Source: Proteiniborus sp. MB09-C3
GTDB taxonomy: Bacteria; Bacillota; Clostridia; Tissierellales; Proteiniboraceae
Assembly: GCF_030263895.1 (NCBI RefSeq)
Contig: NZ_CP127161.1
Span: 3,410,001-3,474,000, forward strand
Direction of reading: 5' to 3'
Length of the DNA stretch: 64,000 nucleotides
Shown here: positions 1 through 64,000 of the stretch, in pieces
Layout: each line of letters opens with the position of its first letter
Numbering within the stretch: position 1 is the first letter of the stretch
Notes under the pieces: generated by a model
The model's database searches: none
The model's input: the letters and a program-made list of their open reading frames with translations, nothing else
What the model was told of the DNA's origin: nothing
Program-made: the position numbers and the translations under genes

Positions 1-339
1 ATGCAAAAAGTAGTAGATTTCTTAAATGATAAATACGGTGAAGGTACTGTTCAGGTAGAAATAAGTGATCAGTACTACAATATGAAGGAAAAAATAGAAC
101 CAGTAATGCATATAGTTGACACGGCTAAAAAAGCAATGGAGAAGCTAGGTATAACTCCTATAATAACACCTGTACGCGGTGGTACTGATGGAGCAAGATT
201 ATCCTATATGGGACTGCCTTGTCCTAATTTATTTACAGGTGGACACAATTATCATGGAAAATATGAATTTATATGTACAGAATCTATGGAAAAGGCTGTT
301 CATGTTATTTTAAAGGTTATTGAGTTATATAGCAAATAA
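1..339 (+). CDS. pepT: Peptidase T, C-terminal part (cut by window edge)
   Basis: This is the last 112 codons of a tripeptide aminopeptidase of the M20B family, a cytoplasmic dizinc enzyme that removes the N-terminal residue of tripeptides. The visible part carries the family's C-terminal block, with the [13 protein letters not shown] segment and the [11 protein letters not shown] segment that holds a late zinc-ligand histidine, followed by a final helix. The N-terminal catalytic half lies outside the window, so the ATG at position 1 is an internal methionine and not a start. The stop codon sits inside a strong bidirectional terminator shared with the convergent dehydrogenase gene. Confidence 0.9.
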
Positions 340-370
340 GAAGTGTGACCGCAAGGTCACGCTTCTTATT
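335..370. terminator. Bidirectional intrinsic terminator
   Basis: A 16-bp stem (335-350 pairing with 355-370, one G-T pair) closes a GCAA tetraloop. It overlaps the stop codons of both convergent genes and has A- and T-rich flanks on both sides. Confidence 0.85.
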
Positions 371-1323
371 TATATCACTCTATTCTGTGGATTTCCATCT
401 AGCCAGCAGATTATGTTTTCAAAGGTAATCTGCGCTCTTCTTTTCATAGCTTCTTTTGTTGCAAAGCCTATGTGTGGAGTTAGTACTGTGTTTGGTGAGC
501 CAAGTAACGAATATTCTAGCGGTAGTGGTGGCTCCATATCAAATACATCTATGCCCGCTCCTCCTAGCTGTCCGTTCTTTAATGCCTCCGCTAAGGCTTT
601 ATTATCTATAATAGGACCTCTAGCTGTATTTATAAGTAATGCATTTTCTTTCATTAATTTTAGCTTCCTTGCATCTATTAGCCCTCTTGTATCTTTGGTT
701 AATGGAAGATGGATAGTTACTATATCACTTTCTCCTAATAGTTCTTCTAAAGGCAGATATGTTACTCCTTTATTTTTAAGTTCTTCATTTTCAGTTCTAT
801 TATACGCTAATACCTTACATCCAAAGGCTAATCCTATTTCCGCTACTCTTTTCCCTATGGCACCAGTTCCTATTACTCCTAAGGTTTTACCATATAAATC
901 TGCTTGGTTAAACCCTGTCATGGTTTTTCCTTTTCTAGAAGCATCATCTAATGGAACTATGTTTCTAAGTAATGAAATTATTAAGCCATATGTAAGCTCT
1001 GAAACTGATGGGGTACTATATCCTGCTGAGTTTGAAACCACTATATGATTTTCTTTGCATACTTCTAAATCTACATGATCTACTCCAGTAAATGCTACTG
1101 AAATCAACTTTAACTTGTCACTAGATTCTATAACTTCTCCTTTTAATGGCATATTAGCTAATACTACAACATCCATATCTTTTGTTCTTTCTTTTAATGC
1201 TTCTATTTCTGTTACCTTATCATTATATATTATTAGCTCATGTCCTTTGTCAGTTATAGGTTTAGCAATGGCCCTGATTTCTTTTTCTGTTATTCCTAGA
1301 GGCTCTAGTACTGCAATTTTCAT
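370..1323 (-). CDS. D-isomer-specific 2-hydroxyacid dehydrogenase
   Basis: This 317-residue protein belongs to the NAD(P)-dependent D-2-hydroxyacid dehydrogenase family (phosphoglycerate dehydrogenase, hydroxypyruvate reductase, D-lactate dehydrogenase). The Rossmann loop GTGAIG lies at residues 152-157, and the catalytic triad is visible as Arg235 (TARGPI), Glu264 (DMEPPL) and His284 (TPHIGF). The length is normal for a short family member without an ACT domain. The ATG follows an AAAGGAG site. A plausible promoter lies upstream (TTGATA, 16-nt spacer, TATTAA). The substrate cannot be read from sequence; the isolated position argues against a dedicated serine pathway. Confidence 0.9.
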   Translation of the reverse strand: MKIAVLEPLGITEKEIRAIAKPITDKGHELIIYNDKVTEIEALKERTKDMDVVVLANMPLKGEVIESSDKLKLISVAFTGVDHVDLEVCKENHIVVSNSAGYSTPSVSELTYGLIISLLRNIVPLDDASRKGKTMTGFNQADLYGKTLGVIGTGAIGKRVAEIGLAFGCKVLAYNRTENEELKNKGVTYLPLEELLGESDIVTIHLPLTKDTRGLIDARKLKLMKENALLINTARGPIIDNKALAEALKNGQLGGAGIDVFDMEPPLPLEYSLLGSPNTVLTPHIGFATKEAMKRRAQITFENIICWLDGNPQNRVI

Positions 1324-1519
1324 TTAACAACAGCTCCTTTGTTTTATGTTTCCTTATATTAATACCCTATATTCCAAGGTTATCAATAAACTTTTAAATA
1401 TTTTTCTATGTCCTATTATAGCATTTTTGAAAACAAAAAAACTTAATCGATCAGAAACCTTTGCTAAGTGAAAAGTTGGCAAATTATTGACTGATTCTCT
1501 AGCTTTATACACAAGGGTA

Positions 1520-1648
1520 TTACAATTTAATCTCTTGAAATACTGCTACAATAAATGAGGACATAAATATTGAAATGCCGAAGCATCCTGCTATTATAGT
1601 TTTAGTAGTTAACTTAAAGTAACTCTTTATATGAAATATCCTTAACAA
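1520..1648 (-). CDS. Possible small single-pass membrane peptide (42 aa)
   Basis: A short ORF lies in the 381-base gap between the dehydrogenase and the beta-lactamase-like gene. It starts with TTG, with an AAAGGA element about 10 bases upstream and an in-frame stop three codons before the start, so the TTG is the only reasonable start. The product has a basic N-terminus, one hydrophobic span around residues 19-37 (AGCFGISIFMSSFIVAVF) and a short tail EIKL. No family is recognised. Small Firmicute membrane proteins often look like this, but a chance ORF is possible. Nothing else was found in the gap. Confidence 0.3.
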   Translation of the reverse strand: MLRIFHIKSYFKLTTKTIIAGCFGISIFMSSFIVAVFQEIKL

Positions 1649-1705
1649 ATTATTTCAGTTCCTTTCTAAAGTCTGTCTTCTATTACAGCCTGAGTAAATA
1701 ATTAA

Positions 1706-2473
1706 TTATGAATAATAATCATAAACTACTTTAGATACTTTCCCTATAATTTCCTTAGCTTCTATATCGCTACTTGCTTCAGTAACAAACATGCCTAAAA
1801 GATAGTCAATGCTACCCAAGTAAAATATTCCTATATCATGGCTAAGGTTTTTAAGACTGCCTGTTTTGTGTGCTATTTTTACATCTTCTGAAAAAAATCT
1901 ACCTAGGCAGTCTTTATATTTTTGTTTCTTCAATATTCCTGTCATTAATTCACACATGTCATGAGATAATATCTGCTTTCTATATATGCTTTCCATAATT
2001 ATTGCCATATCCATAGGACTTGTGCAGTTTTGTCGTCCTTCTTTAATAGCTTTAAATTCTAACATTTTTCTAGATAATATAGTGTTTTTAAGTCCTAGCT
2101 TTTCTGCCATTTTATTGATATTATCATAGCCCAATAAGTCAATTAATATATTTGTGGCAGTATTATCACTTACTATTATCATGAGTGTTATAAGATCCAC
2201 ATAGTTATAATAGTCTGCTGTTAAGTCTTTTACTATGCTAAAACCAACCTTGTCTTCTTCTTTTATCCTTACTTTTTGCTTAAGCTGATATTTTCCCTCT
2301 AAAACTTGATTTAATGCCTCTATCATAATAAGTATTTTTATGGTACTGGCAGATGATACAATTCTATTTTCATTTAATGTATATATCCATCTGTCATTAG
2401 TTAAATCTTTCAAAACTATGGATATATTTGCTTTTGTGTCTGTGCAACAGGATTTAATGTTTTCTATAAGCAT
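1706..2473 (-). CDS. Class A beta-lactamase-like serine hydrolase
   Basis: The protein has the penicillin-recognising serine hydrolase fold (Beta-lactamase2 family). Counted from the ATG at 2473, the SxxK motif is STIK (Ser43-Lys46), the SDN loop is Ser102-Asp103-Asn104 and the KTG triad is Lys203-Gly205. The 2473 start is preferred because AGAGGTGA lies just before it; the ATG 33 bases upstream has no binding site. There is no signal peptide or lipobox, which is unusual for a beta-lactamase, and the omega-loop glutamate (Glu166 equivalent) is not evident in the RKMLEFKAIKEG stretch. It may be a peptidase or esterase acting on cytoplasmic peptides, which fits the adjacent murein-peptide operon, rather than a resistance enzyme. 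Confidence 0.8.
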   Translation of the reverse strand: MLIENIKSCCTDTKANISIVLKDLTNDRWIYTLNENRIVSSASTIKILIMIEALNQVLEGKYQLKQKVRIKEEDKVGFSIVKDLTADYYNYVDLITLMIIVSDNTATNILIDLLGYDNINKMAEKLGLKNTILSRKMLEFKAIKEGRQNCTSPMDMAIIMESIYRKQILSHDMCELMTGILKKQKYKDCLGRFFSEDVKIAHKTGSLKNLSHDIGIFYLGSIDYLLGMFVTEASSDIEAKEIIGKVSKVVYDYYS

Positions 2474-2550
2474 TTCTTCACCTCTTCTTTGTGTTTTACC
2501 ATCCATTTTTCAAGTTAAAAACTCAAATTAAAACAAAGTAATAAGGCTTT

Positions 2551-3372
2551 TCATCTAATGGCTCCACCTAAAACCATACATGCTCTGAATAGCATAAATA
2601 ACTCTAGATAGTCATCTGATTCTATTCTTATGGTCTTATTGTTTATCCTCTTAGCCTGAGGCAGTAGCATTACATTTTCAGCCTTAATCTCTGATACAAA
2701 TTCTATATCCATAGTAGTATTTCCTTCATATTTAATTACAGGATAGCTTTTTATATTTTCAAATGCATTTTTAAGCTTTTCACCATAGGTTTTCTTTAGG
2801 TCATTATAGGATAAATTATGAGCTACATATCTGCTTACCGCTCTTTTAACTATAATAGTTTCTATATCTCCTATTTCCTCTATTGCCTGAGCTGCCAATA
2901 AATCATCACCTGAAATAGCTAAGACAGGTATTCCAAAGTATCCTCCGACTCCTGCATTTATTCCGCATTCTCCTGCTTCTTTTCCATTTATGAAAATCTT
3001 AGATATTGTGGAGCCCATGTATGTATGATTGAATACTCCATTAGGAGTGCCGCATCTTGTATGATAGCCTATAAAAATGATTCCATCAAAGGTATGATCT
3101 ATGCCCTGCATCATGCTTAGAGGCTTTGGAGAGCCACTTATTAGCTGTGCCCTTGGATCTAACTCTTCAATCAATAAGTTATCCATATTGTCATGTGAAT
3201 CATTTACTATTACTTCAGTAGCTCCATTTTTAAATACTTCGTCTATTACCAAATTAGCTTCTTTAGTCATAAGCCTTCTCATCCGTTGGTATTCGCTTGT
3301 ATCACTGTTTACATGTGAAGGGGATACTACTCCCCATATGCCTTCCATATCTACAGAAATAAATATTTTCAA
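2551..3372 (-). CDS. dppA: M55 family D-aminopeptidase (DppA-like)
   Basis: A 273-residue zinc D-aminopeptidase that releases N-terminal D-amino acids such as D-Ala from short peptides. The metal ligands known in Bacillus DppA are at the same places here: Asp8 and Glu10 in SVDMEG, His60 in NDSHDN and His104 in GYHTRCG, with the NHTYMG and GKEAGECGINAG blocks following. The start is TTG, seven bases after GGAGG. It is the last gene of the recycling operon, about 160 bases after the NlpC/P60 gene. In Bacillus the equivalent gene is the first of the dpp operon, so gene order is changed here. Confidence 0.9.
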   Translation of the reverse strand: MKIFISVDMEGIWGVVSPSHVNSDTSEYQRMRRLMTKEANLVIDEVFKNGATEVIVNDSHDNMDNLLIEELDPRAQLISGSPKPLSMMQGIDHTFDGIIFIGYHTRCGTPNGVFNHTYMGSTISKIFINGKEAGECGINAGVGGYFGIPVLAISGDDLLAAQAIEEIGDIETIIVKRAVSRYVAHNLSYNDLKKTYGEKLKNAFENIKSYPVIKYEGNTTMDIEFVSEIKAENVMLLPQAKRINNKTIRIESDDYLELFMLFRACMVLGGAIR

Positions 3373-3426
3373 GTTTTTTCCTCCTTTTTTAATTTAGAAT
3401 AGTAGTTGAACTGTAGCTAAACAGTA

Positions 3427-3471
3427 GAGACCCTTCGAAAGTAAAGCTTATACTGCCCATCTCAGGGTGAC
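3427..3471. repeat. Degenerate copy of the CATTCTGAG palindromic repeat
   Basis: The stretch has GAGACCCTTCG and CTCAGGGTGAC arms that resemble the arms of the long hairpin at 14798-14954. It lies in the 160-base gap between two genes of the peptide-recycling operon. Confidence 0.4.
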
Positions 3472-3532
3472 ACTTTACCTGTCGTAATTTTCAAATTTCA
3501 ATTGCTTTTCAAATTCCCTCATTCTCAATCAA

Positions 3533-4357
3533 TTATTTTTTTTTATCAAATATGCTCCCACACTTAATTATAGACTTAGCCAGCTCCTCCCAATAATCCT
3601 CATGCTCTGGATTTAAACTATTTATAAATACTCCACTGTTTCGTGATGAGGAATGTATATATTTATCATCACCTAAATACATAGCAACATGACCTGGAAA
3701 GAATATTAAGTCTCCCTTTTTTATTTCTTCTCTAGGTATTTCTCTCATATCGTATCCATCTTTTATTTGAGCATCCCTGTAAATTGTGACTCCATTTATT
3801 AAATATGATATGGAGCATAGACCTGAGCAGTCTAATCCTAAATGTGATTTGCCACCCCATCTGTACTGGGTTCCTAAATAATCTAAGGCAGTATTCACCA
3901 GATTATTTCTTAGCTCTTTTTCTGGAATGCTATTAGATGATGCTCCATAGTCTCCTATATATACTGACTTTATCCAGCCCTCTCTACTATCTGGCAAAAC
4001 TATCTTGGACCAGACATCAGAAGTCTCAGTAGTAGCTTTAATTATGGAACCTTTAACTAGATTGTGGATAATATGAGACTGATACTTAGGTTCTGCCATG
4101 ACGTCTACATATCTATGGCTAATAATATTTTTTGCTTCTTCCTTCCACTTGCAGGCTTTTTCAGTATCGATAGATATATGGCTTTCATAAATATATCCTT
4201 TATATCTATAGCTAGTATTGCAATAATACCATCCTTTTGAAAGTTCCTCTATAATTTCAACAGTCATTCCACATAAAGCCTCATCAGCTTTTTCTGTGTT
4301 AAATTCAGGTACTGGCATTAAAGGGGCTATAGTACTAGTAACTATGGCTGACTTCAT
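3533..4357 (-). CDS. ykfC: NlpC/P60 gamma-D-glutamyl endopeptidase with SH3 domains (YkfC-like)
   Basis: This C40-family cysteine peptidase cuts between D-Glu and the diamino acid of peptidoglycan stem peptides. Two SH3b-like regions occupy roughly residues 1-65 and 75-135. The NlpC/P60 domain follows, with Cys177 in GLDCSGLC, His223 in GHVAMYLG and a third polar residue His235 in YIHSSS. There is no signal peptide, as expected for an enzyme acting on imported murein peptides. The ATG at 4357 is chosen because GAGGTG lies six bases upstream; a GTG three codons earlier falls inside that binding site. The gene starts 10 bases after the LD-carboxypeptidase stop. Confidence 0.9.
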   Translation of the reverse strand: MKSAIVTSTIAPLMPVPEFNTEKADEALCGMTVEIIEELSKGWYYCNTSYRYKGYIYESHISIDTEKACKWKEEAKNIISHRYVDVMAEPKYQSHIIHNLVKGSIIKATTETSDVWSKIVLPDSREGWIKSVYIGDYGASSNSIPEKELRNNLVNTALDYLGTQYRWGGKSHLGLDCSGLCSISYLINGVTIYRDAQIKDGYDMREIPREEIKKGDLIFFPGHVAMYLGDDKYIHSSSRNSGVFINSLNPEHEDYWEELAKSIIKCGSIFDKKK

Positions 4358-4367
4358 TTTATTCACC

Positions 4368-5285
4368 TCAATCTAAAAAATATACACCGCTACTTCCCCT
4401 AGCTATCCTCACCTTAGCTCCCAATGGTATAGTAACAGTAGGGAGATCATGACCACAGGGGAAGCTATATATGGTTGGCTTGCTTAGCGGCACTATTAGC
4501 TCCTTAAATATATCCATAAGAGTTAAGCTCTTTTCCGGCTCTTCAGCTATGCAATTTGTAAAGTAGCCTAAAATAATTCCTATGGCGCTATCTAATTTTC
4601 CTGCCTGCTTAAGCTGTAATAGCATCCTATCTACTCTATAAGGCTCTTCATCTACTTCTTCTATGAAGAGTATCTTTCCCTTTGTATCTATTTCATATTT
4701 AGTACCTATTGAAGCTGTTATTAAAGACAAATTACCTCCAGTAATAATTCCCTCACATTCGCCATCTACTAAGGTCTTGATCTCCATTCCTTCTGGAGCC
4801 TTTATCAAACCTATAGGTCTGTCTGTAAAAATATTGTTTAGGTAAGAATCCATTGTATAGCTGTCTAAACCCTTGTAAAGCTCAGTAGATGGCATTGGTC
4901 CATGGAATGTTACTAGTTTACAGATTTGATTAAATGCAATGTGTAATGCTGTAACATCACTATATCCTATAAAGAGCTTAGGGTTTGACTTTATCATTTC
5001 GAAATCTATTAAATCTAATAATCTTGCTGAACCATATCCTCCTCTAATGCAGAATACTCCTGCCACAGATGGATTTTGGAACATGCTGTTGATATCCTTT
5101 GCTCTTAGGTCATCTTTACCCGAAAGATACCCATATGAAGCATAGCAGCTTTCACCGGCTATAACATTCAAGCCAAGCATCTCCAAAGCCTTTATTGCTA
5201 GCTCTATTTTATCAGAAGGAGTTGAACTAGAGGCCCCTACCAAGCCTATTGAATCTCCAATTTTAAGTGGCCTTGGTCTTAACAT
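4368..5285 (-). CDS. ykfA: LD-carboxypeptidase (peptidase S66, YkfA/LdcA-like)
   Basis: A cytoplasmic serine carboxypeptidase that removes the terminal D-Ala from murein tetrapeptides (L,D bond). From the ATG at 5285 the nucleophile is Ser109 (IGYSDVTAL), with Glu209 ([12 protein letters not shown]) and His279 (PCGHD) completing the S66 triad. The ATG has TGGAGAG upstream and the protein has the usual length of about 305 residues. Its first 23 bases overlap the end of the OppF gene, which indicates translational coupling. Together with NlpC/P60 and M55 enzymes it degrades the peptides brought in by the neighbouring transporter. Confidence 0.92.
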
Positions 5286-6234
5286 ATTTATTTCTCTCCA
5301 ATATTTTTTTATAGTCTTCAAGCTCTTCCTCATTACCTAGGACAAAATGTCCTTTTTCTATCTCTACCCATTTAGGTAAGCTATACCTGTAATCGTGTAT
5401 ACTAGGGTCATATGATTCTAATATTTTTTTCTTCTCTGCTCTAGGATCTGGAAGAGGTATAGCAGATAAAAGTGCTCGTGTATAAGGATGTAATGGATTT
5501 TTAAAAAGCTTTTCTGTTTCTGCCAGCTCTACTATCTTTCCTTTGTGGATTACTGCTAATCTATCTGTTATAAATCGTACAACAGATAAATCATGGGCTA
5601 TGAAAAGATAGGTCAAGTCTTTCTTTTTTTGAAGCTCTGATAGAAGGTTCAAAACCTGTGCTCGAATGGAAACATCTAATGCAGATATTGGCTCATCTGC
5701 TATGATTAATTCTGGTTCCATGACTAAAGCTCTCGCAACTCCTATTCTCTGTCTTTGTCCTCCTGAAAACTCATGGGGAAAACGGCTTAAAAATTCAGGC
5801 AGCAATCCAACATCTAATAGCGCCCTTTCCACTTTTTCTTTTCTTTCTTCTTCGCTTCTATAACTTTTTAAATTATACAATCCTTCTGATACTATATATT
5901 CAACCTTCGCTCTTTCGTTTAGAGATGACATAGGGTCTTGAAATATCATTTGAATTTTTCTAGTCAGTTCCCTATCTAACTCTTTATCTATATCTCCGTT
6001 TATTTTCCTTCCATTAAAAAGTATTTCTCCGCCAGCAGTCTCATTTAGTCTCATTATTGCCCTGCCAATAGTAGTCTTTCCTGAGCCTGATTCTCCTACT
6101 AACCCAAAGATTTCCCCCTTATATATATGAAAACTAACATCGTTTACAGCAACAAGTTTATCCTTTTTCTTTTTTCCGAACTCTACACGTAAGTTTTTGA
6201 CTTCCAATAAGATTTTTCTCTCTTTAATAGACAT
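5263..6234 (-). CDS. oppF: Oligopeptide ABC importer, ATP-binding protein (OppF/DppF)
   Basis: One of the two nucleotide-binding subunits of the peptide importer. Walker A is GESGSGKT (residues 47-54), the ABC signature is [14 protein letters not shown] and Walker B is [12 protein letters not shown], followed by the H-loop histidine in LFIAHDLSV. The C-terminal oligopeptide-transporter extension ([19 protein letters not shown]) is present. The C-terminal tail is somewhat longer than usual. The ATG is preceded by GGGAGGGAG and overlaps the end of OppD by 11 bases. Confidence 0.93.
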
Positions 6235-7273
6235 TTTCTCCCTCCCATTGCCAACGTAGTACTTTTATAGATTCAGGTGGCTCTGTCTTTGGTGCACGTG
6301 GGTCCAATAACCAAGTCTTTGCTTTGTGTGTAGAGCTCACTGTAAAGTACGGTGGTTTTTCCACGAAATCAATTTTAAGAGCCTTGGGATTTCTTGGAGC
6401 AAAGGCATCGCCTTCTATTTCTAAAAATAGATTTGGTGGTGTCCCTTTAATTGAATGCAGAGGTTTTCCTTTAACTCCAAGCTGAGGAAGCGATGATAAC
6501 AATGCCCAAGTATAGGGATGCTGTGAATTATAAAAAATTTCTTCGCTGTTCCCTATCTCTATGATGTCTCCAGCATACATTACGGCTATTCTATCTGCTA
6601 CATTTGCTACTACTCCTAAATCGTGTGTAATATATATAATCGTTAAGTCATGTTTCTGTTTTAATACTTTTAAAAGATTAAGTATTTGTGCTTGTATTGT
6701 CACATCTAATGCAGTAGTAGGTTCATCACAAACTAGAATTTTAGGTTTACAAGCCACTGCTATGGCTATAACAACTCTTTGTCTCATACCTCCTGAAAAC
6801 TCGTGAGGATATTGACTATATCTTTTTTCAGCCTCAGGTATTCCAACATCATTTAGTATCTCTATTGCCACCTTTTTAGCCTCTTCCTTTTTTAAGCCTT
6901 GATGAAGCTCAACTGCTTCTTGAACTTGTTTTCCTATGATTTTGAGAGGATTTAAGGAAGTCATTGGATCTTGAAAAACCATTGCTATATGCTTACCTCT
7001 AATCCTCACCCAATCATCTTCATCATGGAATAAGGCTATATTTTCACCATTATAAATTATATCTCCGCTGTCTATCCAGCCATTTGCATCTAACAATCCA
7101 ATGAAGCTTTTAGTAAATACTGATTTGCCAGATCCAGATTCTCCAACTATGGCTAGACTTTCACCTTCACAAAGGTCTAAAGATGCTCCTCTTATTGCAG
7201 TCAATACCTTGCCTCTTAACCTAAACTTAACTACTAAATCTTTTACTGATAAAATGATTTTATTATCCGACAT
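6224..7273 (-). CDS. oppD: Oligopeptide ABC importer, ATP-binding protein (OppD/DppD)
   Basis: The second nucleotide-binding subunit. It has Walker A GESGSGKS, signature [16 protein letters not shown], Walker [13 protein letters not shown] and the typical [14 protein letters not shown] tail. The ATG at 7273 is chosen because AGGGGG lies seven bases upstream; an upstream in-frame ATG would overlap the OppC gene by more than 50 bases and has no binding site. The long C-terminal segment after the tail (about 60 residues, with the [11 protein letters not shown] stretch) lacks the cysteines that form an iron-sulfur site in some homologues. It makes the ATPase pair with OppF. Confidence 0.92.
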
Positions 7274-7283
7274 AATGGACCCC

Positions 7284-8252
7284 CTAAATATGATTTCTCG
7301 GGTCAGCTGCATCTGCAAATGCATTCCCCATGACATAAAATGATATAGTGATAATAGAAAGGACTATAGCTGGAAAAATCAATTGATAGCGTAAGGATGG
7401 AACCATCATAAGAGCTCTGCCTTCGTTGATTAAATTCCCTAAAGATGGGATACTAACTGGTAGCCCAAGACCTATATATGTCAAAAAAACCTCATAGCCT
7501 ATGGCTGCTGGAATAGCCAATGCCATTCTGAGCATAATTACTGAAACTAAGTAAGGAAGTAAATTTCTGGTTATAATTCTTCTAGTTGGAGTTCCTAAGC
7601 ATCTTGAGGCTAGATTATATTCTCTGTCTCTGATAATTACTATTAGATTACGTACGAAGCGTGCCATTCCTAGCCATCCTGTCATACACATTGCAAAAAT
7701 CATTGTGGTTAGGCTGGGTCTCATTATGTATGTTAGGAGTATTAGAATGATTGTTGTTGGTATATTATTTATGACATTATATATTTCAGTTATTATACGG
7801 TCTAAATATCTCACATATCCCCACAATGCCCCTATTATGATTCCAACAGCTGCCTCCCAAAGACTGACTACTATTCCTATTAGCAATGATGTTCTCGTAC
7901 CACTCCATATACGTGCCCAAAGGTCCTGTCCAATGGAATTAGTTCCAAACCAGAACTCCATATTTGGAGAATGATTTCTAAGCTGCATTTTTGTATCTTC
8001 ATCAATATATATTTTAGTCGGAAGCTTTTGATTTGGTAAATATGGCTGAATTAAAGTAAAAGTTAAAACTAGTGCAATAAGTATTAAAAGAAAAACTGCT
8101 ATTTTATTTTGGGTAAAAACCTGCCAAATAGAACGCCAATAGGAATAATTAGAATATCCTGCTCTCTTTGCTGCTTTATCGTCATATTCAGCAAACTCAA
8201 ATAGTTTTTTATTTATAGTATTTGATGGCTTATTGACTTTCTTGTTGCTCAT
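7284..8252 (-). CDS. oppC: Oligopeptide ABC importer, permease (OppC/DppC)
   Basis: An integral membrane permease of 322 residues with a cytoplasmic N-terminus, about six hydrophobic spans and the coupling-helix (EAA) region around RNLIVIIRDREYNLASRCLGTPTRRIITRNLLP. The extended N-terminal OppC_N region precedes the first span (FLLILIALVLTFTLI). Its ATG shares one base with the OppB stop (TAATG), and GGAGG of the OppB coding end serves as its binding site. Confidence 0.92.
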   Translation of the reverse strand: MSNKKVNKPSNTINKKLFEFAEYDDKAAKRAGYSNYSYWRSIWQVFTQNKIAVFLLILIALVLTFTLIQPYLPNQKLPTKIYIDEDTKMQLRNHSPNMEFWFGTNSIGQDLWARIWSGTRTSLLIGIVVSLWEAAVGIIIGALWGYVRYLDRIITEIYNVINNIPTTIILILLTYIMRPSLTTMIFAMCMTGWLGMARFVRNLIVIIRDREYNLASRCLGTPTRRIITRNLLPYLVSVIMLRMALAIPAAIGYEVFLTYIGLGLPVSIPSLGNLINEGRALMMVPSLRYQLIFPAIVLSIITISFYVMGNAFADAADPRNHI

Positions 8253-9196
8253 TATCTAGCGCCCTCCTTTTTTTGTAGATTTATACGCGGATCAAATGCT
8301 GCCATAAGTATATCTCCCAGTAATAGACCAATTATTCCTATTGATGAGTATATAAGAACTAAAGCTTGAACTAATGAATTATCTTGTCTTTGTATAGCAT
8401 CAACTAATAATCCGCCCATACCAGGAATTGAGTATAATGACTCTATGTAGATAGAGCCTGATATTGTATACAGCAACGATGTAGGTAGATACTGAGCCAT
8501 AGGGACAAAGGCATTACGAAAAATATGCTTAACCATAATTTTTTTATCTTTGAGTCCTTTAGCCCGTGCTAGTCTTACATAATCCTTGCTTATTTCATCT
8601 ACCATATAGCGTCTCATCCACATAGCATAAGAGGCTGTACTGCCTAATGACATGGAAACAGTTGGCAAAATCCAGCTAATAGGTTTATCTGGATTAAATA
8701 AAATCGGTAGCTTTAAAATATCTGTAACGTATAGCTGTAAAAACAAATAATATACTGCTGCTGGAACTGCATTTATAAATACAATATATCCTGTACCAAG
8801 CTTATCCCAAAGCTTACTTCTACTGCGTGCCATGATTATTCCTAGAAAAACACCTGCAAAAAGAGATATTCCCATGGCTGCTAAACCGAAATATAATGAG
8901 TAAGGAATTTTAGTCTTGAGAATTTCTGCTACAGGCACTCTAGGCCTGTAAATTATTGATGTTCCTAAATCACCTGATAAAAGAGCTTTATAAAAGTTGC
9001 CTAGTTGTATATGGAGCGGATCCCTTAGCCCCATACTAATTAAAACTGCCTCTTTCTGAGCCTCATCTAACTTTTCATATCCACTTCCAAAGTATCCTTC
9101 TTCTGGCATAAGCCTCATTAAAAGAAACACAACTGTTATAATAATGAACAGAGTGATTAGAGATTGAAATAATCTTTTTAGTGAATATCTAACCAT
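8252..9196 (-). CDS. oppB: Oligopeptide ABC importer, permease (OppB/DppB)
   Basis: The partner permease of OppC, about 314 residues. It starts MVRYSLKRLFQSLITLF with the first membrane span, followed by a large external region and five further spans. The EAA coupling motif is YVRLARAKGLKDKKIMVKHIFRNAFVP, and the C-terminal ALVLIYSSIGIIGLLLGDILMAAFDPRI is typical. The ATG at 9196 follows GGGGGAGA; the longer in-frame extension overlaps stem-loop sequence and is unlikely to be translated. Confidence 0.92.
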   Translation of the reverse strand: MVRYSLKRLFQSLITLFIIITVVFLLMRLMPEEGYFGSGYEKLDEAQKEAVLISMGLRDPLHIQLGNFYKALLSGDLGTSIIYRPRVPVAEILKTKIPYSLYFGLAAMGISLFAGVFLGIIMARSRSKLWDKLGTGYIVFINAVPAAVYYLFLQLYVTDILKLPILFNPDKPISWILPTVSMSLGSTASYAMWMRRYMVDEISKDYVRLARAKGLKDKKIMVKHIFRNAFVPMAQYLPTSLLYTISGSIYIESLYSIPGMGGLLVDAIQRQDNSLVQALVLIYSSIGIIGLLLGDILMAAFDPRINLQKKEGAR

Positions 9197-9232
9197 ATCT
9201 CTCCCCCTTTTCCTGTTGCTGTAGAGAATAAG

Positions 9233-9348
9233 CTTCTTAGACTGCGTCTCAGATAAGCAGGAAGCCAAAGTCATGCTTTTGGCTTTGTGTTCATCGCTTA
9301 TTCTTCACCTAATGATAGCAACAAGGACTATTGAACAATAGTCCTTGT
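9233..9348 (-). promoter_or_regulatory. Two stem-loops between oppA and oppB
   Basis: In transcript order a perfect 12-bp stem (9321-9332 with 9337-9348, GTTC loop) comes just after the oppA stop. A nested stem follows (9262-9269 with 9278-9285, closed further out by ATAAGC/GCTTAT). On the minus strand neither has a long T-run, so they more likely stabilise the oppA message or partly terminate it than end transcription. That gives more binding protein than permease, as in other SBP-first importer operons. The segment 9233-9254 also resembles one arm of the CATTCTGAG repeat. Confidence 0.55.
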
Positions 9349-9357
9349 CTTGTTTTT

Positions 9358-11241
9358 CTAATTCCCAGCAGCTTTTAATGCTTCAGCTCGTTCCTTTTCC
9401 CATTGTGCTAGGCCTTTAGTAAACTCTTCTGAATTCATGGATTTTACCATAACCTTTTGACCTTTATATCTTTCTGCAGAAACTCCAAATGGTGAATAAG
9501 GCGATTCAAATGGATTTAGCTTGGAGGCTGAGTATCCTCCACCGCCTACTGCATAAGGAATTGCAAAGGCTTGATCTATGAAAAATGTCTCAGCTTCTGC
9601 AAATAACTTGTAACGCTTTTCGTTGTCAAGTACTTCTGCTTTGGCAGCATCTACCATGTTCTGATACTTAGTGTTTCCGTTAGCCTCAACATAGCCTTCT
9701 GCGAACTCAGGCCAATTATAAGTTCCACCAGGATAGAATGGGTCTGTATATGTTTCAGGATCTGCATAATCTGGTCCCCAGTTACATTCTAAAAATGCAT
9801 AATTTCCAGAACGTCTTACTTCCTTCAAGAATCCTGTAGGCGGCTTTGGATCTATGATTATATCTATATAATCTGTCCCTAGTAAGCCTTCCACCTGCTG
9901 CTCTATTACTTGTGCACGGTTTGCCCATTCAGTTAAGCCTGTATTATAAGGCATTAGAACCTTAATGGGAAAAGTAGCCTTTCCCTTTAGTTCTTCTATT
10001 GCCTTATCTCTAAATTCTTTTGCTTTTATTTCATTAAAGGAGTCAGTATTAGCAAACTTAGCCAAATCTCCAAGCTGAGTATAATCTACTCCATCTAAAT
10101 CAACGAAGTTCTTTGGAGTAATAGTGTTAGATATTCTCTTTTCTGGATCATATGGCTCTGCTGTCATCATAGCTGCTTTTCTATCTAATGCATGAAATAA
10201 CGATTTACGAAAGTTTAGATTGTTTACTGCTTTCTTCCAGTTTTCTGGCTCATATTCTGCTGGGAATTGCGGATCAAAGTTAAAAGCGTAAAAATAAGTA
10301 TAGAATCCTGTTCGATTAGGACGTACCATATCTTTCTTTGCAGGGTCTTTCATCCATTCATCAATAATTGATGAAGAAACATCAGCATAATCTGTTTCCC
10401 CACGTAAAAATAGTTCCGGAGCTAGTGTCGCTGATTCTTTATTATAGGTAGATGTGATTTTTTTTATATGAATGTTTTCTTTATCCCAATAGTTGTCGTT
10501 TGCTAAAAGAATTCTTCTAGTCTGAGGTTCAAATGTTTTCATTATATATGCTCCGTTATACAGTATGGTAGTATTATCTGTGCCAAAACTTTCTCCTGTT
10601 TCACTTAAATACTGGCCATTAACTGGAAAGAAGCATACATAAGTAAGCATTGAAAGTAAATATGGGGTGGGCTTTTCTAGGGTATATTCAAGGGTATATT
10701 TGTCTTTTGCTTTTACTCCTACTTCATTAAAATCTGTAATCTCTCCATTATAAAACTTTTCAGCATTTTTAATAACCGAATATGCTATATTTGCAGTTTG
10801 AGATTCATTTTTACTATCAAGAATATACTTCATAGCATCTACGAAATCTTGAGCTATGACTTCTGCATATTCTTTGCCATCATATGTTAACCATTTAACT
10901 CCTTCACGAAGCTTAAATGTCCATATCAATCCGTCATCGGAAACTTTCCACTCAGTGGCCAGACAAGGCTGTGGAACTCCATACCTGTCATAATCAATCA
11001 ATGTATCTACAAAATTAGCTGCTAGCCCAAACTCATTTGTGGTTGCAGTTACTAGATAGTTTATTGTTGATATTTCTCCGGAATAAACTGTTCTGTATTC
11101 TTGCACTACTTCGGGGATATCTATTGCACCCTCTGCACTTTCTTTAGGTTTTTCAGCATCAGCTGGTGTATTCTGCCCTCCTTTTGTACAGCCCGCTAGT
11201 ATCATCAGTAATACTAGCATTAAAGCCATTACTCTTTTCAT
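9358..11241 (-). CDS. oppA: Oligopeptide-binding lipoprotein (OppA/DppE type)
   Basis: The extracytoplasmic substrate-binding protein (SBP_bac_5 family) that delivers peptides to OppBC. The first 17 residues form a lipoprotein signal peptide with lipobox LAGC and Cys18 as the lipid anchor. A family block follows near residues 75-115 (YDRYGVPQPCLATEWKVSDD, FKLREGVKW). The 627-residue length is in the family range. An excellent AAGGAGGGGG site precedes the ATG. It is the first gene of the operon, and a CodY-like box lies over the probable transcription start. Confidence 0.93.
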   Translation of the reverse strand: MKRVMALMLVLLMILAGCTKGGQNTPADAEKPKESAEGAIDIPEVVQEYRTVYSGEISTINYLVTATTNEFGLAANFVDTLIDYDRYGVPQPCLATEWKVSDDGLIWTFKLREGVKWLTYDGKEYAEVIAQDFVDAMKYILDSKNESQTANIAYSVIKNAEKFYNGEITDFNEVGVKAKDKYTLEYTLEKPTPYLLSMLTYVCFFPVNGQYLSETGESFGTDNTTILYNGAYIMKTFEPQTRRILLANDNYWDKENIHIKKITSTYNKESATLAPELFLRGETDYADVSSSIIDEWMKDPAKKDMVRPNRTGFYTYFYAFNFDPQFPAEYEPENWKKAVNNLNFRKSLFHALDRKAAMMTAEPYDPEKRISNTITPKNFVDLDGVDYTQLGDLAKFANTDSFNEIKAKEFRDKAIEELKGKATFPIKVLMPYNTGLTEWANRAQVIEQQVEGLLGTDYIDIIIDPKPPTGFLKEVRRSGNYAFLECNWGPDYADPETYTDPFYPGGTYNWPEFAEGYVEANGNTKYQNMVDAAKAEVLDNEKRYKLFAEAETFFIDQAFAIPYAVGGGGYSASKLNPFESPYSPFGVSAERYKGQKVMVKSMNSEEFTKGLAQWEKERAEALKAAGN

Positions 11242-11277
11242 TGTCCCCCTCCTTAAAATTTAAAATCCTTCAGGTAC

Positions 11278-11328
11278 AATTTTCTCAAAATATGACATTA
11301 TTATAGTATATTCAAAAACGCTCTCTAA
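11278..11328 (-). promoter_or_regulatory. oppA promoter with CodY-like box
   Basis: A -10 element TATAAT (11300-11305) with a weak -35 TTAGAG (11323-11328, 17-nt spacer) predicts a start near 11293. The box TATTTTGAGAAAATT at 11278-11292 differs from the CodY consensus AATTTTCWGAAAATT at two positions and covers the start region. The dpp operon of Bacillus subtilis is a classic CodY target, so nutritional repression is likely here if the organism encodes CodY. Confidence 0.5.
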
Positions 11329-11502
11329 TGTTAAACTCTTTTGCAATAAAAAAATTAATAGACTCAATCTGCTTCTAAGCATTAAGCTCTATTAATTTAT
11401 ATGTATTTTTTTATACAATTATTTGTTTTTATGTGCTTTTATAAATGATTTTTATATTCTTTATTTACATATTTCTTAAGTCAATCTGTTATGCTAGTTA
11501 AG

Positions 11503-12009
11503 TTAAAGACTAGTTATTTTCTGTGCTACCTCCTCTAAATCCTTTCCATTTACATCTGCATTTGCGCTTTTTTTTCCTATCTTTGCTGTTTTGCAGCCTG
11601 CACTTCTTCCTGCTTCAATATCCGTTTCCATATCTCCTATCATCCAACTGTTATTTAAATCTATATTATATTTTTCAGCTAATTCTAAAATCATACCTGG
11701 TTTTGGTTTTCTGCAATCTGATTCATTTTTAAAATCTGGGCAGTATACTATTTCAGCTATTTTACAGAATGGCTTTAATTCTGCAATTAGTCTTTCATGT
11801 ATTTTATCTAGCTTTTCATGGGTTAAATGCCCTAGTTCAATTCCTCCTTGATTTGTAACTACAAAAATATGATAATCAGAGTCGTAAAGGAGTTCCATCC
11901 CCTTCTTTGCAGCATCATATATTATTATATCCTCAGGCTCATTGACATACTTTTTATTATCGTTTATTACACCATCCCTATCTAAAAAAACGGCTTTTAT
12001 TTTAATCAC
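11503..12009 (-). CDS. HAD-IIIA phosphatase (GmhB-like)
   Basis: A 168-residue HAD hydrolase related to D-glycero-D-manno-heptose-1,7-bisphosphate phosphatase and histidinol phosphatase. The catalytic motif FLDRDGVIN is near residues 8-16, motif II is VVTNQGG, the lysine region is CRKPKPGM and the acid motif is MIGDMETDIEAG. The GmhB zinc loop is incomplete: YCPDFKNESDC keeps two cysteines but lacks the usual His/Cys pattern, so the heptose role is uncertain. The GTG given as start lies within the only ribosome-binding-like sequence (GAGGTG), so the true start may be a rare codon a few triplets downstream. Neighbours give no pathway. Confidence 0.8.
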   Translation of the reverse strand: MIKIKAVFLDRDGVINDNKKYVNEPEDIIIYDAAKKGMELLYDSDYHIFVVTNQGGIELGHLTHEKLDKIHERLIAELKPFCKIAEIVYCPDFKNESDCRKPKPGMILELAEKYNIDLNNSWMIGDMETDIEAGRSAGCKTAKIGKKSANADVNGKDLEEVAQKITSL

Positions 12010-12099
12010 CTCTGCTGTTTAATTATTGATTATTTTATTATATAATATTAATAAAGCAATCTATTGTGCTAGCTAAAGCAATATTAAGGAGGATTTCTA

Positions 12100-12360
12100 A
12101 TGGGCCCACATTATAAGTATGTACAAAATTCAAAATGCGAATACTTTCCTTGTCACAATGTTAAGGATTCTGAACAATTTAATTGTCTGTTTTGCTATTG
12201 TCCACTTTATATGCTAAAGGATAAGTGTGGTGGAAATTTCGTTTATAGTAGTGGAATTAAAGACTGCTCGAAGTGTATTATTCCCCATAGTCCTGGAGGA
12301 TATGAATATATAATGAAAAAAATGGAAGAAGTAATTCGCATAGGAAGTGAAAGAGACTAG
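12100..12360 (+). CDS. Cysteine-rich small domain protein
   Basis: An 86-residue protein with eight cysteines in a compact pattern (CEYFPCH, CLFCYCP, KCGG, DCSKCIIPH), matching the cysteine-rich small domain family (PF04071-like), which probably binds a metal. The YKYVQNSKCEYFPCH start and the SPGGYEYIMKKM end are typical. The ATG has an AAGGAGG site. It is one of the few plus-strand genes and is transcribed convergently with the next gene, sharing a terminator. Members of this family sometimes accompany cobalamin genes; none is adjacent here. Confidence 0.8.
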   Translation: MGPHYKYVQNSKCEYFPCHNVKDSEQFNCLFCYCPLYMLKDKCGGNFVYSSGIKDCSKCIIPHSPGGYEYIMKKMEEVIRIGSERD

Positions 12361-12380
12361 GTTTTGATTCTAGTCTCTTT
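12350..12380. terminator. Shared intrinsic terminator
   Basis: An 11-bp stem (12350-12360 with 12370-12380) followed by six T residues ends the Cys-rich gene and also covers the stop of the convergent gene. Confidence 0.85.
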
Positions 12381-12774
12381 TTTCTCTAACCACTATTTCG
12401 TCTAATATCTCAGCTGCCTTTATGATTACATCATCACAGCCTTTCAGCGTAGTTCTATATTCTTTTTTCAATGGAGCACACTCAATGCTTTTCATTTCTT
12501 CTTTATATCTATTCAAGAACTCACTTGTTATTTCTCTTATTTTGCTTTCATGAGCTGTATTTTCTACAAAAAGCTTGCTAAGTGCCATAACTGATGCTGT
12601 TAGAGCTCCACATGTGCTCTCTATACCCATACCACCACCAAATCCTGCGGCTAGCTTCAGGGTCTCTTTATCTAATCCTAAACTATAAGCTTCATTGGCT
12701 CCATATAATATTTTTTCTGCGCAATTATATTTTTGTTCTTTTCCATATCCATTTGCAATCAATTTTTTAATCAT
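12370..12774 (-). CDS. C_GCAxxG_C_C family protein
   Basis: A 134-residue member of the C_GCAxxG_C_C redox-type family. The defining cysteines are visible in order: NCAEKIL, STCGALTASVMAL, IECAPLK and LKGCDDV, with the glycine-rich GFGGGMG between the first two. Such proteins are thought to bind a metal or take part in electron transfer, but no reaction is established. The ATG follows GGAGGGC. The gene is monocistronic. Confidence 0.85.
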   Translation of the reverse strand: MIKKLIANGYGKEQKYNCAEKILYGANEAYSLGLDKETLKLAAGFGGGMGIESTCGALTASVMALSKLFVENTAHESKIREITSEFLNRYKEEMKSIECAPLKKEYRTTLKGCDDVIIKAAEILDEIVVREKRD

Positions 12775-12995
12775 ACTAAGCCCTCCATTTTTAATAAATA
12801 CATATTATCATAAAAAGTTAAATAAGCAATACTGAAATTTTAGGTATAAATATTAATTTGCTAAAAAGTTTCTGTTTATTAATAGAAATAATAAATCTAA
12901 AAATATTTCGTGTATCTAATTATTTATATTGAAAAATCTTTGATTTGAAGTTAATATTAATATGTATGGTAAAATTTGAAGACGGAGGGGAATCT

Positions 12996-14777
12996 ATGGA
13001 TATGAGATGGAGTTTAAATGAGCTTTATAATTCGTTTGAATCTGAAGAATTCAAAAGAGATATGGAAAAGCTCTACAATCAAATTGACAATTTAAAAGAA
13101 TGGACCGAAGCAAATTTCAATTCTAAGGAAAATGCAGTAAAAAAGACAGAGGAATATATAAAACGTTTATCTGAATTTGTAACTTTATTTTCTAAACTGG
13201 CTTCATTTGCAAGCCTCACTGCCAGCGTAGATGCTAAAAACGAACAAGCACTAAAGATTTCTGATAGATTAAGCATTAAATATTCAGAATTGACTAAGGC
13301 CTTTGTCAGCTATCAAAAATGGATTGGCAGCATTGAAAATCTCGACGAATTATTTGCTTCATCAGAATTGTTAAAGGATCATGAATTCATCATTGCAGAA
13401 GCTGCAAATAACGCTAAATATCTACTTGGTGAAAAAGAAGAAATAATAATTTCTAAAATGAGAAATACTGGCTCTACAGCTTGGTCTAATCTTCAAAATA
13501 TGATTACTTCAACTCTTCTAGTTGATATAGAGCTAAATGGCGAGAAAAGACAGCTTCCATTGCCAGCAATTAGAAACCTAGCTTTCGAAAAAAATCCTGT
13601 AACAAGAAAAACGGCTTATTATGCAGAGCTAGAATCCTATAAAAAAATAGAAGAATCATCTGCAGCATGTCTAAATGGAATAAAGGGTGAAGTAATAACT
13701 ACATCAGGACTTAGAGGATACACTTCTCCTTTAGAAGAAACTCTATTTAAATCAAGAATGGATAAGGAAACTCTCGATGCTATGCTTTCCGCTATGAAAG
13801 AAAGCTTACCTGCCTTCCGTAAATACTTTAGAAAGAAAGCTGAACTTCTAGGACATTCTAATGGTCTTCCTTTCTATGATATGTTTGCACCAATGGGCGA
13901 AGTAAATATTACATTTACATATGAAGAAGCAAAAAATTATATTGTTAAGAATTTCAAAAGCTTTAGTGACGAGCTTGCAGATTTTGCAGACAATGCATTT
14001 GAAAAAAATTGGATTGACGCAGAACCAAGAGAAGGAAAACGTGGTGGAGCTTTTTGTTCTAATCTTCGTTCAATACAAGAAAGTCGTATAATGGCTAACT
14101 TCAATGGAAGCTTTAGCAATATGACTACTTTGGCTCATGAGCTAGGCCATGGATATCATGGACATTGCTTAAAAAATGAATCTATTTTAAACTGCAGCTA
14201 TCCAATGCCCTTAGCTGAAACTGCTTCTATTTTCTGTGAAACAATCGTCGTGAATGCTGCATTAAAAGAAGCTTCTCAAGAAGAAGCCTTTGGAATTCTA
14301 GAATCATCTATTTCAGATGCTGGGCAGGTTATTGTAGATATATTAAGCCGTTATATATTTGAAACTAATCTATTTGAAAAGAGAAGAGACAGTGCTTTAT
14401 CCGTTAAAGAATTAAAGGAATTGATGATAAATGCACAAAAAGAGGCCTATGGTGATGGGTTAGATCATGGCTATTTACATCCTTATATGTGGATTAATAA
14501 GACACATTATTATTCTGCGGGGAGAAACTTCTACAACTTCCCATATGCATTTGGTCTTTTATTTGCTAAGGGAATTTACGCAGAATATCTAAAACGTGGC
14601 AATGATTTCGTACCTGAATATAATAAGCTTCTAGTTGCTACTGGAAGAAATAGTATTGCTGATGTAACTAAGATGATAGGTATAGATGTTCACTCTATAG
14701 ATTTCTGGAGAAGCTCCTTGAAGCTTGTTGAACAGGATATTGAAAGATTTATTGAACTTGCAGATGCGATAAAGTAG
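12996..14777 (+). CDS. pepF: M3 family oligoendopeptidase (PepF-like)
   Basis: A cytoplasmic zinc oligopeptidase of about 593 residues that cuts peptides of moderate length. The metal site is HELGH at residues 381-385 with the downstream glutamate in LAETASIFCE. The C-terminal HPYMWINKTHYYSAGRNFYNFPYAFG block carries the substrate-closing His and Tyr residues of this clade. The ATG at 12996 is used because GGAGGGG lies five bases upstream; a methionine 17 codons earlier has no site. It is single and on the plus strand, preceded by an AT-rich spacer. Confidence 0.93.
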   Translation: MDMRWSLNELYNSFESEEFKRDMEKLYNQIDNLKEWTEANFNSKENAVKKTEEYIKRLSEFVTLFSKLASFASLTASVDAKNEQALKISDRLSIKYSELTKAFVSYQKWIGSIENLDELFASSELLKDHEFIIAEAANNAKYLLGEKEEIIISKMRNTGSTAWSNLQNMITSTLLVDIELNGEKRQLPLPAIRNLAFEKNPVTRKTAYYAELESYKKIEESSAACLNGIKGEVITTSGLRGYTSPLEETLFKSRMDKETLDAMLSAMKESLPAFRKYFRKKAELLGHSNGLPFYDMFAPMGEVNITFTYEEAKNYIVKNFKSFSDELADFADNAFEKNWIDAEPREGKRGGAFCSNLRSIQESRIMANFNGSFSNMTTLAHELGHGYHGHCLKNESILNCSYPMPLAETASIFCETIVVNAALKEASQEEAFGILESSISDAGQVIVDILSRYIFETNLFEKRRDSALSVKELKELMINAQKEAYGDGLDHGYLHPYMWINKTHYYSAGRNFYNFPYAFGLLFAKGIYAEYLKRGNDFVPEYNKLLVATGRNSIADVTKMIGIDVHSIDFWRSSLKLVEQDIERFIELADAIK

Positions 14778-14797
14778 TTAATATGATAAGGTAAATA

Positions 14798-14954
14798 AAA
14801 CACCGTTAGCAAATTTCAAACTACTGAAAATGCCAGTACGTCATTCTGAGGCAAAGCCGAAGAATCTCGTACTTTAAGTTTTATAGAGATCCTTCGCTTA
14901 CGCTCAGAATGACAGAAAATAGCTTTTTCAGCAGTCTTCGTTATAACGGTGTTT
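14798..14954. repeat. 157-nt palindromic repeat (CATTCTGAG type)
   Basis: Two imperfect arms of about 75 bases fold onto each other. The outermost 11 bases (AAACACCGTTA at 14798-14808) match TAACGGTGTTT at 14944-14954; inner blocks include GTCATTCTGAG (14840-14850) with CTCAGAATGAC (14903-14913) and CTACTGAAAA with a near complement at 14923-14932. It fills most of the gap between the M3 peptidase and TldE ends and may act as a convergent terminator. Partial copies lie at 57824-57851, 9233-9254 and 3427-3471. Confidence 0.8.
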
Positions 14955-14963
14955 CTTATTTAA

Positions 14964-16274
14964 CTATTCTATTCCTGCTATACTTACATTTAGCAGCTTA
15001 ATTGACTTTGGTCCACTAAAATTATTTATTTTTTGAATTTCCTTTGATAAATACATTTCTTTATGAACCTCATTTATATTACCTGAGATGGAGCCTCCTG
15101 TTACTGGCACTGTTTTTTCTCCATCATTGTACCAGCCTAATCTTATTTCTCCTGCAAAATCACCCGTCAATGTATCCATTTGAAAATCAGAAAATACTTC
15201 AAGTTCTAGATATGCTCCTTCTTTAATCTCTTTTAAAGTCTTAGTTCCACCCTCTACTACAATATTTCTTATATTGCCAGTAGGCTTGATATCTAAATAA
15301 TGAGAAAACCTTGTGCTTCCCCAATATCTTTTTAAGATACCATCTTCGTATAATGAAACTCTTGCCAGTCTAAGACCATCCTCATCATAAGGAGCTGATT
15401 GTGTAGAGTTGTCTAGATAAGGGTCAAGAGCAATGTTGACTTTATCTCCTCTTACATCATCGCCCTGTATATTTTTATCTAGCTTAGCAGTTGAGGTCTG
15501 ATCATAAACCGAACGTGCTCCTGCTTGAACATAATAGTAGGCAAAGAACTCTTTTACTGGCTCACCTGATAATATTACTGGTATATTTTTGAGTACAGGT
15601 GTAGGTTTTGCAATTGCCTTATCTCTACATATTTTTAACATCTCATCTACTGATTCAACTATTAATTTCTCGTCATAGTCTGAAAAGACAATATCCTTAT
15701 ATAGTTCTACTTCTTCGCCTTCTTTTTCTTCCTGCCAATTTGTAATGAACTCAAGCTCTCCTCTATAGGTTTCGTATGAAGCATCCACTCCATTAGAGTT
15801 TAGTATCCTTGTGCTTACCTTGTCTAGGAAAAGCTCTGTTGAATTAATCCAACCCTTATCATATTTATCAGCTATAAAAATTTCATCTGTAAGCTTAGGC
15901 GTCCAATTGGACATAGAATCCTTCGAAAACCTATTTTCCATTATAGGTCTAATCTCTACTTTAGGCTCAACTAATGGATAGTATTCATTTTTTACAAAGC
16001 TTGAAGCATATAATGCGCTGGTTATGGAACTCTCTATGTCTTCTTTACTCATAGTGGGATGTATTGCAGTTGTAGAAGATCCTCTATATTTTTTGCCATC
16101 TTCTTCAAAGTCCTTATAAACAGTGACTTTTATATGATGTACATCCTTAGCCCTATTCATATCAAGCTCTTTTTTTATGAAGAACAGTTCCTTTGACTCA
16201 ATTCTTCTCTCATTGATTTTCCATCCATCTATTCCGTTAATATTTGATAATATTTCTTTTATTTTCTCTATCAT
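14964..16274 (-). CDS. tldE: TldE/PmbA-like subunit of TldD-TldE protease
   Basis: A 436-residue member of the TldD/PmbA family without the HExxxH zinc motif, as expected for the non-catalytic TldE (PmbA) partner. The central SGEPVKEFFAYYYVQAGARSVYDQTSTAKLDKN and C-terminal GDFAGEIRLGWYNDGEKTVPVTGGSISGN blocks are typical of the family. In E. coli the TldD/TldE heterodimer cleaves unfolded peptides and removes the microcin B17 leader. The start codon shares one base with the TldD stop (TAATG), so the two are made together. Confidence 0.88.
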   Translation of the reverse strand: MIEKIKEILSNINGIDGWKINERRIESKELFFIKKELDMNRAKDVHHIKVTVYKDFEEDGKKYRGSSTTAIHPTMSKEDIESSITSALYASSFVKNEYYPLVEPKVEIRPIMENRFSKDSMSNWTPKLTDEIFIADKYDKGWINSTELFLDKVSTRILNSNGVDASYETYRGELEFITNWQEEKEGEEVELYKDIVFSDYDEKLIVESVDEMLKICRDKAIAKPTPVLKNIPVILSGEPVKEFFAYYYVQAGARSVYDQTSTAKLDKNIQGDDVRGDKVNIALDPYLDNSTQSAPYDEDGLRLARVSLYEDGILKRYWGSTRFSHYLDIKPTGNIRNIVVEGGTKTLKEIKEGAYLELEVFSDFQMDTLTGDFAGEIRLGWYNDGEKTVPVTGGSISGNINEVHKEMYLSKEIQKINNFSGPKSIKLLNVSIAGIE

Positions 16275-17704
16275 TATCCCAACCTCACTCTTGCTTTAAT
16301 ATATGGTCCTCCATCAGCTGCTTTTACCCATTCCTTGTAGCCCTTTCCACAAGCTCCTGAACCAAATATCTCCACTTCCTCGGATACCATAGAGATGGAT
16401 TTTAAAACATCTGGCACATAGCCAGTCACAATAACAGGAGACATAATATTTCCTGTAAGCTTTCCATCTTTTATTTCTTTTGCTACAAGGATCATGCATT
16501 GTATTCCCCAATTCTTAGGATCTTCCATACCACTTAGGACAACATCAAGAAGATATCCTTCTTTTATTGAAGCAATCATATCTTCAAGCTTGTTATTGCC
16601 TCCCGCAAAGAAAGTATTAGTCATTCTAGCATAGGCTTTTCTCTCAAAGGATTCTCTTTTCCCATTACCAGTAGGTGATGTTCCAAGTCTAAGAGCAGAA
16701 AGCAAATCTGATATTCCAGTTTTTAGTATTCCTTTCTCTATTATTATAGTATCTGTCCCAAGCACACCTTCATCATCAAAAAGGTATGAGGATACATTCT
16801 CTGCTGCAGCTGCTCCATCATGCATGATTACCAGCTCTGATGCAACCTCTCTATTGATAAACTCAGCAGCTTTTGCTCGATTTTTTACAAACATATCCAT
16901 TTCAACGCCATGCCCAAAGGCTTCATGTGCTATTAAACCTGATATTCCTGGTGAACAGATAACATCATACTCTCCTGGAATGATTTTCTTTGCATCTAGA
17001 AGTTTTTCTGCATATGATACTACTTCTTTTACTTTATTCTGAAGCTCATCTAAGATCTCAACACCTTTTAGTCCTGCTTCACTATCATAATAAAACTTTG
17101 TGTTATCATCTTTTCTAACTACTGCTGAAAGACTACCTTGACTCCATATGTAAGATTGCTCAAGGTCTTTATTTTGAGAAATAAATATTTTGGATATATG
17201 ACACTCTTCGTAGTTTATTCTGAAATCCACCAATAGATTTGAATACGTAAAGGCCTCATTTTTTATTTTAGTCATCTTCCCGATCTTTTCCTCTGCACTT
17301 ACTTCTTCAGGAAGTACCCCTACCTCTTTGAAAAGCTTTTCTGCTATTTTATCTTCTTCTATAACTGGATAAGTACTCGTTTTTATTCCTGAAACTTTCA
17401 GATTATTGATATCTTCATTGACCTTGTTTTTTATATTTTCAACTAATAAGCCTAATTCTGCTTCTGAAAGTTCATTAAAAGAATACTCTGAGTAATTATA
17501 TCCATTATGGACTCTCACTACAAAGCCTCTCTCGGCCCATTCTGAATCATTTAAGCTAGCTCCTGTTTTATAGACTGAATATGTTTTTCCACCTATATCT
17601 GTTCCTAAAACTGAAGCATACTTAAAATCCTTTAGTAGGATTTCTATTAATTTCTTTAGTGTCTTCTTTTGATTTGTTAAATATTTTGACATTGAAACCT
17701 GCAT
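16274..17704 (-). CDS. tldD: TldD zinc metalloprotease subunit
   Basis: A 476-residue catalytic subunit. The zinc motif is HEAFGH at residues 260-265 and the third ligand Cys452 lies in GSGACGKGYKEW, the arrangement known from E. coli TldD. The N-terminal domain before it forms the chamber wall, and the EAFGHGVEMD and DDEGV blocks match the family. An AGGGGG site precedes the ATG. Upstream on the same strand lie three tiny ORFs with very strong binding sites; they are the obvious candidate partners or substrates. Confidence 0.93.
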   Translation of the reverse strand: MQVSMSKYLTNQKKTLKKLIEILLKDFKYASVLGTDIGGKTYSVYKTGASLNDSEWAERGFVVRVHNGYNYSEYSFNELSEAELGLLVENIKNKVNEDINNLKVSGIKTSTYPVIEEDKIAEKLFKEVGVLPEEVSAEEKIGKMTKIKNEAFTYSNLLVDFRINYEECHISKIFISQNKDLEQSYIWSQGSLSAVVRKDDNTKFYYDSEAGLKGVEILDELQNKVKEVVSYAEKLLDAKKIIPGEYDVICSPGISGLIAHEAFGHGVEMDMFVKNRAKAAEFINREVASELVIMHDGAAAAENVSSYLFDDEGVLGTDTIIIEKGILKTGISDLLSALRLGTSPTGNGKRESFERKAYARMTNTFFAGGNNKLEDMIASIKEGYLLDVVLSGMEDPKNWGIQCMILVAKEIKDGKLTGNIMSPVIVTGYVPDVLKSISMVSEEVEIFGSGACGKGYKEWVKAADGGPYIKARVRLG

Positions 17705-17796
17705 AATGCACCCCCTTAATTAATTTACAGTAAATGCTAACTTATAATTACACTTTATCAGTAATCTAATAATAATGCAATTAGTTTTGCCTCATT

Positions 17797-17816
17797 AATC
17801 TATTGTACTAGCTACA
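17797..17816. repeat. Copy of recurring 18-bp intergenic motif
   Basis: ATCTATTGTACTAGCTAC lies about 95 bases upstream of tldD. Related copies are at about 11483, 12059, 48887, 48700 and 62286. Confidence 0.5.
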
Positions 17817-17825
17817 TAGGATTTG

Positions 17826-17857
17826 GGCAGATGAAGCTATTAAAAACTTCATCTGCC
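17826..17857 (-). promoter_or_regulatory. Stem-loop between small ORF 3 and tldD
   Basis: A perfect 11-bp stem (17826-17836 with 17847-17857) with a 10-base loop and no T-run after it on the minus strand. It probably protects or processes the message, or lowers read-through from the peptide genes into tldD. Confidence 0.5.
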
Positions 17858-17870
17858 TATATTAAACTTG

Positions 17871-17966
17871 TCAGGTATTGTCGATAAAATCAAGCTCATG
17901 ACTTTCTAATAATCCTATATTTAATTCATCCCTGAAACTCCTTGATAAGGATAATAACTTATTCAT
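17871..17966 (-). CDS. Small ORF 3 upstream of tldD (31 aa)
   Basis: This is a 31-codon ORF with ATG at 17966 and a full AGGAGGT site eight bases upstream. The product starts MNKLLSLSRSF and ends with an acidic tail (ESHELDFIDNT). It has no cysteine and does not clearly resemble small ORFs 1 and 2, but it shares their spacing, strand and leader design (an A-rich spacer and AGGAGGT before each ATG). It is the closest of the set to tldD. It may be a peptide precursor, an accessory peptide or a coupling ORF; function is unknown. Confidence 0.5.
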   Translation of the reverse strand: MNKLLSLSRSFRDELNIGLLESHELDFIDNT

Positions 17967-18005
17967 GTTTATATACCTCCTATTTTTTATTATTAATCTT
18001 CATTC

Positions 18006-18116
18006 TTAATACCCGCAACGCTTGCTAAATCCAAGCTTTACATACTCATCAAAATTAGTATATTTCATAAGCTGAGGGAAAAACCAATATTCTGTTAATA
18101 AGCTAATCTTAAACAT
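18006..18116 (-). CDS. Small ORF 2 upstream of tldD (36 aa, Cys near C-terminus)
   Basis: A 36-codon ORF with ATG at 18116 and AGGAGGT upstream. It begins MFKISLLTEYWFFPQ, continues with KYTNFDEYVKLGF and ends SKRCGY. It is clearly related to small ORF 1: both share a leucine-rich start, FFP, KYT, an aromatic residue, an acidic residue, EY, a basic residue with Leu, and a cysteine near the end. The duplication and conserved spacing argue for a translated peptide family rather than chance. No known peptide family is recognised. Confidence 0.62.
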   Translation of the reverse strand: MFKISLLTEYWFFPQLMKYTNFDEYVKLGFSKRCGY

Positions 18117-18166
18117 AACTTCCTACACCTCCTATTTTTTAATAACAAACCTTATTTTTTATATCA

Positions 18167-18262
18167 CTAACACTTTCTAAGCTCAAGCCTTGCATATTCC
18201 TCATAACCAGTATACTTCTTACGCTTGGGGAAAAACAATGATTCTAATAGCAAACTCATCAT
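18167..18262 (-). CDS. Small ORF 1 upstream of tldD (31 aa, C-terminal Cys)
   Basis: A 31-codon ORF with ATG at 18262 (a second ATG follows directly) and an AAGGAGGTGAT site that matches the 16S tail almost fully. It begins MMSLLLESLFFPK, has KYTGYEEYARL and ends in a terminal cysteine. The paralogue is small ORF 2, about 50 bases downstream. The hydrophobic start, basic-aromatic middle and terminal cysteine would suit a signal or modified peptide, but no modification enzyme is adjacent. The nearby TldD/TldE protease is a possible maturation enzyme. Confidence 0.62.
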   Translation of the reverse strand: MMSLLLESLFFPKRKKYTGYEEYARLELRKC

Positions 18263-18333
18263 AAATATCACCTCCTTAATATATGAATTAAATTACATTA
18301 AAGTAATTTGTTGTAAACCAGTAAGCACAAAAA

Positions 18334-18356
18334 AACCGCAGTAATAACCTACGGCT
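18334..18356 (-). terminator. Leader hairpin 3, terminator-like
   Basis: An 8-bp stem (AGCCGTAG with CTGCGGTT on the minus strand, two wobble pairs) followed by seven T residues. It lies about 70 bases before small ORF 1 and shares its sequence pattern with the two hairpins upstream. Confidence 0.7.
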
Positions 18357-18394
18357 TTTTGTTCTATATTGGAGTGAATTTTTCCAAAATAAAA

Positions 18395-18418
18395 AGTCGT
18401 AGGAAATAGCCTACGACT
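18395..18418 (-). terminator. Leader hairpin 2, terminator-like
   Basis: A perfect 9-bp stem (AGTCGTAGG with CCTACGACT) with a six-base loop and a T-rich tail on the minus strand. Confidence 0.7.
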
Positions 18419-18474
18419 AACTTTAGTTTTTAGTAAAAATATATTTATAATATAATTCACCAAATATATAATAA

Positions 18475-18499
18475 AGTCGCAGACTATATGCCTGCGACT
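18475..18499 (-). promoter_or_regulatory. Leader hairpin 1
   Basis: A perfect 8-bp stem (AGTCGCAG with CTGCGACT) with a nine-base loop and a weak T-rich tail. The stem is nearly identical to that of hairpin 2, which suggests the three hairpins arose by duplication. Confidence 0.6.
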
Positions 18500-18547
18500 A
18501 ATAAATCAATTAAAAATTATAACAATATAATATAATTTTACAATTAT

Positions 18548-18622
18548 CTACTTAATGCACAGGCCGTTATTACTATTTCTGTTTTTACTTTTATTAGCTT
18601 TGTTTAAAGTTATCATAATCAT
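18548..18622 (-). CDS. Small leader ORF 0 (24 aa, Asn/Lys-rich)
   Basis: A 24-codon ORF directly after the predicted promoter, with ATG at 18622 and AAGGAGG nine bases upstream. It begins MIMITLNKANK and ends NSNNGLCIK; six of 24 residues are Asn and five are Lys. It precedes three hairpins of terminator type, so it may be a leader peptide whose translation controls read-through, or a further secreted peptide. GGCCGT beside its binding site is complementary to ACGGCC near its end and could occlude initiation. Confidence 0.45.
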   Translation of the reverse strand: MIMITLNKANKSKNRNSNNGLCIK

Positions 18623-18677
18623 CTTTCACGGCCTCCTTTTCTATATTGGTAAACTGTACTAATTGCTCTACTTTTAT

Positions 18678-18706
18678 ATATTAACACCATTTTTTACATA
18701 ATGCAA
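18678..18706 (-). promoter_or_regulatory. Promoter of the small-ORF/tldDE transcript
   Basis: A -35 TTGCAT (18701-18706), a 17-base spacer and a -10 TAATAT (18678-18683) predict a start near 18671, about 50 bases before small ORF 0. Confidence 0.6.
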
Positions 18707-18725
18707 TACCTTTTTTCAATTTTTA

Positions 18726-19562
18726 TTATTTTTTTATATTTAACTTTATATATTCCTGCATCTTTTGCAGATATCCTTCAGCTATTCTTTTGATAATACT
18801 GTTATTCACTGAGTCCAATTTAATATCATCTATAGTAGCTATAGGAAGAGCATTGACTGATGTTCCTGTCATAAATGCTCCATCAAGGTCTTTTAAAGAA
18901 TCCATATGAACCTCTTCTTCTATTACCTCTATATTTTGCTCTTTACATACATTCATGATTTCATTTCTTGTTATTCCTAGAAGCACATCTCCTGCTGAGG
19001 CTGTATATACCTTATCTCCTTTAACAAAGAACATATTAGATCTGCTGCCTTCTGTAATGTAACCCTTTCTATTTACTAATAAAGCTTCATAGGCATTTTG
19101 TTCCTTTATCTCATCATTGATTCTCTGTCTTAAATCAGCATTGACTATTTTAGCATTAGGATTTTCCCTTTCTGAGTGGAAAAGAATAGTATGGATTCCT
19201 TTTTCATATACTTCTTTTTCTGGATAGCTGCTTTTTATATAGTAAGCCATAAAGGTTTGATTTGGACTATCTACATTGCTACATAAAAGCTTTATATTCA
19301 TATTATACTCTTTATTAGAATCTATCAGCCTATGTATTTCTTGTTTAATTTCTTCATCAGTTTTTTTTATTGTCTTACCTATGAGCTCAGCAGATTTTCT
19401 CATTCTTTCTATATGTCCCTCTAAAAATATGGGAACACCATCTATAACCCTAATTACCTCATATATTAATGGCGAAGATGCTTTCTCAAAGCCTTCATCA
19501 TTTGATGTAGGTTCTATTTCACCATTGTACATATAATATTTTAATATTGATTCATTGTACAT
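18726..19562 (-). CDS. Class IV PLP aminotransferase
   Basis: A fold-type IV PLP enzyme of about 278 residues related to branched-chain and D-amino-acid aminotransferases and aminodeoxychorismate lyase. The probable PLP lysine is in NAKIVNADLR, the phosphate-binding region is YITEGSRSNMFFV and the GVLLG-type loop is DVLLGITRN. The C-terminal FMTGTSVNALPIATID block is typical. The ATG at 19562 is chosen because GAGGTG lies six bases upstream; an earlier in-frame ATG has no site. Substrate preference cannot be assigned from the motifs. Confidence 0.85.
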   Translation of the reverse strand: MYNESILKYYMYNGEIEPTSNDEGFEKASSPLIYEVIRVIDGVPIFLEGHIERMRKSAELIGKTIKKTDEEIKQEIHRLIDSNKEYNMNIKLLCSNVDSPNQTFMAYYIKSSYPEKEVYEKGIHTILFHSERENPNAKIVNADLRQRINDEIKEQNAYEALLVNRKGYITEGSRSNMFFVKGDKVYTASAGDVLLGITRNEIMNVCKEQNIEVIEEEVHMDSLKDLDGAFMTGTSVNALPIATIDDIKLDSVNNSIIKRIAEGYLQKMQEYIKLNIKK

Positions 19563-19637
19563 CCTACTCACCTCTAGTATATTGTTGGTATCCTTCATAT
19601 ACATTATAGCTTATTATGAGTAAAAATATAGTGTTTT

Positions 19638-20621
19638 TTATTCTTCATCCCTATCAATTTTTTTATTTCTTCTTTTTATAACTTTTTTTCCAATGTAGAA
19701 GGCAATCAACCCTATAATTAGTAAAATAAATACTACAGGTAATAGCACTGCTATAACAACTATAAGTTCCTTAGCTAAACTCACAATTCCTTTTATAGAT
19801 TTGCTAAATCCATCTATTATTCTCTCGCCAAGCGTAACTGGCTCTGGTGACTTTATCTCTCTGACCTCATATACTATTACATCTATGGTTGAAAAGCTAA
19901 CTAGGTTATCCCACTTTTTTAGGGTTCCTGTGTAATTTTCAATTTGGTATCTAACATTGGAAAGCTCTCTTTCTAATTCTATTATATCCGATACTTTATC
20001 TGCTTTTCTTAGTATTTCTAGTAGTCTTTCTTCTTGAATAGTTAAGGATTTCAGTCTTGCCTCAGAGTCAAAATATTGGCTCGTTATATCTTCTCCCCCA
20101 CGTTCAATCCTTATTACATTTCCCATATCATTAAAATCAAGTAATAGCTGTTCAAAGCTCTTTTCAGGAATTCTAAGCTTAAAGGAAGCAACTCTATTCC
20201 TAAAATCTTCTTTATTAATTGGACGGCCTCCTGTTATACTGGAGCTTTCTATATAACCTCCAAGATAATTTGTTTTTTCTGTAATTATATTAGTGGTTTT
20301 ATCAAACTCCTTTGTTTCTAGTTCCACGTTTGCAGAACGTATTACCTTTCTGCCAGCATTAACTTGAATATTTTCCTCTGATGTACTTTGCTCTGCTTCA
20401 ACTTTCTTTTCATCATTACCGAAGCCCATATTACCTGTATAATCTAAATTTGAATCTCTTGAATACTCCATAGATTGTGATTCTTGCGTCTCTGGTTGGG
20501 CTGGTGATGCACTATCATTAGAACTAAAGTTGCCTTTACCAGAACAGCCTGAAATTATTAATATTAGCATCATGATGGTTAAAAAGAAGCTTAATGATCT
20601 TTTTTTACTCTTTAAAAACAC
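19638..20621 (-). CDS. DUF4349 lipoprotein
   Basis: A lipoprotein with a hydrophobic start and lipobox ISGC, a Ser/Gln/Glu-rich linker and a DUF4349 domain (roughly residues 90-255: RSANVELETKEFDKTTN through a coiled section ELERELSNVRYQIENYTGTL). A C-terminal membrane span (VVIAVLLPVVFILLIIGLIAFYIG) and a basic tail follow. Function is unknown; family members are envelope proteins. The GTG at 20621 is preferred over the GTG nine bases upstream because the latter falls inside the GGGGGTGG binding site. Confidence 0.85.
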   Translation of the reverse strand: MFLKSKKRSLSFFLTIMMLILIISGCSGKGNFSSNDSASPAQPETQESQSMEYSRDSNLDYTGNMGFGNDEKKVEAEQSTSEENIQVNAGRKVIRSANVELETKEFDKTTNIITEKTNYLGGYIESSSITGGRPINKEDFRNRVASFKLRIPEKSFEQLLLDFNDMGNVIRIERGGEDITSQYFDSEARLKSLTIQEERLLEILRKADKVSDIIELERELSNVRYQIENYTGTLKKWDNLVSFSTIDVIVYEVREIKSPEPVTLGERIIDGFSKSIKGIVSLAKELIVVIAVLLPVVFILLIIGLIAFYIGKKVIKRRNKKIDRDEE

Positions 20622-20677
20622 AATAGCCACCCCCGTGCCTTTTTTATATTAGACGGAAATAGGTGGCCTTTGTTCCA

Positions 20678-21583
20678 CTATAATTTACCTTTTATTTCAT
20701 CTACGTTCTTTAATACAATATCCCTTTTAATTTTTGTAAGCTCAATATTTTTCTTAGGAATAGATGTTTTCATATTTATAATTGACAAGTTTAGTTTTTC
20801 CATAAGCTCTTGATCTTTTTTATCAAGCTTTATTTTTGCCCTAATCATACTCATAGACTCTTCTGCCTGCTTTATGCTATCTTCACTTTTATTCCATTCG
20901 TCCTCCATTCCGTATATGAGAGCTTGCCTAGCAAAGTAATTTAGCCTCATTAATTCCCCTTCATGGTTTCCCTTATATGAATCAAAGAAAGGAGTCATAT
21001 TATAAGTGATTTCATTGGAATAATTTAATGACTTCAATATGTTTTTTTCTTCTACAGCTACAGTTAAGTTATTTATTGCCTCTTCATATTTTGATAATTC
21101 TGGTTTCTTGATACCATTTTCTATGGCTAATATTTCATAATTTCCCCAAGAAGTATGTATTTCTTCTGAGGTTTTTTTTGCTACCTCCCACATAGTATTG
21201 ATCTTTTCTTGCTTTGTTTCAGTAGACTTCTCCTCTCCAGTCTTTTCACTAGAGGTCTTTTTTTGATTCTCGTCAGATTTTTTTTCTCCTTCTGAATCAC
21301 TCTTTTTTTCTTCATTATCTCCATTGGATTTTTCGTCTTTCTCGCTCTTTTTTTCTTCTTCTTTTGGTTTTTCTGGCTTTTTCATTTCTTCAACTATTTT
21401 TTCTATTTCTTTTATCAAATCTTCATTCTTCTCTTGCATTGCCTTTAAGCTTTCAGGAATTTTTTCTTCCTTGCTTGGCAACTTCGGTTTTTCTGCTTTT
21501 TTACCACAAGCTGTTATCAAAATCATAATCATAGCTAGAATTAATAAAAGCCTTAAGGCTATGTTTTTCTTTAAAATAAACAA
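20678..21583 (-). CDS. Lipoprotein with Lys/Glu/Ser-rich linker, unknown function
   Basis: The product has a lipoprotein signal with lipobox ITAC. A long charged linker (about residues 35-125, repeated EEKKSE/SEKT-type runs) leads to a helical C-terminal domain (MWEVAKKTSEEIHTSWGNYE through MNIKTS-like helices). It resembles outer-leaflet helical lipoproteins, but no named family is recognised. The start is TTG at 21583, seven bases after GAGGTG; the GTG three codons earlier lies in that site, the same arrangement as in the next gene. It precedes the DUF4349 lipoprotein by about 55 bases, probably in one operon. Confidence 0.7.
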   Translation of the reverse strand: MFILKKNIALRLLLILAMIMILITACGKKAEKPKLPSKEEKIPESLKAMQEKNEDLIKEIEKIVEEMKKPEKPKEEEKKSEKDEKSNGDNEEKKSDSEGEKKSDENQKKTSSEKTGEEKSTETKQEKINTMWEVAKKTSEEIHTSWGNYEILAIENGIKKPELSKYEEAINNLTVAVEEKNILKSLNYSNEITYNMTPFFDSYKGNHEGELMRLNYFARQALIYGMEDEWNKSEDSIKQAEESMSMIRAKIKLDKKDQELMEKLNLSIINMKTSIPKKNIELTKIKRDIVLKNVDEIKGKL

Positions 21584-21711
21584 AGCAATCACCTCGAATT
21601 TAGTATATCCAAGATAATTGCTTTTAATTTATTTGTATTTTTTTATTTTTTAAAATACTTTCTTGTTCTCAATTAGCTACTTTTTCTCCGGTTTTTAAAG
21701 CAGCATTTATA

Positions 21712-23328
21712 CTACCAAACTGCTACTTGTCCATCTGTTCTTGGCTCTGTAGCACCACAAAGAACACCATCATCATTTCTCCAAATTATCTGTCCTCTTC
21801 CAAAAACAGTACTACTTGCCTTGACTACAATATCATGGCCTGCTCTCATAAGCTCTAAAGCCAGCCTATTATCAAGGCTCTGCTCTACCTCTATAGTCCT
21901 TCCCCCAACCCATTGCCATCTAGGTCTGTCTAATGCCTCTTGAGGATTCATATTATAATCTATTGTATTTATCATTACTTGAAGATGAGCCTGTGGCTGC
22001 ATAAATCCTCCCATAATCCCAAAAGGTCCTACTGGCTTTCCGTCCTTAGTTAGAAATCCTGGAATAATTGTATGATAAGGTTTTTTACAGCTTCCAATGC
22101 AATTGTCTGATTCTTCGTCTAAATTAAAATTTGCACCTCTATTATGTAATGAAATCCCTGTATTCGGCACCACTAGTCCTGAGCCAAAACCCATATAGTT
22201 GCTTTGTATATATGAAACCATATTTCCTTCTTCGTCTGCTGTACAAAGGTATACAGTTCCGCCCTTAGAAGGCTGTCCAGCTTCAGGCATTATGGCCTTA
22301 TCTGATATTAACTTCCTTCTCTCTGCTGCATACTCTTGTGAAAGCAATTCTTCTGTCTTTACTCTCATTGTTTTTGGGTCAGCTACGTATTTTTGAGCAT
22401 CTGCAAAGGCGAGCTTTAAAGCTTCTATTTGTAGGTGTGTGCTATTAAAGGAATCTCTAGGACCTAGATTCATATCCTTTAGTATATTCAATGCCATGAG
22501 GACAGTTATTCCATGACCATTTGGAGGTATCTCATATACTTCATATCCCTTGTAGTCAGTACTTATTGGCTCAACCCATTCTGGATAGTAGCATCTCAAA
22601 TCTTCTTTAGTAATATATCCATTGTATTTTTTTGAAAAGGAATCGATTTTCTCCGCCAGCTCTCCACGATAAAAGCTTTCTGCCATAGTCCTTGCTATTT
22701 CTCTTAAAGTCTTTCCATGATCTTTTAATATTATATAATCTCCGATCCTAGGACAATTGCCATTTGGTGCAAAGGTATCAAACCAAGTTTGAAATTCCTC
22801 TTTATCTTCTCTTTCCTTAGAATAGTTTCTAAATGCTGCTGCCCATCCAGCTCCTACTCCTGGCTGAATAGCAAAGCCTTCCTCTGCATATTTAATTGCA
22901 GGCTCTAGTACTTCATCAAATGGAAGCTTGCCGAATTTCTTTGAAAGTTCTGCCCAAGCAGCTGGTGCGCCTGGCACATTGACAGGTATTATGCCATACT
23001 TAGGCATTTCTGTATAACCTAATTCTTTTAATGTCTTAGCGTTTATTGTCTTTGGTGAAGGTCCACTGCTGTTTAAGCCATGAAGCTTGTTTCCTGCCCA
23101 TACTAGTGCAAATGCATCTCCACCTATTCCATTAGCTGTTGGCTCTACAACCGTTAAAGTAGCTGCAGTTGCAATGGCTGCATCTATGGCATTGCCTCCC
23201 TTTTTTAGTATTTCAAGTCCTGCTTGGGCTGCTAAGGGATTGCCTGTAGCAACCATACCTTTTTTACCATAAACCACGTTTCGCTTAGATTGGTAGCTGT
23301 AAGTTAAAGGATCAAATCTAAATTTCAA
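21712..23328 (-). CDS. ggt: Gamma-glutamyltransferase family hydrolase (YwrD-like)
   Basis: An Ntn-hydrolase of 538 residues that transfers or hydrolyses gamma-glutamyl groups. The N-terminal block GGNAIDAAIATAATLTVVEPTANGIGGDAF is characteristic. The self-processing threonine is in SKGGTVYLCTAD, and the PYHTIIPGF and GIMGGFMQPQ blocks follow. There is no signal peptide, so it is probably cytoplasmic like Bacillus YwrD. The start is TTG, eight bases after GGAGG. It begins 13 bases after the second chromate-type transporter gene and is likely cotranscribed with that pair. Confidence 0.9.
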   Translation of the reverse strand: MKFRFDPLTYSYQSKRNVVYGKKGMVATGNPLAAQAGLEILKKGGNAIDAAIATAATLTVVEPTANGIGGDAFALVWAGNKLHGLNSSGPSPKTINAKTLKELGYTEMPKYGIIPVNVPGAPAAWAELSKKFGKLPFDEVLEPAIKYAEEGFAIQPGVGAGWAAAFRNYSKEREDKEEFQTWFDTFAPNGNCPRIGDYIILKDHGKTLREIARTMAESFYRGELAEKIDSFSKKYNGYITKEDLRCYYPEWVEPISTDYKGYEVYEIPPNGHGITVLMALNILKDMNLGPRDSFNSTHLQIEALKLAFADAQKYVADPKTMRVKTEELLSQEYAAERRKLISDKAIMPEAGQPSKGGTVYLCTADEEGNMVSYIQSNYMGFGSGLVVPNTGISLHNRGANFNLDEESDNCIGSCKKPYHTIIPGFLTKDGKPVGPFGIMGGFMQPQAHLQVMINTIDYNMNPQEALDRPRWQWVGGRTIEVEQSLDNRLALELMRAGHDIVVKASSTVFGRGQIIWRNDDGVLCGATEPRTDGQVAVW

Positions 23329-23341
23329 GACTAATTCCTCC

Positions 23342-23866
23342 TTAATATATGAAATACCCTAAAATCCCTGCCACAAATGTTATTAGTATGGGATTCATTT
23401 TATATTTATATGTTGCAAAAAAAGCTAGTGCAAAAAATATAATGCTTTTATAATCGATAAAGGTTTCTTTATTAATTAATAGCAGCATTGCTGATAATAC
23501 AAGTCCTACTACTACCGGCCTAAGTCCTACAAATGCATTTTCTACATACTTGTTATTCTTAAATTTAAAAAAGAAATTGCATATTATCAGCATTATAATT
23601 ACAGATGGTAGTGTAACTCCTAGTGTGGCAAAAAACGAGCCTAAAATACCATTTGTAACTGTATATCCAATATATGTAGCACTATTTATTGCAATAGGCC
23701 CTGGTGTAATCTGTGATATAGCAACTATATCCGTAAATTCACTGATACTAACCCAATTATTGATATCAACTACTTCTGTCTGTATAAGAGGCAGCATGGC
23801 ATATCCTCCACCAAAGCTAAAAAGCCCTATTTTAAAAAATGTAATGAAAAGGCTTAGGTAAACCAT
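23342..23866 (-). CDS. Chromate-transporter family half-protein, second subunit
   Basis: A 174-residue CHR-family membrane protein, one of a pair of short forms that together equal a full ChrA. The FSFGGGYAMLPLIQTEVV signature, the SQITPGPIAINSATYIG motif and about five hydrophobic spans are present. The ATG shares one base with the stop of the upstream paralogue. Transport of chromate or another oxyanion is known for the family; the natural substrate here is unknown. Confidence 0.88.
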   Translation of the reverse strand: MVYLSLFITFFKIGLFSFGGGYAMLPLIQTEVVDINNWVSISEFTDIVAISQITPGPIAINSATYIGYTVTNGILGSFFATLGVTLPSVIIMLIICNFFFKFKNNKYVENAFVGLRPVVVGLVLSAMLLLINKETFIDYKSIIFFALAFFATYKYKMNPILITFVAGILGYFIY

Positions 23867-24408
23867 TATTCTTTACCTCCCTTTTTAGCCATGTAAATAT
23901 TTCCTCCAATAACGGCTAATATAATAAATATAATAGGAGTTATTTTAAAATATTTGACACAAAGAGCTACGGCTATGGGAATTATTAAGGCTTTTCCCTT
24001 TAACTTGGAGCTTTTAGATAGGCTAATGACTGAAGAAGCTATTAAGGCCACTACAGCAGGTCTTATGGCTTTAAATGCACTTTCAATTTCTTGTATGTCT
24101 CTTATCTGACTAAAGAAAGTAGCTATTGCTAAAATAATCAGAAATGAAGGCAATACTGCTCCTAATGTAGTAAAAAAGGCGCCTCTATATCTATCCATTT
24201 TAAAGCCCACAAATACAGCTGTATTTACTGCTATAGGCCCTGGTGCAGATTGAGCTAATGCCAGAGTGTCTACAAATTCATCTTTTTCAATCCATTTTTT
24301 CTTATCTACAACTTCAGCCTCAATGAGTGGTACCATGGCATATCCTCCGCCTATTGTAAATGCACCTATTTTGAAAAAAGCTGAAAACATTTCTAAATGT
24401 TTTTTCAT
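23866..24408 (-). CDS. Chromate-transporter family half-protein, first subunit
   Basis: A 180-residue CHR-family protein with FTIGGGYAMVPLIEAEVV and AQSAPGPIAVNTAVFVG motifs, paralogous to the next gene. The two half-size proteins probably form a heterodimer with opposite topology. The ATG follows a GAGGTGAC site. The 259-base gap upstream holds a terminator of the ABC exporter genes and a short remnant of the dispersed repeat. Confidence 0.88.
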   Translation of the reverse strand: MKKHLEMFSAFFKIGAFTIGGGYAMVPLIEAEVVDKKKWIEKDEFVDTLALAQSAPGPIAVNTAVFVGFKMDRYRGAFFTTLGAVLPSFLIILAIATFFSQIRDIQEIESAFKAIRPAVVALIASSVISLSKSSKLKGKALIIPIAVALCVKYFKITPIIFIILAVIGGNIYMAKKGGKE

Positions 24409-24493
24409 TATGTCACCTCTTTTTTAGTTTGAGTCCTAATACATACTTTATCAGATAATAATCAAAAAGTGTATAGAAATCAAAGACTTTTAA

Positions 24494-24540
24494 CTCAAGT
24501 TTATTTGTTAAAGAAGACTTAGGAAATCGGGTTAGGTCAT
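24494..24540. repeat. Truncated copy of the dispersed terminator-linked repeat
   Basis: CTCAAGTTTATTTG (24494-24507) and AGGAAATCGGGTTAGGTCAT (24521-24540) match the two ends of the full repeat seen at 54341-54498, with the middle deleted. The GGTCAT end directly touches the T-tract of the ABC exporter terminator. Confidence 0.75.
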
Positions 24541-24545
24541 AAAAA

Positions 24546-24568
24546 AACTGCCCATATTAAGGACAGTT
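24546..24568 (-). terminator. Terminator of the ABC exporter operon
   Basis: An 8-bp stem (AACTGTCC with GGGCAGTT) with a seven-base loop and seven T residues on the minus strand. Confidence 0.85.
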
Positions 24569-24667
24569 GATAAAACTATGATTTTCTCTTTCATAACTAA
24601 GTACCCCTTATGTGTTTGGTATTTTAATTATAAAAAGAAAATATAAAGGGAATATGAAGGAAGTAAC

Positions 24668-26395
24668 TTAGTTGCTAAATTGCTGGGCATATAATCCTTC
24701 ATATATTCCATTAAGCTCTAATAGCTCTTCATGAGTTCCTATTTCTGCAATTTCTCCTTCTTTTAGAACTAATATATTATCTGCATCTTCAATAGTAGAT
24801 AACCTATGAGCTATAATTAATGTGGTTCTTCCTATCATCAGTTTATTCAACGCTTCTTGAACTAACTTTTCCGATTCTGTATCAAGAGCAGAAGTTGCTT
24901 CATCTAATAAAAGGATTGTTGCATCCTTTAGTATTGCTCTTGCTATAGCTATTCTCTGCCTTTGCCCTCCGGAAAGCTTAGTACCCTTTTCCCCCACTAA
25001 TGTGTCGTATCCATCCTCCATATTTATTATAAAATCATGAGCATTGGCCATTTTAGCTGCGTTCACTATTTCATCACGAGTTGCATCTTCTTTTCCTTGC
25101 TTTATATTATCCATAATGGTTCCTGAAAACAAGTATGCATCCTGTGGCACATAAGCAATATTGCTTCTTATATCCCTTATTTTTTGATTGGATATGAATT
25201 TACCATTTATTGTTATATTCCCTTCATTAGATGGATAGAAATTCAATAATAGCTTAAAAATAGTACTTTTCCCTCCACCACTGGGTCCAGCTAATGCATA
25301 AACCTTTCCCTTAGGTACTGTAAATGACAAATTATCTAATACTTTTTTATTGCCATATTCAAAGCTCACATCATAGAATCCAATAGCACTATCATCTTCA
25401 ATATCTTCACTAATCACTGCATCAAAGCTTACAGGCTCTTCTTCCTCATCTAATATTTCAAATAACCTGTCTGCTGCTGCAAGGGAGCCTTGAAGCTCAG
25501 ATATGAAATCTCCAAGACCTTGAGCAAGTGAGCTCACACCATTTTGCAGTTGAACAGCGGCAATAATTATTCCTATAGATATGTATCCCTTAATCGCCAA
25601 ATATGCACCTACAGCTACAGTTCCTACAAATGTAATTATTCCTATAATGTTGTTTATAGTCGAGACCATAGCTTTTTTATTTACTCTACTACAAGATATG
25701 TCATATGCCTCTTCATTGGCCTTATTGTATTTGCCTAATATAACACTGGCTATATTGAAGCTTCTAATAATATGAATACTTTCCAATACATCTGTCAGTC
25801 TTTCATTTAATCTAGATAAGCTTTCCTGTACTTCTGCGCTCATATTTTTAAGTACCTTAGCGTAATTAATATTAACTAACAAACTGGTTAAACCAAATAT
25901 TAGAGATAAAATGCCTAAACGCCATTCTAAAATAAATGTAAATATCAAAGTTCCTATTCCCATAAGTATCATAGATGAAAATTTAATAAAGTAACTGGAA
26001 TAAGCTTTTTCAACCTCATTAATATCATTTGTCAATCTGGAAATTAGATCTCCACTATGTTTGCCTTTAATATATGAAAGAGGCAAGACCTTAACCTTTG
26101 AAAACACATTTTTTCTTATATTACCTGTAGTTATAGCAGCAGAATAGTGGGCCATATATAAAAATACTGGATAAATTACAAACATGAGTATAACATATAT
26201 TCCATATTGCTTAACTGCGTATATTAACATTGACCATTCTTTAATAGCTATTGCATCAAACATATCCTTGAATATTAGGGAAATAAATACTTGGAGTAAA
26301 AGACCAAATATTGAAAGCACTAATAATCCAAATGTATATGGTATAAGTAGCTTTTTCATAAATTTAAAAATTCTTAGAAAGCTATTTTCCCTCAT
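24668..26395 (-). CDS. ABC exporter half-transporter, subunit 2
   Basis: A 575-residue half-transporter with six membrane spans (about residues 15-300) and a C-terminal ATPase. Walker A is GPSGGGKST, the signature is [16 protein letters not shown], Walker B is ILLLDEATSALD and the H-loop is IIAHRLST. The ATG follows the stop of the paired gene without a gap, using AAGGAGG in that gene's end. The pair resembles heterodimeric multidrug exporters such as BmrCD or LmrCD, although both Walker B glutamates are intact. Confidence 0.92.
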   Translation of the reverse strand: MRENSFLRIFKFMKKLLIPYTFGLLVLSIFGLLLQVFISLIFKDMFDAIAIKEWSMLIYAVKQYGIYVILMFVIYPVFLYMAHYSAAITTGNIRKNVFSKVKVLPLSYIKGKHSGDLISRLTNDINEVEKAYSSYFIKFSSMILMGIGTLIFTFILEWRLGILSLIFGLTSLLVNINYAKVLKNMSAEVQESLSRLNERLTDVLESIHIIRSFNIASVILGKYNKANEEAYDISCSRVNKKAMVSTINNIIGIITFVGTVAVGAYLAIKGYISIGIIIAAVQLQNGVSSLAQGLGDFISELQGSLAAADRLFEILDEEEEPVSFDAVISEDIEDDSAIGFYDVSFEYGNKKVLDNLSFTVPKGKVYALAGPSGGGKSTIFKLLLNFYPSNEGNITINGKFISNQKIRDIRSNIAYVPQDAYLFSGTIMDNIKQGKEDATRDEIVNAAKMANAHDFIINMEDGYDTLVGEKGTKLSGGQRQRIAIARAILKDATILLLDEATSALDTESEKLVQEALNKLMIGRTTLIIAHRLSTIEDADNILVLKEGEIAEIGTHEELLELNGIYEGLYAQQFSN

Positions 26396-28159
26396 TTATA
26401 CCACCTCCTTCTTTAAAGTCAGCTCTTGATTTTTAAGCTGATTGTTATAAAGTTCTGTATAGACTCCATTAAGGGTAAGTAGTTCATCATGGCTTCCTTC
26501 TTCAACTATTGCTCCATCCTTTAATACTAAAATTCTGTCTACATTTTTAATTGTTGATAGTCTATGGGCTATGATCAAACTAGTTTTATTTTTAATAGAC
26601 TCTCTTAAGGCTTCTTGAACTAGCGCTTCAGATTCTGTGTCTAGTGCAGATGTAGCTTCGTCTAATAATAGTATGGGTGCCTCCTTTAACATAGCTCTAG
26701 CTATGGACAATCTTTGCTTCTGTCCTCCGGATAAAGTGTTTCCCAGTTGACCGACTACTGTGTCATAACTATTTTCAAGTTCAGTTATAAATTCATCTGC
26801 ATTGGCACTTTTAGCAGCTTTAACAACATCTTCGTAGTCAGCATCTAATCTTCCGTAGTTAATGTTTGTCCTTATTGTATCAGGAAATAAGTAAGTATCT
26901 TGAGAGACCAATGCAGAGTTGCTCCTAAGACTATCTAGATTCCATTCTTTAATTTCCTTCTCTCCTACTTTTATTTCTCCACTATAGCTATCATAATATC
27001 CTAATAAAAGTCTAATTATTGTACTCTTTCCTCCACCACTTGGACCTACTATAGCAACCGATTCTCCTTTCTTAATAGCAAAACTCAGTCCATTAAGTAT
27101 TTTTTCCTCTCTATTGGGATAGGAAAAAGCTACATTGCTAAAGCTAATCGCTTCTGAGGACTTGTCTATTTCAAAACTAGAGCCATCTATTCTTTCTTCA
27201 TCTGCATCTAGTATTTCAAAAACCCTATCGGCAGCAGACAAGCTACTTTTCGTCTCCCCTATTAGTCTAGGAAGGGAGCTTATAGGATTAGTCAAGTAAT
27301 TTAATAAATTTATAAATGCTATTAAACTTCCAACAGTCATAGTGCCTTTAATAGCCCAATATCCACCTATAATAAAGGTAGTGAAAAAAGGGATTATTCC
27401 TAATACTTGTGAAAAGCTCTCTAACATGGACATCAATTTTGCTAGACGTTTTCCACTTTCCACACTTTCATTAACAGCTTCGTCATGCTTTTTGCCTAAG
27501 CTTTCTTCTAGATTATATGCTTTACTTATCTCTATTCCTCCAATTACATCTTGTACAATGGAATTTACCTTTCCCAATTTTTCCTGAAGTGCTTTGCTAA
27601 TCTTCCCTATGGGTTCGCTTAGTTTTCCTGCACCTAACAACAATATAGGAGTTAGGATTAAGCTTATTAGGGTTAACTTCCAGTTTAAAATACAGAGATA
27701 TATTAAAGCTCCAATGGCTGAAAGCGGAATCATAACCATCTGTGATACTGTAGTTGATAAAAATGTTTTAATTTTTCCTATATCATTTGTTGCTATTGAA
27801 ACATAGTCACCTGAGTGCCTACCCTCCAATTCTTTAACAGGCATAAGAACTATTTTCTCAGCTATTAGCTTTCTAAGTCTAGATACTCCAGATTCTGTAT
27901 ATATGCCTAGTAATCTATTTTTTGCATAAATTAGTATTGTATCTAAGCCAAAAATTATAAGGCCTAAAAAAATAGTTTCTTTAAAGTGAGCCATATTCTT
28001 ATTAGTTGCTGCATCTAAAAATTCTTTGATGATATAAGAACCTAATATACTTGTTACTGATAAAATAGTAAGAAAAACTATTCCTAAAATAAAGTATAAT
28101 TTTTTAGGAAATGCTTTCAGTAGTCTAATAAATTTTTTAAAACTGCTTTTACTCTCCAT
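26396..28159 (-). CDS. ABC exporter half-transporter, subunit 1
   Basis: A half-transporter of about 587 residues with an N-terminal six-span domain and an ATPase with Walker A GPSGGGKST, signature LSGGQKQRLSIARAML and Walker B ILLLDEATSALD. The ATG at 28159 (MESKSSFKK) is preferred, with GGGGTG upstream. A near-consensus promoter and a dyad symmetric site lie upstream, so expression is probably under a repressor not encoded beside it. Substrates are unknown; drugs, lipids or peptides are possible for this family. Confidence 0.92.
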   Translation of the reverse strand: MESKSSFKKFIRLLKAFPKKLYFILGIVFLTILSVTSILGSYIIKEFLDAATNKNMAHFKETIFLGLIIFGLDTILIYAKNRLLGIYTESGVSRLRKLIAEKIVLMPVKELEGRHSGDYVSIATNDIGKIKTFLSTTVSQMVMIPLSAIGALIYLCILNWKLTLISLILTPILLLGAGKLSEPIGKISKALQEKLGKVNSIVQDVIGGIEISKAYNLEESLGKKHDEAVNESVESGKRLAKLMSMLESFSQVLGIIPFFTTFIIGGYWAIKGTMTVGSLIAFINLLNYLTNPISSLPRLIGETKSSLSAADRVFEILDADEERIDGSSFEIDKSSEAISFSNVAFSYPNREEKILNGLSFAIKKGESVAIVGPSGGGKSTIIRLLLGYYDSYSGEIKVGEKEIKEWNLDSLRSNSALVSQDTYLFPDTIRTNINYGRLDADYEDVVKAAKSANADEFITELENSYDTVVGQLGNTLSGGQKQRLSIARAMLKEAPILLLDEATSALDTESEALVQEALRESIKNKTSLIIAHRLSTIKNVDRILVLKDGAIVEEGSHDELLTLNGVYTELYNNQLKNQELTLKKEVV

Positions 28160-28191
28160 GCCCATCACCCCATACAATATTTGCTAATTAG

Positions 28192-28246
28192 ATTATAATG
28201 CTGTATATTAAAGATGTCAATATATTTATTAAGATATTTAATATCT
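28192..28246 (-). promoter_or_regulatory. Strong promoter with dyad operator for the ABC exporter
   Basis: TTGACA (28215-28220), a 17-base spacer and TATAAT (28192-28197) form a full consensus promoter. A perfect 15-base dyad, AGATATTTAATATCT (28232-28246), lies just upstream, and the outer AAGATGT/ACATCTT repeats are at 28211-28217 and 28254-28260. The layout suits a MarR- or TetR-type regulator. Confidence 0.65.
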
Positions 28247-28290
28247 ATATTAAACATCTTAATATTTGATTAGCTTTTTTATTCAAAACA

Positions 28291-28336
28291 AAAAAGGCGT
28301 AATAAAACTAATTTAATAGCTTTATTACACCTTTTT
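28291..28336. terminator. Terminator after pepA
   Basis: A 16-bp stem (28291-28306 with 28321-28336, one wobble) with T-runs on both sides; it ends pepA and shields the ABC promoter. Confidence 0.85.
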
Positions 28337-28351
28337 GATCAATAAAGAAAG

Positions 28352-29842
28352 TTATTTAGATATTTCCTTCACCATTTGATAAATGGTTCTCACTGCTACT
28401 CCTGTACCGCCTTCTGCTATATATTCACTGCCTTTACTTGTAAAAGCTGTACCTGCTATATCCATGTGTATCCAAGGTTTATCCTGTACAAATTCACCTA
28501 CAAATAATGCTGCTGTTATTGCTTGAGGATTTCCTGCAGAATTGGTCAAGTCTGCTACCTTAGATTTTATAAGCTCTTTGTACTCTTCAAAGTTAGGCAT
28601 TCTCCAAATCTTTTCTCCTGCTATTTTTGATGCATCCTCTAGGGCCTTGTAAAATTCATCATCATTAGATACTACTACTGTAGCCAATGAGCCTAAAGTA
28701 ACTACAGCTCCTCCAGTTAATGTAGCTATATCCAAAACCTTTGTAACCTTTTCTTTTTCAATAATATAATGTACAGCATCAGCCAAAGTCAATCTGCCTT
28801 CTGCATCAGTACTTCCAATAAATATAGTTTTTCCTGCCATAGAGCCAATTATATCACCAGTTCTATATGCATTGCCGCTAATTGAGTTTTCACATGCTGC
28901 AACTACTGCGATTACGTTAGCTTTTAGCTTTCTCTCTGCAATGGCCTTCATAGCTCCTACCACAGATGCTGCTCCACCCATATCACTCTTCATATTTACC
29001 ATGCCATCTTTTGATTTAATACAAAGACCACCACTATCATAAGTAAGGCCTTTCCCTACTAGACCTATAACCTCTTTTTTATTCTTTTTGTCCCCAAAAT
29101 ATCTCATAATTATTAATCTTGGTGTATTCTCTGAAGCTCTACTGACAGCTAAAAATGCTTCCATACCAAGCTCTTGTATCTTATCCTCTTTTAAAATTTC
29201 TACATCAAATCCGCTTTCTTTACCTGTTCGTTCTGCAATAGCAGCTAATTTTACAGGTGTCAATATGTTTGCAGGTTCATTTACCATATCTCTAGCTAAA
29301 ATAGTTGCTTTGCTTAGAACATTTCCTTCTTCTATACCTTTATCTATATCTACTATCTCATCTGCCTCTGTTCCAACAATGTATATATTATTAATTGGGT
29401 TTTCTTTTTTATCTTTTATATATTTATCAAATTTATAGCTGCCTAGTAATAATCCCTCTGTCATTGTCCTTGTTATTTGACTTAATGATAAGTCATTATT
29501 GCTGCATACAGGATAAATATCCACCCTCTTTGCTTTAAGTTCCATTATCTCTTTTATAGCTTTTGCGAATATTTTTCTAATCTTTTCTAAATCTAATTCT
29601 TCTTTTTTTCCTAGTCCCAGCAATACTACTTTCTTAGGATTGTCCTTTCTAGCTAATTTAAAGCTTTGTACTTCATTATATTTTCCTAAAAACTCTTCTT
29701 CACTTAATAAGTATTTTATCATATTCTCAGCTTCTTTTATTGATGTATTTACATCTGAGTCTGCAAAGCCTTCATAATATGGCAATACAATTGCCTCAGA
29801 AAAATCATCAGTAATTTTTTTAGTTAATACTTCAAGTACCAT
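28352..29842 (-). CDS. pepA: Leucyl aminopeptidase (M17)
   Basis: A 496-residue cytosolic dizinc aminopeptidase that normally assembles as a hexamer and releases N-terminal Leu and other residues. The metal-binding regions are GKGLTYDSGGLCIKSKDGM, KSDMGGAASV and the M17 signature STDAEGRLTLADA, in which Asn is replaced by Ser before TDAEGR. The C-terminal WIHMDIAGTAF block is typical. An AAGGAG site precedes the ATG. It is a single-gene unit with its own terminator. Confidence 0.95.
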   Translation of the reverse strand: MVLEVLTKKITDDFSEAIVLPYYEGFADSDVNTSIKEAENMIKYLLSEEEFLGKYNEVQSFKLARKDNPKKVVLLGLGKKEELDLEKIRKIFAKAIKEIMELKAKRVDIYPVCSNNDLSLSQITRTMTEGLLLGSYKFDKYIKDKKENPINNIYIVGTEADEIVDIDKGIEEGNVLSKATILARDMVNEPANILTPVKLAAIAERTGKESGFDVEILKEDKIQELGMEAFLAVSRASENTPRLIIMRYFGDKKNKKEVIGLVGKGLTYDSGGLCIKSKDGMVNMKSDMGGAASVVGAMKAIAERKLKANVIAVVAACENSISGNAYRTGDIIGSMAGKTIFIGSTDAEGRLTLADAVHYIIEKEKVTKVLDIATLTGGAVVTLGSLATVVVSNDDEFYKALEDASKIAGEKIWRMPNFEEYKELIKSKVADLTNSAGNPQAITAALFVGEFVQDKPWIHMDIAGTAFTSKGSEYIAEGGTGVAVRTIYQMVKEISK

Positions 29843-29989
29843 AGTAACATCTCCTTCTTATTTTTAAATACTTATAACATTAGATTTCTATACAAAGGCC
29901 TATTTTCCTTCAATATATAATCATATGTATATTTTAAATTATTTATAATACATATTAATTATACAACATTATCGTAAGGGGGCCTTATT

Positions 29990-30937
29990 TTGCTATACGC
30001 AATTTTACTTTTTTTTATAGGTTTATTATTAATTATAAAGGGTGGAGATTGGTTCACAGATTCTGCAATTTCCTTAGCTAGAGCTTCGGGACTTCCAGAG
30101 GTTCTTATTGGAGCTACCATTGTAAGCTTCGCCACTACCCTTCCAGAGGCTATTGTCTCTATAACGGCTGCTCAAGATGGATTTACTACTATGAGTGTCG
30201 GAAATGCAGTTGGCTCAATAATCTGCAACATTGGATTAATACTTGCATTTGTTAGTATTATAAAGCCTAGTAAAATAAATAGCAACTTTTTTAAGCTAAA
30301 GTCTATTCTTATGATTTCTTATTTTATTATAATGGCATATCTGGCGTTTGACGGTACAGTTAGCAAATCAGATTCACTCATACTCATTGCTATGCTTATT
30401 ATCTATGTGGTTTGTGACTTCTTTATTCTTAAAAATAGAACTAGCAAAAAAACTGTTAATGAAAAACTTCATTTGGAGCCTAAGACCAAATTAAAAATTG
30501 GTGTGCTCTTTGCAGTTGGGGCTATTTCCATATTTGCAGGAGCAGAGTTGCTTATACACAGTGGGATAGTAATTGCAAAAGGCATAGGTGTGCCTGAATC
30601 AGTCATAGCCCTATCAATAATTGCAGTAGGTACATCCTTGCCTGAATTTGCAACAGCAATTACTGCACTAAAAAAAGGCCATTCTAATATATCAATTGGA
30701 AATATAATAGGAGCAAATATATTAAATATCACCATGGTTACTGGAATATCTGCTTTTATAGCTCCACTTAAAATATTAAGACAAAATATATTACTTGACT
30801 TTCCTATTGCCCTTTTAATTATGCTAACTTTGGTTATTCCTTCTTTTATTAAAAAGAAAATTTATAGAGCTCAGAGTATAATTTTATTGGTGATTTATAT
30901 TGGGTATGTTGTGTTTTTATATAGTGTATATCTGTAA
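29990..30937 (+). CDS. Calcium/sodium antiporter (YrbG-type CaCA family)
   Basis: A 315-residue membrane protein with two inverted five-span halves. Each half has its alpha repeat: SFATTLPEAIVSITAA with GNAVGSIICNIGLI in the first, and VGTSLPEFATAITALKKGHSNISIGNIIGANILNI in the second. The start is TTG, preceded by AAGGGGG. It likely exchanges Ca2+ for Na+ or H+. It is a single plus-strand gene convergent with the hydrogenase operon, and the two share a terminator. Confidence 0.92.
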   Translation: MLYAILLFFIGLLLIIKGGDWFTDSAISLARASGLPEVLIGATIVSFATTLPEAIVSITAAQDGFTTMSVGNAVGSIICNIGLILAFVSIIKPSKINSNFFKLKSILMISYFIIMAYLAFDGTVSKSDSLILIAMLIIYVVCDFFILKNRTSKKTVNEKLHLEPKTKLKIGVLFAVGAISIFAGAELLIHSGIVIAKGIGVPESVIALSIIAVGTSLPEFATAITALKKGHSNISIGNIIGANILNITMVTGISAFIAPLKILRQNILLDFPIALLIMLTLVIPSFIKKKIYRAQSIILLVIYIGYVVFLYSVYL

Positions 30938-30941
30938 ATAA

Positions 30942-30989
30942 AAAGAAGATTAGCTCTAGACATAGGTCTACATAAAGCTAATCTTCTTT
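30942..30989. terminator. Bidirectional terminator
   Basis: A 14-bp perfect stem (30942-30955 with 30976-30989) lies between the antiporter and the convergent ECF S-component gene, with a T-rich tail on the plus strand. Confidence 0.85.
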
Positions 30990-31015
30990 CTTTAATATCT
31001 TAGTTTTTAGTTATA

Positions 31016-31495
31016 TTATTTTTTATATATTCTCTCTAAAACTTGTAAAACAACTAGGGCTATTGAACCTCCTATTAAGGCAGTTAAAAGCTGAGGGAAG
31101 CTTAATGCCGCTTTTATTGGAGGATTTACTGTTAAGAAGAAGTTTACAGCAGAATATAATAATCCAAACTTTATAAATGCTGCAGCAATAACTCCAATTA
31201 TTTTACTTCTTCTTTTTAACAATGAATAGATAGTTCCATATAGAATATTACCTGCTATAATAAAAGGTACAACTATAATCATTGCAGGAGGTTGAACTCC
31301 TAAAACTACAGCCATAAAAGGTGTAATAAATCCAATAGCCATTGCCCATGGCAATCCACATATTTGGGCTGCTATGATTAGTACTGCATTGATACCAGAT
31401 CCAGTGACTAGCTGACCCATTTTTACAAATTGAAACACTAAAGCAATTGCTAGCAATATAGCCGCTCTAGTCAAAGTACCTACTTTTTTATTCAT
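31016..31495 (-). CDS. ECF-type transporter S component-like membrane protein
   Basis: A 159-residue protein with five or six hydrophobic spans, beginning LTRAAILLAIALVFQF. The compact all-membrane build resembles the substrate-binding S components of energy-coupling factor vitamin and metal transporters. No EcfA or EcfT gene is adjacent, so it would use a shared module. It starts 10 bases after the hydrogenase stop, which places it in the hydrogenase operon, but the substrate is unknown. Confidence 0.7.
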   Translation of the reverse strand: MNKKVGTLTRAAILLAIALVFQFVKMGQLVTGSGINAVLIIAAQICGLPWAMAIGFITPFMAVVLGVQPPAMIIVVPFIIAGNILYGTIYSLLKRRSKIIGVIAAAFIKFGLLYSAVNFFLTVNPPIKAALSFPQLLTALIGGSIALVVLQVLERIYKK

Positions 31496-31504
31496 TTATA
31501 CCAC

Positions 31505-33241
31505 CTAAAACCTTTCTCTTTTCACATAATGAGTGTGTAGTAGCTGGTGGGCCTTATGTCCATTAGCTTCTCCTAGATATTCATCGTACAAAGCCTTGAT
31601 TTCTGGATTAGTATGAGATTTTCTCAATGGCATTTCTCTATCAATATTATATAGGCCTTGTGCTCTTAATTTACATACTTCTTCAGTTTTTTCTTTATCC
31701 ATTATAATTGGCTGTCCTCCGCCGTTTATACAACCTCCTGGGCATCCCATTATCTCTATAAAATGATAATTTGCTTCACCATTTTTAACACTATCTAGAA
31801 GGCGTCCAGCATTTCCTGTGCCATGTGCAACTGCTACTTTTATATCTAAATCGCCTATCTTTACAGAAGCTTCTTTAATTCCTTCTAATCCTCTTACTGG
31901 AGCATATTCTATTTCTTTTAAATCTTGTCCTGTCAATATATCAGCTACAGTTCTTAATGCAGCCTCCATAACACCGCCAGTAGTACCAAATATTACTGCA
32001 GCACCTGTGGATTCTCCCATAATCTTGTCGAAGCTTTGTTCCTCCAAGGATTTAAAATCTATTCTAGCTTCTTTTATCATCTTAGCCAATTCTCTTGTAG
32101 TAATAACTGCATCTACATCACTCAATCCATTTACTGATAATTCCTCTCGTGCAGATTCATACTTTTTAGCTGTACAAGGCATTACAGACACGACAAAGAC
32201 TTTTTTAGGATCTATTCCCATCTTTTCTGCATAGTATGATTTAGTCAATGCACCAAGCATTTGATGAGGAGATTTGCAGCTTGATAGATTATCTAGGAAA
32301 TCGTTATGATAATGCTCACAATATTTAATCCAACCTGGTGAACAGGAAGTAATCATTGGTAGCTTTCCACCATTCTTTATTCTTCCTAGAAGCTCTGTAC
32401 CTTCTTCTATAATTGTCAAATCCGCTGCAAAATCTGTATCAAATATCTTATTAAAACCTAATCTTCTAAGAGCTGTTACCATTTTCCCCTCTACATTAGT
32501 TCCTACAGGCATACCAAATTCTTCACCTAAAGCAACTCTAACTGCTGGAGCAGTTTGAACAACAACATGCAAATCATTGTCTTCTAATGCTTCCCATACT
32601 TTATCCCTATCGTCCTTTTCTCTTAAAGCACCAACTGGGCACACCTTTATACACTGTCCACAATTTATACATGCTATATCAGACAAGCTCTTTTCAAAAG
32701 GAGTAGTTACTACAGTTTCGATTCCTCTGCCAACAAAGTCTATAACTCCTGTTCCCTGAACATTTTTACATACTCTTACGCATCTCCCACAAAGTATACA
32801 TTTGTTTTGATCTCTAACTACTGAAGGGGAGGCATAGTCTACAGCATATGGCTTCTTTTCATTTTGATAATCCAATTTATCTATACCCATTTCTTCAGCT
32901 AGCTTTTGAAGTTCGCAATTTAGATTTCTTGAACAAATAAGACATTCTCTTTCATGTCTTGCAAGAATAAGTTCAAGAATAGTTGCTCTAGCTTCTCTGA
33001 CTTTCTTTGAAGATGTCAATACTTCCATGCCATCCTGAGCTTGAAGAATACATGATGCTTGCAGAGTTCTTGCCCCTTTTACCTCTACAACACACATTCT
33101 ACAGGAACCAACTTCGTTGAGTCCCTTTAGAAAGCAAAGGGTTGGAATGTGAATATTTAATTCTCTAGCAGCCTCCAAAACAGTTCGTCCTTTTGGTACT
33201 TGTGTCTTGATGCCATCAATCGTCATGCTTATCATTTCCAT
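31505..33241 (-). CDS. hydA: [FeFe] hydrogenase, NADH-dependent type (HydA)
   Basis: A roughly 578-residue iron hydrogenase that makes or uses H2. Domains in order are an N-terminal [2Fe-2S] domain (TLCFLKG, GSCRMC, ASC), a His/Cys3 cluster site (HERECLICSRNLNC), two [4Fe-4S] sites (CILCGRCVRVC and CINCGQCIKVC) and the H-cluster motifs TSCSPGWIKYCE, MPCTAKKYE and MGCPGGCINGGGQP. The small-subunit tail follows. The ATG at 33241 has AAAGGGG upstream. NuoE/NuoF-like partners and HydEFG maturases are not in the window. A long leader separates promoter and gene. Confidence 0.95.
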   Translation of the reverse strand: MEMISMTIDGIKTQVPKGRTVLEAARELNIHIPTLCFLKGLNEVGSCRMCVVEVKGARTLQASCILQAQDGMEVLTSSKKVREARATILELILARHERECLICSRNLNCELQKLAEEMGIDKLDYQNEKKPYAVDYASPSVVRDQNKCILCGRCVRVCKNVQGTGVIDFVGRGIETVVTTPFEKSLSDIACINCGQCIKVCPVGALREKDDRDKVWEALEDNDLHVVVQTAPAVRVALGEEFGMPVGTNVEGKMVTALRRLGFNKIFDTDFAADLTIIEEGTELLGRIKNGGKLPMITSCSPGWIKYCEHYHNDFLDNLSSCKSPHQMLGALTKSYYAEKMGIDPKKVFVVSVMPCTAKKYESAREELSVNGLSDVDAVITTRELAKMIKEARIDFKSLEEQSFDKIMGESTGAAVIFGTTGGVMEAALRTVADILTGQDLKEIEYAPVRGLEGIKEASVKIGDLDIKVAVAHGTGNAGRLLDSVKNGEANYHFIEIMGCPGGCINGGGQPIIMDKEKTEEVCKLRAQGLYNIDREMPLRKSHTNPEIKALYDEYLGEANGHKAHQLLHTHYVKRERF

Positions 33242-33496
33242 AATATCTATCCCCTTTATCATAAACATTTTGAAAACAGAAAAAACTCCTTGCAAAAGAA
33301 GCTTTTTAAGCAGCTATAAAAAGCCACTACATCTACTAGATGACAATGAAATGAAGCTCCTTTCCAAACATGAGAGGCATGAGTATTTCTATTCATACCC
33401 ATAGGCTTATATCCATTGACTCTTATCTTTAGGTTTATAAGCTCGGAATTATTCTTTTTCTAATCTTATTCTAAATCGTCGATATATTTTTGTCAA
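33242..33496 (-). promoter_or_regulatory. hydA promoter and about 220-nt structured leader
   Basis: TTGACA (33491-33496), a 17-base spacer and TAGAAT (33468-33473) predict a start near 33461, leaving a leader of about 220 bases. The leader contains several possible pairings, including an ATGGGTAT/ATACTCAT hairpin, a CATCTAGTAGATG palindrome and a GCTTTTTA/TAAAAAGC hairpin near 33310. No known riboswitch class was recognised. There is no ORF of note inside. Confidence 0.6.
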
Positions 33497-33568
33497 CGTT
33501 ACTTGCTAAATATGAAGCATTTGTTCTAAATAATCTTAAAGTTCAGAAAAAATCACAATCCAGCAGCT

Positions 33569-34030
33569 CAAACTTGTTAACTCCCTTCGATCGTTCAAAC
33601 TTGGTCCTAGTGGACACTCCTATCATGTTCGCAATCTCGCAACTCAAATTTATTTGCTCGCTATTGCTCACATAAATTTGGTCCTAACGGACACTCCTAT
33701 TATAAACCTACAACAGGGTTGGTGCTCGTTGCGTTTGACCTACCAGCGATTTCCCGATAAAAGCATTCGGGAAATCGGGTTAGGTCATGTTCGCAGTCTC
33801 GCAACTCAAATTTATTTGCTCGCTATCGCTCACATAAATTTGGTGCTCGTTGCGTTTGACCTACCAGCGATTTCCCGATAAAAGCATTCGGGAAATCGGG
33901 TTAGGTCATGTTCGCAGTCTCGCAACTCAAATTTATTTGCTCGCTATCGCTCACATAAATTTGGTGCTCGTTGCGTTTGACCTACCAGCGATTTCCCGAT
34001 AAAAGCATTCGGGAAATCGGGTTAGGTCAT
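33569..34030. repeat. Tandem array of the dispersed terminator-linked repeat
   Basis: The array holds a diverged partial copy (33569-33626), one full-length copy of about 162 bases (33627-33788) and two almost identical 121-base copies (33789-33909 and 33910-34030). The 121-base form lacks a 41-base internal block (the TCCTAACGGACACTCC segment). Each copy contains an AAATTTAT/ATAAATTT inverted repeat, a CGCTATCG-type centre and a hairpin ATTTCCCGA/TCGGGAAAT, and ends GGTTAGGTCAT. The rightmost end abuts the T-tract of the bipA terminator. No protein is encoded. Confidence 0.9.
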
Positions 34031-34070
34031 AAAAGCCATAGTTGAGAATAATCTCTGCTATGGCTCTTAT
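34029..34070 (-). terminator. Terminator after bipA
   Basis: A 13-bp stem (34029-34041 with 34058-34070, one G-T on the minus strand) followed by TTTTA. Confidence 0.75.
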
Positions 34071-34073
34071 AAT

Positions 34074-35897
34074 CTATTTCTTCTTAGATTTATATCTTAA
34101 ACTACTATCAAGTATGCTTTTTCTTACTCTAATGCTCTCTGGAGTAATTTCTAGTAATTCATCATCTTCAATAAATTCTAATGCTTCTTCAAGGCTCATG
34201 ACTTTAGGTGGTGAAAGTCTTAATGCATCATCTGAGCCTGAGGCTCTAGTATTTGTAAGCTGTTTTTTCTTACATACATTTACTTCTATATCATCAGATT
34301 TTGCATTTTGCCCTACTACCATACCTGCATATACCTTTGTTCCAGCTGTAATAAAGAGTATTCCCCTTTCTTGTGCAGCATATAATCCATATGTTACTGA
34401 TTCTCCAGATTCATAGGCTACTAATGAGCCCTGAGGCCTTCTAGGTATGTCTCCTTTATATGGCTCAAATCCCTCGAATACTGAGTTTATTATTCCGTTC
34501 CCCCTAGTATCAGTCATAAACTCTGAGCGATAGCCTATCAAGCCTCTAGCTGGTATCATAAACTCTAATCTAGTATATCCTCCATTAGGCTGAGTCATAG
34601 TAACCAGTTCACCTTTTCTCTGTCCTAGCTTTTCTATAACTGAGCCAACGAATTCTTCTGGTACATCTATAGTTACCTTCTCTATAGGTTCATGTTTCTT
34701 TCCATCAATAGTCTTATATAGAACCTCTGGTTTTGAAACCTGGAATTCATAGCCCTCTCTTCTCATGGTTTCTATTAATATTGAAAGATGGAGTTCTCCT
34801 CTGCCTGATACCTTAAATGAATCTGTTGAGTCTGTTTCCTCTACTCTTAGACTTACATCAGTATTGAGCTCTTTGAATAACCTTTCTCTAACTTGTCTTG
34901 ATGTTACAAATTTTCCTTCTTGACCAGCAAAAGGACTATTGTTAACTGAAAACGTCATTGCAATAGTTGGCTCTGATATTTTTATAAATGGAAGAGGCTC
35001 CGGGTTATCTGGCGCACATATAGTATCACCTATGTGTATTCCTTCAACACCAGATACTGCTATTATGCTTCCTATTTCAGCACTTTCCACTTCTACTCTA
35101 TTAAGCCCTTCAAATTCATAGACTTTTGTTATCTTAACTTTTTTAGAAACCTCTGGCTCTAAATAATTTACTATTACTGCTGGTTCATTTACTCTAATGC
35201 TTCCTCTTTCAACCTTTCCAACTCCTATTCTACCTACATATTCGTTATAGTCTATTGTAGATATTAGAACTTGAAGAGGCTCATCTTTTTCTCCTTCAGG
35301 AGCTGGTATATATTCTAATATGGTTTCAAATAAGTCCTCCATATTATCTTTTTGCTCATTTACATCTAAGGAGGCCGTTCCACTTTTTGCAGATGCAAAT
35401 ATAAATGGACATTCTAGCTGACTTTCGTCTGCACCTAGCTCTATAAATAAATCTAAAACCTCATCTATTACTTCATTTGGTCTGGCCTCTGGTCTATCTA
35501 CCTTATTTATACAAACTATTACAGGCAAACTTAACTCTAGAGCTTTTTTCAACACAAATTTTGTTTGAGGCATGGGACCTTCAAAAGCATCAACTACTAA
35601 GATTACACCATTTACCATCTTAAGAACACGCTCTACTTCTCCACCAAAGTCAGCATGTCCAGGAGTATCTATAATATTTATTTTTGTACCCTTATAGTGT
35701 ACAGCCGTATTCTTTGATAATATTGTAATACCACGTTCCTTTTCCAAGTCATTTGAATCCATGACTCTTTCAGTAAGGACTTGATTCGCCCTGAATATAC
35801 CACTTTGTCTCAAAAGCTGGTCTACTAGTGTAGTTTTACCATGATCAACGTGGGCGATTATAGCTAAATTTCGTATATCATCTCTTTTTGTCTTCAC
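34074..35897 (-). CDS. typA: Ribosome-associated GTPase BipA/TypA
   Basis: A translational GTPase of about 607 residues that helps 50S subunit assembly and stress adaptation. The G motifs are AHVDHGKTT (G1), RGITI (G2), DTPGHADF (G3), NKVDRP (G4) and SAKSG (G5). Domains II, III, V and the BipA-specific C-terminus ([19 protein letters not shown]) follow. The GTG at 35897 with AGAGGA before it is the preferred start. A promoter-like TTGATT/TAAAAT pair lies just upstream. Confidence 0.96.
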
Positions 35898-36236
35898 AAT
35901 TATTCCTCTTTCCAATTAAAATTCCAACAAAAGCTATTTTATCATATTGAGTTTAAAAATCAATAAAAATCACTAATAGAAATTTTTTAGTACATAAATT
36001 AATTTTAATAAAAAGTGCACTAAATTATAGTTTTCCTCACAAATACTTTATACAGCCATGCTCTACAAATATAATTTAAATTTCTTTTAACTGTATGCAT
36101 TTAGTTTTTGCCAATTCTAGTATATATATTAAACCAATTCATACCTAATAGAAATTCTCTTTTGAAACTTTTAAAAGAAAGCCTTTAGTAATAAAAAATA
36201 CCCTCCATCAATTATTGAGGGAGAGCAAATAACTTT
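35898..36236 (-). promoter_or_regulatory. AT-rich spacer with bipA promoter and ygiQ terminator
   Basis: The spacer holds TTGATT, a 16-base gap and TAAAAT shortly before bipA, and the ygiQ terminator at 36201-36221 (CCCTC/GAGGG with AAT/GAT pairs inside and TATTTTTTATT on the minus strand). Nothing else is apparent. Confidence 0.5.
36201..36221 (-). terminator. Terminator after ygiQ
   Basis: A GC-rich stem CCCTC/GAGGG extended by inner pairs, with a T-rich tail on the minus strand. Confidence 0.7.
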
Positions 36237-38225
36237 TTATTTTTTCTTTCTTGATTTTATACTATTCTTTGACTGATTGATTTTATTACTTTCTAACGAG
36301 AGCTTTCTCTCTTTTCCTTTATTATCCCTATTATTGCTATCCTTGTTGCTCTTACTAAACTTATCATTTTTATATCCTCTATTGGCTTTATTAAGACTTC
36401 CCTTAAATCTATTATTTTTTCCTTCATTTTCTTTCTTTTTAGGCCATATTAAGCACCTTCCTCCAAAACCTATTAAATCTGTCCTGCCTGCTTTTATAAG
36501 TGCCTCATGTACCAAATCATAATTTTTTGGATTTCTGTACTGAATCAATGCTCTTTGCATTGCTTTTTCATGAGGATTTTTAGGTACATATACTTCCTTC
36601 ATTGTTCTAGGATCTAAACCTGTATAATACATGCATGTAGATAATGTTCCCGGAGTTGGATAAAAGTCCTGTACCTGCTCAGGCATATAGCCTAAATCTC
36701 TTAGATACTCTGCAAGCTCTACAGCTTCTTTTAATGTAGAACCTGGATGGCTGGACATTAAATATGGAACTATGAACTGATTTAAACCTAAGTTTTGATT
36801 AATTTTTTTATATTTTGCTACGAATTTTTCATAAACCTCTCGCCTTGGCTTACCCATTTTTTCTAGCACATTTGGAGAAATATGCTCAGGTGCAACCTTT
36901 AGTTGACCGCTTATATGATGCTCACATAGTTCATTAAAAAATTCTTCATCCTTATCATGTATTAAATAATCATACCTTATCCCCGAACGGATAAATACCT
37001 TTTTTACATTTGGCAGCTGTCTAAGTTTTCTTAAAAGGCTTAAATAATCTTTATGATCTATATTCAGTTGATTACAGGGATTCGGAAAAAGGCATTGCTT
37101 GTTTTTGCATACCCCATATTTTATCTGCTTCTCGCAGGCCCTGTGTCTAAAATTGGCTGTAGGTCCTCCCACATCATGTATATATCCTTTGAAGCCTGGT
37201 TCCCAAACAATCTTTTCTGCTTCTGTCATTATAGATATGTGGCTTCTAGCTTGAACTACTCTACCTTGATGAAATGTCAATGCACAAAAACTACAGCTTC
37301 CAAAACAGCCTCTGTTGCTTATTATGCTAAACTTGACTTCCTCTATGGCAGGGACACCACCGGCTTCCTCATATGTTGGGTGATAGTTTCTCATATATTG
37401 CAATGAATATGTTCTATCTAGCTCTGATTGCTCTAACGGCCTAGCAGGTGGATTTTCTACTATATACACATCTCTATAGGGTTCTATTAGAGTTTTGCCC
37501 CATACTGCATCCATATTATTATGCTGATTCATGAAGCTTTCAGCATACTTTTTCTTTGATTCTATTATTTCGTCGTATGACGGTAATATCGTGCCATCAT
37601 ATATATGGTCTATTGTCTTAGTTTTATATACAGTCCCTCTTATAAAGTTTAAATAATGAATATCTATTCCATTATCTAATCCATGGGCTATATCAATTAT
37701 TTGATTTTCTCCCATACCGTACACTAACAAATCTGCTTTTGAGTCTAGTAATATAGAACGCCTAACCTTATCATCCCAGTAGTCATAATGAGCTAATCTT
37801 CTAAGACTGGCTTCTATACCTCCTAGAATAATTGGTACGTCGCTATAGGCTTCCTTTACTCTGTTGCCATAGACTATAGTTGCTCTGTCTGGGCGAAGTC
37901 CCATCTTTCCACCAGGAGAATATGCATCATTTTTCCTTCTTCTCTTAGCCACTGTATAATGATTTACCATTGAATCAATATTGCCGCCTGTTATCAGAAA
38001 TGCAAGTCTAGGCCTACCTAACTTTTTAAAATCCTTAGTATTTTGCCAAGAAGGCTGAGATATGACTCCTACTTTAAAGCCTTCATTCTCAAGTAGCCTT
38101 CCAATAATAGCTGCACCAAAGGAGGAATGATCCACATATGCATCTCCTGTAATTATTACAAAATCAAGCTGTTCCCAGTCTCTTTCTTTCATATCTTCTC
38201 TATTCATAGGTAAAAATTGAAGCAT
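36237..38225 (-). CDS. ygiQ: YgiQ family radical SAM protein
   Basis: A 662-residue radical SAM protein of the YgiQ family. The N-terminal cobalamin-binding-like region ([25 protein letters not shown]) is followed by the cluster motif [16 protein letters not shown] (CxxxCxxC) near residue 305 and a DVGGPTANF block. The C-terminal part ends in a Lys/Asn/Ser-rich tail of about 55 residues, probably disordered and possibly RNA-binding. The reaction is unknown in general. The ATG follows AAAGGAA. Confidence 0.93.
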
Positions 38226-38370
38226 TAAATCATTCCTTTAATTAAATTTTTAGTACCTAAAATTCATATAATAAGCAGTTTTATATAGAAATATACACTC
38301 TCAACTTCGAATACAATGGATCTCCAGAAAGCTTTAGTTTCGCTGATGATTCTTTTCATGTCAATGCTGA

Positions 38371-38832
38371 CTAGAACAAATCAGAACCCTTTAACAAGCT
38401 ATTTTTTAGCTTATATGACTTTTTAATACAGTCCTTTACCCAATGAGGGATGTCTTCATTCTCTAAAATTTCTTCTATTGTCATCCAATAGACTTCTGCA
38501 ACCTCATTAGGTGATGCTGGATAAGGCTCACCTTTCTCATGCTTGCAGAGAAACACTACATCTACAACAGGTCCCCACTTTTTAGATATGAATCCTATGC
38601 TTTCAACATATATCATATCTTCCCCCAGCTCTATGCCTACCTCTTCCATAACTTCTCTTCTCAATGTATTTTCAAGAATATTATACTCTTCTCCTTCATT
38701 TTCTACCTTGCCGCCTACCATAGCAATTGTTCCAGGTGCATATTCTTCCTTCTCACTTCTTTTTATCATAAGCCACTTGTTGTCTCTATATATGGCACCT
38801 ACAACGTTTATTACATTTCTTATGGTCTCCAT
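38371..38832 (-). CDS. NUDIX hydrolase
   Basis: A protein of about 153 residues. The Nudix box (G-x5-E-x7-REUxEExGU) is visible as GGKVENEGEEYN through RREVMEEVGIEL. The VINVVGAIYRDNKWLMIKR start suggests a MutT-like nucleotide pyrophosphohydrolase, but the substrate is unassigned. The ATG at 38832 has GGGAGGG upstream; the longer frame start has no site. Confidence 0.9.
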   Translation of the reverse strand: METIRNVINVVGAIYRDNKWLMIKRSEKEEYAPGTIAMVGGKVENEGEEYNILENTLRREVMEEVGIELGEDMIYVESIGFISKKWGPVVDVVFLCKHEKGEPYPASPNEVAEVYWMTIEEILENEDIPHWVKDCIKKSYKLKNSLLKGSDLF

Positions 38833-38983
38833 GCTGCCCTCCCAAATACATTTTCCGACAAATTTTACTGTTATATTATATGTTATCATTTATATAGGTG
38901 TAATACTAGAGAAACCATTGATTTTGGATGCATTTATCAAGATTTAATGTATAGGCTAATGTATTTCATAGATAAAAAAGTAA

Positions 38984-39019
38984 AAAGGAACATAAGAAAT
39001 ATATCTCTAAAGTTCCTTT
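38984..39019 (-). terminator. Probable terminator after coiled-coil gene
   Basis: An 8-bp stem (38984-38991 with 39012-39019) with a 20-base loop and T-rich minus-strand tail. Confidence 0.55.
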
Positions 39020-39028
39020 CTAATAAAT

Positions 39029-39505
39029 CTATTTAATTACTTCGAGCTTTTTCTTAATGCAAAATACTTCTTTTTCAGTTTGAAATTCTTTATGAGTAAG
39101 AAATGCGATATCCTCTGAAATCTTATCGAGTCTAGTATTAGATGCTACATGATTTGCAGCATTTTTTCCTTCTAAATCAATGAGCTTATCCTCAATTCTG
39201 TCAAATCGCTCCAGAACTTCTTTATGATTGTTATCAACCTTGGTTTCAAGCTTATCAAATTTATTATCTAGATTATCAAACCGATTTTCCAGATTACCAA
39301 CCTTATTTTCTAGGTTATCAAACCGATTATCTAGACCATTGAATCTGTTTTCTAGATTGTCAAACCTATTTTCTAGACCACTGAATCTGTTTTCTAGGTC
39401 GTCAAACCTATTTTCTAAATTATCAAATCGATTATTTATGCCTTTTATATCATGTTGTATGCCTTCCACCACATTAAGTAGTTTTTCAAGTATTTCATTT
39501 GACAT
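39029..39505 (-). CDS. Heptad-repeat coiled-coil protein (158 aa)
   Basis: Residues 25-87 are nine consecutive seven-residue repeats of the form NRFDNLE, with a tenth degenerate unit up to 94. A second charged coiled coil lies near residues 95-130. The regular F and L spacing predicts a long parallel coiled coil. The underlying DNA is a run of 21-base repeats (about 39245-39433). No signal peptide or membrane span is seen. An AAGGAG site precedes the ATG. The function is unknown; such proteins often vary in repeat number. Confidence 0.85.
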   Translation of the reverse strand: MSNEILEKLLNVVEGIQHDIKGINNRFDNLENRFDDLENRFSGLENRFDNLENRFNGLDNRFDNLENKVGNLENRFDNLDNKFDKLETKVDNNHKEVLERFDRIEDKLIDLEGKNAANHVASNTRLDKISEDIAFLTHKEFQTEKEVFCIKKKLEVIK

Positions 39506-39652
39506 AACAGCACGCTCCTTAGCAACTAATTAGTTTTATTATACACTACTTTAAAATATTTTTCATTACTTTGTCTAATTTTTGCTTCAATGACTAGATG
39601 ACCAAGATTTTTTGCCAGCTACGATTACTTCCCTACGCAATAACTGTGATGT

Positions 39653-39754
39653 TTACCATATTGATATCTTTACTATTAGAGGTGCACCATTGATTGTTTG
39701 TTCAAAGGCTTCCTTAGAATATTCGTTGAATTTGACTTTTTGAATTGATATAAT
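39653..39754 (-). pseudogene. Possible thioredoxin-like N-terminal relic
   Basis: A frame after an intact AGGAGGAG site reads ISIQKVKFNEYSKEAFEQ and ends with KISIW then TAA. This resembles the first 30 residues of a thioredoxin-fold protein, stopping just where the WCxxC site would follow. The start codon would be ATT or ATA, so it has probably lost its ATG. No continuation in other frames was found. The similarity is judged by eye only. Confidence 0.3.
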
Positions 39755-39770
39755 ATTCTCCTCCTGTATT

Positions 39771-42041
39771 CTATTCATTCGATTTTTCCCAATCTACTTC
39801 AGGAAATTCTATTTTTACATTGTTAGTTTTAGATTTGAATGTATTTACCCAGAATGGTTGAGATGGTAGTTGTTTAGACGGCTCTCCATATTCTACATAC
39901 TCATAGCCATCTGCCTTAATTGTTTTAAGTCCATGAAGCTCATACCATTCTTCATCAGTAAGTCGTTTGTCACTAGTAAATTCATAGTATGAATATACTG
40001 CTCCTCTTGTTAAATATAATTTGTCCTCAACAGGTATAACTACGTAGATTTCATCAAAATATCCTGTGCCCATACTGAGGTAATGATTACCTGGTAATGT
40101 TGCCACATCGGATACAATCATTGCACTTTTCTCAATTGGAAAAACTCCGTTAAACAGTTCGTCTTCAGAAGCACTTCCGACGGTGTAGCAGTTAATTATA
40201 TTCTCAATAGCACCTCCAACCCATAAAAGACTATTTTTTTCATCCTCTGTAAGAGGTTCATTGTTAAGCTCTTTTATTGATGCTGATTTTAGAAGTTCTA
40301 ATAATTTAATATGTGATTCAGTTCCTTCTAAAATGTTATTATTCAAAAGATTCCTTGCCTTTAAATTCTCTACAGTATATTTCATCAGCCAAAGCAATGT
40401 ATCGTATAGTTCTGCATTTGGTTCAACATAATGCTGATCATAAGTTATCATAGGCCCACCGGCTTCAGCTACTGGCTGTTTTCCATATAGGACAGTATCA
40501 TGCTTTAGCTCTGCATAGCTGGATAATGCTGCGTTTAAGGACTTACTTCTCCAGCCATCATTAATCATGAAAACAGGCATTCCAGAGTTTTCATCGAATT
40601 CAGTTAGTTGCTTTTTAATTGACCATAGCCATCCATTGTATAAATTGCTTTGCCATAATTCGTCTTTATAGCTTTTTACATCTGACTTTAACTCTTTATA
40701 TTTTTCCTCATATTCTGGCCATGATTTTTGCGGCCTATAAACTTTAAATAGCAAGTCTTCTCCTCGATCACTTCCCAGCACTCCCATTACATCTAATCCA
40801 TTAGGAACTGGTCTTTTAAGTGGTTCCATAAGCTCTTGCATTATAAATCCATCTAGTATATACCTCTGACCCATAAGTTTGAAGCTTTTCACCGTAGGCT
40901 TTGAAACGAACTTTCCAACTATTTTAGGTTCTCTCAAATCCTTTACTCCTTGTTGGATTTTATCATAAAATGAAGGGTCATTGAAGCTATTTACATCTAT
41001 ATCTTCACCAAATATGGAAATAATCATATCCCTAATGTCGATAATATTTATATCATCTGATTGGCCTACATAAAAGCCTGTTGGCTCATAAATATTACTC
41101 CATGCTTTAATATCGTTAGAGCCTTTATAGTCTATAAATGCTGTATAAGTAATCAAAAGTGTCATTAAGGTGTTTTCATAATACAACTCTTTTGTCTGTA
41201 AATTCATCAAATTAATCGGAGTAAATCCATACCACATCATGGTCTTAAAATAATTTTCGAGTGCAGTACTTCTAGTATAATGGCCTCTTACTGTAAACTG
41301 AGAATAGTCTAATTCTTCATTCTCAAATAAAACTGATTTTTCGATGCCTGAGGAATCTTGGATAAGCTTATATTCCTTCTTTGCTAAGCTTAATATATCA
41401 TCATCTGCAGTAACAGCTATATTTTCATCCCCCAATATTAACATTTTAGCAATTAAGAAATATGTCACGTTCTTCTTCTGTAAATTCTTTAATTCATTGT
41501 CTTCTATTTGTTCTAATAAAGCTATGGATTTATTCAGCATCCTATCTGTTAATGTCTCTAACTCCTTAGATAAAAGCTCTGATTCAACAAAGATAAGTGA
41601 TTTTCCATAAAACTGATGATACAAATGTAATACTGTATCTGCTGTTACAAAATTAGGTATGTCTGAATATTCGTTTTCTTCATATATGTAATTTAATTTT
41701 GTACTTCTACTTGGAAGTACAATGAATCCGTTTTCAGAAAGCATCTTTTTCTGCTCATCTGTAAATCCAGAAAAGCGCTCTATGTTTTCAATATTCGAGA
41801 GATCCTCTTTAATTGTATAAGGTTTAACATTAGCCTTATAAGCTGTAGGCTTGTAAGCTATCTGGATGTTTTTTATTTCTTCTGGTATTGACCAATTTAT
41901 ATTGGACTTATTGATATCCTCTAAATCCTTTTGTGCATTGGCAGGATTATCTTCTATGTCAATACCACTGTTGTTGCTACAGCCAAATAAAATGCTGTTA
42001 AAAACAATTATTATAACTAATAATGTGGCTATCCTTTTCAA
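39771..42041 (-). CDS. DUF3160 lipoprotein
   Basis: A large surface lipoprotein with a basic signal peptide and lipobox FGCS, followed by a DUF3160 domain over almost all of its length. Typical blocks are the LSENGFIVLPS stretch, the ADTVLHLYHQFYGK helix and the GPMITYDQHYVEPN region. The start is TTG at 42041, six bases after GGAGGAG; the longer frame start lies inside the upstream gene. Function is unknown. It follows the small membrane-anchored protein gene in the same operon. Confidence 0.88.
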   Translation of the reverse strand: MKRIATLLVIIIVFNSILFGCSNNSGIDIEDNPANAQKDLEDINKSNINWSIPEEIKNIQIAYKPTAYKANVKPYTIKEDLSNIENIERFSGFTDEQKKMLSENGFIVLPSRSTKLNYIYEENEYSDIPNFVTADTVLHLYHQFYGKSLIFVESELLSKELETLTDRMLNKSIALLEQIEDNELKNLQKKNVTYFLIAKMLILGDENIAVTADDDILSLAKKEYKLIQDSSGIEKSVLFENEELDYSQFTVRGHYTRSTALENYFKTMMWYGFTPINLMNLQTKELYYENTLMTLLITYTAFIDYKGSNDIKAWSNIYEPTGFYVGQSDDINIIDIRDMIISIFGEDIDVNSFNDPSFYDKIQQGVKDLREPKIVGKFVSKPTVKSFKLMGQRYILDGFIMQELMEPLKRPVPNGLDVMGVLGSDRGEDLLFKVYRPQKSWPEYEEKYKELKSDVKSYKDELWQSNLYNGWLWSIKKQLTEFDENSGMPVFMINDGWRSKSLNAALSSYAELKHDTVLYGKQPVAEAGGPMITYDQHYVEPNAELYDTLLWLMKYTVENLKARNLLNNNILEGTESHIKLLELLKSASIKELNNEPLTEDEKNSLLWVGGAIENIINCYTVGSASEDELFNGVFPIEKSAMIVSDVATLPGNHYLSMGTGYFDEIYVVIPVEDKLYLTRGAVYSYYEFTSDKRLTDEEWYELHGLKTIKADGYEYVEYGEPSKQLPSQPFWVNTFKSKTNNVKIEFPEVDWEKSNE

Positions 42042-42057
42042 ACTATCTCCTCCAATC

Positions 42058-42789
42058 TTAATCAATTTCTATAATCTTACCCTTCTTTAAAATTACCTTT
42101 GCAGTAGCTTTGTTACTTTGTTCTTTATAAATTAATTCTAGTAAATTATTATCTAAGTACCTTACTTCTTCTATTGCATCATAAAATTTACTCTCCGCCA
42201 AAAGCTGAAAGCCAAAATCCAACCAATAATAAACTAATAATCTCTCATCTCCTTCTTGGTTTTTATCTATGACCACTAATTCATCACCTTTCACATCTAG
42301 AAAATCCATTATGTAAAAATTCTTTAAACCATAGCCTAGTCTTGTTCCAGTCCATTTCTTATAGAGCTTCTCACCGTCCCAATTAAATACGAAAAGCCGA
42401 TTGTTTTTTTCTTTATCAAAGTAAGTGGTTTTATCTACTCCCATTATTACCTGAGGCCCGTCTAAATAATCAATATTCCCTATTTCAATTTTCCAAGGCG
42501 AAACCATAGTAAAATCATATTCTGCTATTTTTTCCCACCTTTCTTTTTCAGAAAAATCCTTTGATCTATAGATAAAGATATTTTTTTCGAAATCATCTCC
42601 TTCTTTTTCTTCAATAATTGCGAAAAGCCATTGTTCATTAAATGTGTAATCTATTAGTCTTTGGTTCTGAGCTAATTTCAAGGATAAACATAATTCTTCA
42701 TGTAAGGGCCTCAATATAATTACTCCAAAAACTATAACAGCTAAAATTACGAATATAATTATCATCCGCAATTTATTAATCATATGCAA
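42058..42789 (-). CDS. Membrane-anchored hypothetical protein (243 aa)
   Basis: The N-terminal span (MIIIFVILAVIVFGVIIL) anchors a roughly 210-residue external domain rich in beta strands with repeated Tyr/Trp/Asp patterns (VFNWDGEKLYKKW, YIMDFLDVKGDELVVID). It could be a beta-propeller-like or VCBS-type fold, but no family is recognised. A TTG or the ATG two codons later is the start, after AGAGGTG. Its end lies next to the start of the DUF3160 gene, suggesting a shared envelope role. Confidence 0.7.
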   Translation of the reverse strand: MHMINKLRMIIIFVILAVIVFGVIILRPLHEELCLSLKLAQNQRLIDYTFNEQWLFAIIEEKEGDDFEKNIFIYRSKDFSEKERWEKIAEYDFTMVSPWKIEIGNIDYLDGPQVIMGVDKTTYFDKEKNNRLFVFNWDGEKLYKKWTGTRLGYGLKNFYIMDFLDVKGDELVVIDKNQEGDERLLVYYWLDFGFQLLAESKFYDAIEEVRYLDNNLLELIYKEQSNKATAKVILKKGKIIEID

Positions 42790-42867
42790 TAAATTATCAC
42801 CTCTTTGATATTTTTTAAATTATCATTTAGACGTTTTTTATAAATTGTTGTTCCATATAAATAAAAT

Positions 42868-42906
42868 AAGCACTCCTTTTAGAGTTTTTCTCTAAAAGGA
42901 GTGCTT
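42868..42906 (-). terminator. Terminator after cotH
   Basis: A 16-bp perfect stem (42868-42883 with 42891-42906), seven-base loop, T-rich minus tail. Confidence 0.88.
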
Positions 42907-42919
42907 TAATCTATATTAA

Positions 42920-44932
42920 TTAGGAGAGGTCTATAGGTTTATATTTTCTGCGTTTGAATTTTAAAATGAATATATAGGCTGTTATCAAGGCTAATGTACT
43001 TCCTCCTACTAGTAATAAGGAAACAATAGAGATATAGCTGCTTAAATCTCCTGACTGTTCAAATCCTATTGGAGAATTTCTATCTATTTGAGTTCTTTTT
43101 CCTCCTTGATTACCATTATTTTCAGTTTCAATATTAGCATTAGGTCCATTCACACCCATTCCATTTGGAAATTCTTGTCTTGTCATTTTAAGCATTTCCT
43201 CTATTTCAGCATCTGAAAAACCTAGTTCTTTTATCTTTGATTTTTCTTCTTCTGTTAAATTACCATCCTTTGAACTCATAATTATTTCCATGGCCTGCCT
43301 CATTACATCATTATTTCTAATTTCCTGCCCTTCAAACACTTCTCTCCCTTGCCCCTCTATCTGTCCTCTTGCCTCTCTATTTCCCATACCTCTGCCCATG
43401 GAACCTAGAACTGATAAATCTACAGTTGTGGCTAGTGTTCCATAAGTAGCTGCAGGCTGTTGCCCATTTAGCTGAGCCATTATACTGTCTCTTCTGTCCT
43501 TGCCAAATTGCAACAATACAGGCAATGATTTTTCATATTGAGCATAGGTATAAAAGGCAGTGGCATCTTTTTTTACATAATCGGCTATTAAATCATTCAC
43601 TTTGCTTATGGCAGCCTCATATTTACCTGAACTTATATACTTTACTATCAGTTCTTCCAAATATTGATGATATAATGCTTTGTATTCATCCACTTCTAGT
43701 AATTTTGAGATAAGTGGACTGTTTTCCATAGTATCACTGACAGGATTATCTATTGGAAAGTTTACCGCCTTACCTCCATCTGACATTTGATAACCTGCAA
43801 AGGACATGTTTAAGTCCCAAGGTAATATTTGAAGTACCCCATCCTTTTCATATAAATAATAATTATGCTTTAAGCTGCCAGCATAGCTATCCAGATTTAC
43901 TAGAAATGTATTTACAGCAAAATATCTGAGGACTCCGTTTACATCTATATATTTTTCTAAATCAGTCCCACTATTCAAATTTTTTAATATATTGATTAAG
44001 GTTCTTTGGTCTTTTTCATTTGTATATTTGAATATGGCATTATCAAAAATCCCAGAATAGCTTGATAGATTATCATCCGTATATACTAAATTAGTACCAC
44101 TACTGCTGCTCCTGCCCATTCCAAATCCTGCCATATTATTTGACATGTCTTCCTGTTTAATATCTCTTTCTTTTGGTAGATTTTCACCTATGACTTCTGG
44201 ATTTATTATATTTCCTTCATCATTTTGGTTATTCTGCCTAGGAGCATTCCTTTGTATATTGCCTACCATATCTCTGTTTTCAATGTTTCTATTTCCGCCC
44301 ATCTCCATGCCTTCAGGCTTATATAGATTTCCATCTATACTGCCATAGTATCTTTCAATAAAGCTTTCCTCCATGACTTCAACTGCAAGGTATAAGCCCC
44401 AATCCTTACCATTTATTTTAATGTTGGAATAAGCAAAGCCTGGTGTAGGAATGTCCATTTCTGAAAACATATCATAGGAAAGATACTCCTTCATATAAGT
44501 GGCATCGGACATGTTATTGTTAAGTGCCAATTTATCCAGGCCATAGTAGCTTTGTCCTTTAATATATTCACTAAAATCTACTTTAAAGCTATATCTATCT
44601 GTAGTGCTGTCATTAGCTACCGTACTTAAGCTTGAATTTCCTTTTGCTCTAATTCCTACATTTGTAAAAGTTTCACCATTTATTGATATATCACAATTAT
44701 AGTATTCTTCTTTAATTGCGTTATCTAAAAGCTCCTGCCATTTGTCTTCATCAATTATTATATTTATCTCTGAAACCTTATCCTTATCAAATACTTTAGA
44801 CATATATTCAGGTTGAGAAGCTTCAAAAGAAACTTCGCTCTTATGAACAGAGGTCAATAAGACTGCTATGAAAATAGCTATTGTTGCCATAAATATAATG
44901 CTTATGGTAGTTATATACTTTTCTTTAATCAA
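42920..44932 (-). CDS. cotH: CotH family kinase, membrane-anchored
   Basis: A 670-residue protein with an N-terminal span (IIFMATIAIFIAVLL), a CotH kinase domain (about residues 50-480) and a C-terminal span before a basic tail. Family motifs include GIRAKGNSSL, the LALNNNMSDATYMKEYLSYDMF block, DWGLYLAVEVMEESFIERYYG and the metal-binding Asp in LPWDLNMSFAG. A Asn/Met/Gly-rich insertion (about 205-275) interrupts it. CotH proteins phosphorylate other proteins in spore coats or envelopes. It is followed by DUF4956 and VTC genes upstream in the same cluster. Confidence 0.9.
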   Translation of the reverse strand: MIKEKYITTISIIFMATIAIFIAVLLTSVHKSEVSFEASQPEYMSKVFDKDKVSEINIIIDEDKWQELLDNAIKEEYYNCDISINGETFTNVGIRAKGNSSLSTVANDSTTDRYSFKVDFSEYIKGQSYYGLDKLALNNNMSDATYMKEYLSYDMFSEMDIPTPGFAYSNIKINGKDWGLYLAVEVMEESFIERYYGSIDGNLYKPEGMEMGGNRNIENRDMVGNIQRNAPRQNNQNDEGNIINPEVIGENLPKERDIKQEDMSNNMAGFGMGRSSSSGTNLVYTDDNLSSYSGIFDNAIFKYTNEKDQRTLINILKNLNSGTDLEKYIDVNGVLRYFAVNTFLVNLDSYAGSLKHNYYLYEKDGVLQILPWDLNMSFAGYQMSDGGKAVNFPIDNPVSDTMENSPLISKLLEVDEYKALYHQYLEELIVKYISSGKYEAAISKVNDLIADYVKKDATAFYTYAQYEKSLPVLLQFGKDRRDSIMAQLNGQQPAATYGTLATTVDLSVLGSMGRGMGNREARGQIEGQGREVFEGQEIRNNDVMRQAMEIIMSSKDGNLTEEEKSKIKELGFSDAEIEEMLKMTRQEFPNGMGVNGPNANIETENNGNQGGKRTQIDRNSPIGFEQSGDLSSYISIVSLLLVGGSTLALITAYIFILKFKRRKYKPIDLS

Positions 44933-44963
44933 CTTTATTCACCACTCTTTCTGAAAAAGCTAA

Positions 44964-45659
44964 CTACCCCATATAATCGCCATTATAGCTGACCATTACT
45001 ACATTAGAAACTCCATTGATTTTATTTATTTCATTAATAAATGACGTAGTCATATTTTTAAGCCTAATTTCTACAGTGACTTCTAGTCCACTAATTTTAG
45101 AAGCAGATTTAGATTTAACAATGTATTTTTCAACCTTACTATCTATTACAGATAAAACTTCTTTTTCAGAATTATCATCTTCACAATTGACTACCATTAT
45201 ATATGGTATTTCATTAGATTTCTTATTTACAAACAGAACTAAGACTATTCCAATAAATATGGAGCCAAATATGGCCAAGGGTATAAGCCCTGCTCCTAGA
45301 ACTATACCTCCAGAAATTGCCCAAAAGAGAAATGCTATGTCAATAGGTTCCTTTATGGCACTTCTAAAACGAACTATAGATAATGCACCAACCATACCTA
45401 GAGACAATACTATATTTGAAGTTACTGCCAAAATGATTAATGTTGTAATCAGTGTCAAAGCCATTAGAGCTACTCCAAAGCTTGAGGAATACATGACTCC
45501 CTTAAAGGTTTTCTTATAAACTGTCATTATAAATAATCCCAATATAAATGCAAGTCCTAGGGCTATTATCATATCAAGGGCTGATATGGCACCTATTTTA
45601 TTGAGAAAACTTGATTTAAATATATCACTAAAATTTAAAGTATTTGTAGTTCCATTCAT
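44964..45659 (-). CDS. DUF4956 membrane protein
   Basis: A 231-residue protein with about four membrane spans, the conserved VRFRSAIKEPIDIAFLFWAISGGI motif between the second and third, and a cytoplasmic C-terminal ferredoxin-like domain (about residues 145-230). DUF4956 genes commonly occur with VTC-domain and CotH genes, as here. The ATG follows GGAGATGAG. Its exact role is unknown. Confidence 0.9.
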   Translation of the reverse strand: MNGTTNTLNFSDIFKSSFLNKIGAISALDMIIALGLAFILGLFIMTVYKKTFKGVMYSSSFGVALMALTLITTLIILAVTSNIVLSLGMVGALSIVRFRSAIKEPIDIAFLFWAISGGIVLGAGLIPLAIFGSIFIGIVLVLFVNKKSNEIPYIMVVNCEDDNSEKEVLSVIDSKVEKYIVKSKSASKISGLEVTVEIRLKNMTTSFINEINKINGVSNVVMVSYNGDYMG

Positions 45660-45683
45660 TCTCTCATCTCCTATATTCCATTA

Positions 45684-46370
45684 TTATCCTATTACTCTGC
45701 ACAATGCATATTTTGATACTGCTGTAGCTCTTCTATCTCCAATCTGTATAATATCTGAAATGAAATCTGGAAGAAATTCATCAAATTTTACTTCAAGAAT
45801 TATGAGCTTAGTATCCAAAGCCTTCATTGTAGGTAATTTTGTATCAAATATATTAGTTGAAAATAGTCCAGATTTTATTGATTTGTCAAAGGTAACTCTT
45901 ATATTACCTATTGGATAGATATAAGCTTCTCTGTCATAGTCTACAATAGTTTTAGGCCTAAATAGTTGATTCTTCATCTTAGTATACAGCTCATACAAAA
46001 GACTGTCCTCACTGGTTCTAATCCAATCCATGTCTCCATTAAGAATTTTTAAGCAGGCTTCAGCAGATATTTTAGTACTGAATTTTGCGGTGAGTCCATT
46101 ATTTTTGATTTTTTTCTCTAACCGAATATATGAGGAATCTCCATTATAAAATCTTATCCTAAACTTTTCCCTGTGATTTACACCATTTATCTTTTCAAAA
46201 AGTGCAGTATCCTTTATATCATCAAAATATATGCTTCTAATAGAGTAGTCTCCGCTGTCTCTAGAATTTCTATCTAGCTTCATTAAAGCCTTTATCCTAG
46301 TTCTTAAAGCATAGTAATCCCCTGTATTTATAAAGAACTTATATTCATGTCTATATTTGATTTCATTCAT
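45684..46370 (-). CDS. VTC domain protein (polyphosphate polymerase-like)
   Basis: A protein of about 228 residues with the VTC tunnel domain. Basic and acidic strand motifs are visible: YRHEYKFFI, IRSIYFDD, REKFRIRFYNG, IRLEKKIKNNGLTAKF, VDYDREAYIYP and the late glutamate LIILEVKFDEFLPD. These match the polyphosphate-polymerising VTC4 fold, though a biosynthetic role is inferred. The ATG at 46370 follows AGGAGGTG; the 55 extra upstream residues overlap the histidine kinase terminator and are not used. Confidence 0.88.
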   Translation of the reverse strand: MNEIKYRHEYKFFINTGDYYALRTRIKALMKLDRNSRDSGDYSIRSIYFDDIKDTALFEKINGVNHREKFRIRFYNGDSSYIRLEKKIKNNGLTAKFSTKISAEACLKILNGDMDWIRTSEDSLLYELYTKMKNQLFRPKTIVDYDREAYIYPIGNIRVTFDKSIKSGLFSTNIFDTKLPTMKALDTKLIILEVKFDEFLPDFISDIIQIGDRRATAVSKYALCRVIG

Positions 46371-46487
46371 TTTCTCACCTCCTAGATTTCGTCTTAATCT
46401 AACATTAATTTGTTTTTGTGAAAAACATATGATATTATTTAGAAATTCAGGTGAAAAGTCTCCAAAAAACACAAAAATAATAAAAAG

Positions 46488-46517
46488 CCAAGCCAATATT
46501 TGCAAGATATGGCTTGG
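46488..46517 (-). terminator. Terminator after the histidine kinase gene
   Basis: A stem CCAAGCC-type (46488-46499 with 46507-46517) followed by CTTTTTATT on the minus strand. Confidence 0.8.
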
Positions 46518-46541
46518 GTTTCTACTATTTCCCATTTTAAT

Positions 46542-47966
46542 CTACTTAGCTTTTAGCTGAAACCAAAAAGTGCTTCTCTTATCTAATATGCTCTCTACTC
46601 CAAACCTTGCATCATGGGCTATTAGTATGCTCTTGACTATTGATAAGCCTAAGCCGCTGCCTATGATGCCACGTTTATATGTTTTACCTGAGCTATAATA
46701 CCTATCCCAAATATGTGGTATCTCCTCTTCAGAAATACCCTTGCCTGTATCAGTTACCTTAAATTCTATATATTCCCCTAAGTTTCTTAAATCTATGGTA
46801 ATAAGTTTATCTTCGCCAGTATGATTAACAGCATTGCTGATTAAGTTATATATTACCTGTTCTATTTTCTGTTCATCTCCAATTGCTATATCGTCATCAT
46901 CACTGTTTAGAATAAATCTGTACCCATATATATCTGATAAAACAGAAAATCTCTTTAATATGTTTTTAGTAGTCCTTCCAATGTCAAATTCTTTATAAGC
47001 TACTTCGTTTATTCCTGACTGAATCTTTGATAAATCTAACATATCATTTACTAATGCATTTAATCTATCACTCTCATCTATGATTACTTTCAAATGTGAA
47101 ATCCGTTTATCTGGATTGTTTCCTGATATGTCTCTTATCATCTCAGCATAGGATTTGATTAGGGTTAAGGGTGTACGCAAATCATGAGAAACATTGGCAA
47201 TGAGTTCTCTCCTAAGCTCCTCTGTCTTGGATAATTCTGCTGTAGTAAAATTCAGAGTATCTGCCAATTGATTAATCTCTGTATAATCGCCTCTTTGAAA
47301 AATCACATCATAATTACCCTTAGCAAGTAAAGCAGCTGAATTAGTTACATTAGTTATAGGTTTAGACAATTTAGTAGCTATCAGAAAAGAAAGTCCTATG
47401 GCTAAAAGTAAAGATATGACTGTTACTATTATTAATTGGTTTTTTAGTACGGAAGTAGTCGAATCTATAGGCTCTAATAAGCCATTAATATAAAGATAAT
47501 GCTTCTCTCCATTTTTTCCTTCTAAAATAGCGCCATAAACTACTGAGTGTGTCCTCATTCTAAAATCTTCAATTGCATATATGATCTTACCATCTGGACT
47601 GTCTTCTAGTTTTCTAATAAAGCTCCCATTTATTGGAGCTTCTCTTTTAGGAGGTCTTATTTCTCCAAAAGTATTTATGGGAAATATTGAATCTCCGTAC
47701 TCATTAAAAACTTGAATAATTATTCCTTTAATAAAGGATGTACTATAGATTAAGTCTTCAAAGCCATCCTTGTTGTATTCTTCAACTAGGGCATTGCCTA
47801 TTTTCTTTATTTCATTTGTCTTCATAGACTTATAATAGGTGTTTAAAAAAACTATTTGTAAAAGCCAAAGTATTATCATTATAATGGCAGCAAAGAATAT
47901 AAAATAAGTCCAAAGTTTAAATTTGAGACTATTAGTATCAAAGGATTTTCTCAAATCATTCACCAC
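46542..47966 (-). CDS. Sensor histidine kinase
   Basis: A 474-residue membrane kinase with two spans (about 20-40 and 180-200), an extracellular sensor of roughly 140 residues, a HAMP linker (ATKLSKPITNVTNSA), the H-box SHDLRTPLTLIKSYAEM and N/G1/G2 boxes (NLISNAVNHTG, VTDTGKGIS, GSGLGLSIVKSI). It phosphorylates the response regulator encoded just upstream. The signal is unknown. The start is GTG. Confidence 0.93.
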   Translation of the reverse strand: MVNDLRKSFDTNSLKFKLWTYFIFFAAIIMIILWLLQIVFLNTYYKSMKTNEIKKIGNALVEEYNKDGFEDLIYSTSFIKGIIIQVFNEYGDSIFPINTFGEIRPPKREAPINGSFIRKLEDSPDGKIIYAIEDFRMRTHSVVYGAILEGKNGEKHYLYINGLLEPIDSTTSVLKNQLIIVTVISLLLAIGLSFLIATKLSKPITNVTNSAALLAKGNYDVIFQRGDYTEINQLADTLNFTTAELSKTEELRRELIANVSHDLRTPLTLIKSYAEMIRDISGNNPDKRISHLKVIIDESDRLNALVNDMLDLSKIQSGINEVAYKEFDIGRTTKNILKRFSVLSDIYGYRFILNSDDDDIAIGDEQKIEQVIYNLISNAVNHTGEDKLITIDLRNLGEYIEFKVTDTGKGISEEEIPHIWDRYYSSGKTYKRGIIGSGLGLSIVKSILIAHDARFGVESILDKRSTFWFQLKAK

Positions 47967-47973
47967 GCTTCAT

Positions 47974-48657
47974 CTATTCTATATATTCAAACTTATAGCC
48001 TAAGCCTCTTAGAGTCACTATATAATCTCTATAAGGGCCTATACTGTTGCGAAGCATCTTTATATGCGTGTCTACAGTTCTGTCATCGCCATAAAAATCA
48101 AATCCCCATACTTCATTTAATAGCTTTTCTCTAGTAAGAGCCACATTCTTATTCCTGACAAGATAAAATAGAAGCTCATATTCCTTTGGAGTCATATCAG
48201 CCTTTATTCCGTCTACAAATACATTTCTGCCTATCATGTCTATCTGTAGACCTTTAAAGGTTAGTCTAGAGCTTTTCATGGTTTCTTCTTTTGATTTTCT
48301 GTTACGGTTCACTATCACATTTAGCCTTGCCATGACTTCTTTAGGTGAAAATGGCTTGACTACATAATCATCTATTCCTATTTCAAAGCCAAATAGCTTA
48401 TCGTATTCCTCTCCACGAGCTGAAAGCATGAGAACTGGTATTTCCTTTGCCTTTTTTATCTCCTTATATGCAGAAAATCCGTCTAATTTAGGCATCATGA
48501 TATCCATTACTATCACATCAAAATCTTCTGTTCTACAAAGGTTTACTGCTTCCATTCCATCTTTAGCTTCAACTACAGTATGACCTTCAAATTCTGCATA
48601 TTCTCTGATAACCTCTCGAATTTTTTCTTCATCATCTACCACTAAAACTTTAAACAT
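47974..48657 (-). CDS. OmpR-family response regulator
   Basis: A 227-residue regulator with a receiver domain (Asp-Asp near residues 8-9, phospho-acceptor in VIVMDIMMPK, Lys in VVKPFSPKEV) and a C-terminal winged helix (TPKEYELLFYLVRNKNVALTREKLLNEVWG, DDRTVDTHIKMLRNSIG). It is paired with the next gene and, by position, may control the CotH-DUF4956-VTC cluster that follows. TTGGAGG precedes the ATG. Confidence 0.95.
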   Translation of the reverse strand: MFKVLVVDDEEKIREVIREYAEFEGHTVVEAKDGMEAVNLCRTEDFDVIVMDIMMPKLDGFSAYKEIKKAKEIPVLMLSARGEEYDKLFGFEIGIDDYVVKPFSPKEVMARLNVIVNRNRKSKEETMKSSRLTFKGLQIDMIGRNVFVDGIKADMTPKEYELLFYLVRNKNVALTREKLLNEVWGFDFYGDDRTVDTHIKMLRNSIGPYRDYIVTLRGLGYKFEYIE

Positions 48658-48750
48658 AAAAAAACCTCCAATTTAGTCCAGATATAAATATATTATAATA
48701 GATTATTGTGTTAGTTATGTGAAAAAAATCAAGGAGGATAAAAATTAGAA

Positions 48751-48870
48751 GCAGGTATACTGATTTGTATTATAAACCAATATATCTGCCCTTAATTTTT
48801 ATCTAGGACATTAAAATAAAATAGTGCCATAAGTGTATCTAAAACGCAAAGCTTTAAAAGCTCATAATAC
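48751..48870 (-). repeat. Degenerate duplicate of the uppP 3' end and terminator
   Basis: 48751-48823 is about 85 percent identical by eye to 50720-50792, which holds the uppP terminator and last codons. Further on, CAAAGCTTTAAAAGCT (near 48847) resembles the uppP codons for FKAF. The hairpin GCAGGTATA/TATATCTGC (48751-48759 with 48781-48789) is still a usable terminator for blaR1. The stretch also carries the 18-bp motif at about 48887. Confidence 0.6.
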
Positions 48871-48940
48871 TTCCAGCATTTGATGTAATCTATTGTACTA
48901 TCTAATTCAAGTAATTCCCAAATTCAAAGTTCCTTATGAC

Positions 48941-50245
48941 TTAATTAGAAATATAAAACTCACCAATAATTGTTTTTCCATCTTGAAGATACAAAGGAAT
49001 ATATCTTCCCCCTTTATGCTGCTTGTTATAGGCCAACGCTTCTTCAATAGATTTAACCTCTGGGCTTAGGTCAGATGCTTTTACATATCCTTTTACTCCA
49101 TTGACACCCTCAGCAAGTATCAAATCAGGCTCAGGCAGTATACTGTCGTATATATCAGGTCCATATGTTTCGCCAAATTCATTTACAGGGTATCCATTAA
49201 GAGTTATTTCTTCAATTGAAGGAACGTCTAATTTGGCATAAATTGCATTAGTTGATGTTGTAATCAATGGCATTGATGATTCACCTGTACTCAATGTGGG
49301 CACTGCAAAAACAATACTAGCTGCTAGTACTAGAATAATTGCACATCCAAAGCCTAGAACCTTTGTTTTCTTATATTTCATAATTGACACAATCCTTTCT
49401 TGAATAGAATTCTTTCCAAATCCATTATAGAATAAAGAAATACTCGCTCTCTTCTCAGCTAAATTAATTAGAGCCAGTGCATATGCCTCTTTATTGTTTT
49501 CACCAAGAATAGATATAACTTCTTCATCACACGATATTTCCAAATCTCTATTGAATAATACATACATCACCCATACTAATGGATTAAACCAGTGTACACA
49601 TACTGCTATTATGGATACTATTTTCCATAGGTTGTCAAATCTTTTAATATGAATTAACTCATGGCTCATTACATACTCTATTTGCTTATTGTCTGTAAGG
49701 CACATCATCTTTGGCAACACAATTTTCGGTGAAAATATTCCATATGTAATAGGTGTAGAAATTCTATCAGATACCCTTAGCTTTATAGTACGTCTTAGCT
49801 GATTTTCATGTAGCCATGCATTAAGAAGTTCATTGTCCTCCAATGGTAAAGCCTCCTGCAGCTTTCTATAGCTTCTTATGTATGACACAAGGAAAAATAG
49901 CAATAGTATTATGGCACCAATAACCCAGACAACATATAAAGTAGAAAAAATATTAGCGGCCTGCGGAGAGGTTTCCATTTGTCCTTGCATTAGGCCAGAA
50001 ACGACATAATTCAAATCTAAAGCATTAGCTGTTTTATCTACATTTTCTACTAATATTCTTCCACCTAATGTATCTCCGATATTAATCTTTACTGGGATTG
50101 TAATAGGTACCAGTAATCGCAGCAATACTATACCCCATAACGCAACAAATGTCTTCTTTGGAAGTCTATTTATTGCGAGAGAGCGAATTACGAAAATAGC
50201 CAATATCAACATTCCAGCAGAAAAACTCATTTGAAGAATTCTCAT
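48941..50245 (-). CDS. blaR1: BlaR1/MecR1-type M56 membrane peptidase
   Basis: A protein of about 434 residues with four N-terminal spans and a cytosolic zinc site HELIH (VMSHELIHIKRFDNLWK). After a last span (VLGFGCAIILVLAASIVFAVP) a short external tail of about 110 residues follows. The penicillin-binding sensor domain of classic BlaR1 is absent, so it must sense another envelope cue. The ATG at 50245 follows GAGGTG; the GTG three codons earlier lies in that site. It directly follows blaI. Confidence 0.92.
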   Translation of the reverse strand: MRILQMSFSAGMLILAIFVIRSLAINRLPKKTFVALWGIVLLRLLVPITIPVKINIGDTLGGRILVENVDKTANALDLNYVVSGLMQGQMETSPQAANIFSTLYVVWVIGAIILLLFFLVSYIRSYRKLQEALPLEDNELLNAWLHENQLRRTIKLRVSDRISTPITYGIFSPKIVLPKMMCLTDNKQIEYVMSHELIHIKRFDNLWKIVSIIAVCVHWFNPLVWVMYVLFNRDLEISCDEEVISILGENNKEAYALALINLAEKRASISLFYNGFGKNSIQERIVSIMKYKKTKVLGFGCAIILVLAASIVFAVPTLSTGESSMPLITTSTNAIYAKLDVPSIEEITLNGYPVNEFGETYGPDIYDSILPEPDLILAEGVNGVKGYVKASDLSPEVKSIEEALAYNKQHKGGRYIPLYLQDGKTIIGEFYISN

Positions 50246-50255
50246 GAGATCCACC

Positions 50256-50615
50256 TCATTTCAATTTATCCACTAACTTCTTCAATTGTTCTACTTCCTC
50301 TGTTAAAAGATTCTTACCATCCAAAAACGCAGCAAAAAATTTTTCTTTCGAGCCATCAAACATCTTATCAATTAACTCTGCAGTTTCATAGTTCTGCACC
50401 TGCTCCCTGCTAATAATCGCTCTGCACATGAAATTTGGTTCATAACGTTCAATGGCACCTTTATCTATACATTTTTTAATAACAGTATAAGTAGTATTTC
50501 TATTCCATCCTGTTTCAGCTTTCAAAATCTTCACAAGCTGTCCAGCAGATAAATCTCCTTCTTTCCATAAAACATTCATTACCTTTAGCTCTGAATCAAA
50601 TAATTTTACATCCAT
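50256..50615 (-). CDS. blaI: BlaI/MecI/CopY family repressor
   Basis: A 119-residue winged-helix repressor: N-terminal DNA-binding part with LKVMNVLWKEGDLSAGQLVKIL and GWNRNTTYTVIKKCIDKGAIERY, and a C-terminal dimerisation part (FFAAFLDGKNLLTEEVEQLKKLV). The NTTYTV segment is the recognition helix, as in CopY and BlaI. BlaR1-type protease encoded next probably triggers its inactivation. Two operator dyads flank the promoter. Confidence 0.93.
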   Translation of the reverse strand: MDVKLFDSELKVMNVLWKEGDLSAGQLVKILKAETGWNRNTTYTVIKKCIDKGAIERYEPNFMCRAIISREQVQNYETAELIDKMFDGSKEKFFAAFLDGKNLLTEEVEQLKKLVDKLK

Positions 50616-50632
50616 AATACTATACTCCTTTC

Positions 50633-50709
50633 ATGACTACCATGATAGTCATCCTTATGAATATACTACCAGAATATACACTCCATGTCAATGACTATTC
50701 TAATAGTCA
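50633..50709 (-). promoter_or_regulatory. blaI promoter with two operator dyads
   Basis: TTGACA (50686-50691), a 17-base spacer and TAGTAT (50663-50668) form the promoter. Operator 1 ATGACTACCATGATAGTCAT (50633-50652) lies between -10 and the start codon. Operator 2 TGACTATTCTAATAGTCA (50692-50709) touches the -35 element. Both share TGACTA/TAGTCA half-sites, a different sequence from the staphylococcal TACA/TGTA site. Confidence 0.85.
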
Positions 50710-50719
50710 AAAAGCAAAA

Positions 50720-50758
50720 GCAGGTATACTAGTTTATACTATAAACCAATATACCTGC
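50720..50758 (-). terminator. Terminator after uppP
   Basis: A 9-bp stem GCAGGTATA/TATACCTGC (50720-50728 with 50750-50758) with an inner TTTATA-type stem and T-rich minus tail. A duplicate lies at 48751-48789. Confidence 0.8.
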
Positions 50759-50771
50759 CCTTAATTTTTTT

Positions 50772-51587
50772 CTAGCCCAATAAAGTAAAATATCCAATTA
50801 CCAATAATCCTAGAATAATACGATACCAGCCGAAGGCTTTAAAATCGTTATTTTTAATATACCCTATAAGGAATTTGATAGCTATAATTGAAACAGCAAA
50901 GGCTACAATCATACCAGTAAGCAAAATGCTGATTTCAGCTCCAGTAAAGTTGAAACCAAATTTAATAAGCTTTAATGCACTTGCTCCGAACATTATTGGA
51001 ATAGCCATGAAAAATGAATATTCTGCAGCAATATAGCGTGATGTACCAAGTAAAATAGCTCCAAGAATAGTAGCTCCAGAACGTGATGTTCCTGGAATTA
51101 AAGACAAAACTTGAAATATTCCAATTAAAAAGACTGTTCCATAAGTCAAATCCTCAAAGGAGTTAATTTTACTTCTTCGTCTCTTATTTCTATTTTCAAT
51201 AATAATAAATAGAATTCCATAAACAACTAAAGTAATAGCAACTGTTTGATAATTATATAAATGTTTATCTAGCCAATCGTCAAATAAAGTCCCCAGCACA
51301 CCTGCTGGAATAACACCAATAATTACTTTATACCATATGGACATTGTATTTCTCTTTTCTTTAAGAGACTTTCTAGGCGAAAAAGGATTTAGCTTGTGAA
51401 AATAAAGAAGAACGACAGCTAAAATAGCACCTAGCTGAATTACTACACGAAACATTTCCATAAAAGCTTCCGAAGCATCTAAACGTATGAATTCTTCAAC
51501 TAAAATCATATGACCAGTACTGCTTATTGGCAGCCACTCAGTAATCCCTTCAACAATTCCTAAAATAACTGCTTTCAATAATTCCAT
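50772..51587 (-). CDS. uppP: Undecaprenyl-diphosphatase UppP (BacA)
   Basis: A membrane phosphatase of about 271 residues that recycles undecaprenyl pyrophosphate and can give bacitracin tolerance. The family motifs are [20 protein letters not shown] and [17 protein letters not shown], and eight or so spans are present. The ATG at 51587 has GGGGG upstream; the 32-residue longer frame is unlikely. It stands beside the BlaI-BlaR1 unit, which suggests an envelope-stress island. Confidence 0.93.
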
Positions 51588-51745
51588 GATCTTACCCCCA
51601 AAGTATTTAGTTATGCTGCATTCACTATTAAATTTATGAGCAACAAATATAATTAAGTACATTACACCTTTAAATAATATCACTTTAACTAGGTAATTTG
51701 CAACAACTAATCACACTAATCCTTATTTGACTGTCCTACTTAATT

Positions 51746-52543
51746 TTATAGCTTGCTTATAATCAAGTTTCCAGATTCATATTTTCGAAGTCCTCTATAG
51801 AAAAACCAGTATGAGAAGGTAGTCCATACTACTACAGCCAATAGCAATATAGCAATCCATTTCCATGAGAATACAGTTAGTATCTTTACAGGAACAAGTG
51901 AAATAAAGGCGGCTGGTATAGCAGTATATATTATAAGCTTCACTAATCCTTTATACATTCCCTCTGGGTAAATGCTGAAGGATATCATGAACTCCAAAAT
52001 AAGACTACTTATCCCTTGTGAATTTCCCATATAAAATGTCAATGAATTTGCAAAGACTACAACGCTGGAAAGTATCAATGATGCAGTTATGCAAAATAGT
52101 AAGAATAGCAGAAAGCTGCCTATATGAAAGCCATTTACTCCAATGAATAGGATGATTCCATAGAATAAGTCTCCCCAAGCAGATACTACTGTACTTGATG
52201 AAATAATATTTAATAGTACATCCTTTGGCTGCAATAAATAAGTATCTAGTTCTCCGTTTATTATCATTCGAGATATATTTCTTATATTTCCGAAAAGAAT
52301 AAATGCAATACCAAATGAAGAAGATGAAATAGCCCACAGTGTCATAACCTGTTCAAATCCATATCCGCCAATACTTTCAACGTTTTCAAACAAAATCCAC
52401 CAGAAGAATATAAATGAAGCATTATTTATAATCATTCCAAATGTCTGTGTCAAAAAACTTGCGCGATACTCCATAGAAGCAGAAAGATTGAACTTAAAAT
52501 ACATTGCAATAAGCTTTATATTTTTTTTAACCTCCATTAACAT
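51746..52543 (-). CDS. ABC-2 permease (DUF990 type), second subunit
   Basis: A 265-residue membrane protein with about six spans (for example ASFIFFWWILF, IAFILFG, VVVWTTFSYWFF), of the ABC2_membrane_6 (DUF990) family. The 17-base overlap with the upstream permease gene and the common ATPase show a three-gene exporter. The binding site is weak (GGGGC), consistent with coupling to the upstream gene. Confidence 0.85.
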   Translation of the reverse strand: MLMEVKKNIKLIAMYFKFNLSASMEYRASFLTQTFGMIINNASFIFFWWILFENVESIGGYGFEQVMTLWAISSSSFGIAFILFGNIRNISRMIINGELDTYLLQPKDVLLNIISSSTVVSAWGDLFYGIILFIGVNGFHIGSFLLFLLFCITASLILSSVVVFANSLTFYMGNSQGISSLILEFMISFSIYPEGMYKGLVKLIIYTAIPAAFISLVPVKILTVFSWKWIAILLLAVVVWTTFSYWFFYRGLRKYESGNLIISKL

Positions 52544-53324
52544 TTAATGCTCGTGCCCCCTTTCTGAATATTATCATAGACAGTATGAAGAAGAAGCCTA
52601 AATATACTAGCTGAAAAGCTATAGTATATATGAATCCACTATAAGAAAAATTAACAGCAAGCTTTGCTGGTGCGTAAGTAACATATGCAAAGGGAAGATT
52701 TATAGCAATGCTTCTAAGCCACTTAGGAAACAGCTCTAGTGGCATTAGCATACCACCTAATGTAAATACTAGCTTATTATATATCCAAAAAAAAGCGCTG
52801 TTTTCTTCAAGCCAAAATGAAGTAAGAGAAAGTGAAATATGAATAAAAAAGTTAATAAATATACCTATTAATATGGAAATTATGATAAAAGGCAGATGAA
52901 TAAGGCTGAAATTTTTAAGAGGTCCTACACATAAAATCCCTATAATAAATCCCATTATGGTATTATTCAACAATTTGATTCCCATCTCTCCCAAGGAATT
53001 GGAAAAGCAGTAGAGGATATAGTTATACGGCTTGTTCAGCATATATGCTATATTGCCATTCTTTACATCTTGAGTTGCCTCCATAAATATATTAGACCGA
53101 GACAGGGTAACTATTTCTGTTACGACTAAGTACCATATCATTTGATTTAAAGTAAGCCCAGCAACATTTCCGCCCTTACTTCCATAAATATTAGTCCATA
53201 GCATCATGTAGATATATATAATAAATAAAAAGAAGAAATTACGAATTAAGAAGTCTCCAAAGTACACAAAATTGTTTGACAAACTAATTTTAGTAATATA
53301 AAAGTATTTATTGACTTTCTTCAT
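52527..53324 (-). CDS. ABC-2 permease (DUF990 type), first subunit
   Basis: A membrane protein of about 265 residues with six spans and the ABC-2 pattern (FFLFIIYIYMMLW, IGILCVGPLKNFSLIHLPFIIISILIGIFINFFIH). The ATG at 53324 with AGGTG upstream is chosen over one nine bases earlier. It overlaps the ATPase gene by 17 bases and forms the heteromeric membrane channel with the next gene. Confidence 0.85.
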   Translation of the reverse strand: MKKVNKYFYITKISLSNNFVYFGDFLIRNFFFLFIIYIYMMLWTNIYGSKGGNVAGLTLNQMIWYLVVTEIVTLSRSNIFMEATQDVKNGNIAYMLNKPYNYILYCFSNSLGEMGIKLLNNTIMGFIIGILCVGPLKNFSLIHLPFIIISILIGIFINFFIHISLSLTSFWLEENSAFFWIYNKLVFTLGGMLMPLELFPKWLRSIAINLPFAYVTYAPAKLAVNFSYSGFIYTIAFQLVYLGFFFILSMIIFRKGARALNVNGG

Positions 53325-54315
53325 AGCTATCACCTGCCTTTGCTTTTTGCCGATAGATATGAGATATTATATCTTCCATTGGAGGCTCTGAAATGGTAAT
53401 ATCCGCAACTTTCCCCAGCTTCATTAGCTCTCCTATTACATTATCTATATCACAGATAGAGCTGTCTATCTCCACCTTTGCAGCATAGCCCTTATGCTTC
53501 AATACTTTTATATTAGGAATATTGATTTCAACAGGCTCCATGTATTTTATATCGATAATCTTTTGATTCAAATAGTTATATTTAAGGTTCTTTACTGATT
53601 CATCAAGGACTACCTCTCCATGGTTAATAATCATAACTCTCTTGCACATCTGTTCAATATCTCCAGCATCATGAGAAGTAAGAAATATGGTTGTATTCTC
53701 TTCCTTATTTAGCTTTGTAATAAGCTCCCTTATCTTATGCTTTACTACAACATCTAAACCAATAGTAGGCTCATCTAGAAAGATTATTTCTGGATTGTGT
53801 AAAATAGATGCTGCTATTTCACAGCGAATTCTTTGTCCTAAGGAAAGCTTACGTACAGGTATTTCTAGTAGCTCGCTTATCTCAAATAATTCTGTAAGAT
53901 ATGAAATCCTTTTTTTCAAATATTCATCCTCTAGTTCATATATCCTTCCTAATAGATTAAAGCTGTCAATAGGCGGAAGATGAAACCATAGCTGTGATTT
54001 CTGTCCAAAGACAGTGCCTATTCTATAGGACAACTGTTTTCTGTCTGTAGAAGGATTTAAGCCGAGTACACTAAGGTCTCCTGAGGTTGGATAAAGTATC
54101 CCAGTAAGCATTTTTATGGTTGTAGATTTGCCTGCACCATTTGGTCCAATAAATGCAAGAACTTCTCCCTTATCTACATTAAAGGAAATGTTTTTTACTG
54201 CCTCTACCTCCTTATATTCAGGAGAAAATATTGACTTCATGCTCCCTTTTAATCCTGCACTTTTAGTTTTTATCTTGAATGTCTTTTGTAAGTTTGTTAC
54301 TTGTATTATGCTCAT
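53308..54315 (-). CDS. ABC-2 exporter ATP-binding protein (NatA-like)
   Basis: A protein of about 335 residues with Walker A GPNGAGKST, signature LSLGQRIRCEIAASIL, Walker B IIFLDEPTIGLD and the H-loop FLTSHDAGD. A C-terminal domain of about 90 residues follows the ATPase core. The signature glutamine-glycine order (LSLGQR) is typical of NatA-like ATPases. The ATG at 54315 follows GGGAGGGG; a repeat copy lies directly upstream. Cargo is unknown. Confidence 0.92.
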   Translation of the reverse strand: MSIIQVTNLQKTFKIKTKSAGLKGSMKSIFSPEYKEVEAVKNISFNVDKGEVLAFIGPNGAGKSTTIKMLTGILYPTSGDLSVLGLNPSTDRKQLSYRIGTVFGQKSQLWFHLPPIDSFNLLGRIYELEDEYLKKRISYLTELFEISELLEIPVRKLSLGQRIRCEIAASILHNPEIIFLDEPTIGLDVVVKHKIRELITKLNKEENTTIFLTSHDAGDIEQMCKRVMIINHGEVVLDESVKNLKYNYLNQKIIDIKYMEPVEINIPNIKVLKHKGYAAKVEIDSSICDIDNVIGELMKLGKVADITISEPPMEDIISHIYRQKAKAGDSYEESQ

Positions 54316-54340
54316 TACTTCCCCTCCCCTTTTAAATAAT

Positions 54341-54498
54341 GCAGTCTCGCAACACAAATTTATTTGCTCGCTGTCGCTCACATAAATTTGGTCCTAACGG
54401 ACACTCCTATCATAAACTTACACTAGAGTTGGTGCTCGTTGCGTTTGACCTACCAGCGATTTTCCGACAAAAGCACTCGGAAAATCGGGTTAGGTCAT
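54341..54498. repeat. Full-length dispersed terminator-linked repeat
   Basis: A 158-base copy of the element tandemly repeated at 33569-34030, starting GCAGTCTCGCAAC and ending GGTTAGGTCAT. It contains AAATTTAT/ATAAATTT and a ATTTTCCGA/TCGGAAAAT hairpin with matching changes in both arms. It lies between the riboswitch terminator and the ABC ATPase gene, with its end against the terminator T-tract. Confidence 0.9.
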
Positions 54499-54628
54499 AA
54501 AAAAAGCCTGGAGACAAGTCGTTTTGAGACTCGTCCTCCAGGCTTTTCTCCTAGAAGTGTAGACAACATCCTGTACCGCTTGGACCTGCGCTTTATAGCC
54601 GGAACCCTAGGTACACTCTCAAGTATTA
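54499..54628 (-). ncRNA. ykkC-family riboswitch with terminator platform
   Basis: In transcript order the conserved CTAGGGTTCCGG, GGTCCAAGCGGTACAG, CTACACTTCTAGGAG and AAAAGCCTGGAGG elements of the ykkC class are present. The last element is also the 5' arm of a strong terminator (54504-54545, about 17 bp, one bulge) followed by seven T residues, the usual design for this class. The GGTCCAAG loop differs from the GGTCCGAGAG I recall for guanidine-I RNAs and looks more like subtype 2 (ppGpp, PRPP or nucleotide sensors). The ligand is not assigned. It controls the ABC-2 exporter genes. Confidence 0.8.
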
Positions 54629-54634
54629 CTATAT

Positions 54635-54663
54635 AATATACAATGTACTGCCAAAAATGTCAA
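54635..54663 (-). promoter_or_regulatory. Promoter of the riboswitch-exporter operon
   Basis: TTGACA (54658-54663), a 17-base spacer and TATATT (54635-54640) predict a start near 54628, at the 5' edge of the riboswitch. Confidence 0.8.
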
Positions 54664-54693
54664 TATTTAAATTCAATATCTTATGCTACTAGC

Positions 54694-55587
54694 TTATTGT
54701 CCCATAAAGTATTTAAGATATGGAGAGTTTATAGGCACCATTAAAACTGTTTCTCCGTCTATAGATGTCTTATATGAATTTAAGGTCGTATACAATTTAA
54801 AAAACTCTACATCCTGTCCATATGAATCATTATAAATCTTAGCAGCTTCTTTTTCGCCCTCTGCAACTATCTCTTTAGCCTGTGAATTGGTTTTAGCAAT
54901 TAGCTCCGCTACTTCTCTGTCTGCATTTGCCATAATCTTAGTTTTCTCTGCATCTCCCTGTGATAGGTATTCTTGAGCTTTACTTGCTCTCTCTGAAATC
55001 ATCCTCTTATATACGGACTGTTCATTGCTTTGTGGTAAATCTATTCTTTTCATTTGAATATCTACTATTTCTATTCCATTTAGATTGCTTTTAAGTATAG
55101 CATTGATATTATCCTGAACTACTAAATCTATACTGCCTCTATTATTGTCAGCAGGGTTAATGATTTCACCATATTCTAGTTTACCAAGTTCATTTCTCAC
55201 AGATGAGTACATAATATCACTTAGTCTGGCTTCCGCTGCATTTATTGTCTTTAAGGTTTCTAGCATCTGTACAGGATCTGTTATTTTCCATAATGTATAG
55301 TAGTCAACTAGTATTCTTTTTTTATCAAAAGTATTTATTTCTGTAGCAGGTACATCATAAAAAAGTACATGCTTTGGTAGCTTTGATACTGACTGAACAA
55401 GAGGTACTTTTATCTTAAGTCCATCTTCCTCAATTACCTTCACTATTTTTCCAAATTGTTTTATTACTGCATACTCATTTGGCTTTACTATAAATGTATT
55501 GCTCAATAGAGCAAAAGCGATAATCAGGATAGGTATATAAATGAAAAATATCTTTTTAACTATGCTTCTATTTTTAACTGCTTCCAT
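54694..55587 (-). CDS. hflC: HflC, SPFH membrane protein
   Basis: A 297-residue SPFH (prohibitin-type) protein with one N-terminal span (FFIYIPILIIAFALLSNTFIV) and an external SPFH domain with the coiled helix ERASKAQEYLSQGDAEKTKIMANADREV. It forms large ring assemblies with HflK that bind and modulate the FtsH protease. It starts directly after the HflK stop, preceded by GGGGG. Confidence 0.93.
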   Translation of the reverse strand: MEAVKNRSIVKKIFFIYIPILIIAFALLSNTFIVKPNEYAVIKQFGKIVKVIEEDGLKIKVPLVQSVSKLPKHVLFYDVPATEINTFDKKRILVDYYTLWKITDPVQMLETLKTINAAEARLSDIMYSSVRNELGKLEYGEIINPADNNRGSIDLVVQDNINAILKSNLNGIEIVDIQMKRIDLPQSNEQSVYKRMISERASKAQEYLSQGDAEKTKIMANADREVAELIAKTNSQAKEIVAEGEKEAAKIYNDSYGQDVEFFKLYTTLNSYKTSIDGETVLMVPINSPYLKYFMGQ

Positions 55588-56646
55588 TTAATTTACCCCC
55601 TTTTTTATTATGTCATCTATAGGTAAGTATTTTACTGTATTACCGCTATCGTCTACTATAATAACTCTTGCTTCTTTGAACGCTAGCTCTATTGCCTGTA
55701 TAGTTAATCTATGTCTAGTAATGCTTGGATTATTTTTATATTCGGAATAAATAGCGTTAAATTGTGCTACATCTCCTTTAGCCTTTTCTATTACACTAAT
55801 CTTTTCTCCCTCTGCCTTGCTAAGTATGGCTGATTGTTCACCTTCTACCTGATTTATCTTTTCATTTCTATATTTATTTGCTTCGTTTATTTTCGTTATT
55901 CTTTCCTCTCTAGCATCGGTTACTGATTTAAATGCAGCATCTACCTCTGATGTTGGCAAGTCTACATCCTGGAGGTTTACATTTATTATTGATATCCCCA
56001 AGTTATAATGATTAGTTAACTCAATTAGATTTTGTCTTATATCATTTATTATCTTAGTTCTACCATCTGTTAGAGCATCATCTACTGTAGAGCTTCCTAT
56101 TACAGTTCTTAAGGATGAGGAGGTTGCATTGAATAATATGGTCTTTGGATCACTGGTGCTATATAAAAATGCTATAGGGTCAACGATCTTCCACTGAACC
56201 TCTAGGTCAGCTAATATGATGTTTTCATCTCCAGTTATCATCTTAGATTCCGATTCGCTTACTTGTACCTGATTCTCTCTTTCTTTGTATCCTAGTGTTA
56301 ATGAGAAGGTTTCTTTTGATAGCTTATGTACATTTTGTATGGGATAAGGTAATTTAAACTTTAGTCCAGATTCTACTATATCTCCGCTTGGCCTGCCAAA
56401 GGTTGTGAGTACAGCAAATTCAGTCTGATCAACAGTATAAATGCTGGAAGTTAAAAGAAATATAACTACAACACCTATAACTACACCCCATATAATTCTA
56501 TTATCTACTTTTAATTTTGGCTTCTTATTCTCATTAGGGTTAATATCAATTACATTGTCATCATAATACTTTTTCTTTCTCTGCTTTTTTACTTGTTCAA
56601 CAATTAAATAAGCTGCTACTGCAACAATAACTATTAAAAACTGCAT
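55588..56646 (-). CDS. hflK: HflK, SPFH membrane protein
   Basis: A 352-residue SPFH protein with an N-terminal span and a basic Lys/Arg/Tyr stretch (KKQRKKKYYDD), then a second hydrophobic span (WGVVIGVVVIFLLTSSIY) before the SPFH domain (DQTEFAVLTTFG). A helical region rich in KINEANKYRNEKI follows. It is the partner of HflC. AGGAGGAG precedes the ATG. Two N-terminal spans are more than the usual one for HflK. Confidence 0.92.
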   Translation of the reverse strand: MQFLIVIVAVAAYLIVEQVKKQRKKKYYDDNVIDINPNENKKPKLKVDNRIIWGVVIGVVVIFLLTSSIYTVDQTEFAVLTTFGRPSGDIVESGLKFKLPYPIQNVHKLSKETFSLTLGYKERENQVQVSESESKMITGDENIILADLEVQWKIVDPIAFLYSTSDPKTILFNATSSSLRTVIGSSTVDDALTDGRTKIINDIRQNLIELTNHYNLGISIINVNLQDVDLPTSEVDAAFKSVTDAREERITKINEANKYRNEKINQVEGEQSAILSKAEGEKISVIEKAKGDVAQFNAIYSEYKNNPSITRHRLTIQAIELAFKEARVIIVDDSGNTVKYLPIDDIIKKGVN

Positions 56647-56851
56647 AATATTTCTCCTCCTTTTATGTAGTTATTTCTAATTATATACCCTAATCGTTAG
56701 TTTGTTAACAATTTATTCTTTTCTTTCACCTTTTTTATATAAACCCACATCTCAGTCTTATAATAATCCTGCAATTCCACCATTGAGTATGCTTTATTGT
56801 AAGGTAAGAAAGATTATTTGCTTTTAACTTTTTTAATCAATACTCTTGTTC

Positions 56852-57163
56852 TTATACTCTAAAAGCTTGAAAATATTTGTCCTCTAAATCTTCTAAGTGA
56901 CCAAATATGTGTACTAAATCTTTTCCAAAGCTTAGCAATGAATAGGATATGGTCTTGTCCTCAACTGTTTTCTCTATAACATTTTTTTCTATAAGTACAT
57001 TTAATTTTCTATTTAGCTCTGTATGACTCATATATGGAATACTTCTTAATATTTCACTATAATGCTGGTTGCCAATCTGAATAGATTTTAATATTTCAGG
57101 TACCCACCTTAATTTAATTAAATCCTGTACAATTTGAAATCCGTTTGATATTTTACTTTTCAT
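56852..57163 (-). CDS. HxlR family winged-helix regulator
   Basis: A protein of about 103 residues with the HxlR pattern QDLIKLRWVPEILKSIQIGNQHYSEILRSIPYMSHTELNRKLNVLIEKNVIEK. The conserved N-terminal redox cysteine of many HxlR proteins is missing. The ATG at 57163 has AAGGAG upstream. It is divergent from the Dps gene, which it may regulate. Confidence 0.88.
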   Translation of the reverse strand: MKSKISNGFQIVQDLIKLRWVPEILKSIQIGNQHYSEILRSIPYMSHTELNRKLNVLIEKNVIEKTVEDKTISYSLLSFGKDLVHIFGHLEDLEDKYFQAFRV

Positions 57164-57286
57164 ATCATCGCTCCTTACGAACAAATTTGCGCCTTTTTGT
57201 TTCTTTTATTATATCATATAATTATATTAACAAAACAAATATAGGATAATTTCTAAATATTTAAAATATCTTAAGGAGGTATGATT

Positions 57287-57721
57287 ATGAAGCATATTGA
57301 TTTATTACAAAATTATTTAGCAAACCTAAGTATCTTAAATGTAAAACTACACAATATTCACTGGAATGTAGTAGGTGGAAAATTTATGGAAGTTCACAAT
57401 TTCACAGAAGAAATCTATGATGAGTTATTTAAAAATCTAGATGAAGTAGCAGAGTTATTGAAGATGAAGAATATAATGCCTTTATCAACTATAGCTGAGT
57501 ATCTAGAAAAAGCTACAGTTCAGGAAATTAAAGCTAAGGATTTTACAGTTAAAGAATCTCTAGAAGTCATCAAAAAAGATATGGAATTAATGAAAGAATT
57601 AGCAACTGATATTAGAAATACAGCAGACGAAGAAGGAGACTTTGAAACAGTTGCTATCTTCGAAGACTATGTTGCATACTATAGCAAGAACCTATGGTTT
57701 GTAAGCTCTATGCTAAAATAA
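57287..57721 (+). CDS. dps: Dps/ferritin-like DNA-protection protein
   Basis: A protein of about 144 residues with the Dps ferroxidase signature: HNIHWNVVGGKFMEVHNFTEEIYDELF carries the His/Asp/Glu ligands. It stores iron and detoxifies peroxide as a dodecamer. AAGGAGG is eight bases before the ATG at 57287; the ATG two codons earlier is too close to it. The gene is on the plus strand, divergent from an HxlR regulator, and ends in a strong terminator. Confidence 0.92.
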   Translation: MKHIDLLQNYLANLSILNVKLHNIHWNVVGGKFMEVHNFTEEIYDELFKNLDEVAELLKMKNIMPLSTIAEYLEKATVQEIKAKDFTVKESLEVIKKDMELMKELATDIRNTADEEGDFETVAIFEDYVAYYSKNLWFVSSMLK

Positions 57722-57736
57722 GATTCTAAATCGAGT

Positions 57737-57767
57737 AAGAGGAAAATAATTATTTTATTTTCCTCTT
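57737..57767 (+). terminator. Terminator after dps
   Basis: A 12-bp perfect stem (57737-57748 with 57756-57767) with T-rich tail. Confidence 0.85.
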
Positions 57768-57823
57768 TTGATTTTTTTAAAATACTAGTACTGCAAATGC
57801 CCACCAAAAAGGTCTGTTTTTTT

Positions 57824-57851
57824 GTCATTCTGAGACGCAGTCGAAGAATCT
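57824..57851. repeat. Half-copy of the CATTCTGAG repeat
   Basis: GTCATTCTGAGACGCAGTCG and GAAGAATCT match one arm of the hairpin at 14798-14954. Confidence 0.6.
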
Positions 57852-57904
57852 TATGTTTTCAATAAGCACAGCGGTATTAATAGTATGCAAATTAAAATTT
57901 AATT

Positions 57905-58651
57905 TTATATAAACCTTCCAATTCTCTCAACAGGAATTGGAAAGGAATTTTTCAAGCTATTATACTCTCCTTCATCTATTGAAATAATAGCACAGGTTGC
58001 TGGTCCTGCTGATCTTTCTATGTCTAATGCTATCTCATCTTCTAAACAATAGCTAAGATTATTTGTCCTTGCCATTTCTTTTAACTCATACAATATTCCT
58101 TTTGAACCTACTGGCAGTATTTCATGAATACTTGGATTATTTTTAAGCTCTAATAGGTGAGAAATGGATAAAATTTCTCTTCCCTTATCCTCTATTATTT
58201 CATTTCCTATTTTAGGAACTCCCACTACTGCCACTAGGGTATTTGCCCTAGCTTTAGGCCTGCCCCAATTCTTTTTATCTATTATCCCTATTATAGTAAT
58301 ACCCATGCCAGTTTGACACACTGGAAAGTTTTCTTCTGTACTGCCTGTTATTATATCGACATCAGAAAAATCTAAAGGCTCTACCACACGTTTTATTCCT
58401 TCAATTATTCTTTTCCCCGTATCATCCATCTCTACAGACAATGTGTTGACTATAGTTATAGGCTTTGCTCCAATAGCAAGTATTTCCATAAGAGCTACTT
58501 GTGCCGTAAAATAACCTACTATCTCTGGTTCTACTTTTACTATATCCTTTTCCTTATTTCCTATAGCGCCTGCAGAGTCACAGGATATAACCATAACCTG
58601 ATCATCGTTTATGTCAATAATGGTTAAGTCTCTAAATTTAGAAATCTTCAT
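57905..58651 (-). CDS. AIR-synthase-related protein, probable alpha-ribazole kinase (CblS-like)
   Basis: A protein of about 249 residues with the PurM/ThiL fold. It begins MKISKFRDLTIIDINDDQVMVISCDSAGAIGNK, holds the GYFTAQVALMEILAIGAKP and TGSTEENFPVCQTGMGITIIG blocks, and ends with GPATCAIISIDEG. Proteins of this type in Firmicutes phosphorylate alpha-ribazole for cobamide salvage. The adjacent phosphatase gene (CobC type) supports this. The start is ambiguous among three close codons after GGGAGG; the ATG at 58651 is preferred. Other AIR-synthase roles remain possible. Confidence 0.65.
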   Translation of the reverse strand: MKISKFRDLTIIDINDDQVMVISCDSAGAIGNKEKDIVKVEPEIVGYFTAQVALMEILAIGAKPITIVNTLSVEMDDTGKRIIEGIKRVVEPLDFSDVDIITGSTEENFPVCQTGMGITIIGIIDKKNWGRPKARANTLVAVVGVPKIGNEIIEDKGREILSISHLLELKNNPSIHEILPVGSKGILYELKEMARTNNLSYCLEDEIALDIERSAGPATCAIISIDEGEYNSLKNSFPIPVERIGRFI

Positions 58652-58695
58652 AGTCATCAAGCCTCCCGTTTTATAAGAACTTCAATCACAATCAG

Positions 58696-59277
58696 CTATG
58701 TTAGTCTCCTTAAAAAGCCAAAATTATCTACATACTCTATTTCAGCATACCCTGCGGGAGGGCATTGAAAATGCCACATCTTATCTAGTCCTAAGTCCAA
58801 AAGATGTGTAATCATAACCTGAATAACTCCTCCGTGAGTTACTATTATGGAATCCTTGTCCTTCTCTATAAGCTTATCTAAAAAAACTTTTATTCTGTCA
58901 TATAGGTCTATTAGGTTTTCTCCCTCTGGTATTCTGTAGTTCACGTAATCTTCAATCCAAGACTTCCATTCATTATCATGATTTTTTTGAATATACTGCC
59001 CTTCCTTACCATCAAATATTCCAAAGTTCATTTCCTTTAAATTATCAACTATTTGTATCTCTTTATTTATGGATGCTGAAATAGCCTTTGCTGTAGTCAA
59101 AGCCCTATTCAAAGGACTGGAATAGATTATATCTACATTTTTGTATCTTTTTAAGTTTTTTGCCGTTGCCTGTATATCCTTGTTGCCCTTTTCAGTAAGG
59201 GGAAAATCCGTCCATCCGCTGTAAATTCCCCCAATATTAGCCTCTGTCTCTCCATGTCTAACTAGTATAAATTTCAT
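58696..59277 (-). CDS. cobC: Histidine phosphatase, probable alpha-ribazole-5'-phosphate phosphatase
   Basis: A 193-residue phosphoglycerate-mutase-like histidine phosphatase. The catalytic motif is VRHGETEAN, with IYSSPLNRALTTA, the acid Glu in NLKEMNFG and the late histidine in VTHGGVIQ. Family members dephosphorylate alpha-ribazole phosphate or sugar phosphates. The neighbouring CblS-like gene supports the former but does not prove it. GGAG precedes the ATG. Confidence 0.75.
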   Translation of the reverse strand: MKFILVRHGETEANIGGIYSGWTDFPLTEKGNKDIQATAKNLKRYKNVDIIYSSPLNRALTTAKAISASINKEIQIVDNLKEMNFGIFDGKEGQYIQKNHDNEWKSWIEDYVNYRIPEGENLIDLYDRIKVFLDKLIEKDKDSIIVTHGGVIQVMITHLLDLGLDKMWHFQCPPAGYAEIEYVDNFGFLRRLT

Positions 59278-59394
59278 ATACTCATCTCCATTTTAAATAT
59301 GTGATTCATCCTTTTATGTTATAAAATTTATCAAGGCTTTTTTGTACAAGAACTAATACCTCTAAGGCTCATTTTATAATTTACAACAACTAGT

Positions 59395-59913
59395 TTAAAC
59401 TATTGCATGAACTATTTGTCCTTCGTTTCCCGTTTTGTTGACATCAATAATTCTTTGATTTTCAGAGCCTCTAAATTTAAATGCTAGATTTCTTTTTTCA
59501 ATTTCAAATTTACCATCTATTAATATGTCAGTATTATATAGAAGCTCCTTCCAATCATGATTTTCGGAGAATCTGCTTGTTATGAATTCATAAGTATAGC
59601 CCGTATACGTTACTATATTATATCCTAATTCTCTTGTAATCTTAGCTAATTTAGATAAAGCTTTTGCTTGTTCAAAAGGTTCTCCTCCACTTAATGTTAT
59701 CCCGTCTAATAGAGGATTTTCTTTTATCATATTGACAATACCTTGAATATTAATCAGCTCTCCTCCCTCAAAGGAGTGAGTATGGGAATTATGGCAGCCT
59801 AAGCAGCTGTGCCTACATCCTTGAACAAAAACTACAAGGCGTATTCCTGGCCCATCTACAATTGATTCTTTGACTATACCTGCAATTCTTATTTCGTCAG
59901 ACAATACTATCAC
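59395..59913 (-). CDS. nrdG: Anaerobic ribonucleotide reductase activating protein NrdG
   Basis: A 172-residue radical SAM activase that forms the glycyl radical on NrdD. The cluster site is CRHSCLGCH (CxxxCxxC) with the SIVDGPGIR start and the GGEPF and GNEGQIVH blocks. The start is GTG at 59913 or TTG at 59904; binding-site spacing does not decide. It lies about 20 bases after nrdD, in the same operon. Confidence 0.94.
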   Translation of the reverse strand: MIVLSDEIRIAGIVKESIVDGPGIRLVVFVQGCRHSCLGCHNSHTHSFEGGELINIQGIVNMIKENPLLDGITLSGGEPFEQAKALSKLAKITRELGYNIVTYTGYTYEFITSRFSENHDWKELLYNTDILIDGKFEIEKRNLAFKFRGSENQRIIDVNKTGNEGQIVHAIV

Positions 59914-59931
59914 TACCTTAAAATCAATTTA

Positions 59932-62253
59932 TTATTTCATAGATAAATGCTTGACTCTATCTCTCTCCTCTGCTCTTTTTGCATTATTGAATCTGTCTAA
60001 GGTACCTACTAGATAGCCTGTGATTCTTCGGATTCTTTCAAATTTTATGCTTCCTTCCTGTCTTCCGCATCCTGGACATTGATTTTTGATTATTCCAGAA
60101 TAGCCGCACACAGGATCCCTGTCCACCGGATGATTTATTGAACCATATCCTATCCCATTTTCCTTCATGGCCCTTATAATTTTTTCAAATGCCATTATAT
60201 TCTCAGAAGGGTCTCCATCTAACTCAACATATGTTATATGTCCTGCATTTGTAAGTTCATGATATGGAGCTTCTATTTTTATTTTATTAAATGCGGTTGT
60301 TTCACAATAAACTGGCACATGAAAGCTATTTGTATAATAGTCCCTATCTGTAATTCCTTCTATAGTACCAAATATTTTTCTATCCATATTTACAAACCTT
60401 CCAGCAGTACCTTCTGCTGGTGTAGCAATTAGAGAAAAATTCATTTTATATTTATTTGAAGCTTCATCCATACGCTTCCTCATATGTCCAATAATATTAA
60501 GTCCAATTTTTTGTGACTCTTCAGACTCTCCATGATGTTTTCCAGTTAATGCTTTAAGACATTCTGCTAATCCTATGAAGCCTAAAGTGAGAGTCCCATG
60601 CTTTAATACCTCTCTAACTTCATCCTCCCAGCTAAGCTTATCTGAATCAATCCAAACGCCTTGTCCCATAAGGAAGGGATAATTTTTAACCTTTTTACCT
60701 GCTTGTATTTCAAATCTATCCATAAGCTGATTTATTACTAAATCTATTTTTTCATCTAGCTCACTAAAAAAACTATCCATGTTTTTATTGCTTTTTAAAG
60801 CTATTCTTGGAAGGTTAATTGTTGTAAAGCTTAAGTTTCCCCTTCCGTACACTATCTCTCTTGATGGATCATGTTCATTTGCAATTACCCTTGTTCTGCA
60901 ACCCATATAAGCTATTTCAGTCTCAGGCTTACCTTCTTTGTAATACTTAAGATTAAATGGAGCATCAATAAATGAGAAGTTAGGAAATAGCCTTTTAGCA
61001 CTTACTCTGCATGCAAGCTTAAATAGATCGTAGTTAATATCTCCATTATTATAATTCAAGCCTTCTTTCACCTTAAATATCTGTATAGGAAATATAGGAG
61101 TCTCTCCATTGCCAAGACCTGCCTCTGTAGCTAAAAGTATATTTTTAACTACCATTCTTCCCTCTAAGGATGTATCTGTACCATAGTTAATAGAACTAAA
61201 TGGCACCTGTGCTCCTGCTCTGCTGTGCATAGTATTTAAATTGTGTATAAAAGCCTCCATAGCTTGATATGTACTTCTATCTGTTTGAGTATAGGCTCTA
61301 CTTCTTGCAAACTCTTGAGCTTTTTTTACTAATTCCATATCTTGAAAATGGCTTAATAGAAGCTTTTCTTCAATCTTAATATACTCTTCCTCTAGCTTTA
61401 AATTAGGCACAAGATTGTATTCCTTCTCAATTGCATTTACGATATTGTCTACTATTATTCCAGCCTCTTTATTATCTGTAAGCAGCTCTATAGCACTAGA
61501 TAGATTTTTAATATAGTGTTTCTTATAAGTCTTTTTAACTCCAGGAGCCATTCCATAGTCAAAATTTGGAATACTTTGACCTCCGTGCTGATCATTCTGA
61601 TTTGACTGTATTGCTATACAAGCAAGGGCAGAATAGCTTTGAATATCATTTGGCTCTCTTAAATGACCATGCCCTGTACTGAATCCATTTCTAAAAAGTT
61701 TTTCAATGTCAATTTGACAGCAGGTAGTTGTAAGAGTTAAAAAATCAAGATCATGTATATGTATATCTCCTTCTTTATGGCTCTTGGAATACTCTGGCTT
61801 TAATATAAACATATTGTAAAACTGTTTTGCACCTTCCGAGCCATATTTAAGCATAGTTCCCATTGCTGTATCTCCATCAATATTTGCATTTTCACGTTTT
61901 ACATCATTATCTTCCGCTTCTTTAAAGGTTAGATCCTGATATATTTTCATAATCTTAGTGTTCATTTCTCTCAATCTAGTTCTCTCTGCCCTATAAAGTA
62001 TATACGCCTTAGCAGTTTCAATCCATTCGTTTTCTATAAGAATCTTCTCAACTATATCCTGTATCATCTCGACTGATGGATTTACATTAATCATTTCCTT
62101 TTCAATATAATCCACTGTTTTTTCTGCTAACATAAATGCAGCATCATAATCCTTTATCCCCACAGAGCTTGAAGCCTTGAATATTGCATTTGCTATTTTT
62201 TCAATATTAAATGGAACTTCTCGCCCATCTCTTTTAATTATTTTAGTAATCAC
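59932..62253 (-). CDS. nrdD: Anaerobic ribonucleoside-triphosphate reductase NrdD
   Basis: A protein of about 773 residues that reduces NTPs to dNTPs by a glycyl radical. The N-terminal ATP-cone (KRDGREVPFNIEKIANAIFKA) gives allosteric control. The catalytic domain follows, with a C-terminal zinc site (CGYSGIIKNQCPGCG) and the glycyl radical loop RRITGYLVGTLDRFN. A GTG at 62253 after GAGGAGG is the better start; the ATG 27 bases earlier has no site. The operon includes nrdG. Confidence 0.96.
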   Translation of the reverse strand: MITKIIKRDGREVPFNIEKIANAIFKASSSVGIKDYDAAFMLAEKTVDYIEKEMINVNPSVEMIQDIVEKILIENEWIETAKAYILYRAERTRLREMNTKIMKIYQDLTFKEAEDNDVKRENANIDGDTAMGTMLKYGSEGAKQFYNMFILKPEYSKSHKEGDIHIHDLDFLTLTTTCCQIDIEKLFRNGFSTGHGHLREPNDIQSYSALACIAIQSNQNDQHGGQSIPNFDYGMAPGVKKTYKKHYIKNLSSAIELLTDNKEAGIIVDNIVNAIEKEYNLVPNLKLEEEYIKIEEKLLLSHFQDMELVKKAQEFARSRAYTQTDRSTYQAMEAFIHNLNTMHSRAGAQVPFSSINYGTDTSLEGRMVVKNILLATEAGLGNGETPIFPIQIFKVKEGLNYNNGDINYDLFKLACRVSAKRLFPNFSFIDAPFNLKYYKEGKPETEIAYMGCRTRVIANEHDPSREIVYGRGNLSFTTINLPRIALKSNKNMDSFFSELDEKIDLVINQLMDRFEIQAGKKVKNYPFLMGQGVWIDSDKLSWEDEVREVLKHGTLTLGFIGLAECLKALTGKHHGESEESQKIGLNIIGHMRKRMDEASNKYKMNFSLIATPAEGTAGRFVNMDRKIFGTIEGITDRDYYTNSFHVPVYCETTAFNKIKIEAPYHELTNAGHITYVELDGDPSENIMAFEKIIRAMKENGIGYGSINHPVDRDPVCGYSGIIKNQCPGCGRQEGSIKFERIRRITGYLVGTLDRFNNAKRAEERDRVKHLSMK

Positions 62254-62285
62254 TTTACTTTCCTCCTCAAAATTGCACATAAGCT

Positions 62286-62414
62286 ATTCTATTGTGTTAG
62301 TTAAGTTAATATATATTTTCCTGCATGTAAATGATAGTGTTAAAAATAATATAAAATCTACATTGTTCTATATATGGTATATAAATTTTAACACATACCA
62401 TATATAGAGGTCAA
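62286..62414 (-). promoter_or_regulatory. nrdDG promoter with two NrdR-like boxes
   Basis: TTGACC (62409-62414), an 18-base spacer and TAAAAT (62385-62390) form the promoter. CTATATATGGTA (62368-62379) and TACCATATATAG (62396-62407) form a 12-bp inverted repeat spanning it, with centres about 28 bases apart. The boxes are NrdR-like (paired A/T-rich palindromic sites upstream of nrd genes). A copy of the 18-bp motif lies at about 62286-62305. The rest of the 343-base gap up to 62623 holds hairpins but no gene. Confidence 0.55.
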
Positions 62415-62504
62415 TGGATAGTTTTTAAATATAAATAGCTAATTTATTAGGTTCATGATTATGAATTGAAATTAAATCCTTCTCCTAATATTTCTCAATA
62501 AAAT

Positions 62505-62528
62505 AACTCAGCAAGGATTTGCTGAGTT
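62505..62528 (-). terminator. Terminator after the methyltransferase gene
   Basis: A 10-bp perfect stem (62505-62514 with 62519-62528) with a GGAT loop and a short T-rich minus tail. Confidence 0.65.
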
Positions 62529-62623
62529 TATTACTCATGGTTATTGCACAATAAAAAAACATTCTTATAGAATAAAGGTTTTTATTTAACTATTTTTAAA
62601 ACTCTTCATATTTCTGTAACATC

Positions 62624-63334
62624 TTATTTATCTAGGCTGCCTTGAATTTCAAATATACCTATTGTTTTCTTTCTAGGAATTATGTATGGGTATTCCTTTT
62701 CATCTTCACCTGTTTTAACTATCCGTTTAGATAGGAAAAATTCTAAATCCTCTTGACTAATTTCTGGCGAATAGGTTCTAACAAATCTTTGGGCATCTTC
62801 TATGGATATAAAGGGTTGACCAAATTTCAGCAAAGCCTTATCAAGGCAATAAGGTATTCCTTTGTCAATTAATTCTTTTTCAACCTTGTCATATGTATTT
62901 TTTTTAAATGTTCTATACTTTCTAGGGAATAGTTCCTCTTCATTGTCTTTTCCTACAACAGCAATAAGCTTCTTACAATTAGGAAGAAATCTTTCTATAT
63001 TACGACTTCCAAAAAAACTTATAAAAATGACATCCCAGCTTTCTTCAATATCCTCACAGTCCATTAAACGTGGTTCAATATTTGTAATTTTTCTTAATTT
63101 CATATTTTTCTTTAAAGCATGGATGGCTTCATTGTTGATATCTATACAAGTAATGCTTTCAATGTGTTTACTAAGCTCCAAATCCACAAGACCTAAGCCG
63201 CAGCCTATATCACAAAAAGTAGAGTAGCCTTCTAATTTAGGTGCAATTAATTCAGCAACCTTTTTATTATAACCTGTATAAAAATTAGCATCTTGATACC
63301 ATCTAATGGTATCTGAATTCCAATTAAAATTCAT
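62624..63334 (-). CDS. Class I SAM-dependent methyltransferase
   Basis: A protein of about 236 residues with the SAM-binding motif FCDIGCGLGLVDLEL, motif II ITCIDINNEAI and DVIFISFFGS (motif IV). The C-terminal part (SQEDLEFFLSKRIVKTGED, YIIPRKKTIGIFEI) may recognise the substrate, which is unknown. The ATG at 63334 has GGGGTGAG upstream. It is downstream of the siderophore-type binding-protein gene, possibly in one transcript. Confidence 0.82.
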   Translation of the reverse strand: MNFNWNSDTIRWYQDANFYTGYNKKVAELIAPKLEGYSTFCDIGCGLGLVDLELSKHIESITCIDINNEAIHALKKNMKLRKITNIEPRLMDCEDIEESWDVIFISFFGSRNIERFLPNCKKLIAVVGKDNEEELFPRKYRTFKKNTYDKVEKELIDKGIPYCLDKALLKFGQPFISIEDAQRFVRTYSPEISQEDLEFFLSKRIVKTGEDEKEYPYIIPRKKTIGIFEIQGSLDK

Positions 63335-63361
63335 TTTGAATCTCACCCCATTATTTTCAAA

Positions 63362-63395
63362 GCGGTAAAAAGATATATCTATACCCTTTTACCGC
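63362..63395. other. Stem-loop between binding protein and methyltransferase
   Basis: A 9-bp perfect stem GCGGTAAAA/TTTTACCGC (63362-63370 with 63387-63395) without a T-run on the minus strand; it may reduce read-through or stabilise the message. Confidence 0.5.
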
Positions 63396-63421
63396 CTGTT
63401 ATGCAATTATATTTCAAATTT

Positions 63422-64000
63422 TTATTTTGAATTCTTTATTAAATCATTGTATTGATCTTCTGATAATTCGCAATGGTAGAATAGCTTATAATATTTGGCT
63501 GTTTCTTCATATAGATTGTATTGAGCTACTTCTGGATACAGTAGTTGAGTTATCCAAATCATACCCATATAGCGATTAACAGATGGAGGAGTTCCCATCC
63601 AATTGTATGGACCCATAGGAACTTCAAAGTATTTGTTGTTTTTAATAGCTTTAAGCTCCTGCCATGCTTTATCTTCAGCTACACCACTATAGTAGCTCCC
63701 TGGTGCAAAAATTATAACCTCAGGATCCCATAAAATAATCTGTTCCATGTCTACAGGATTTCCAGAGCCTTTACTTGAAATATCATCTACTACAGCTACA
63801 TTGTTGCTTACCTGATCTATAATCTCTGCATGGAAAGAATCCTTAGCAAGCACACTAAGCCCATCTTCGCCTACACTATATATTAGGTTAACTTTTCCAG
63901 CCTCGCCAACCTTTTTCATTACTTCTTGTGTATTATTATAGATTTCTTCACAATACTGAGCTAATACTTCAGCTTCTTTTTCTCTTCCTAGAAGATCTCC
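63422..64000 (-). CDS. Siderophore/metal ABC transporter binding protein, C-terminal part (cut by window edge)
   Basis: The reading frame stays open to the window end, with 27 codons upstream of the first methionine (LLGREKEAEVLAQYCEEIYN), so this is the C-terminal part of a longer protein. It matches the BtuF/FepB-type periplasmic-binding family (PF01497): NPVDMEQIILWDPEVIIFAPG, AWQELKAIKNNKYFEVPMGPYNWMG and PPSVNRYMGMIWI. It likely binds an iron complex, haem or cobalamin. The partner permease and ATPase lie outside. Confidence 0.85.
   Translation of the reverse strand, partial: GDLLGREKEAEVLAQYCEEIYNNTQEVMKKVGEAGKVNLIYSVGEDGLSVLAKDSFHAEIIDQVSNNVAVVDDISSKGSGNPVDMEQIILWDPEVIIFAPGSYYSGVAEDKAWQELKAIKNNKYFEVPMGPYNWMGTPPSVNRYMGMIWITQLLYPEVAQYNLYEETAKYYKLFYHCELSEDQYNDLIKNSK

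Follow-up and report, generated by a model that had tools for sequence, protein, structure and literature searches.

Among the closest described counterparts of the locus analysed here is the bmrB leader of bmrCD in Bacillus subtilis, for which it was shown experimentally that ribosome-targeting drugs are sensed by ribosome-mediated transcription attenuation (PMC4191407). It is also documented that drugs can stall ribosomes at the start codons of upstream ORFs, hereafter uORFs (PMC12121999). We analysed a stretch of 64,000 nucleotides of the genome of Proteiniborus sp. MB09-C3 (contig NZ_CP127161.1, positions 3,410,001 to 3,474,000), hereafter called the window, in which four small ORFs lie between a class IV aminotransferase gene and tldD (Table 1). 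We propose, with a probability of about 0.75, that this region combines a ribosome-sensing transcription attenuator with a downstream array of genes encoding tiny proteins, a reading built on the comparison of sequences across related genomes.

A first-pass annotation of the window had reported four tiny ORFs with strong ribosome binding sites on the strand of tldD, and all four are indeed there, on the minus strand. Each is preceded by an AGGAGG-type site that matches 7-10 nt of AAGGAGGTGA. When the intergenic region was subjected to 2000 dinucleotide shuffles, ORFs of 20 codons or more whose ribosome binding site is 6 nt or better occurred 0.045 times on average and never more than twice, i.e., four were found in 0 of the 2000 shuffles. 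The same annotation had correctly located the promoter of the leader. The comparison within the genus drew on three genomes, G001 and G002 among them; for most of the neighbouring proteins, G002 comes out as the sister of the window genome. G002 has TTGCAA, 17 nt and TATTAT at the equivalent place, and most of the related leaders described below are also preceded by a promoter of their own, often with an extended -10. We considered an additional promoter immediately 5' of ORF2 and judged it unlikely: the -10-like site present there in G002 would start transcription inside the ribosome binding site. The four ORFs had been described as a leader operon. They are genuine small genes that are under selection and look translated, but they do not form a single unconditional transcript because tandem intrinsic terminators separate ORF1 from ORF2. 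These terminators had been overlooked, as had the duplication that links ORF2 and ORF3 and the membership of the array in a wider family.

Table 1. Features of the attenuator and array region in window coordinates, listed in the direction of transcription.
Feature	Position	Strand	Evidence or remark
Class IV aminotransferase gene	18726..19604	-	Pfam Aminotran_4; most constant neighbour of leader and array
P1, promoter of the leader	18678..18706	-	TTGCAT-17-TAATAT (17-nt spacer), TG extended -10; conserved in G002
Arm 1 (AGGCCGT), overlaps the Shine-Dalgarno site of ORF1	18628..18634	-	pairs with arm 2; covaries in 14 leaders; permutation 0/20000
ORF1, putative regulatory uORF (leader peptide), 24 aa	18548..18622	-	uORF at the same position in 13/13 leaders
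Arm 2 (ACGGCCTGTG), 3' end of ORF1	18558..18567	-	pairs with arm 1 (OFF) or with the T1 5' arm (antiterminator)
A/T-rich stem bringing arm 2 beside T1	18500..18547	-	13/14 pairs changed on both sides in 14 leaders
T1, predicted attenuator terminator (arms 3 and 4)	18475..18499	-	terminator scan; helix 100% paired, 4 pairs changed on both sides in 14 leaders
T2, second tandem terminator, arms related to T1	18395..18418	-	terminator scan; identical in G002
T3, third tandem terminator	about 18331..18360	-	conserved in G002
ORF2, 31-aa peptide MMSLLLESLFFPKRKKYTGYEEYARLELRKC, family member	18167..18262	-	family profile, E 1.7e-14
ORF3, 36-aa peptide MFKISLLTEYWFFPQLMKYTNFDEYVKLGFSKRCGY, tandem duplicate of ORF2	18006..18116	-	family profile; duplication alignment
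ORF4, 31 aa, divergent last array member, ends DFIDNT	17871..17966	-	comparison with G002
Hairpin 3' of the array, no U tract	17821..17862	-	one G-C pair replaced by A-T in G002
tldD	16274..17704	-	next to the array only in the window; not a constant partner

Two pairings in the leader are mutually exclusive: arm 2, at the 3' end of ORF1, can engage either arm 1 (1:2) or the 5' arm of T1, the latter giving an antiterminator (2:3). The arrangement of the uORF relative to these arms is shared by all the leaders examined. In 13 of 13 there is a uORF of 22-42 codons with a ribosome binding site, and its stop lies 15-29 nt beyond the beginning of arm 2, even in the leader whose uORF has 42 codons. 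The amino-acid sequences of the 13 uORFs are unrelated and show no conserved sequence, and ORF1 compared with its counterpart in G002 has a pN of 0.29 and a pS of 0.52 (pN/pS 0.57). From its position and pairings, ORF1 appears to be a regulatory uORF rather than a peptide precursor. The earlier idea that the small ORFs are peptide precursors is thus kept in part, since ORF2-ORF4 do encode peptides under selection. There are usually two to four tandem terminators per leader, with related arms (CGCAGG and CTGCG), and the hairpin pattern of T2 occurs a single time in the window genome and a single time in G002. A known riboswitch or RNA family was discarded as an explanation, as the region has no Rfam match at the gathering score and the matches below it are at chance level. 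Elsewhere in the window (33340-33460, minus strand), a molybdenum/tungsten riboswitch matches RF01055 with 70.8 bits. We found no further copies of the leader within the window.

The leader has relatives well beyond the genus. A covariance model made from the two sister leaders (R1) recognised clear homologues in further families of the order (in G026 and G011), and a second model (R2) gave strong matches at further loci, the E-values of these RNA models being rough. Across 14 leaders, the OFF structure (1:2, the A/T-rich stem and T1) is 95.5% paired, 20 of its 31 pairs are changed on both sides, no shuffle out of 500 covaries as well, and controls slid along the alignment are only 34-41% paired; the alignment (A11) was fitted to this structure, and its counts lean towards it. 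The antiterminator was left out of the fitting. In the same 14 leaders it is 91% paired, with four pairs changed on both sides, a covariation equalled in 0 of 500 shuffles and slid controls at 27-39%. Arms also pair with better energy within their own leader than with arms swapped from other leaders, both for 1:2 (0 of 20000 permutations, p <5e-5) and for 2:3 (p 0.002). The minimum-energy fold is the OFF state in the window and the ON fold, with the full relay of pairings, in G002, which indicates that thermodynamics alone does not set the default. The leader is a recurrent element across an order of anaerobes that is absent from Rfam. Four matches of the models (L066 and L187-L189) were judged spurious: L066 and L187 have neither arm 1 nor arm 2, and L188 and L189 score no better. 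The leader copy of G010 (L223:15871-15977) lies at the end of the stretch analysed and is cut by that end.

The genes that follow the leaders are of several kinds. One leader is directly upstream of a gene encoding an MsbA-type ABC exporter, with no intervening peptides (L225:14673-16001, in G026), and others precede arrays that are followed by a gene for a SpoU/RlmB-like rRNA methylase or for a GNAT protein. The company of exporter, rRNA methylase and GNAT genes favours, short of proof, a translation-stress signal. A protein of about 1030 aa, which has a GNAT domain at its N-terminus and is for the most part unassigned beyond it, is encoded directly after the array in G002 (L048:8868-11960) and directly after the leader in G011 (L191:2889-6002). 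At two loci, one peptide gene of the family is found 5' of the leader and the remaining array 3' of it (L231:7569-7658 in G018 and L236:8164-8253 in G031).

The region has the elements of an attenuator: a leader ORF with a ribosome binding site, intrinsic terminators ahead of the putatively regulated genes and a mutually exclusive antiterminator. We suggest that they work as follows. Transcription would begin at P1. A ribosome reaching the stop of ORF1 would cover arm 2, such that T1 (and T2 and T3) form and transcription ends; if ORF1 were not translated, arm 1 would hold arm 2 and T1 would form too. A ribosome paused at the start or at the first codons of ORF1 would cover arm 1, and the free arm 2 would then pair with the 5' arm of T1. 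With the antiterminator formed, transcription would proceed through ORF2-ORF4 and, here, probably into tldDE. We infer that the inducer is the stalled ribosome, e.g., under ribosome-targeting antibiotics, and that the peptides act in trans, as small helical proteins, within a translation-stress response. The variability of the uORFs would fit a stall at the start codon, because such a stall needs no particular uORF sequence.

The tandem arrangement of the terminators invites a more speculative addition, a relay in which the 3' arm of T1, once freed, could capture the 5' arm of T2, and likewise along the series. Cross-pairing between the terminators of a same leader is weakly above chance (p 0.038). 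A fuller version would have stall-induced peptide arrays protecting or reprogramming the cell in trans (e.g., with the ribosome or a TPR regulator as binding partner) and being switched by a relay leader with interchangeable terminator arms (OFF 1:2, 3:4, 5:6, 7:8; ON 2:3, 4:5, 6:7). We put this forward as a tentative extension that is probably incorrect in this complete form.

ORF2 and ORF3 are the copies of a tandem duplication of 152 bp that aligns without gaps at 72% nucleotide identity. The first-pass annotation had suggested checking codon conservation in relatives, and this check favours coding: between ORF2 and its orthologue in G002, pN is 0.17 and pS is 0.71, i.e., synonymous changes are favoured. 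For ORF4 the values are 0.39 and 0.59, and its terminal DFIDNT is identical in G002 despite three synonymous changes. The array is real coding sequence, because it is conserved in G002 with pN lower than pS. A profile of the first ten members showed that many families of the order have such tandem arrays. The C-terminus of these peptides is conserved (K-D-x-G-L-E-E-Y-x-K-L-E-[LFY]-R/K) and their N-termini are variable. The recognised tandem copies range from one to ten per array, with ten in G010 (by motif scan), seven in G026 and five to six in G039, G027 and G052. The last members of leader-bearing arrays have a distinct end, often E-x-x-x-[NK]-T, and in several of them a hairpin comes next. 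Outside the order, we found one clear pair, in G440, among 391 genomes spread over the class; our counts of leaders and arrays refer to one order and a thin sample of its class. The peptides match no profile of Pfam, NCBIfam or PHROGs, and a sequence search of the Protein Data Bank gave no convincing relative. ORF2, ORF3 and the divergent ORF4 belong to a previously unnamed family of peptides of about 30 residues.

Some members of the family depart from this common form. The array of G010 (L222:8174-9394) alternates MLGILDK...LELRK and MLVIVDN...LEFKR peptides in repeated pairs, which suggests a recent tandem duplication of a two-gene unit. In G031, three tandem versions of the peptide have 56 aa, with an N-terminal extension (L236:8723-9392). 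Matches of the peptide profile inside longer ORFs (e.g., in G131, G135 and G525) were judged to be due to chance. We also rejected a phage, plasmid or viral origin: there is no peptide match in phage and plasmid records, and two DNA patterns of the peptides found none in IMG/VR. A search of IMG/VR with one leader pattern returned two matches.

What the peptides do allows for several readings. One is that the array acts only in cis, with the small ORFs serving the downstream gene as spacers or as additional sensors of translation, and that the free peptides are functionless. About 30 aa would fit the ribosome exit tunnel, the conserved part is the C-terminus, as it is in arrest peptides, and the arrays sit between the attenuator and larger genes. 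However, the pooled pN/pS of the family, about 0.4, is similar in the two halves of the peptide (0.42 and 0.38), indicating purifying selection on both. Furthermore, there are leaders without arrays (L225, before the exporter, and L186, before a GNAT gene), several arrays lack a recognisable leader, and no terminator was seen between array members in the stretches read. All of this speaks against a role restricted to cis, which we consider unlikely.

Another reading would make the peptides ligands of HTH-TPR regulators, in the manner of the RRNPP quorum-sensing pairs. Two peptide pairs without leader do adjoin HTH_3-TPR genes. In G440, which belongs to another order, the peptides (L247:8516-8724) and the regulator gene (L247:8876-10228) are divergent, whereas in G011 the regulator gene (L237:8407-9690) comes after the pair (L237:7699-7960). 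Yet these are only two of about 20 loci, the two regulators are about 24% identical, none is found near the other arrays, the window has no relative of either, and the peptides have no obvious signal peptide. We consider this reading unlikely.

The short ORFs follow one another in tandem, their ribosome binding sites are strong and the N-termini of their products are amphipathic. These features would also suit PSM-like or antimicrobial peptides, amphipathic and secreted, whose production is triggered by translation stress, and some arrays do have ABC transporter genes nearby (L223, L224 and L239). Export is made quite improbable by the same absence of an obvious signal peptide, by the charged and conserved C-terminus and by the inconstancy of any exporter. 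The AlphaFold model of ORF2, a pair of short helices predicted with modest confidence (pLDDT 72.7 on average), argues in the same direction. The reading that we favour has small proteins that would act in trans downstream of a probable attenuator.

The neighbourhood of the array bears on the role of tldD. In G002 the order is the aminotransferase gene, the promoter, ORF1, three terminators, one ORF2-type gene, an ORF4-type gene and the hairpin, and the array is separated from tldD by genes for a GNAT protein, an amidohydrolase and another GNAT protein, over a distance of 5 kb. G001 has a terminator-like hairpin after the aminotransferase gene and then, 101 bp from that gene, tldD: tldD/E are present and the array is absent. 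These arrangements indicate that the array is linked to the aminotransferase gene and not to tldD. We also looked at about 80 more loci of the same TldD subfamily, and they have no adjacent small ORF in common. The aminotransferase gene, by comparison, is upstream at the window and at ten other loci, sometimes with a C_GCAxxG_C_C-like gene in between. The genes downstream vary: they encode an M29 aminopeptidase, a SpoU methylase, the GNAT protein of about 1030 aa, a DJ-1/PfpI protein, a sigma-54 activator or TldD. The TldD of the window belongs to a distinct subfamily, with 50-83% identity among relatives and at most about 35% to the other TldD-like proteins of the genome. The ORFs are not conserved upstream of tldD in relatives, an outcome that the first-pass annotation had named as evidence against its proposal; they are conserved elsewhere.

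It is hence very improbable that the adjacent TldD/E processes the peptides, be they precursors or substrates, in a minimal RiPP-like or unmodified system. In favour of it, TldD/E is reported to cleave the leader of a RiPP (PMC5810440), the gene next after the array in the window is tldD, and behind several other arrays another peptidase, an M29 aminopeptidase, is encoded. Against it, the adjacency fails in G002, G001 and the wider subfamily, the peptides have no conserved Cys/Ser/Thr core, and there is no modification enzyme nearby, as had already been remarked. The adjacency of tldD/tldE appears to be mostly a coincidence. The frequency of peptidases downstream (M29, TldD) would still be compatible with a possible role in peptide turnover.

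These elements make up a leader RNA and a peptide family that have no entry in Rfam, Pfam or NCBIfam and that recur across an order of anaerobes. The logic of the attenuator can be read from the sequence, which makes its inducer directly testable, and the regulon would indicate the purpose of the peptides. If ribosome stalling is the signal, small proteins would join pumps and ribosome-protection factors among the outputs of drug-sensing attenuators. The locus also illustrates how a tiny ORF beside tldD can mislead towards a RiPP reading.

The locus has features in common with several known systems and differs from each of them in others. It shares with bmrB a short translated leader ORF, an anti-antiterminator, an antiterminator and a terminator, and, as there, one of the leaders found here lies ahead of an ABC exporter gene. 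The likeness drawn here is one of architecture. Here, arm 1 overlaps the ribosome binding site of the uORF itself, the uORF ends before T1 whereas a bmrB-type ORF contains the terminator, there are two to four tandem terminators, and the genes under the leader's presumed control are mostly those for tiny peptides. The toiL uORF (of topAI in E. coli) and the cplR uORF of C. difficile offer precedents for start-codon or early stalling that rearranges RNA pairing, as proposed here (PMC12121999), but toiL acts on translation and Rho-dependent termination, while the terminators of the present leader are intrinsic. With the trp-type attenuators, the locus has in common a leader peptide and the 1:2, 2:3, 3:4 logic. 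In contrast to them, its leader ORFs have no conserved run of codons for one amino acid, and the Asn richness of ORF1 (6 of 24 residues) is not kept in other leaders, for which reason an Asn-sensing attenuator was dropped. The resemblance to the maturation of microcin B17 by TldD/TldE, as described in PMC5810440, lies in the adjacency of tldD and tldE in the window; here this adjacency is not conserved and modification enzymes are absent. Finally, the RRNPP pairs (PMC10075063) resemble two of our loci in having small ORFs beside HTH-TPR regulators, but the present family differs from them by its lack of an obvious signal peptide, by its tandem arrays of up to ten members and by the occurrence of most of these arrays without a regulator.

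Follow-up and report, generated by a model that had tools for sequence, protein, structure and literature searches.

The three terminator hairpins that lie between a short leader reading frame (ORF 0) and a group of small peptide genes very probably constitute a ribosome-mediated transcription attenuator that would control these genes (pep1–pep3), as judged from sequence comparison. The window analyzed here is a 64,000-nt stretch of the genome of Proteiniborus sp. MB09-C3 (NZ_CP127161.1, positions 3,410,001–3,474,000), and all positions below refer to it unless another locus is named. The initial annotation had proposed an attenuator array with ORF 0 as the leader. This proposal is supported by compensatory changes that homologues show in the alternative pairings, and also by the finding of the same leader and tandem-terminator layout in front of BmrCD-type exporters and, in another family, in front of the same peptide genes.

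Leader, hairpin array and predicted switch

The unit follows a class IV aminotransferase gene (19604–18726, minus strand), which lies upstream of ORF 0 and the array. Its parts are given below; G002 is a genome of the same genus, and the other G numbers denote further genomes.

18678–18706, minus strand: putative extended -10 promoter of the leader, TTGCAT-17-TAATAT with TGT in front, predicted from sequence
18627–18636, minus strand: Shine-Dalgarno (SD) region of ORF 0, GGAGGCCGTG; segment 1, candidate 5' strand of the anti-antiterminator
18548–18622, minus strand: ORF 0, leader peptide MIMITLNKANKSKNRNSNNGLCIK; reading frame kept in G002
18558–18568, minus strand: 3' end of ORF 0, AACGGCCTGTG; switch segment 2, assigned by duplex energies, covariation and rare codons
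18499–18475, minus strand: H1, first terminator; 10 bp, loop of 5 nt, tail TTTATTATATA with a weak T-run
18496–18490, minus strand: 5' arm of H1, CGCAGGC; segment 3, the predicted antiterminator partner
18418–18395, minus strand: H2, second terminator with a homologous stem; 9 bp, loop of 6 nt, tail TTTTTATTTT
About 18360–18330, minus strand: H3, third terminator with a homologous stem; 12 bp including an A/T tract and G-U pairs, loop of 7 nt, T-rich tail
18167–18262, minus strand: pep1, MMSLLLESLFFPKRKKYTGYEEYARLELRKC; first gene behind the array, with relatives in G002, G010, G018, G251 and G360
18006–18116, minus strand: pep2, MFKISLLTEYWFFPQLMKYTNFDEYVKLGFSKRCGY; paralogue of pep1, in a 152-nt tandem repeat
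17871–17966, minus strand: pep3, MNKLLSLSRSFRDELNIGLLESHELDFIDNT; its C-terminal DFIDNT is conserved in G002
17821–17862, minus strand: strong closing hairpin without a U-run; position kept in G002, and a similar hairpin ends the G018 module (L328 2333–2375)

The array was confirmed as first described: between ORF 0 and the peptide genes there are three terminator hairpins whose stems (AGTCGCAGG, AGTCGTAGG and AGCCGTAG) vary a single sequence; intrinsic terminators thus stand behind the leader ORF (18499–18330, minus strand). The H1 stem proved longer than stated, and the loops comprise 5, 6 and 7 nt instead of six to nine. The T-rich tails described for the minus strand were found behind H2 and H3, whereas the U-tract of H1 is weak. 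The stems of H1 and H2 differ by one compensated change from a C-G to a U-A pair, and H3 carries one further change, from U-A to C-G. When folded, the 181-nt segment reached -58 kcal/mol, compared with -28.2 ± 3.6 for shuffled sequences (z = -8.2).

The sequence points to a short leader ORF that has its own promoter and a ribosome-binding site: ORF 0 has an SD and an ATG, its frame is maintained in G002 across a 3-nt indel (MLMRTLNTTNKTENKNNSGLWIIK), and the promoter is kept there as TTGCAA-17-TATTAT. Segment 2 can pair in two ways, by ACGGCC(T) with the SD and by GCCTGTG with the H1 5' arm CGCAGGC. It contains the rare codons GGC (15% of Gly codons) and CTG (6% of Leu codons), which fits selection at the RNA level.

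In the proposed mechanism, a ribosome that completes ORF 0 would cover segment 2 while at the stop codon, so that H1 would form and transcription would stop; any read-through past H1 would be caught by H2 and H3. An early stall in ORF 0, whether from a ribosome-targeting antibiotic or from another kind of translation stress, would leave segment 1 occupied and segment 2 free. The free segment 2 would then pair with the 5' arm of H1, which would block H1 and let the polymerase continue into the peptide genes. As H2 and H3 share the stem, they may be opened by the same strand or by the strand freed from the previous hairpin, and this is the least certain step.

The view that homologous terminators in a row are unusual was borne out by a scan of 2.464 Mb of the same genome (G000). 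The scan gave 867 terminator-like hairpins and 50 same-strand pairs within 300 nt, and five pairs had an arm similarity of at least 6.5, as compared with 0.23 expected. These five pairs fall in only four places of the sequence scanned, namely the thiD, ABC-F and ABC exporter leaders and the window. Before thiD, three tandem TPP riboswitches are each followed by a homologous terminator (L290 6064–6580, G000:C1:1606064). A leader ORF and two matching terminators, with a stem (GCCTAGG) unlike that of the other arrays, precede a gene of the ABC-F ribosomal-protection-like kind (L234 15529–17797, G000:C1:1295529). At L281, a leader ORF precedes a heterodimeric ABC exporter. The other three matching-arm tandems are attenuator or riboswitch leaders, the TPP case being known and the two leader-ORF cases being assigned by layout and target gene. 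A covariance model of H1–H3 had no match in the same genome at E < 1e-3 beyond the three hairpins themselves; therefore, the shared stem is not the house style of terminators, and a genome-wide terminator consensus was ruled out as its origin.

The hairpins could instead simply back up termination after the aminotransferase gene and ORF 0, having arisen by tandem duplication and having no regulatory role. Tandem terminators are, as is generally known, a common arrangement, all three hairpins have one orientation, and the U-tracts of H2 and H3 are good. We nevertheless consider this explanation improbable, since the pairings of the ORF end with H1 and with the SD are conserved with compensatory changes (see below) and the other matching-arm tandems in the 2.46 Mb sit only in leader-type regulatory regions. 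Moreover, H1 and H2 are nearly letter-identical between the window and G002 (24/25 and 24/24 nt, respectively), whereas the spacer behind H1 is scrambled; in G002, H3 follows directly after H2.

Homologous loci and alternative pairings

Homologous leaders were searched for with the pattern GGAGGYCGTGN{2,7}ATG, which was built on the SD/ORF-end complementarity of L281 and the window. Including the window, 23 loci share the three-way architecture; 20 lie before BmrCD-type ABC exporters and three before small peptides. The exporter loci are L281 (7484–11726) and 19 further ones across the order (L321–L366), with leader ORFs of 24–42 codons. Most of them have two terminators after the leader, with the stem (A)GCCATAGG. 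Their exporters were identified by N-terminal sequence, and NCBIfam was applied to the two proteins of L281 only, the best matches being ABC exporter families at scores below the curated cut-offs.

The three peptide-type loci are the window, G002 and L328 (in G018, of another family), the first two being congeners. The L328 leader has the same SD and carries CACGACCTGCA at the ORF end; it is followed by three terminators of the AGTYGCAG type (stems AGTTGCAGG, AATCGCAG and AGTCGCA) and by the peptides MKELFSIAFRFGWLKTDLGLEEYYKLEFRRY and MNINEFLSLINNPINDTGLNEYKKIEYKK, which are members of the peptide family of the window. Since L328 has the leader, three terminators and the same peptide family, the module of the window also exists outside its genus.

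A class-wide pattern search also matched leader-like sequences in other families. The leader had no match in plasmids. Viral carriage was rejected as well: among the matches listed, those on viral contigs were G+C-rich chance matches. The leader family is absent from Rfam 15. Its grammar is very simple: GGAGGYCGTG-ATG is followed by ACGRCC close to the stop codon, and the terminators behind it have a complementary arm.

The pairing of the ORF end with the SD, which would act as an anti-antiterminator overlapping the antiterminator, was examined by duplex energies. In the window, the duplex reached -14.1 kcal/mol, and none of 200 shuffles was as good. An unconstrained duplex search recovered the helix in 23/23 leaders (p ≤ 0.015 each versus shuffled ORFs), the SD side being set by the pattern through which the loci had been found. 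The paired strands are, for example, AGGCCGT and ACGGCCT in the window and GGTCGTG and CACGACC in L281, and the window and G002 share a double change from U-A to C-G. The distance between the CGRCC core and the stop codon end is 16–36 nt. The core is in frame 0 at 15 loci, in frame 1 at 3 and in frame 2 at 5, and it is translated, for example, as ARP, HDL or TT. As every reading frame is used, what is under selection is the RNA rather than the peptide.

Segment 2 and the terminator arm differ together between the types of locus: CCTATG and CATAGG in most exporter leaders, GCCTGTG and CGCAGGC in the window, ACCTGCA and TGCAGGT in L328. In an alignment of 21 distinct sequences, in which the core was located by the pattern and the register was picked after inspection, 89.8% of the cells of the antiterminator helix were paired, compared with at most 57% in slid controls. 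Changes on both sides were found in 4 of 7 pairs (reached by 2 of 500 shuffles), and the covariation score was 0.241 versus 0.173 (0 of 500 shuffles as high), although kinship among the sequences inflates such scores. The results showed covariation support for an antiterminator that would exclude the terminator; the compensatory changes appear to back the anti-antiterminator more weakly than this helix.

When partial transcripts up to the H1 loop were folded, the mean of 6.1 SD-helix pairs in the ribosome-free form gave way to 8.0 antiterminator pairs with a ribosome masked at codon 5. The exceptions were the window, G002 and three exporter loci, which already favor the antiterminator at equilibrium in the ribosome-free form. 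Therefore, tight repression in the window and G002 would need translation or kinetics.

The homologous leaders also bear on the Asn/Lys-rich composition of ORF 0. An attenuator of the amino acid type would sense Asn or Lys starvation through the codons of ORF 0, which has 6 Asn and 5 Lys among 24 codons, and the G002 ORF 0 is Asn-rich too. The Asn/Lys content is, however, not conserved: homologous leaders have unrelated compositions (e.g. MLALLLILITISMFGISKQ... and MTTLGMRTFIRKMMVADAIV...), and ORF 0 has no single-codon run, let alone a conserved regulatory one. In addition, Asn codons are frequent throughout the genome, which is AT-rich (AAT 43 per 1000), and the genes downstream are not for amino acid biosynthesis. 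Sensing of these amino acids is thus very unlikely.

Least probable of all is the reading of the hairpins as sites for an antitermination protein (of the BglG/SacY or TRAP/HutP kind), a candidate also raised by the initial annotation, or as a metabolite riboswitch: the loop and stem of H2 are fully conserved in G002, but the loops vary between H1, H2 and H3 and among homologues, the Rfam models (including riboswitches, T-boxes and other leaders) gave no match to the region at the gathering level and chance matches only below it, and the leader ORF with its complementary 3' end explains the switch, so that a binding protein is neither needed nor indicated. Elsewhere in the window, at 33340–33460, there is a Molybdenum/tungsten cofactor riboswitch (Rfam RF01055).

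Within the attenuator reading, it is possible, though doubtful, that the terminators are homologous because antitermination passes along them in a strand-exchange relay, one stall opening every terminator. The ORF end would pair with the 5' arm of H1 and so release the H1 3' arm, which would pair with the 5' arm of H2; the 3' arm of H2, released in turn, would capture the H3 5' arm. Segment 2 resembles the terminator 3' arms. The duplex of the H1 3' arm with the H2 5' arm reached -14.1 kcal/mol in both the window and G002, and that of the H2 3' arm with the H3 5' arm -9.4 (window) and -14.9 (G002); in the H2–H3 segment of G002, the cross-paired form was favored (-26.4 vs -23.4).

Over 18 loci, the pairing of the 3' arm of the first terminator with the 5' arm of the second within a locus amounted to 156/162 cells, compared with 148.3 in permuted loci (p = 0.0002), and in the ABC-type loci only to 131/135 compared with 128.1 (p = 0.011). 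The opposite pairing and plain arm identity also exceeded the permuted loci over all 18 loci (p = 0.007 and p = 0.001, respectively), because there are two stem types, and neither did so in the ABC-type loci (p = 0.57 and p = 0.39, respectively). If the relay is true, it would show how one antitermination event can pass several terminators and why tandem attenuator terminators look alike.

Peptide genes and genomic context

G002 retains the entire unit: the aminotransferase gene, promoter, ORF 0, H1, H2, H3, pep1, pep3 and the closing hairpin without a U-run. There, an acetyltransferase gene comes next, with TldD 5 kb beyond. G001 has the aminotransferase gene (pabC) and TldD but lacks the unit between them. 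TldD/TldE was rejected as the regulated gene, as the G002 cassette precedes other genes and the cassette-free pabC–TldD arrangement of G001 has a similar TldD upstream region. Thus, the cassette is an independent unit and not part of TldD/TldE.

Pep1 and pep2 had no match in Pfam and NCBIfam, and pep2 none in plasmids and phages. They belong to a family of tandem peptides of about 30 aa that end in GxxEYxxLELRK and occur in several genera (the window, L158, L161, L165 and L328). A further family peptide, MNYFHVYNIQKKMVKDIGMNEYLKLEYRK, lies upstream of the G018 leader (L328 1202–1291), and L328 is therefore a larger peptide cluster. In G251 and G360, the peptides are divergent from an HTH-TPR protein of the RRNPP type, and GTTGAATTATAGTTTAC at the promoter is common to G251, G360 and G010. 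RRNPP control of the window peptides was rejected, as G000 lacks an orthologue of the regulator and nothing near the array closely matched the operator.

That the peptides act in signalling or stress is a conjecture. Considering that they adjoin an RRNPP-type HTH-TPR regulator in other genera, translation inhibitors may feed into peptide signalling. In many Tissierellales-like genomes, the leader family is likely to link translation stress to a multidrug exporter; the likewise probable link to tandem small peptides was unexpected.

Comparison with known leaders

The class of mechanism is known from bmrB-bmrCD, vmlR and ermK. The array resembles bmrB-bmrCD of Bacillus subtilis (Reilman et al. 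2014, PMC4191407), which has a leader ORF, an anti-antiterminator, an antiterminator and a terminator, and in which stalling by ribosome-targeting antibiotics is the trigger; the 20 ABC-type relatives precede the same kind of heterodimeric exporter. The window differs by target, which is pep1–pep3, the exporter copy being a separate locus (G000:C1:1427484). The single terminator described for bmrB lies within the 162-nt leader gene (PMC4191407), whereas those of the window lie behind the stop codon and the family has two or three homologous copies. Unlike bmrB, the window leader has 24 codons, and its SD is predicted to be part of the anti-antiterminator.

In the vmlR leader of B. subtilis (PMC9226507), the uORF is likewise embedded in the anti-antiterminator, and stalling frees the antiterminator strand. 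That leader differs in having a tripeptide uORF, one terminator together with a hairpin that sequesters the SD of vmlR, and an ABC-F target. Both bmrCD and vmlR are induced via leader attenuation by ribosome-targeting antibiotics (PMC4191407, PMC9226507), and by analogy we infer that such drugs may induce the window array.

As far as the ermK leader of Bacillus licheniformis is described in PMC4335068 (citing Kwak 1991), it resembles the present array in transcription attenuation and in having a leader peptide followed by adjacent intrinsic terminators, of which ermK has two, and differs in its target, an rRNA methylase. The leader ORF and three mutually exclusive helices are also those of the trp-type 1:2/2:3/3:4 attenuators, unlike which the window has no regulatory codon run and uses the SD region as segment 1. 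As far as the databases searched show, the leader family, the SD-based anti-antiterminator, the homologous terminator array and the peptide targets are new.
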